From a virus, in the IMG/VR virus record IMGVR_UViG_3300023223_000354, positions 1-20,560 of that record: a stretch of DNA of 20,560 bases; one strand, given 5' to 3'. Below are positions 1 to 20,560 of the stretch, in pieces. Under the pieces are notes generated by a model, which did no database searches, was not told the DNA's origin, and saw only the letters and a program-made list of their open reading frames with translations. The translations under genes and the position numbers were made by a program. Position 1 is the first letter of the stretch. The number at the start of each line of letters is the position of its first letter.

Positions 1-140
1 CTTAAACCCTAATCCCTTATCCTTGACACTCTTATTTAACCCTAATCCGTCAACCCTAAACCCTATCCCTCAACCCCAACCCTCAACCCTATCCCTAAAC
101 CCTTGACCCTCGAACCTCAACCCTCAACCCTTTCCTCAAT
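1..140. repeat. Degenerate telomere-like C-rich array (CCCTAA/CCCTCAA variants)
   Basis: About thirteen CCCT units occur in the first 140 bases, mostly as AACCCTAA, AACCCTCAA and AACCCTATCCCT, at irregular 6-9 base spacing. The plus strand is C-rich, so the minus strand carries repeated TTAGGG/TTGAGGG-like runs able to form G-quadruplexes. No reading frame makes a plausible protein. The array lies at the window edge and upstream of the terminase genes. It could be part of a phage end or packaging region, a recombination-prone intergenic repeat, or a low-complexity contig edge; the sequence alone does not decide. Confidence 0.8.
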
Positions 141-177
141 GATATCAACCCCTTAGCTATTTTTTGGTCCAATTCTT

Positions 178-269
178 GGGTGTAAAAATGGGGGTATTTC
201 TTTTTGATCTCACCTGATTTCGGTCAACTAGCACACAGTAGTTTTGACACATGCCCATTTTTTACCCCC
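178..269. repeat. Imperfect long inverted repeat with nested dyad
   Basis: The left arm GGGTGTAAAAATGGG (178-192) pairs with the right arm CCCATTTTTTACCCCC (254-269), with one extra T in the right arm and one mismatch. Inside the loop, GTCAACTA (223-230) faces TAG-TT-TTGAC (239-248), giving 5+3 pairs around a two-base bulge. This could fold as a cruciform or extended hairpin. No T-tract follows, so it is not a classical terminator. Confidence 0.45.
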
Positions 270-316
270 CGGGTGCCCGTGCCCTCTCCCCCTCCCAGTG
301 CTAGTAGTTCTCAGCC

Positions 317-345
317 TTGTAAAAATCTGAAATTAGTAATATAGA
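317..345 (+). promoter_or_regulatory. Candidate sigma70-type promoter P1
   Basis: TTGTAA (317-322) and TATAGA (340-345) are separated by exactly 17 bases, each matching four of six consensus positions. Transcription would start near 352, giving a leader of about 30 bases before the ATG at 384. This is a weak match and competes with the extended -10 box at 369-377. Confidence 0.35.
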
Positions 346-368
346 GTAGATTAGTCAGGTATATCCCG

Positions 369-377
369 TGATATAAT
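369..377 (+). promoter_or_regulatory. Perfect extended -10 promoter (TGnTATAAT)
   Basis: TGATATAAT is a full match to the extended -10 consensus (TG, one base, TATAAT), which can work without a good -35. A start site seven bases after the box falls on base 384, the A of the first ATG, predicting a leaderless message. No Shine-Dalgarno sequence lies just upstream of that ATG, which fits. It is likely the main late promoter for the terminase and head genes. Confidence 0.5.
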
Positions 378-380
378 GAG

Positions 381-398
381 TCCATGTCAAAACATGGA
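381..398 (+). promoter_or_regulatory. Perfect 7-bp dyad over the first start codon
   Basis: TCCATGT (381-387) and ACATGGA (392-398) are perfect inverted repeats around the loop CAAA, and the ATG at 384 lies inside the left arm. As DNA it is a compact operator-like dyad over the predicted transcription start. As RNA from an upstream promoter it would hide the start codon. Either would regulate the first gene; chance occurrence is possible. Confidence 0.4.
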
Positions 399-764
399 GA
401 CAAAGACAGTAACTTTGAACAATACTTGGTCAGTATGTTAGATGATTTTAACAAGTTTAAGAAATATGAACGAGTTATGGGTGATCTGATGGCAATGGTA
501 CAGAAAGGTGCCACTGTTGAATCTATATACGAGAAGTATGGCCCGGCTCTGGCCGCCCGAATGGTTATGATGGGGTTGAGTAGCAAAGATCCTAAACAAG
601 CCATTACCATGATTAAGGAAATTCACGATAGATCTCTCGGAAAGTCTAAAGAACGGCAGGAGATCTCTCATAAATTCGAGAATACGAGTGATAAGGAACT
701 TGACCGTCTAATTAATTCTGAAGAAGAACAGGTAGAGGGGCTCGAAAAAGAAAAAGTTCACTAA
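384..764 (+). CDS. Putative terminase small subunit
   Basis: This 126 aa protein is mostly helical and charged, with a Glu/Lys-rich C-terminus (EEEQVEGLEKEKVH). I infer that it is the small terminase subunit from position: it directly precedes the large terminase gene by three bases, and small subunits of about 100-180 aa usually sit there, bind the packaging site and recruit the large subunit. The central part (residues about 33-80, around MAMVQKGATVESIYEKYGPA) could hold a helix-turn-helix, as in small subunits that bind DNA, but I see no diagnostic motif. The start lacks a Shine-Dalgarno site; an extended -10 box and a dyad overlap it, suggesting leaderless or structured initiation. It could instead be an unrelated early-late gene. 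Confidence 0.5.
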   Translation: MSKHGDKDSNFEQYLVSMLDDFNKFKKYERVMGDLMAMVQKGATVESIYEKYGPALAARMVMMGLSSKDPKQAITMIKEIHDRSLGKSKERQEISHKFENTSDKELDRLINSEEEQVEGLEKEKVH

Positions 765-767
765 TCT

Positions 768-2198
768 ATGGATAGAGATGCTAAAATTCAGAAGCTGGAA
801 GCTCTGAGAGAAAAAAGAAGGCGCCTCATCGCTTCGCGCCCCGATTACACTCCAAACTCAGGACAAAAACAAGTACATAAAAGCCAGGCTTTGGTTAGGT
901 TTGTTGCTTCAGGCAATGGAGCTGGCAAGACTACAGGGGCTATTCAAGAAACTCGCTGGATGGCCTACGGCGACCACCCATATCGAAAAGTCCCGCCATT
1001 ACCGACACGTACTGTGGTTGTTCTAGATCACCCAGATAAAGTCAAGGATAAGTGGCTACCGGAACTGCGTAAATGGGTTAAGGTTGATGAGAAGTGGCTG
1101 AAAAAGAATGGGCGGCCATATGTGAACGAGATAACATGGCCGAACGGGTCCATTACGAAGTTCATGTTCCATGAACAGCCAGAGATGGTGTTTGAATCTT
1201 CTGAAGCGGACGCATACATTTTTGATGAACCCCCGCCCAGACATGCCTATATCGCATCGCGACGTGGCGGACGTTTGAAACACCGCCCTGCCTGGTACCT
1301 CATAGTTGGAACCCCGTTAGCGCAGCGTTGGATCCGAAAAGAGATTTACGAACCTTGGAAGCGTGGCAAACGTGATAATTTTGAGTGTTTTCGCTGGGAG
1401 AGTCAGATTAATGAAAGTAACCTTGCTGATGGGTACTTACATAGTTTTGCTAGGGATTTGACAGATCAAGAAAAGGAGATTCGTCTCAGAGGGAGATTCT
1501 TTGATTTGGATGGGTTGGCTTTGGCGCACTTATTTGATTACAAGACTCACGTAGTTGACCCTTGGAAATGGCCCGAAGGGTGGCCATGCGTTTTAGTTAT
1601 TGATCCACACCCTAATAAACACCACGTTGCGGTGATAATTGGAAGTGACCGAGATAGCAATCTCTTTGTTATTGCTGAGCATTCTTCAAGCTCCCATGCT
1701 GCTAAATTCGCTAAGGAATTACGGAATGGTATAATGGGGGGGAAACGAATTGTGGACCACGTTTGCGACAGTTATGGTTCAGGTAAGACTACGGGCGGGG
1801 ATGAACGCCTTTCGTTCATAGAGGTATTAAATACCAATGGAATACCCGTAAGAGCTACTACCTACGATGAAAAAGCTGACGAAGTCTTCATTGAAAAAAT
1901 TAGGAATGCCTTGGTTATCCCGGAAAATGCTGATAACTTTGGCAATAAGATACCTAGGCTTAGGTTTTTTAGCAGCTGTCCTCGCTCTATCGATGATGTG
2001 GAGAACGTAAGCTGGATGAAATATAAAGGTATTAATGAATTTAAACCTAAACTTGATATTACAAACTGTGATTTCTTAGCTTGCATTAAATATGGATTGG
2101 CATCTGGGATTTGTTTTATAAAAGGCCGAGCTAGGAGCTATAAGAGAAAGAAACTTGTATCTTCTTATGGCCAAAGACTAAGAGTTAAGAACCTATGA
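768..2198 (+). CDS. terL: Terminase large subunit (packaging ATPase and nuclease)
   Basis: This is the motor that pumps DNA into the prohead and cuts the concatemer. The N-terminal ATPase shows a Walker A loop GNGAGKTTG at residues 49-57, a Walker B with catalytic Glu at 148-154 (DAYIFDE, D153/E154), and a coupling motif IVGTP near 179-183. The C-terminal RNase H-like nuclease shows the expected acidic residues: D279 in VLVIDPHP, D334 in HVCDSYG, and D430 or D435 in LDITNCDFLA. At 476 aa it is an ordinary length for the family and appears intact. The gene follows the small-subunit candidate by three bases and its stop overlaps the portal start (ATGA), so translation is probably coupled. Confidence 0.95.
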   Translation: MDRDAKIQKLEALREKRRRLIASRPDYTPNSGQKQVHKSQALVRFVASGNGAGKTTGAIQETRWMAYGDHPYRKVPPLPTRTVVVLDHPDKVKDKWLPELRKWVKVDEKWLKKNGRPYVNEITWPNGSITKFMFHEQPEMVFESSEADAYIFDEPPPRHAYIASRRGGRLKHRPAWYLIVGTPLAQRWIRKEIYEPWKRGKRDNFECFRWESQINESNLADGYLHSFARDLTDQEKEIRLRGRFFDLDGLALAHLFDYKTHVVDPWKWPEGWPCVLVIDPHPNKHHVAVIIGSDRDSNLFVIAEHSSSSHAAKFAKELRNGIMGGKRIVDHVCDSYGSGKTTGGDERLSFIEVLNTNGIPVRATTYDEKADEVFIEKIRNALVIPENADNFGNKIPRLRFFSSCPRSIDDVENVSWMKYKGINEFKPKLDITNCDFLACIKYGLASGICFIKGRARSYKRKKLVSSYGQRLRVKNL

Positions 2199-4399
2199 GT
2201 AGCGATTTCCCACAAGATATTCAAGAACGTTCTGAACGTAATAAAATTGCAGATCCGCAAATAATCGTCCCGCTTAGGGATCAAATTCCCAAGAAATTGC
2301 TGAAAGCGTTGAAGGATGCCGACATAGGCAAGATTATTTCAGACATATGGCATAAAGGGAATGCTGAAAGACAACAATGGCTTGATAAACAAAAAACTCT
2401 TATGGCTCAATGGGATGATTTTGTAGCTAATCTTCCTGAAGGTCCTTTTGACGGGGCTTCTCAACTGCACCTTCCCACTACGTTTGTTCATGCCAAGGCT
2501 ATACACGCTCGTCTCATGGAGGCTTTATTTGGAATTGAACCTCCTTTCGTAACTAAAGCTAAAAGGGAGCAGGAAACTACTCGACTCGATATGATTGATG
2601 CCATCATGAAGCATGCCATCATGGAGTGGGCGAATCATAACGAAGGGATGAAAGAAGTCATCTCTGATTGGGTATGGGATTATGTCACTTCAGGTGTAGG
2701 GCTGCTTAAGGGGAGATGGGTACGAGAATACACGAGTTTTGTGGATGTTGAAGAGACTGTGGAAGTAGAAGAGATTGAAGGGGACGAATCTGGACTCCCC
2801 CCGGATATACGTATTGTTGAAAAGGAAGTGCTGAGAAAGATAAAGTCGTTTGATGGCCCAGAAGTTGAGCTTGTACGTCCAGAAGACTTACTAATTGTTG
2901 GTGGAGGCGGTAATGTTCAGAGGGCTCACTCTTTGATACACAGACAATGGCTCACAGCTTCGGAGTTGTGGAGTTTGACAGACCAAGAGATCTTTGATGC
3001 CGACGCAGTTGAGAAAACTATTCAGTTTGGAGAGAGTTTGAAGTCTTCGGCCATAGGTGGAGAGATTAAGCAAGATAGGGCGCTAAATACTGGCAAGACC
3101 AATGCAGATAGTGAAGCTGATCTTAGACAGTATGAAATTCTTGAGACATACATGCAGCACGATGTTAACAAAGATGGTATTAATGAAGAGATTATTGTAT
3201 GGACTCATAAAGAGACTAATGCAGTGCTTAGAGCCACCTACCTTAGACGTGCTTCGCAATACGGTGTCCGCCCATTTTTCAAAGCAGACTTTCATCGACG
3301 CTCCGGAGAAGATTATGGTGTGGGGATGGTGGAGATGATGTTTTCACTCAGCCTCGAGCAAGACGCTATGCATAATCAAGCTGTTGACGCCGGAACAATC
3401 CGAAATATGCCGTTTGGCTTTTATCGCGCCTCATCATCTCTTGATCCAGAAATTATTGATTTAGTACCAGGTGCGATGTATCCGGTGGATAATCCACAAC
3501 AGGATATATTGTTTCCTCGTGTGAATGGGGGGCATTCTTTTAATTTACAGATGTCTCAAGTAATTCAGGATCAGATTAATCGTTTGACCGGAATATCGGA
3601 TCTGAATTTTGGTCAACTTAGTGCTCAAGGGGCGGCTCGTACCGCAACCGGAACTCGAGCCCTACTTGGAGAAAGTAACATTAACCTAAACGTCCCTTTA
3701 GGTAATCTTGCAAGGCCTTGGAGGCAATGCTTACGTTTTATTTTTTCAATGCTTCAAAAGAATATTCCTACTGGTTATTCATTCCGTATAACCGGTGAGT
3801 TGGGCGAAGACTATTGGATGCAAATTAAAGATAAACAAGATTTAGAGGGTCAATTTGATTTTGATATTTCTGAAAATTCAGCGAACTCAAACCGAGCGAT
3901 ACAACAGCAAGTTGCACAACAGATCAACGCCATCACTGCCGATCCAGTGGCGATTCAGACCGGTGTGGTGAATCAGTCTGGGATTTTTGAATCTAAAAAA
4001 CTTCTACTTCAGTCTTTGGGAGTGAAAGATTGGTCTCGTTATATTACTAAACCAGACACGTCCAGAAGAGTGTTAACGCCGGGTGAAGAGGTTGCTAGAA
4101 TTTTGGCCGGAATCACTGTCAAAGTCCAATTGGGCGACGACCACCAGGGATTTATTGAATTAGTGGAAGAAATGTTAAAAAGTGATGAAGTGGCACAAGC
4201 CCATACGATAGAACAGTTGGGTCTTTTAAGAGCCCAAGCTGCGGAGCACGTCCGGGCGTTGCAAGCGTTCGAGCAGTTGCAAGCGCAAGCTAGGTCTAGG
4301 GCTCAGGTGAGTGCAAATCAAACTTCAACTGAGCAGACCACGGAACCGGTACCGCAGCAAGAGGCTCAACAAGCACCGCAAGGAGAGACGGGTGAGTAG
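2195..4399 (+). CDS. Portal protein (P22-like size)
   Basis: This 734 aa protein is assigned as the dodecameric portal at the capsid vertex through which DNA enters and leaves. The order (directly after the large terminase, before scaffold and capsid), the length close to that of the P22 portal, and features such as the Trp-rich helices at residues about 50-75 and 140-170 (SDWVWDYVTSGVGLLKGRW) support this. The C-terminal 80 residues are Gln/Ala/Glu-rich (LQAQARSRAQ then QQEAQQAPQ), consistent with the helical barrel that projects into the head in long portals. An acidic linker (VDVEETVEVEEIEGDE, near 185-200) is probably an exposed loop. The gene starts in an ATGA overlap with terL, and its 3' end overlaps a GTG-started small gene. 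Confidence 0.88.
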   Translation: MSSDFPQDIQERSERNKIADPQIIVPLRDQIPKKLLKALKDADIGKIISDIWHKGNAERQQWLDKQKTLMAQWDDFVANLPEGPFDGASQLHLPTTFVHAKAIHARLMEALFGIEPPFVTKAKREQETTRLDMIDAIMKHAIMEWANHNEGMKEVISDWVWDYVTSGVGLLKGRWVREYTSFVDVEETVEVEEIEGDESGLPPDIRIVEKEVLRKIKSFDGPEVELVRPEDLLIVGGGGNVQRAHSLIHRQWLTASELWSLTDQEIFDADAVEKTIQFGESLKSSAIGGEIKQDRALNTGKTNADSEADLRQYEILETYMQHDVNKDGINEEIIVWTHKETNAVLRATYLRRASQYGVRPFFKADFHRRSGEDYGVGMVEMMFSLSLEQDAMHNQAVDAGTIRNMPFGFYRASSSLDPEIIDLVPGAMYPVDNPQQDILFPRVNGGHSFNLQMSQVIQDQINRLTGISDLNFGQLSAQGAARTATGTRALLGESNINLNVPLGNLARPWRQCLRFIFSMLQKNIPTGYSFRITGELGEDYWMQIKDKQDLEGQFDFDISENSANSNRAIQQQVAQQINAITADPVAIQTGVVNQSGIFESKKLLLQSLGVKDWSRYITKPDTSRRVLTPGEEVARILAGITVKVQLGDDHQGFIELVEEMLKSDEVAQAHTIEQLGLLRAQAAEHVRALQAFEQLQAQARSRAQVSANQTSTEQTTEPVPQQEAQQAPQGETGE

Positions 4400-4643
4400 A
4401 AAGTATACATTGGATGTAGAGGCCAGAGAAATATTGGCCACTTTTAAAGATTCCCAATATTATGCACCAATTCTTAAATTGTTGCGTAGTATCGAGATAC
4501 GGGCAGAGAGTGATGTGCTTTCTTCCCCGTCAGAACAACAAGAGAAGGTTGTGCAAACTAAGTGGATGCTAGATGGTTGCAGTAGGACGTTGCGCAGTTT
4601 TCAAACGGAACTTAACGTTCTTAGCAAAATGGCTGAGAAGTAA
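4392..4643 (+). CDS. Small protein of the head operon, GTG start
   Basis: This 83 aa protein is not recognised. An open frame extends further 5' into the portal gene, but I place the start at GTG 4392, because AGGAGA at 4381-4386 gives a Shine-Dalgarno site with a five-base gap and the frame before it would only duplicate portal coding sequence. The overlap with the portal stop is eight bases, as expected for coupled translation. The protein appears helical (residues 8-30 and 50-80) and has no membrane segment or Cys motif. Some podoviruses carry a small head gene between portal and scaffold; a virion accessory role is a guess from place only. Confidence 0.7.
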   Translation: MSRKYTLDVEAREILATFKDSQYYAPILKLLRSIEIRAESDVLSSPSEQQEKVVQTKWMLDGCSRTLRSFQTELNVLSKMAEK

Positions 4644-4660
4644 CAGATCGAATCGTTACG

Positions 4661-4672
4661 TAATAACGGAGG
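4661..4672 (+). promoter_or_regulatory. Strong RBS leader, copy 1 (TAATAACGGAGG)
   Basis: TAATAACGGAGG occurs here just before the scaffold start at 4677, and again at 6360-6371 before the major capsid start. The GGAGG core is a near-ideal Shine-Dalgarno site; the shared AT-rich upstream half may act as a ribosome standby or enhancer sequence for the two most heavily needed head proteins. Confidence 0.5.
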
Positions 4673-4676
4673 TAAT

Positions 4677-5381
4677 ATGAGTGAAGAAGATAAAACCGGT
4701 ATTGAAGATGCTGCAGGAGAAAAACCCACCGAAGATTTCGCAAATCTTAAAACTGAGATGGCGCGAAAGTTTGATAATACTAAAACAGAACTAGCTACGT
4801 TAAAGCAGCAAAATACCCAAGTGCTAGCTGCTTTGGATGCTCTTGCTAAGAGTTCTGCTCCTAAGAAGAATCCAACAGAAGAGGAGGATGAGGATCTTAT
4901 GTATAGTAATCCTGCTGAATATAAACGAAGAATGAAAGCAGAGATTAAAGCTGAAGTAAGCCAAGATGTTGATGCTAATATGGCAGTTAACCAAACTTAT
5001 CAAAATACTGTTTCTGAATTAGTGGGACAATTTCCAGAGTTAAATATAGCCGATTCAGATATGTACAAAGCTACCATGAAGATTTTGGATACATACCCTA
5101 AAAGTCAGAGAATGGACCCAGCCACTATGAGGGCGGCATCCTATCAAGCAGCAGCTAACATAGAATTGACTCCCAAACCTAAGAGAAAGACCACGTCGGA
5201 TGATGATAGTTTTTCTTTGTCAGCCGCCCCTCCGGGGTCTAGGAAATCCAAATCGGCTCCGATGGCGGGGTCTGAAGTTGTAGCAATTGCTAGTTTATTT
5301 GGATTAGATACTAGTGATAAAAAAGTATTGGAAAATTTGGAAAAGCATACCAAAAGAGACACTTATGCGAGGTGGAGGTAA
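4677..5381 (+). CDS. Putative scaffolding protein
   Basis: This 234 aa, highly charged, hydrophilic protein has an acidic N-terminus, a heptad-like helix at about 22-60 (KTEMARKFDNTKTELATLKQ), an acidic EEEDEDL patch near 68-75, a low-complexity Lys/Ser/Pro stretch at 165-195, and a helical basic C-terminal end. Together with its place between portal and major capsid, this fits the internal scaffold around which the capsid shell is built. Scaffold C-termini usually contact the coat, and here the last 40 residues form a compact charged helix. A strong GGAGG site precedes it within a 12-base leader motif (TAATAACGGAGG) also found before the capsid gene. No protease-type scaffold motif is visible. 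Confidence 0.65.
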   Translation: MSEEDKTGIEDAAGEKPTEDFANLKTEMARKFDNTKTELATLKQQNTQVLAALDALAKSSAPKKNPTEEEDEDLMYSNPAEYKRRMKAEIKAEVSQDVDANMAVNQTYQNTVSELVGQFPELNIADSDMYKATMKILDTYPKSQRMDPATMRAASYQAAANIELTPKPKRKTTSDDDSFSLSAAPPGSRKSKSAPMAGSEVVAIASLFGLDTSDKKVLENLEKHTKRDTYARWR

Positions 5382-5383
5382 TA

Positions 5384-5851
5384 ATGAATAGGACAAAGAG
5401 TGGACAGAAATCAATATCCGATAAGCCCAAAACAGCTGATTTAACTCCAGTAAATCATGATGATATATATTCTAACCCCTTGAAATTACCTAAGGAACTT
5501 GAAGATGAATTGGATAAAAAGAATCTTGTACCTAGGTTTATTAGTGCTAAGGAGTTATATAAGAATCAGGGGTATCATAAGGCAGGATGGCGTCCATATA
5601 AGCGGAGATATGATACAATGGAGAAACCAGAACGAGATTTTCATCAGGGATCAGACCCTGAAGGTATTATTCGACGCGGAGACTGTATTTTAGCGGTTAA
5701 GAGTAAAGAAGAGGTTCAGCGCCATAAAAGATTTTTGGCTGTAAAAGCTGAGAGATATAAAGACTATAATCGCCAACAAGCTGATGAGTTAAGGAAAATA
5801 GCTAAGGAACACGGCGGAGCAGTTATCCACGAGGGATATGAAGAAAACTAA
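5384..5851 (+). CDS. Conserved-looking head operon protein of unknown function
   Basis: This protein is 155 aa from ATG 5384. A GTG at 5372 lies in frame, but it sits within the Shine-Dalgarno sequence GGAGG (5374-5378), which is spaced five bases from ATG 5384, so the later start is chosen. The protein is hydrophilic with a Lys/Arg-rich, aromatic middle (GWRPYKRRYD near 70) and a C-terminal helix (residues about 105-145). It has no signal peptide, membrane segment or Cys motif. It lies two bases after the scaffold stop and before the decoration candidate, so a head-assembly or minor head role is likely, but the family is not recognised. Confidence 0.75.
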   Translation: MNRTKSGQKSISDKPKTADLTPVNHDDIYSNPLKLPKELEDELDKKNLVPRFISAKELYKNQGYHKAGWRPYKRRYDTMEKPERDFHQGSDPEGIIRRGDCILAVKSKEEVQRHKRFLAVKAERYKDYNRQQADELRKIAKEHGGAVIHEGYEEN

Positions 5852-5873
5852 TACCAAAATGGAGGAATGTTAA

Positions 5874-6362
5874 ATGGCAAATCCAGATCGTCCTAGTGGC
5901 TACCGGCCAAAAGGTGAGATTAAGAACACTATTGAAATGACTGCAGGGGCCAGATGTTTCCCAGGAGATTGTCTAAATCTTAAATCCGATGGAAAGATTG
6001 ATCCAGCAGCCGCAGGAGAAGATATTTACGGCGTGGCTTTAAGTTATGCTGATGCAGATGGAGATAAGGTATTAGTTTCTTGTGAACCTGATCAACTATA
6101 TATTTCTCAGGCAGATGAAGCAGATATTACTGCTCAGACTTCTATTGGAAACATGGCTGATATTGTAGCCACTGCTGGAGACACAACTTACAATCTTTCT
6201 AGACAAGAACTTGATAGTTCGACGGCGGGCGCTGCTAGTGCTCAGATGGCCATTCTAGGTAAAGTTCCTCAAGAAGGAAATGATTTTGGTGCTAATGTGG
6301 AATTAGTATGTAAGATTAACGAGCATCAGATCAAAGGTGAAAACGACTCTAGCGGAGTCTAA
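5874..6362 (+). CDS. Putative head decoration (capsid-stabilising) protein
   Basis: This 162 aa protein is rich in Gly, Ala, Asp and beta-strand-like segments (DIYGVALSYADADGDKVLVS near 51-70). Proteins of this kind, of 110-170 aa and encoded immediately before the major capsid gene, commonly sit on the outer capsid surface; the pattern of an N-terminal arm followed by a short beta-tulip/sandwich with alternating G-x-A turns resembles lambda gpD-like and related decoration proteins. That assignment is inferred from context and composition. GGAGG at 5862-5866 provides a good ribosome site and 17 bases separate its stop from the capsid gene. Two Cys (near 28 and 33) and two more in the strands could be free in a cytoplasm-assembled particle. 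Confidence 0.6.
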   Translation: MANPDRPSGYRPKGEIKNTIEMTAGARCFPGDCLNLKSDGKIDPAAAGEDIYGVALSYADADGDKVLVSCEPDQLYISQADEADITAQTSIGNMADIVATAGDTTYNLSRQELDSSTAGAASAQMAILGKVPQEGNDFGANVELVCKINEHQIKGENDSSGV

Positions 6363-6371
6363 TAACGGAGG
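6360..6371 (+). promoter_or_regulatory. Strong RBS leader, copy 2 (TAATAACGGAGG)
   Basis: This is an exact 12-base repeat of the element at 4661-4672. It overlaps the stop codon of the preceding gene and ends eight bases before the capsid ATG at 6380. It probably drives high translation of the capsid protein. Confidence 0.5.
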
Positions 6372-6379
6372 AATAGTAT

Positions 6380-7312
6380 ATGAGTTCTGCACCAGTAGCA
6401 TTAAGACCGAATTATGGAGATTTTTTTGGCACAAGTATGCTGCCAGTTCTGGAGGAGATTTTTCGTTCAGAACTTCCAATGCATCCACGTAGGAGAGATC
6501 AACTTTTTAAAACAGTATCTCATGATAGAGATATTTGGCAATCCAGTGAAATGCATGATATGCCGTTGTTTAAAGAGGTGGCTGAGGGTAGTGAATATAG
6601 CTTTGAGAGATCTAAGCAAGGGGCGAATAAAACCCTTACTATTGTTAAATTTGGCCTTGGCTTTTCTATTAGTGAAGAGGCAGTAGAAGACGGTAAATTT
6701 GATTTTATCGCCGATATGGTAAGAAAACTTGCCAAGTCAGCTCGAGAGAGTCAAGAGATTAGAGGTATGAATATCTTTAATAACGGATTTACTACCGAGA
6801 CAACTGCAGATGGTCAGCCTGTTTTTGACACTGCTCACACTCTTCCTTCAGGGGGCACGTTTAGAAATGAACTTTCTACATCTGCCGATCTGTCGGAAAC
6901 TAGTTTGGATACGGCCCTTACTGACTTTGAAACTCAGTTCGTAGGGGATTCCGGGATTATCAATAACATTAAGCCTAAAATGCTTGTTGTTCATAGTTCT
7001 CAGAGACGGTTAGCCAAAGAACTTATTGGTTCAGAACTTAAACCTAATACAACTGATAATAACCTTAACGCCCTAAAAGATGAGGGTCTTATGGTGGTTT
7101 CTTCCCCTCACCTTACCGACACAGATGCTTGGTTCTTGACTGCTTCTCCAATTGAGACTGGCCTTAGAATTATTCAGCGAACAGGGATCGAAACCAAAGC
7201 TGCTGGCCCTGATGTAGGGTTTAAGAGTGATAGTATCCTCTATAAATCTAGGTATCGGGAAGAGCTGGGTGTAACGCATCCTTACGGAGTGTACGGCTCT
7301 CCTGGAGCTTAA
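6380..7312 (+). CDS. Major capsid protein, HK97 fold
   Basis: This 310 aa protein is taken as the shell subunit. Its C-terminal half shows the family-like order of a strand-helix (KPKMLVVHSSQRRLAKEL, residues 195-212), a dNxLNxLKDEGLMVVSSP stretch, an aromatic aWFLTASP strand and a final GxxYKSRYREELGV segment, as in Mu gpT-like and other HK97-fold capsids. The N-terminal arm and long spine helix (DFIADMVRKLAKSARESQEI, near 112-131) also fit. No N-terminal prohead protease domain is fused and no protease gene was seen nearby, so maturation by cleavage is not indicated. It is preceded by a near-ideal ribosome site and surrounded by head genes, and appears complete. Confidence 0.85.
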   Translation: MSSAPVALRPNYGDFFGTSMLPVLEEIFRSELPMHPRRRDQLFKTVSHDRDIWQSSEMHDMPLFKEVAEGSEYSFERSKQGANKTLTIVKFGLGFSISEEAVEDGKFDFIADMVRKLAKSARESQEIRGMNIFNNGFTTETTADGQPVFDTAHTLPSGGTFRNELSTSADLSETSLDTALTDFETQFVGDSGIINNIKPKMLVVHSSQRRLAKELIGSELKPNTTDNNLNALKDEGLMVVSSPHLTDTDAWFLTASPIETGLRIIQRTGIETKAAGPDVGFKSDSILYKSRYREELGVTHPYGVYGSPGA

Positions 7313-7326
7313 TAAAATTTAGTACT

Positions 7327-7371
7327 GGCCGTCACAAACGGTCTTCCTAGAAAGTTAATTACTTATTCTAG
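7327..7371 (+). terminator. Two adjacent stem-loops after the capsid gene
   Basis: GGCCGT/ACGGTC (7327-7332 with 7338-7343, one G-T pair, five-base loop) is followed by CTAGAA/TTCTAG (7347-7352 with 7366-7371). Neither has a good U-tract, so this is a weak terminator or an RNA-stabilising element that may set capsid transcript levels, rather than a clear terminator. Confidence 0.35.
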
Positions 7372-7389
7372 CAGATATTAGGAGGAAAT

Positions 7390-8100
7390 ATGGCAAGTCG
7401 TTCGACAGGACCACAACTTAACGCGGAGAAAACTTCTGGGTTAAGAGAGTGGTATTCTCAAAAACCTCATGAAAATGATCCCAATTATGTAACTTATAAT
7501 AATGATTTTCTTGCTGAACAGGATTATGCAGCTGCTGATTGGACTATCACCACTGTAGAAGCAGGCGCTGGATCAGCTACAGAAGCTCTTGCATCTGATG
7601 AAAAATTTGGAGCTCTTCTAATTACTAACGATGACGCTGATAATGACAGTGATTCTCTTCAGAAAACTCAAGAAAATTGGACGATGGAGAGTGGTAAACG
7701 TACTTGGTATGAGACTCGTATTAAAATTGGTGATGCGGATGATGTAGATCTTTTTGTAGGATTGAATATTACCGATACCACTCCATTAGATACTACTGAT
7801 AGAGCTGGCTTCCAAATTGATGACGCAGATGCTTCTATTCTTTGTAAAAGTGAAAAAGATAGTACTGAGACTTCAACGGACTCTGGACAGGATGCTGCAG
7901 ATGATACTTATGTTCAACTTGGGATGTATTGGGATGGGGTTAGTACATTAGAGTATTATGTAGACAGAAGTAAGGTAGCTACACATACTACCAATGTTCC
8001 TGATGATGAGAACTTGACTATTACTATGCATGTTCAAAATGGTAGTGCTGCAGCTAATACATTAACTGTAGATTATATTCAAGTAGTACAGGAAAGATAA
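7390..8100 (+). CDS. Putative virion surface protein with lectin-like beta-sandwich
   Basis: This 236 aa, acidic protein is almost entirely short beta-strands with Asp/Thr/Gly turns. Residues about 40-230 read like a concanavalin/LamG-type jelly roll: an FGALLITND strand, a central WYETRIKIGDADDVDLFVGLN pair of strands, then YWDGVSTLEYYVDR and a final LTVDYIQVVQER strand. Such domains often bind carbohydrate or decorate capsids; neither is shown here. It has its own Shine-Dalgarno (AGGAGG at 7380-7385) and is followed by an intrinsic terminator, so it is probably made in large amounts together with the capsid. It could instead be a head fibre or a tail accessory protein. I recognise the fold only by pattern. 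Confidence 0.65.
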   Translation: MASRSTGPQLNAEKTSGLREWYSQKPHENDPNYVTYNNDFLAEQDYAAADWTITTVEAGAGSATEALASDEKFGALLITNDDADNDSDSLQKTQENWTMESGKRTWYETRIKIGDADDVDLFVGLNITDTTPLDTTDRAGFQIDDADASILCKSEKDSTETSTDSGQDAADDTYVQLGMYWDGVSTLEYYVDRSKVATHTTNVPDDENLTITMHVQNGSAAANTLTVDYIQVVQER

Positions 8101-8126
8101 GAGTAATTTAAACAACTGGGTTTTAT

Positions 8127-8160
8127 AAGGGAGAGGAGATAATTACTCCCTCCCTTTTTT
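8127..8160 (+). terminator. Rho-independent terminator after the capsid block
   Basis: AAGGGAG-A-GGAG pairs with CTCC-CTCCCTT around an ATAATTA loop, giving about eleven base pairs with a single A bulge and followed by a run of T (8155-8160). It falls in a 74-base gap between two plus-strand genes of the same module, so it probably reduces transcription of the downstream neck genes instead of ending the operon. Confidence 0.8.
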
Positions 8161-8174
8161 ATTAGGAGATTTAA

Positions 8175-8657
8175 ATGGGATTAGCAAATTCTGGCATAGT
8201 TATAGAACAAACTCCGGTTATTAGTACATCAGCTTATACTTCAGGAGATGCTTTGGGTGGAAAGTTAACTTTTGAATATGCAGCCAGACGTCCAGGCGGA
8301 ACCGGTATAGTTATGAGTGTAACTATTGTAGATGAGGCTGGGAATTCAGTTGCTACTGATTTAATTTTATTTAATAAAGATTTTACACCCACTGCGGATA
8401 ATGCTCCTATAGCAATTTCTGATGCTGATGCTATTAATATAGTGGGAGTTATAAATATTGTTAATGCAGATTATACGACTACTGGAGCTAATTCTGTAGC
8501 TGAAGTGACTAACACAAAACTTAAGTTTAAATGTAAAGAAGATTGGGCAGATGATAACACGGGTAAAAAACTTTATGGACAATTAGTTACTCGTAGTACC
8601 CCTACTTATGCAGCTACTAATGATATTACTGTGAAGTTAAAGATTGATCAAGACTAA
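8175..8657 (+). CDS. Small beta-rich virion protein
   Basis: This 160 aa protein is beta-rich and lacks membrane segments. The N-terminal part (ISTSAYTSGDALGGKLTFEY, residues 17-36) resembles the opening of a family of marine-phage virion proteins in which a Ser/Thr-Ala-Tyr-x-x-Gly-Asp motif starts a jelly roll; this is remembered by pattern only. Hydrophobic/Thr alternation continues to the end. The stop and the next start share TAATG, so the pair is translationally coupled. AGGAG at 8164-8168 gives its own ribosome site after the terminator. A decoration, head-fibre or neck accessory role is plausible. Confidence 0.65.
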   Translation: MGLANSGIVIEQTPVISTSAYTSGDALGGKLTFEYAARRPGGTGIVMSVTIVDEAGNSVATDLILFNKDFTPTADNAPIAISDADAINIVGVINIVNADYTTTGANSVAEVTNTKLKFKCKEDWADDNTGKKLYGQLVTRSTPTYAATNDITVKLKIDQD

Positions 8658-8956
8658 TGGCTAATGTGGTAAATGGAAATACAATGAAGATTGATAGTAC
8701 GGGAGATGTTCTTGTTAAAAAGAATATTTTAGTTACATGTTTAATAGTAACTTCTACTGGAGCTGCTACATTTGAGTTACAGGATAGTGATGGAACGACT
8801 TTTGTGGATAAGATAAGAATTAAATTAGATGTAGCAGATAAAACAGAATCTTTGGATTTAACTAATGGACCTATTGTATTTCCTAATGGTGTGAGAGTAA
8901 AAACAGTTACTAATTGCGAAGCAACTGCAATATTTAAAAGGCAAGGGCTCCAATAA
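8657..8956 (+). CDS. Small beta-rich protein of unknown function
   Basis: This 99 aa protein reads as a compact beta-sandwich: ILVTCLIVTSTGAATFELQD (residues 24-43) followed by an FVDKIRIKLDV strand and a KTVTNCEATAIFKRQ edge strand. Its size and strand order resemble small phage capsid or neck beta-domains, but no family is recognised. Start and stop both overlap the neighbours (TAATG on each side), so it is made as a coupled unit with 8175-8657 and the adaptor gene. No separate Shine-Dalgarno site is evident. Confidence 0.65.
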   Translation: MANVVNGNTMKIDSTGDVLVKKNILVTCLIVTSTGAATFELQDSDGTTFVDKIRIKLDVADKTESLDLTNGPIVFPNGVRVKTVTNCEATAIFKRQGLQ

Positions 8957-9897
8957 TGGCTGCTATAGAATTAGTAGATTTTGTAGATATATATACTGCA
9001 GTTGCAGAGGCTGCTAAAATTCAGAGTACAGATACGACTAATATAAATCGTATTAAACGGTGGGTTAATCTAGGGTATTTAAATAAGGTTGTCCCAGCCA
9101 AGAGGTGGTGGTGGCTTAGAAACCACACCACGCTTAAGATTAGCCCTAAGTTGACTACAGGGACTGTATCGGTGACACAAGATAGTACTGCGATTATTTT
9201 TAGTAGCGCCCCCGCAACGAGCGTTGCTGGACAGTTTTTCACTAGTGATAGTAATGAGGAGATTTATAGAATTGCAACACACACTGCTGCCGCTACTGGA
9301 GCCACTCTGGATGCAGATTATATTGGCACTACGGACGCTGCTGCAAATTATCAAGTATGGCCTTATAGATTTGCTTTACCATCTAATTGTAAAGAGGTGA
9401 TTGAAGTGTATACAGATAGATTTCCCGTCCCCCTTGATAACGTAGGGTTTCAGGAGTTTCGCAGAGTGATGCAAGAGATTCCTAAAAGAGAAGGATTACC
9501 TCAGACTTATACAGTTAGTGATTTTGATGCTAGTGAGAACAGAGAGATGTATATCTATCCAGCCATTTCCACTGAAAGGGTGCTGGTTCAGGTTGATTAT
9601 ATTCAAGAAGCGCCAGCATTGGATTTAGATGGGGATCTTCCTTTGATGCCAGTGGAAGACCGATCTGTGTTGTTCCTCTTAGCGTTGGAGAAGGCTTGGA
9701 AATATATCAACCGGAATACGGAGAGGGCTCAGGAAACTGCTGCGGAAGCACAAGAGAAGTTAGCATTGATGATGGGAGACGCTCAAGATAGTGTAGATCT
9801 TCCTGTTTTCAGACCTTCTACTAGATACTTAATAAGAAAGAGATTACCTATTAAGTTTAGACGTAGATTTAGTTCTCTAAATTTTAGGAGGGATTAA
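8956..9897 (+). CDS. Head-to-tail adaptor protein (SU10-type)
   Basis: This 313 aa protein is assigned as the ring that joins the portal to the nozzle. The helical N-terminus (INRIKRWVNLGYLNKVVPAK, residues about 30-49) followed by RWWWLRNHTTLKI and a beta-rich middle with YRFALPSNCKEVIEVYTD is the characteristic order of podovirus adaptors: a helical bundle packs against the portal and a beta-insert faces outwards. A later helix (residues about 225-275) is Glu/Ala-rich. The last 30 residues are strongly basic (RKRLPIKFRRRF), which may contact DNA or the portal clip. The gene starts at TAATG and itself ends in TAATG with the basic mini-gene. Confidence 0.75.
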   Translation: MAAIELVDFVDIYTAVAEAAKIQSTDTTNINRIKRWVNLGYLNKVVPAKRWWWLRNHTTLKISPKLTTGTVSVTQDSTAIIFSSAPATSVAGQFFTSDSNEEIYRIATHTAAATGATLDADYIGTTDAAANYQVWPYRFALPSNCKEVIEVYTDRFPVPLDNVGFQEFRRVMQEIPKREGLPQTYTVSDFDASENREMYIYPAISTERVLVQVDYIQEAPALDLDGDLPLMPVEDRSVLFLLALEKAWKYINRNTERAQETAAEAQEKLALMMGDAQDSVDLPVFRPSTRYLIRKRLPIKFRRRFSSLNFRRD

Positions 9898-10076
9898 TGG
9901 CAAACCATCCACAATCTCATAAGAAAAGAGTATTTAAAGGGTCTAGAAAAAAGCTATCGAGAAAGGTGGCAACTGTACGAGGAGAGGACTCAAGCCTAAC
10001 TTCAAGACAAGCAGTGGGTAAGGCGGCAGGGATTCTTGCTAGTAGAGCTAAAAAGAAAAGAAAGAGAAAAAAATAA
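9897..10076 (+). CDS. Very basic 59-aa protein, possible DNA-binding virion protein
   Basis: This gene, too short for a 60-codon cut-off, runs from ATG 9897 (sharing TAATG with the adaptor stop) to TAA 10074-10076. Of its 59 residues 21 are Lys or Arg and only two are acidic, and it ends KKKRKRKK. The N-terminal part is HKKRVFKGSRKKLSRK, then a less charged middle (SRQAVGKAAGILASRA) that could be helical. The AGGAGG sequence just before the stop of the adaptor gene (9887-9892) gives a good ribosome site. No family is recognised. The charge suggests binding of DNA or RNA, perhaps packaged DNA; a structural role in the neck is also possible. Confidence 0.75.
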   Translation: MANHPQSHKKRVFKGSRKKLSRKVATVRGEDSSLTSRQAVGKAAGILASRAKKKRKRKK

Positions 10077-10228
10077 TGGCAGCATCTGCAAGTATTGCTA
10101 GAAGAATTCAATTGTTATCTATAAGAAAACAGTTTAAAGGACTGACAGATGCTGAAGAAACGGAATTTCAACGTCTTAGAACACAGTTAAGACAAGCGCG
10201 TCTTCAAGAATCTAAAAATCGGGGATAG
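10076..10228 (+). CDS. 50-aa helical mini-protein, paralogue 1
   Basis: This gene starts at ATG 10076, again by TAATG overlap with the preceding stop, and ends with TAG 10226-10228. The protein is basic and predicted helical throughout, with a helix-GL-x3-EE-x-E-x-QRL pattern (IQLLSIRKQFKGLTDAEETE). The next gene encodes a protein with the same spacing, so the two look like diverged tandem duplicates. The LT-x-E-E-x-x-x-x-x-L block is common in small phage helical proteins, which warns against assigning function. No Cys or membrane segment is present. Confidence 0.65.
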   Translation: MAASASIARRIQLLSIRKQFKGLTDAEETEFQRLRTQLRQARLQESKNRG

Positions 10229-10229
10229 T

Positions 10230-10379
10230 ATGGCTAATAATAAGCCTAAAAGACCCGGGTTAAGTTTGGTCGAACGAGGTAGGTTATCAGTGTTGTTATT
10301 TAAGAAAAACACCATTGGGTTAGATAAGAAGGAGGAGGCTGAATTACAGCGTCTTTTAGATAAAAGAGCAGGGAGATAA
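10230..10379 (+). CDS. 49-aa helical mini-protein, paralogue 2
   Basis: This gene runs from ATG 10230 to TAA 10377-10379. It aligns with the 50 aa neighbour without gaps over 25 residues, sharing an Arg-x-x-x-Leu start, Lys, GL, EE-x-E and a QRL block (here KKEEAELQRLLDKRAGR). The start is only one base after the previous stop, so translation is probably linked. It is basic, soluble and of unknown role. The coding density, with three consecutive tiny genes linked by overlaps or near-overlaps, argues that these are genes and not chance frames. Confidence 0.65.
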   Translation: MANNKPKRPGLSLVERGRLSVLLFKKNTIGLDKKEEAELQRLLDKRAGR

Positions 10380-10382
10380 TAA

Positions 10383-10742
10383 ATGGCAACTTTTACAAAA
10401 CAAATTCTTAGTGGTTCCACTGATGGTAGATCAATAAAAGTAGCTGCCACGTCCACACCAGGCACAACTATCCACACGGGATCTTCAACACCTGCGGATG
10501 TTGATGAAATTTGGTTGTATGCACAAAATACAGATAGTCAGCCTAGAAAGCTAACTATAGAATGGGGCGGGGTTACGGATCCAGATGATCTTATTGAAGT
10601 TACTTTGGAATCCGAAAGTGGGCTTGTATTAATAGCCCCTGGACTTTTAATCAAAGGAAACGCATCTCCTTTGGTAGTTAAAGCATTTGCAGCTTCTGCC
10701 AACGTTGTAACTATTCATGGTTTTGTAAACGCTATTGCATAA
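10383..10742 (+). CDS. Small beta-sandwich virion protein
   Basis: This 119 aa protein shows alternating hydrophobic and Thr/Ser residues and ends with VVKAFAASANVVTIHGFVNAIA. The stretch DEIWLYAQNTDSQPRKLTIEWG (in part, residues 41-62) looks like a strand pair with a variable loop, as in small virion beta-sandwiches found in neck-gene neighbourhoods. That is a pattern judgement; no named family is asserted. GGGAG at 10371-10375 is a good ribosome site and the gene follows the mini-gene cluster by three bases. It could be a decoration protein or a trimeric neck fibre. Confidence 0.65.
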   Translation: MATFTKQILSGSTDGRSIKVAATSTPGTTIHTGSSTPADVDEIWLYAQNTDSQPRKLTIEWGGVTDPDDLIEVTLESESGLVLIAPGLLIKGNASPLVVKAFAASANVVTIHGFVNAIA

Positions 10743-10752
10743 TAGGTGATAT

Positions 10753-11241
10753 ATGGCTAGACGAGCAATACAGGGGAAAATAAGTAATCCTCAGGCAAAT
10801 AAATTAAGGATTGCTACAATTAGAGATGAGCAAACTAGTGGAACTGGTGGGGGCACTTCTGCAACCTCTTATTCAACTAGAACATTAAATACCCTAAGTG
10901 ATCCAGATGATATTGGAGTAACTTTGTCATCAAATGAATTTACTTTACCTTCTGGAGAATACTGGATAACTGCTACTTTATATGGATTTGGTGCAATTAC
11001 TATGAAATCTAAATTAAGAAGAGACCCTTCTGGATCCCCTACAGATGAAATTATTGGGATAGTTGCTGAAAACTCTTCTACTTCTATTTTAAATGTAGTT
11101 GAGGGGAGAGTAAGTGTTACCACTAGTGAAACTTTTGATCTACAAACTAGATCTGATGCTGTCAATGGAAGTGGACATGGGTTAGCGGCAACTTTTGGAG
11201 ATGCTGAAGTTTACGTCGCCTTAAATATTATTAGATTATAG
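10753..11241 (+). CDS. C1q/TNF-like jelly-roll virion protein
   Basis: This 162 aa protein opens with a Gly/Ser/Thr-rich linker (TSGTGGGTSATSYSTRTLNT, residues 28-47) and then shows the order NTLSDPDDIGVTLSSNEFTL - PSGEYWITATLYGFG - MKSKLRRD - IIGIVAENSS - VEGRVSVTTSETFDLQTRS - a final AEVYVALNIIRL strand. This matches the common phage C1q-like jelly roll seen in tail fibres and head fibres, which forms trimers with exposed loops. Such domains often bind host surfaces or decorate the virion. Here it is a free-standing protein without a fibre shaft, so it could be attached to the head or collar. AGGTGA at 10744-10749 is a modest ribosome site. Confidence 0.7.
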   Translation: MARRAIQGKISNPQANKLRIATIRDEQTSGTGGGTSATSYSTRTLNTLSDPDDIGVTLSSNEFTLPSGEYWITATLYGFGAITMKSKLRRDPSGSPTDEIIGIVAENSSTSILNVVEGRVSVTTSETFDLQTRSDAVNGSGHGLAATFGDAEVYVALNIIRL

Positions 11242-11249
11242 GAGAATAT

Positions 11250-11510
11250 ATGTGGATATCTAGACAGACTTCTAATCATATGGTACCTAAAGATCATGTA
11301 AAAGGACTATTAAAACGAGGTTTGGTTTGTTCAGAAGGTTGTGAACTTGCAGAGTCTTCTGATGGATCTACATGGAATGATACTTCAGCCACGATTATTT
11401 GGGAAACTGACACCTTACAAGAATATCACAAGGTAATTGATCCTGCGAATTCTACCCAAGTTATTAATGATCCTAACTATGCTTTAAAGGCCGTCCCGCC
11501 TAATGTGTAA
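11250..11510 (+). CDS. Small protein of unknown function before the nozzle gene
   Basis: This 86 aa protein is not recognised. It has a short basic N-terminus (VPKDHVKGLLKRGLVC) followed by a beta-strand-rich acidic region with Trp (WNDTSATIIWETDTLQEYHK, residues 42-61). Two Cys are close together near residues 27-31. AGGAG at 11241-11245 provides a ribosome site and 11 bases separate it from the nozzle gene. Its place between the jelly-roll protein and nozzle implies a neck or tail accessory, but nothing in the sequence fixes the role. Confidence 0.65.
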   Translation: MWISRQTSNHMVPKDHVKGLLKRGLVCSEGCELAESSDGSTWNDTSATIIWETDTLQEYHKVIDPANSTQVINDPNYALKAVPPNV

Positions 11511-11521
11511 CAGAGGATATC

Positions 11522-13153
11522 ATGGCGATAGAACGATTTAAACTTATACCGTGGAGAGGGGGATTAAACTTAGCCACGGATTCTACTGTCCTTAATACCG
11601 AACAAGTTGTCAAAGTCGACAACATTATTCAAGATGTAGATGAAATTAAGAAGAAGCGTGAAGGGATAAAGTTCTTTGACGATGCGTCTTCTTCTGGAGA
11701 AAGTATAATTGGCCTTGTAGATTACTGGAGAACGGATTCTGCTGGAGCTAAAGCCCAACTTCTAATTGGGGTGTCTTCAAATGGAAACGTTTACAGCTAT
11801 GATGCTACAGGAGCTCGCACCATTTTAACTGTTTCAGATACAGCAATTACCAGCCCGACTAGAGTATCTTTTGAAGTACAAAGTAACACCCTTGTTATAG
11901 GATTAGATGGGGCTACTAATGTTCCAAAGAAGTATAATCCCAATGATGCTGCTGATGTTAAAGATTTGGGAGGAACCCCGCCTAGATTTTTGTTTGTTAG
12001 AGAACATTTAGGACGCCTTTGGACTAACGACCAAGATAATCCGGAGAGGTTTCATTACACTTCTACTGGAAGTATTGAGGAATGGAATGGTACAGGAGAT
12101 AGTGGGGCTTTGGATATTTTCCCCGGTGATGGCGATCCGGAAGGGATCACCGGAATTTTTCCATCTTTTAAAGGGAGTATCTTTGTTGGCAAATTAACCA
12201 AATTATATGAAGTTAGCGGGTTCACTCCAGAATCTTTTGCCATTAATCCGGTTAGTACTGGAGTGGGGGTAAGTTCTCATAATTCAATTGTTGCTGTAGA
12301 TCAAGATGATGTATTTTACGCAAGTCAGAGAGGTTTTCATTCTTTGTCGGCCACTGCATCTTTTGGTAATTTTGAAAGTGCATTTATTTCTAAAGATATA
12401 CAGCCAGAGTTTAATAAGTTTCAGGCAGGTAGAAAAAAGTTTATTAAGAGTGGTTATATTCCATCTTTTAATAGCATTGTCTGGGGGGTATCACAAGCCG
12501 GATCTTCTACTAATATGGAGTTATTTTTTTATAATTTGATATTAAGCCAATGGTATAAATGGCCTAATCTTTCATGTGAGTCTTTAGTAACTAGATCTGA
12601 AGATGCCTCTCCGAGACTCTATACAGGGACCAATAACGGACGAGTTATTAAAACTCAAAATGGGAATTTTAAAGATACTCTGGATTCAGTGGATCTATCA
12701 GATAAATTAGGTGTAGATTTTCTTTTAGGAACTTCTCAGTTAGGAATTTCAACTTTTGATTTTTCTATTCCATTTAGAATTAAGACTGGAACAGTGTACC
12801 CAGATAATAACCCCCGATCTCTTAAGAATTTTTTAGGAGTGGCCATATGGGTTAAACCAAAAGACACTTACACACTAGAGGGAAGGTTCAAGATTGATAA
12901 CCAAAAAACCCAGACCTTTACGATCACTGAAACACAAACCTTTGATCTGCTGGGTAGTACTTTTATTCTTGGCACTTCGGAACTTGGAGCTTTAGCTAAA
13001 GCGTTTCCTATATATCGAAGTGTGGATGGGGTGGGGTATGGTGCTACATTAGAGTTGGAAGAAGATACTGTTGAACACCAAATGGAGATTTTAGGGTATT
13101 CGATTGACTTTGAAAGGGTTGACGAAGTTAACGAAGTTATAATAAACCCATAG
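11522..13153 (+). CDS. Tail nozzle / stabilisation protein (beta-propeller-like)
   Basis: This 543 aa protein starts with PWRGGLNLATDSTVL and a D-N-I-I-Q-D-V-D-E-I-K-K-K-R-E-G block, the classical opening of podovirus nozzle proteins (T7 gp12, P22 gp10 and phiEco32 relatives). Repeated beta-blades follow, with turns such as LLIGVSSNGNVYSYDATGAR (residues 76-95) and LFVREHLGRLWTND. Two internal segments, LLGTSQLGI and ILGTSELGA (near 400 and 485), are similar to each other and probably mark equivalent beta-sandwich elements. The nozzle closes the tail channel before DNA release. Length and order fit. Spacing to the preceding gene is 11 bases and the ribosome site is AGAGG-like and weak. Confidence 0.8.
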   Translation: MAIERFKLIPWRGGLNLATDSTVLNTEQVVKVDNIIQDVDEIKKKREGIKFFDDASSSGESIIGLVDYWRTDSAGAKAQLLIGVSSNGNVYSYDATGARTILTVSDTAITSPTRVSFEVQSNTLVIGLDGATNVPKKYNPNDAADVKDLGGTPPRFLFVREHLGRLWTNDQDNPERFHYTSTGSIEEWNGTGDSGALDIFPGDGDPEGITGIFPSFKGSIFVGKLTKLYEVSGFTPESFAINPVSTGVGVSSHNSIVAVDQDDVFYASQRGFHSLSATASFGNFESAFISKDIQPEFNKFQAGRKKFIKSGYIPSFNSIVWGVSQAGSSTNMELFFYNLILSQWYKWPNLSCESLVTRSEDASPRLYTGTNNGRVIKTQNGNFKDTLDSVDLSDKLGVDFLLGTSQLGISTFDFSIPFRIKTGTVYPDNNPRSLKNFLGVAIWVKPKDTYTLEGRFKIDNQKTQTFTITETQTFDLLGSTFILGTSELGALAKAFPIYRSVDGVGYGATLELEEDTVEHQMEILGYSIDFERVDEVNEVIINP

Positions 13154-13172
13154 ATAGTTTACAGTAAACTAT
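13154..13172. promoter_or_regulatory. 9-bp perfect inverted repeat in the tail gene gap
   Basis: ATAGTTTAC and GTAAACTAT flank a single A, giving a perfect 9-bp dyad immediately after the nozzle stop codon. A short direct repeat (ACTATAA twice, 13169-13182) follows it. No T-tract follows, so it is an operator-like or RNA-processing site instead of a terminator. It sits just before a GAGGAG ribosome site at 13185-13190. Confidence 0.45.
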
Positions 13173-13195
13173 AAACTATAAACGAGAGGAGCAAA

Positions 13196-13498
13196 ATGCC
13201 TACTATATCAATAACTAAAACCTATTCAGACGGTACAGTTTTAACTGAAGCAGATTTGGATAATTTTAAAGATGATGTCGAAACTTTTTTAAACACAACT
13301 AAAATTGACCAGGATAATATACAGACTGGTGGGGTGGATGCTGCTAGTTTGGCCACTGACTCAGTTGAGACTATTAAAATTAAAGACCTTAATGTGACAA
13401 CGGCTAAGCTTGCAAATAATTCGGTAGATTCTACTAAATTGGCCTCAGGGGTTGGAGAGTCAGATGGTATCATTTTGCCAGTTCAAGTGTTTAGCTAG
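13196..13498 (+). CDS. Short tail-fibre-like protein (anchor without tip)
   Basis: This 100 aa protein has an N-terminal segment (SDGTVLTEADLDNFKDDVET, residues 11-30) typical of podovirus tail-fibre anchors: a strand plus an L-T-x-x-D-L-D-N-x-x helix. Then come stalk repeats of the form V-x-T-x-K-L/I (DAASLATDSVETIKIKDLNV, TTAKLANNSVDSTKLASG), which build a trimeric shaft in known fibres. It ends after about 25 more residues without any receptor-binding domain. It may serve as an adaptor for a fibre encoded outside the window or be a short fibre in its own right. A good GAGGAG ribosome site precedes it. Confidence 0.7.
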   Translation: MPTISITKTYSDGTVLTEADLDNFKDDVETFLNTTKIDQDNIQTGGVDAASLATDSVETIKIKDLNVTTAKLANNSVDSTKLASGVGESDGIILPVQVFS

Positions 13499-13533
13499 AT
13501 TTTAGCTACCCTGTGGTAGAATAAAGGAAGCTT

Positions 13534-13932
13534 ATGACTGTTAAACCTTTTTCACATTTGAGAGATTTTGAGGAAATAACCTCTTGGATACGTCCATACT
13601 CGGATATAAAAGAGCCCCTTCCTAAAGAGTTTCTTTCAAAAACTGGGTTTATTGCTGAAGAAAATGGACAGAAATTAGCTGTTGCTTGGTTAGTAATGAC
13701 TAATGCTCAGGTAGCTTGGGTAAGATGGATTGTAGGTAACCCTAAGATTTCTAAGGAAAAACGGAGTGAAGCATTAGATACACTTATAGATGTTATAAAA
13801 CAAGAGGCTAAAGAACAAGGATATGTATTTTTATTATCCTTAGCGAATATGCCAGTAGTATCTAATAGGTTTAAAAAACATGGGTTTATTGAAGGAGATT
13901 CCGACATGACTCAATACATAGTGAGGTTATAA
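13534..13932 (+). CDS. GNAT-fold protein (N-acetyltransferase-like), possibly inactive
   Basis: This 132 aa protein shows the GNAT order: a helical N-terminus, strands GFIAEENGQKLAVAWLVM (residues 38-55) and AWVRWIVGNP (61-70), a long helix (EKRSEALDTLIDVIKQEAKE), strand YVFLLSL, and a motif-B-like N-x-x-V-x-x-RFKKHGFIE end with a final strand. The acetyl-CoA pyrophosphate loop R/Q-x-x-G-x-G/A expected after VGNP is not visible: the residues there are KISKEKRSEA. The fold is therefore likely but the activity is doubtful. GNAT-like genes beside tail and ejection genes are known in other podoviruses, where their role is unclear. A small hairpin-like CTACC/GGTAG and an AAGGA ribosome site lie upstream. 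Confidence 0.7.
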   Translation: MTVKPFSHLRDFEEITSWIRPYSDIKEPLPKEFLSKTGFIAEENGQKLAVAWLVMTNAQVAWVRWIVGNPKISKEKRSEALDTLIDVIKQEAKEQGYVFLLSLANMPVVSNRFKKHGFIEGDSDMTQYIVRL

Positions 13933-13934
13933 AG

Positions 13935-14762
13935 ATGCCATTTGTAGCAGCAGGGGCCGGGGCAGCATTAGGAGCATTTGGTGGAGGGCAAGCAGATGTT
14001 TCCACCTCTACTCGTCGGTTAAATTTGCCAGGAAGAAGTATTTTAGAGAAAACAGTTGAAGACCAGTCTTTAGCTAGTTTTCGTGATTTACAAAGATTTG
14101 CAGCTGCAGGGCCAGGAGTGGGCGATGTATCTAGAGGGCTACAGGCTCAAAGGGAGTTAGCGGAAGAGGTGGGTCGTGGACCCGGTCTCTTGTTGAGTCG
14201 TGGACAAGATGTAGCTCAACAGTTATTTGCCCCACAGAGGTTGGCATTGCAACAGCAATTTGAACAACAAGGTGTTGAGACTTCACGTTTATCTGCTCAG
14301 CTTGGTAGACAAGTAGATGATCCTATTCTTAGGGCTAAATTGGCTCAGGCTCAAGGACAACAACTTGGGGTACTTGGATCTCAGCAAGCAGCGTTATCTC
14401 TGCAGCTTGGAAGGCAATTTGGACAAGAACAACTTGCAGGCAGAGCGGGTAGAGCACAGATCCTAGGAGGTTTAGGCCAACAGGCATTTGGTACTCAGCA
14501 AGGATTACTTGGATTAGGGCAGAATGTTCTTGCTCAAGAAAGACAATTTAGACTTGCAAGAGCTGGAGTTACTGAGACTACCACCTCCGGTGGAGGGCTT
14601 AAAGGTGCCATTACTGGAGCACTTGGTGGAGCTGGGGCAGGATTAAATCTTGCTCAAGGTTTGGGAAGTTTTGGGGGAGGCGGTGGTGGCGGGGCTCAAC
14701 AATTTGGGTTTGCACAGCAGGCACCTCAAGGCGGTCCAGGTGCTCGTCCATTTTCGTTTTAG
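13935..14762 (+). CDS. Internal virion (ejection) protein, small
   Basis: This 275 aa protein is Gln/Gly/Ala/Leu-rich and has no charged globular domain. The N-terminus AAGAGAALGAFGGG (6-19) and residues about 220-255 (GLKGAITGALGGAGAG then FGGGGGGG) form glycine-zipper-like stretches able to enter membranes. The middle (80-210) is amphipathic helix with many Gln. The first gene of the ejectosome block in P22-like and T7-like phages looks like this: such proteins leave the capsid with the DNA and build a channel across the host envelope. The assignment is from composition and gene order. It starts two bases after the GNAT-gene stop and has only a weak ribosome site. Confidence 0.65.
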   Translation: MPFVAAGAGAALGAFGGGQADVSTSTRRLNLPGRSILEKTVEDQSLASFRDLQRFAAAGPGVGDVSRGLQAQRELAEEVGRGPGLLLSRGQDVAQQLFAPQRLALQQQFEQQGVETSRLSAQLGRQVDDPILRAKLAQAQGQQLGVLGSQQAALSLQLGRQFGQEQLAGRAGRAQILGGLGQQAFGTQQGLLGLGQNVLAQERQFRLARAGVTETTTSGGGLKGAITGALGGAGAGLNLAQGLGSFGGGGGGGAQQFGFAQQAPQGGPGARPFSF

Positions 14763-14777
14763 TGAGAAAGGTAAATA

Positions 14778-15815
14778 ATGCCAGGAAATTTAGAACTTTT
14801 AAAAGCATTTGAATTGTTTGGAGACGCCATGCAGGACTTTAATCAGGCCTCTGCGGTGAGACAAATCAATGAACGACTTGGAGACCTTACGGCACAAGAA
14901 CGAGCCGTTACGCAGCAACTTGAATCAGCTCGGGCTGATATTGGCACCACCCCAACTCCAGAGCAACGCGAAGGGATTGAAAACTTACAACAACAGGCTA
15001 CAGGGTTCCTAGATCAGCGTAAGTCCCTTGCGGGGCAAGCTACACGACGTCTGACAGCACTCGGACTCCCGGTGGCACAGACACAGGCTGTAGCTCAGAG
15101 TATTTTCCAAGGTCCATCAGCAGTGGAACTTCAGCTCGAAGGGCAATTGGAATTACAAGAACGGGGCTTCGCTTTTAAAAGAGAGCAAGCCGCTTTAGAT
15201 CGACCAGCTGAAATTGCAGAAGGGAAAGCCAAAACTGCTGCAGCTCAATCTGAAAGAGCTGTAAAGTTTTTTGACACATTTCAAAAAAGGAATTCGAATA
15301 CTATTGAAGCATTAGATAGTGCCAATAGAGCGCGAACATTGGTTCAAAATAATAACCTAGGGGCAGCAATTGGAATTGTCACCACGATGCTTGTACGGGC
15401 TTCTGGAGACGTCCGTCCCTCTGATAAAGATATCGAGCGTATTGAGCTTACGCAAGATGTAAAGGGGCTTCTTAAAAGAGGGGCTTTTCGCAAAGCGTTT
15501 AACGAGATGACTCCAGAAGAAAAAGAGAATGCTTTATCGCTTCTCACCACAATGGAGAGTAACATAACTAAGATCTTGAATGATAAAGCTGCTTCTTTTT
15601 CTAAGAATAGATCTAGAATTTTGGGAGTGGAAGAAGACGTATTTAGACAACAATTATTAGATGATGTTGGTCTCACCCCAACCGAAGGTGGAAAACCCAG
15701 CATCCGAGACTTAATTTTTGAAGGAACAAAAGGTGAGGGTGAAGAAATCAGACGTGGCGGGACCATTCCAACTGGCACCACCCCAACTGAAGCTGCCACT
15801 TTTAATTTTCAATAA
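14778..15815 (+). CDS. Internal virion (ejection) protein, coiled-coil
   Basis: This 345 aa protein is almost all helix. Residues 15-110 read as a Gln/Glu/Leu heptad coil (QINERLGDLTAQERAVTQQL), and 135-290 is a second helical region with charged ends (ALSLLTTMESNITKIL near 250-265). The C-terminus is Gly/Thr-rich and disordered-looking (RRGGTIPTGTTPTEAATF). No enzyme motif, signal peptide or zipper is seen. Between the Gly/Gln-rich and the 743 aa protein, this is the expected middle ejection protein of a three-gene set. AAAGG at 14766-14770 precedes the ATG. A long open frame on the opposite strand (15344-15799) is treated as a codon-usage shadow. Confidence 0.65.
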   Translation: MPGNLELLKAFELFGDAMQDFNQASAVRQINERLGDLTAQERAVTQQLESARADIGTTPTPEQREGIENLQQQATGFLDQRKSLAGQATRRLTALGLPVAQTQAVAQSIFQGPSAVELQLEGQLELQERGFAFKREQAALDRPAEIAEGKAKTAAAQSERAVKFFDTFQKRNSNTIEALDSANRARTLVQNNNLGAAIGIVTTMLVRASGDVRPSDKDIERIELTQDVKGLLKRGAFRKAFNEMTPEEKENALSLLTTMESNITKILNDKAASFSKNRSRILGVEEDVFRQQLLDDVGLTPTEGGKPSIRDLIFEGTKGEGEEIRRGGTIPTGTTPTEAATFNFQ

Positions 15816-15830
15816 GAAAGAGTATCAAAA

Positions 15831-18062
15831 ATGGCTGATGAGCAAAGAAAACCTCCAACCGGCCTCTCTCCAAGAGATCAGGCTGATCTTGAAAGGTTGC
15901 GAGAACTGCAGGGCACTCCTCGGGTTCCAGAGCCAGAACCTGTTCCCCTCCTTAGGCCAGACATGTCTCAGTTCGACCCGTCAAAACCTGGGTTCGACAC
16001 CACCACTTTCCTCAGCCAAAAAGGCGTTAAAGTTATCGCCCCTGGATCCGAACGTGGACGTCTCATTGTAGAAGATGATCGTACTGGCGAAAGGAAAGAA
16101 ATTGAAGTGGCTAATGTACTGCAGCAAGAAGGATTAGCTCCGGACCAATTTAACTACATGCTTAACCGTCCTGAAACTGCACTTCCCACGTCCCCCTTAT
16201 CAATAGCCGAAAGGTTCCAAGTCATTGGGTTAGGTAATAGACGAGGGCAGGTTTCTTGGCTCAGAAACAACTTTGAAGACGTTGCTGAGATTCCAGAATC
16301 GCGTGATTTAGTGGTTAAAAAAGATGGAGTGTGGCATAGGATTGATGGTCAAGCATTCTCCACTCCAGATGCCTGGGAATGGACTAAAGAAGTGGTTGCG
16401 GATATAGCAGATGTAGTGCCTGAGATTGTTGTAGGGACTGAGATTGGCTTGGTGGCCGCAGTTAGTGGTCCGCTTGTTTTAAAAGCTGCTCCATTGATTG
16501 GAGCTGGCGGGGAAATCATGAGAACTTCTCTTGGACGCTTGGCAGGCACTTATGAGGCCACCGTGGATGAACAAGTCGCTGATGTTGCTGTGGAGACTGT
16601 TTTAGCTTTAGGCGGCGAGGGAGTGGTATTGGGCGCAAAGCCTATTTTTAAACAAATATTTAAGGCTGTAAAAAATATTAATCGCGGAGCGTCTGATGCA
16701 ACAAAAGGTATGATATCTCAGATATTAGGAGTTATGAATAAGACTGGTCCCAGAGCCACTGACGAGTTATTTAAAAATCCGATTAAAATGCAGAATACTA
16801 TAAATAGATTCATGGATCAGGCATCTAAGACTTTGAGAAAGAGTAAGTTTTCTCAGGAAACTATTGATGAATCCAGACGTCTTATGGGTAAAGAGATGGA
16901 GAGAAACTTTGCCGACTTCTCTCGCATGGCTGGGAAATCTCTTTCTAAAACTTGGACAGAAGGAACAGAGCGAATTCTCAAAAATGTTCCTGAGGATGCA
17001 TCTTTTAACCTTAAAGAGACAGGCACTAGTTTACTTCAGACAATGGAGCAAATGGGGTTTGGTCAGATTAAAAAAACCAGTGAAGGAGCCCTTAAATTTA
17101 AAACATTTACTAAGTCTGAAATTAGAAAAAATCTTGAAGAGTTAACTGGTACTCAAGCTAGTACTTTTACTCAGCAACAGTTAGATGCTGTGGCTCCTTT
17201 AATTGCAGAACTCCAAGATTTAGCCGCATCTAGCACTCTTAAAGGGAGGGCCGGAGCTAAACAATTAATGGAAGATCGTGGATCTTTATCTAAACTGATT
17301 ACGAATATTGGAGACGAGTATCCACAGATTAAAGCTCCCTTAGAACAAATCCGGGAATCATTAGATAGTCAGATCAGTAAGGGGTTGACTATTATCACAG
17401 TAGGGCGCACCGGGGCCGCGCAGCGCGTAATTAAGACGGACACTGCAATAAGACAATTTGAATCCTTGAGGAAAAGATGGGCCGCCATGGCTGATGATCT
17501 TAAAGCTGTAAAAGCTGTAGCTCCCGGAGATAAGGAAGTTCCAACCATGCAAGCTCTTATGACTGACTCTCCGGTGAGATCCAGACAACTACGGGACGCG
17601 ATGGCTGGCGCTATTAGATCAATGGATGAAGCTGGAGTAAAAGGGGGCCAAAAAATTATGGATCGGATGATTCATATTGAAGCCTCAAGTAAATATATTG
17701 ATTGGTACCCTCGTGCAGACAAGATTCAAGGAATTGGCGCTGCTACAATAGCTTATGGTTCCGGGTTTACAGGGATCTTCCCAGCATTTATTGCATCTAC
17801 ATCTCCAGCATTAGGAAGAAGAATGGCCATTGGAATGTCTGGAGTGAGTAATTTGCTCAAAACTTTGTCCCCAAGTCAAATTTCTAGAGTCTTGGAAAAC
17901 GATATCGCGATGCGCAACCTTATACAAGGCACGGTTAGGTCTGTGTTTGAAGGGGAGCAATTGGCACGAGAATTAGAAGGACAATTGCAAGATTTGCGCC
18001 AATTGCAAGAGACTGGAGCACAACAAGGTGCTGCGCAGTCACAACAGCAAGCTCAGCAATGA
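15831..18062 (+). CDS. Large internal virion / DNA transfer protein
   Basis: This 743 aa protein has a Pro/Glu-rich N-terminus (residues 1-50), a mixed domain (50-180) and hydrophobic or amphipathic helical segments at about 190-225 (VVGTEIGLVAAVSGPLVLKA), 250-275 and 630-680 (IGAATIAYGSGFTGIFPAFI), separated by long charged helical stretches. It ends in a Gln-rich tail (GAQQGAAQSQQQAQQ). The layout fits the largest podovirus ejection protein, which spans the inner membrane after release. I see no transglycosylase or other enzyme motif (no clear SLT catalytic Glu region), unlike T7 gp16. Its stop overlaps the start of the holin candidate (ATGA). Confidence 0.7.
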   Translation: MADEQRKPPTGLSPRDQADLERLRELQGTPRVPEPEPVPLLRPDMSQFDPSKPGFDTTTFLSQKGVKVIAPGSERGRLIVEDDRTGERKEIEVANVLQQEGLAPDQFNYMLNRPETALPTSPLSIAERFQVIGLGNRRGQVSWLRNNFEDVAEIPESRDLVVKKDGVWHRIDGQAFSTPDAWEWTKEVVADIADVVPEIVVGTEIGLVAAVSGPLVLKAAPLIGAGGEIMRTSLGRLAGTYEATVDEQVADVAVETVLALGGEGVVLGAKPIFKQIFKAVKNINRGASDATKGMISQILGVMNKTGPRATDELFKNPIKMQNTINRFMDQASKTLRKSKFSQETIDESRRLMGKEMERNFADFSRMAGKSLSKTWTEGTERILKNVPEDASFNLKETGTSLLQTMEQMGFGQIKKTSEGALKFKTFTKSEIRKNLEELTGTQASTFTQQQLDAVAPLIAELQDLAASSTLKGRAGAKQLMEDRGSLSKLITNIGDEYPQIKAPLEQIRESLDSQISKGLTIITVGRTGAAQRVIKTDTAIRQFESLRKRWAAMADDLKAVKAVAPGDKEVPTMQALMTDSPVRSRQLRDAMAGAIRSMDEAGVKGGQKIMDRMIHIEASSKYIDWYPRADKIQGIGAATIAYGSGFTGIFPAFIASTSPALGRRMAIGMSGVSNLLKTLSPSQISRVLENDIAMRNLIQGTVRSVFEGEQLARELEGQLQDLRQLQETGAQQGAAQSQQQAQQ

Positions 18063-18343
18063 GCAACGTAAATAAGGACATTGTAGAGATTAAAACTTGC
18101 TTATCTGAGCTGAAGGATGATGTCTCTGCTATTAGGGTTACTCAGGAAAAGCAAGAAACAGTATTGCGTAAGCACGTCAAGCGTACTGATGTTTTGGAAG
18201 AAAAGGTGGTCCCACTTGCTGAAGACCGTAAATTCAAAGAGAAACTTTGGGAATGGTCTGGACGCCTCTGGGCAGCTGTCGCTGCAACCGCTGGTACAGC
18301 ATTAGGAGTTTACGAAGCGTATCAATATGTTGTTGGAAAATAA
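18059..18343 (+). CDS. XhlA-like holin candidate
   Basis: This 94 aa protein has a charged N-terminal coiled coil (residues 5-60, DIVEIKTCLSELKDDVSAIR) and one C-terminal membrane segment (about 68-86, GRLWAAVAATAGTALGVYEA). This is the layout of XhlA-family haemolysin-like holins and of some phage lysis regulators: the coil faces the cytoplasm and the helix sits in the inner membrane, making holes at lysis. The start overlaps the ejection-protein stop (ATGA). No endolysin follows in the window, so the partner must be elsewhere or differ in type. Assignment rests on topology and position. Confidence 0.6.
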   Translation: MSNVNKDIVEIKTCLSELKDDVSAIRVTQEKQETVLRKHVKRTDVLEEKVVPLAEDRKFKEKLWEWSGRLWAAVAATAGTALGVYEAYQYVVGK

Positions 18344-18370
18344 AACATCTTATATGATAAGTAAAAGATG
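18330..18370 (+). promoter_or_regulatory. Candidate promoter and dyads before the second holin gene
   Basis: TTGTTG (18330-18335) and TATGAT (18353-18358) are 17 bases apart, with a good -10 and a poor -35. The -10 lies in a nested dyad: CATCTT/AAGATG (18346-18351 with 18365-18370) around CTTAT-ATG-ATAAG (18349-18361). This could allow separate, regulated timing of the downstream membrane protein gene. It is AT-rich intergenic sequence, so chance matches are likely. Confidence 0.3.
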
Positions 18371-18414
18371 ATAATGTAATTACAGTGTCATATATGATTA
18401 AATAGGAGGATCTT

Positions 18415-18633
18415 ATGGATTTATTAAGTTATTTTTTAGAAGAGTACCCAGCACTCGCTTACATCACTGGTGGGCTTGCTATCGCAATCGGAGCTTATGC
18501 TGGATATGTGAAGCTCACTCCAAATAAAGAAGATGATAAGAAATGGGCGAAAATCAAAGCTTCCCGAGTATGGGGTCCACTGATTCGTCTAGTTTCTCGC
18601 ACCTCCGCAGCGAAGAAGCCTGAAGAAAAGTAG
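18415..18633 (+). CDS. Small membrane protein, second holin candidate
   Basis: This 72 aa protein has one membrane segment (residues 13-33, ALAYITGGLAIAIGAYAGYV) and then a hydrophilic, positively charged tail with KEDDKKWAKIKASRVWGPLI and a Lys-rich end. Phage holins or holin antagonists with the pattern TM - T-P-x-K-x-D-D - W/L-rich helix are common next to lysis genes, so a holin or pinholin-like function is inferred. It has an excellent AGGAGG site at 18403-18408, unlike the preceding gene. It converges on a minus-strand gene whose 3' end overlaps it by 80 bases. Confidence 0.65.
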   Translation: MDLLSYFLEEYPALAYITGGLAIAIGAYAGYVKLTPNKEDDKKWAKIKASRVWGPLIRLVSRTSAAKKPEEK

Positions 18634-18808
18634 CGTTGAGAGTTTCACCCAGCGTACAACGCTTTCTCAACTTCTCTAACTTCTCATCCACTTCTTTCCT
18701 CAGCTCCCTTTGGTGCAATATAAACAGGATAAGAATAGCCAGGCACCCTAGTGGGTTGGTGGTGTACAAAGCGTACACTGTCAAAAGATATATGACTAAC
18801 CTAATCAA
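18554..18808 (-). CDS. Small membrane protein with TTG start, convergent overlap
   Basis: This 84 aa protein starts with TTG at 18808, chosen because GGAG lies five bases upstream and the preceding gene stops directly before it (TAA then TTG, no gap). The N-terminus has two closely spaced hydrophobic stretches (residues 3-15 and 18-31, LGCLAILILFIL) and then a charged helical segment (QRELRKEVDEKLEKLRKR). The last 26 codons run antisense over the end of the 72 aa holin candidate, which is unusual but seen at tight convergent junctions. Membrane topology with a charged helix resembles inner-membrane spanins or antiholins, but no evidence distinguishes these. Confidence 0.55.
   Translation of the reverse strand: MIRLVIYLLTVYALYTTNPLGCLAILILFILHQRELRKEVDEKLEKLRKRCTLGETLNATFLQASSLRRCEKLDESVDPILGKL
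18632..18671. terminator. Alternative stem-loops at the convergent junction
   Basis: AGCGTTG (18632-18638) can pair with CAACGCT (18657-18663), and GTTGAGA (18635-18641) with TCTCAAC (18665-18671). The two 7-bp stems exclude each other and lie directly after the plus-strand stop. A T-tract is absent, so this is at best a weak terminator or RNA end-processing site. Confidence 0.3.
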
Positions 18809-18988
18809 TTATGCTCCATCGTCGAAAGCAGATGCATTAATAAAAACTCGCTTTATTTCTCTAAACCCCTCTTTAATATATGAAATGGATTGTTCAGTGG
18901 CTTCTTTATGACCACCAAAGTATACTGCCCATTGCTGCTCATGAGTTTCATCATTGGTATATAAGACTATTAATAAAAGTTTATTCAT
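18809..18988 (-). CDS. 59-aa protein of unknown function
   Basis: This gene is shorter than a 60-codon cut-off. It starts with ATG at 18988 (GGAG about five bases before it) and stops with TAA at 18809-18811, directly against the TTG start of the 84 aa gene. The protein begins MNKLLLIVLYTNDETHEQQW, then has FGGHKEATEQSISYIKEGF and a short acidic end (ASAFDDGA). Its hydrophobic start is too short for a clear membrane helix and reads better as a beta-strand of a small alpha/beta domain. Position and spacing support a real coupled gene; function is unknown. Confidence 0.65.
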   Translation of the reverse strand: MNKLLLIVLYTNDETHEQQWAVYFGGHKEATEQSISYIKEGFREIKRVFINASAFDDGA

Positions 18989-19013
18989 TTCTCTCCAGTG
19001 AATACGTTTTTAT

Positions 19014-19044
19014 CCAGTAAATGTACTAAACCTACATTTGCTGG
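19014..19044 (-). promoter_or_regulatory. Strong stem-loop abutting the protease stop codon
   Basis: CCAGTAAATGTA (19014-19025) and TACATTTGCTGG (19033-19044) pair over twelve positions with one mismatch and a seven-base loop. The stem ends exactly where the protease stop codon begins. In the minus direction no U-tract follows, so this is more likely an RNA-stabilising or processing hairpin, or a protein-binding dyad, than an intrinsic terminator. Confidence 0.55.
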
Positions 19045-19728
19045 TTATTTCTGGTCTAAAAATTCTCGCACAGTCTCTAATGGAATCAAAGCCCCAAACC
19101 CCCCTTGACTCGCCACGACCACGGCAACGAGTTCCCCATCCATATTCACCACTGGTGACCCACTCTGTCCCGGAGCCACAAACATGGTAGATATTATAAG
19201 GTCCCCCTGCCAAAAACACAAAAAGGGTAAAGATCTATCCCTAATAGTCCCCCTAGGGCATCTTTCCCCCGGAATGGTTATTCCTGCCAATATCTCTACA
19301 AAGTCTTCATAGAACAGTATGCCAGTCACTACAACGGGTCCTTGAGCCTTTGGGTACCCCCCAGAAACGATTCTTTCTCCAAGATGGTACTCCTGGGCTA
19401 GGCGTAGTGCCTTAAGGCCGTCGGGGGCCTCTAGGAGGCACAGATCCCGTTCTGGATCTCTTCTCAGCACTTTCAACTTTCCAACCCGGAGGCCATCAAA
19501 TGAGATGGTTTTATATGATTTCTTATGACATACGTGTGAATTAGACAGCACATATCGCTGCCCCTTATAAGAGATGATGCCACCGGTCCCTGTCCCCATC
19601 TCGTCCGAGACTTTGACAACGCTACGCGGTAACGCCTTTTTCCGCATTTCAAGGCGGATCACCGGGTAGATGAGGTATAGAATCATGATCATATTTAAAG
19701 GGATTAGGGTTAGGGCTAATTTTTTCAT
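19045..19728 (-). CDS. Membrane-anchored trypsin-like serine protease
   Basis: This 227 aa protein has an N-terminal membrane anchor or uncleaved signal (residues 4-23, LALTLIPLNMIMILYLIYPV) and a chymotrypsin-fold domain. The triad is visible: His65 in VLSNSHVC, Asp95 in RDLCLLE, and Ser189 in GQSGSPVV. A glycine-rich GTGTGGIIS strand precedes the His, as in HtrA/Do-type and other bacterial trypsin-like proteases, but no PDZ domain follows. Cys 67, 97, 157 and 171 could form disulfides if the domain lies outside the cytoplasm. It starts in ATGA overlap with the cysteine-cluster gene (site GAGG seven bases upstream). Such proteases occur in some phage genomes; the target is unknown, and envelope proteolysis at infection or lysis is my inference. 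Confidence 0.85.
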   Translation of the reverse strand: MKKLALTLIPLNMIMILYLIYPVIRLEMRKKALPRSVVKVSDEMGTGTGGIISYKGQRYVLSNSHVCHKKSYKTISFDGLRVGKLKVLRRDPERDLCLLEAPDGLKALRLAQEYHLGERIVSGGYPKAQGPVVVTGILFYEDFVEILAGITIPGERCPRGTIRDRSLPFLCFWQGDLIISTMFVAPGQSGSPVVNMDGELVAVVVASQGGFGALIPLETVREFLDQK

Positions 19729-19997
19729 TTCTTTTCCTCGTCTGGCAGCTTCCTGATTGCTGCTAATTCATCATCAGAATATGATCTAACATTACAAATC
19801 CATGTCCGACAAATTAAGGGATGCTCATCAGTCCCCCAGATGGCACACTTCCCATCTGTGAAGTGCTCGCACTGAGTGTTGTACCCTTCCACGCTGTCAC
19901 ACCCCTCAATATAAGCCTCCATGGGGATCACTTTATATGGCCCAGGCCCCCATTGACAACAGTTCTTTGTGCATTCAGAGCAAGATTTAATAGTCAT
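19725..19997 (-). CDS. YkgJ-like CxxCxxxCC cysteine-cluster protein
   Basis: This 90 aa protein has nine Cys: C6-x2-C9-x3-C13-C14 at the N-terminus, then C33, C43, C51, C63 and C68. The first cluster, together with GKCAIWG and HPLICRTWIC, matches the pattern of the CxxCxxCC (YkgJ-type) family, in which the second half reads C-x-I-Y-x-x-R-P-x-x-C-R. Members are thought to bind zinc or an iron-sulfur cluster; biochemical roles are poorly defined. The C-terminus is a charged helix (SDDELAAIRKLPDEEKK). It overlaps both the upstream 98 aa gene and the downstream protease gene by ATGA, suggesting that the three products are made in fixed ratio. Confidence 0.75.
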   Translation of the reverse strand: MTIKSCSECTKNCCQWGPGPYKVIPMEAYIEGCDSVEGYNTQCEHFTDGKCAIWGTDEHPLICRTWICNVRSYSDDELAAIRKLPDEEKK

Positions 19998-20290
19998 TCC
20001 ACATCCGGTTCTGCGCCACTTCCTCTGGCAATGTCACTTATCTTTAAATTATCAATCTCCATAGCTTGAAGATCCAATAACGCCGCCAGGTCTTTCAGAG
20101 CCCCGGCATGCAGCACAGCTGAGATCGGGGATTGGTTGATTAGGTCAAGGGCATGCGCAGCACCCTCGCGGACGTCTGCTGCGGCAGCACGTAGCCCAGC
20201 ATTATAACTCCATGCCATGACGTCAAACGTGGCTCCAAGACTAGACTCTTCTTCTTTCAGCAACTTTTCTTTTAGATCTGCACTGGTCAT
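19994..20290 (-). CDS. 98-aa helical protein of unknown function
   Basis: This protein starts at ATG 20290 with an excellent AGGAG site (on the minus strand, in AAAGAGGAGAAAACAAATG). It is predicted almost wholly helical and Ala/Leu/Asp-rich: an acidic first helix (LKEKLLKEEESS), then YNAGLRAAAADVREGAAHAL (29-48) and LKDLAALLDLQAMEIDNL. There is no Cys, no membrane segment and no known motif. Its stop overlaps the start of the cysteine-cluster gene (ATGA), so it belongs to the same translation unit as that gene and the protease, perhaps as a partner or regulator. No family is recognised. Confidence 0.7.
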   Translation of the reverse strand: MTSADLKEKLLKEEESSLGATFDVMAWSYNAGLRAAAADVREGAAHALDLINQSPISAVLHAGALKDLAALLDLQAMEIDNLKISDIARGSGAEPDVE

Positions 20291-20468
20291 TTGTTTTCTC
20301 CTCTTTAAATACTTTTTCTAAAAACTTAAACATCCTAATTGTAGTATTAAAAACAAATACACATCCTTCTATATCAAGTATGTATCCATTATTTACTTGT
20401 TGAATATGATATGAAGTATCAAAATAGCTTTCATCAGGATCAAGTGGACCTTCAATAGTATACGGCAT
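20241..20468 (-). CDS. 75-aa protein of unknown function
   Basis: This gene starts at ATG 20468 after an AAGGAGC site four bases upstream, and shares TAATG with the stop of the partial gene before it. The first 50 residues look like a small beta-rich domain (YHIQQVNNGYILDIEGCVFV, residues 20-39) followed by a helix and a very basic end (KRKVAERRRV). The 3' end overlaps the next gene by 50 bases and covers its ribosome site, an unusually large overlap that might reduce or couple its translation. It is not recognised. Confidence 0.65.
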   Translation of the reverse strand: MPYTIEGPLDPDESYFDTSYHIQQVNNGYILDIEGCVFVFNTTIRMFKFLEKVFKEEKTNDQCRSKRKVAERRRV

Positions 20469-20560
20469 TATTGCTCCTTTTCTTTATGAAATTCGTGGAT
20501 TATTTGTCTTAGTTCCAGCTCTTTGAAAGCAACTTCATTAGTAACCTTTCCCAACGCTCT
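20468..20560 (-). CDS. 3' end of a gene running off the window
   Basis: Thirty codons of an open frame and a TAA (20468-20470) are visible, ending LRQIIHEFHKEKEQ. The stop overlaps the ATG of the next gene (TAATG), as elsewhere in this operon. The visible part is a charged helix; the start and function lie outside the window. Confidence 0.6.
   Translation of the reverse strand, partial: RALGKVTNEVAFKELELRQIIHEFHKEKEQ

Follow-up and report, generated by a model that had tools for sequence, protein, structure and literature searches.

A degenerate CCCTNAA-type heptamer array upstream of phage terminase genes, best read as a G-rich intergenic repeat of bacterial type

The window analysed here, a virus record of an uncultured phage with 20,560 bases, begins at its first base with a degenerate array of CCCTNAA-type heptamers. 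The array is probably (at roughly 60%) a worn example of an already described class, the G-rich heptameric intergenic simple-sequence repeats, here of GGGTTNA / CCCTNAA type, situated in a noncoding spacer upstream of the phage packaging operon. This reading is favored by the heptamer unit, the segmental duplication within the array and its strong departure from shuffled sequence. The C-rich sense placement of purer arrays near start codons matches that of bacterial G-rich heptamers in the part of the survey cited here (PMC4692102), and a general link to the large terminase (TerL) was not found. The coordinates of all features are collected in Table 1.

The tetramer CCCT is present 13 times in bases 1-140, in agreement with the approximately thirteen units claimed by the first-pass annotation. 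This number was never reached in 2000 local dinucleotide shuffles (mean 5.5, maximum 10), and the 12 copies of AACCCT or ATCCCT in the array compare with a shuffle mean of 0.8 and a maximum of 5. Across 50 whole-window shuffles no 140 bases held more than five CCCT, and elsewhere in the window no 140-base stretch on either strand contains more than four. The observation of the array is confirmed. Its 140-base region comprises 62 C and 4 G. TRF reported a period of 7 with 13.9 copies and 75% matches at bases 38-131, and a period of 41 with 2.1 copies for the higher-order repeat. The C-runs follow each other at distances of 7, 26, 14, 7, 6, 7, 6, 7, 6, 7, 7, 14, and 7 bases, which makes seven bases the prevailing unit, with slips to six; the heptamer pattern is broken at bases 18-39. 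Judging from this structure, the array most likely originated by seven-base slippage, duplication of a block of about 40 bases and point mutation.

Plus-strand frame 2 has an open stretch of 34 codons that starts at base 2 and closes with a TGA, but no evidence for a gene was found and the stretch was taken as chance. An RNA family search of bases 1-800 gave nothing at the gathering threshold. A BLAST search of bases 1-767 against 50,697 phage records gave no match, which says little on the array itself because low-complexity sequence was masked. A second telomere-like stretch, AACCCTAATCCCT, lies at 19699-19711 on the minus strand in the start of a trypsin-like protease gene (19045-19728, PF13365), where its occurrence in the hydrophobic leader of the protease is probably chance.

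Table 1. Features of the array, the adjoining spacer and the packaging genes in the window
Feature	Position	Strand	Basis
Degenerate CCCTNAA-type heptamer array	1..135	+ C-rich, - G-rich	Repeat and shuffle analysis
Higher-order repeat, two blocks of ~40 bases, 86% alike	54..135	+	TRF period 41; 26-base family, 13-base steps
Predicted G-quadruplex motif in array	61..82	-	G3 runs, loops 1-7
Predicted G-quadruplex motif in array	87..109	-	G3 runs, loops 1-7
GC-rich block, near-identical in L001; candidate cos/pac site (putative function)	259..305	+	Alignment with L001
Third predicted G-quadruplex motif, inside the GC-rich block	276..296	-	G3 runs, loops 1-7
TGNTATAAT, extended -10-like, just before terS	369..377	+	Alignment; identical in L001 and L002
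Putative small terminase gene (terS)	384..764	+	ORF; named from position
Large terminase gene (TerL)	768..2198	+	phrog_2, E 2.7e-5; 38.5% identity to annotated large terminase of MW202601
Portal protein gene, SU10/P22-like	2195..4399	+	phrog_1216; PF23899, E 1.6e-33

The spacer between the array and the putative terS gene spans approximately 248-249 noncoding bases. The product of the terS ORF matched no PHROG and no Pfam family, and relatives of it precede TerL in L001, L002, L099, L100, L101, L103, and L105. The nearest relative is the contig L001, whose TerL is 83% identical and whose alignment with the window begins at about base 222. An exact search for a 21-base conserved block matched the L001 contig alone. 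Compared with the block, a similar C-rich stretch in L101 reached a local alignment score of 23, within the range of shuffles (maximum 27), and no homology is claimed. A GC-rich motif of the GGCGCGT-ACC type recurs in the terS-upstream spacer of many relatives, about 550-860 bases before TerL (L099, L104, L306, L309, L310, L315, L107, L109, L111, L114, L117, and MW202601). The motif expression was composed after reading the sequences counted, and the motif is only a lead to a possible packaging site of the family. The claim that the array adjoins a packaging region is thus supported in part, by the GC-rich block kept in L001 and by the GC-rich spacer element of many relatives. In L100 an ORF lies between terS and TerL that presumably carries an HNH-like motif; an HNH-type ORF in this place is an arrangement as in cos-type phages. 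In the loci of several relatives the strongest C-rich window lies upstream of TerL. This C-over-G asymmetry was not counted as evidence, because the sense strand of coding DNA is purine-rich.

With strict G-quadruplex (G4) motifs defined as runs of three G with loops of 1-7, the whole window contains three, all on the minus strand and all in the terS-upstream spacer. Two of the three lie in the array, and the prediction thereby bears out the statement that its minus strand is G4-prone. The G4Hunter score of the array is predicted to reach 1.8. As RNA, the plus strand is predicted to be almost unstructured (-2.0 kcal/mol over 140 bases), whereas the minus strand goes from -12.7 to -29.2 kcal/mol once quadruplexes are allowed. 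The G-rich strand is the template strand of the terminase genes and would, by prediction, fold into quadruplexes when single-stranded. A TATAAT-like site that is conserved ahead of terS lies between the array and the gene, so the array is probably outside the terS leader RNA. Should TGNTATAAT, which a promoter scan did not list, serve as the promoter, transcription of terS would begin downstream of the array. Any effect of the array would be local, for example slowing of transcription or replication entering from upstream.

Other phages and bacteria were surveyed with a clean pattern of three CCCTNAA units. The array of the window does not contain this pattern, so the comparison is with purer arrays, and membership in the class rests on unit, composition, orientation, and place. 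The clean pattern was present in 93 IMG/VR stretches, as compared with 48 for a permuted heptamer of equal composition, and in at least 115 stretches of bacterial genomes. The bacterial titles among the matches listed include Bacteroidota, Verrucomicrobia, Planctomycetes, Lentisphaerae, Acidobacteria, Desulfobacterales, Gammaproteobacteria, and others. The view that such arrays are unusual in phages therefore fails for the clean repeat but stands for the density of 13 CCCT per 140 bases, which only 5 of the 93 IMG/VR loci reached. Counting identical flanks and hits within 200 bases once gave 89 distinct phage arrays, of which 30 lie inside ORFs, 34 between codirectional genes, 14 between divergent or convergent genes, and 11 at edges. 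The C-rich strand was the sense strand in 30 of the 34 codirectional intergenic arrays. Within 60 bases of a start codon it was sense in 28 of the distinct arrays and antisense in 3. The matching counts for the control heptamer were 10 versus 4, and 8 versus 3 near start codons. The sense bias is clearer for CCCTNAA, yet it is present in the control heptamer too. The loci L011, L018, L039, L055, L082, L086, and L092 have similar flanks and clean CCCTAAA arrays of differing length at seemingly the same intergenic place, and provide a natural series for repeat growth.

A role of the array in packaging had been proposed in the first-pass annotation, along with a search for the same array before the small terminase gene of related phages. 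TerL relatives of 36-49% identity were gathered from two alignment-guided scans, and 27 distinct relatives, with near-duplicates counted once, included at least 400 bases of the interval from -1300 to -330 before TerL. The array was present in none of the 27, all of which showed at most five CCCT per 140 bases in this interval. The L001 and L002 contigs end before the place of the array, the former about 85 bases short of it. As far as these sequences tell, the array is shown not to be a conserved packaging element of the family at 36-49% TerL identity, the closer range lying outside this comparison. Among the 93 IMG/VR loci with clean arrays, the TerL search (phrog_2) covered 50, and 19 of these records have a detectable TerL. 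The clean array was within 2 kb of TerL in two of the 19 (G022 and G041, with flanks similar to each other) and at least 4.8 kb away in the other 17. A general link of such arrays to the terminase was thus ruled out: most of them lie at a distance from TerL, and the repeat does not mark packaging sites in general. On both counts the proposed packaging role is not supported.

The distribution of G4 motifs in the phage family was assessed in 36 records with loops of 1-12, leaving out the array of the window. Near-duplicates (L106, L108, L113, L305, L313, L323, and L324) were omitted here, and L118-L139 (22 loci, weak TerL relatives of 21-29% identity) as well as L322, L325, L326, and L327 (match starting inside TerL) were omitted both here and from the count of array absence. 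Of 15 motifs, eight fell in the terS-upstream interval, seven noncoding and one within a called ORF, and seven elsewhere. Among noncoding motifs, 7 of 9 were in the terS-upstream interval, which makes up 11,091 of 31,416 noncoding bases (Fisher p 0.011, with simple longest-ORF gene calls made by script). Taking only ORFs of at least 100 aa as coding gave p 0.002, and with loops of 1-7 the noncoding counts were 3 upstream of terS versus 0 elsewhere (p 0.04 or 0.02). The seven noncoding terS-upstream motifs belong to the window, L001, L101, L306 (two), L318, and L320, those of the window and L001 being shared by descent. The minus strand carries all eight terS-upstream motifs and also six of the seven elsewhere, and the strand bias is therefore not special to the terS-upstream place. 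The enrichment test was run with the window already known and is weak; the enrichment of minus-strand G4 motifs upstream of terS across the family is a modest lead.

The position at a contig edge leads to the question whether the array marks a genome end or an error of assembly. Of 42 contigs, 15 have their upstream end 50-1110 bases before TerL, where 5.1 are expected (P 4e-5). This clustering is carried by a first batch (11 of 22, 2.8 expected), whereas the second batch alone showed no excess (4 of 20, P 0.18). The positions of the ends vary between 158 and 1107 bases before TerL, in some cases inside terS, which rules out one shared physical contig end, and one fixed genome end is accordingly not shown. 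In the contig L002, bases 1-144 repeat bases 1246-1389, an internal TerL stretch; compared with the window, part of TerL is missing from the internal copy. Such a repeat suggests that the contig end is chimeric or that a rearrangement took place, and it warns that edge errors occur.

Several alternatives to a G-rich heptameric repeat have to be weighed. Assembly might have lengthened the contig edge or fused it with repeat DNA from elsewhere, such as a CCCTAA-type repeat of bacterial or eukaryotic origin; such an artefact would account for an array that reaches the very first base, for bases 1-221 being found in no relative, and for the L001 contig stopping 85 bases short of the array, and the sister contig L002 does end with a misplaced piece of its own TerL. 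On the other hand, the higher-order duplication looks evolved rather than assembled, arrays of the same type are internal in other phage contigs, and the mixed, degenerate six- and seven-base units are not known to match any single telomere type; an artefact is unlikely, though it deserves to be taken seriously. That the array is the telomere of a linear phage genome or of a prophage plasmid is hardly credible. The CCCTAA/CCCTAAA units at the record end give the array a superficial telomere likeness, but a telomere or hairpin end is disfavored by bases 1-400, which contain no inverted repeat, and by the other end of the window, which like the rest of it carries no array (a weak point, as the record may be a fragment). 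In addition, the record of the relative MW202601 is complete and circular, and none of the 27 relatives compared has the array.

We consider it rather unlikely that the array is a working part of a packaging site or genome end, in which repeated TerS-binding or strand-asymmetric DNA would flank a cut site in the conserved GC-rich block and quadruplexes would mark or hold the end. The adjoining block, the confinement of the three strict G4 motifs of the window to the terS-upstream spacer, the noncoding G4 enrichment across the family and the clustering of contig ends all point toward such a role. They are outweighed by the lack of the array in the 27 relatives, by the rarity of kindred arrays near TerL, by the scatter of the contig ends with no excess in the second batch, and by the post hoc nature of the enrichment test. 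A broader proposal is improbable: the terS-upstream spacer of the family would be under pressure to be G4-prone on one strand, with lineages using different sequences, that of the window being a telomere-like heptamer array, and the quadruplex would help to start packaging, protect the ends or block read-through into the packaging genes. If the family-wide excess were confirmed in newly chosen records, one could test whether quadruplexes take part in phage packaging or the control of late genes. The reading as a worn G-rich heptameric repeat has points against it as well, namely that the surveys used purer arrays, that the control heptamer is also somewhat sense-biased near start codons, that the three G4 motifs of the window share one spacer, which would fit a special role, and that the array ends beyond the class-typical 0-50 bases from a gene (PMC4692102, in the part cited). 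It is nevertheless the best description of this telomere-looking sequence in a phage contig: a heptamer repeat of bacterial type, of a kind that is common to phages and bacteria and has a strand preference upstream of genes.

Some viral systems resemble the array in part. In the cited part of PMC6572409, herpesvirus telomere-like repeats share with it GGG runs with short loops of TTA type and a place near the end of a viral genome, but they are exact TTAGGG-type repeats tied to host telomeres, whereas the array is a degenerate heptamer in a virus of bacteria. The SPP1 pac region, as described in the cited section of PMC6316719, likewise adjoins the small terminase gene and is recognition DNA for which TerS binding was shown, whereas the array is not conserved among the relatives compared. 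Other parallels are found in bacterial chromosomes. According to the portion of PMC2700814 used here, Geobacter metallireducens has runs of four or five heptanucleotides in tandem, spread over many sites of its genome, with a proposed regulatory function; these are tandem heptanucleotides like the array, but their units are GGGACCG and MTYCTGA and they form dispersed chromosomal families. In the part of Rehm et al. 2015 drawn on here (PMC4692102), G-rich heptamers, GGGNATC in Xanthomonas and GGGGA(C/T)T in Nostoc, are intergenic, with the G-rich strand antisense upstream of genes and mostly 0-50 bases away. The window differs from these in its unit, GGGTTNA, in its occurrence in a phage record, in greater degeneracy, and in a quadruplex that is predicted only. 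The distance to terS, 249 bases, exceeds the 50 bases that are a preference of the class and not a requirement, and there is one array in 20,560 bases in place of many dispersed copies, a weak test on a phage fragment for a class defined in chromosomes. The features shared with the repeats of Rehm et al. (PMC4692102, same part) are a seven-base unit with G-runs of at least three, seen as many minus-strand GGG runs at steps of 6-7 bases, at least four units predicted to form quadruplexes, with two strict motifs, and an intergenic place upstream of an ORF in which the G-rich strand is antisense and the C-rich strand sense for terS and TerL.
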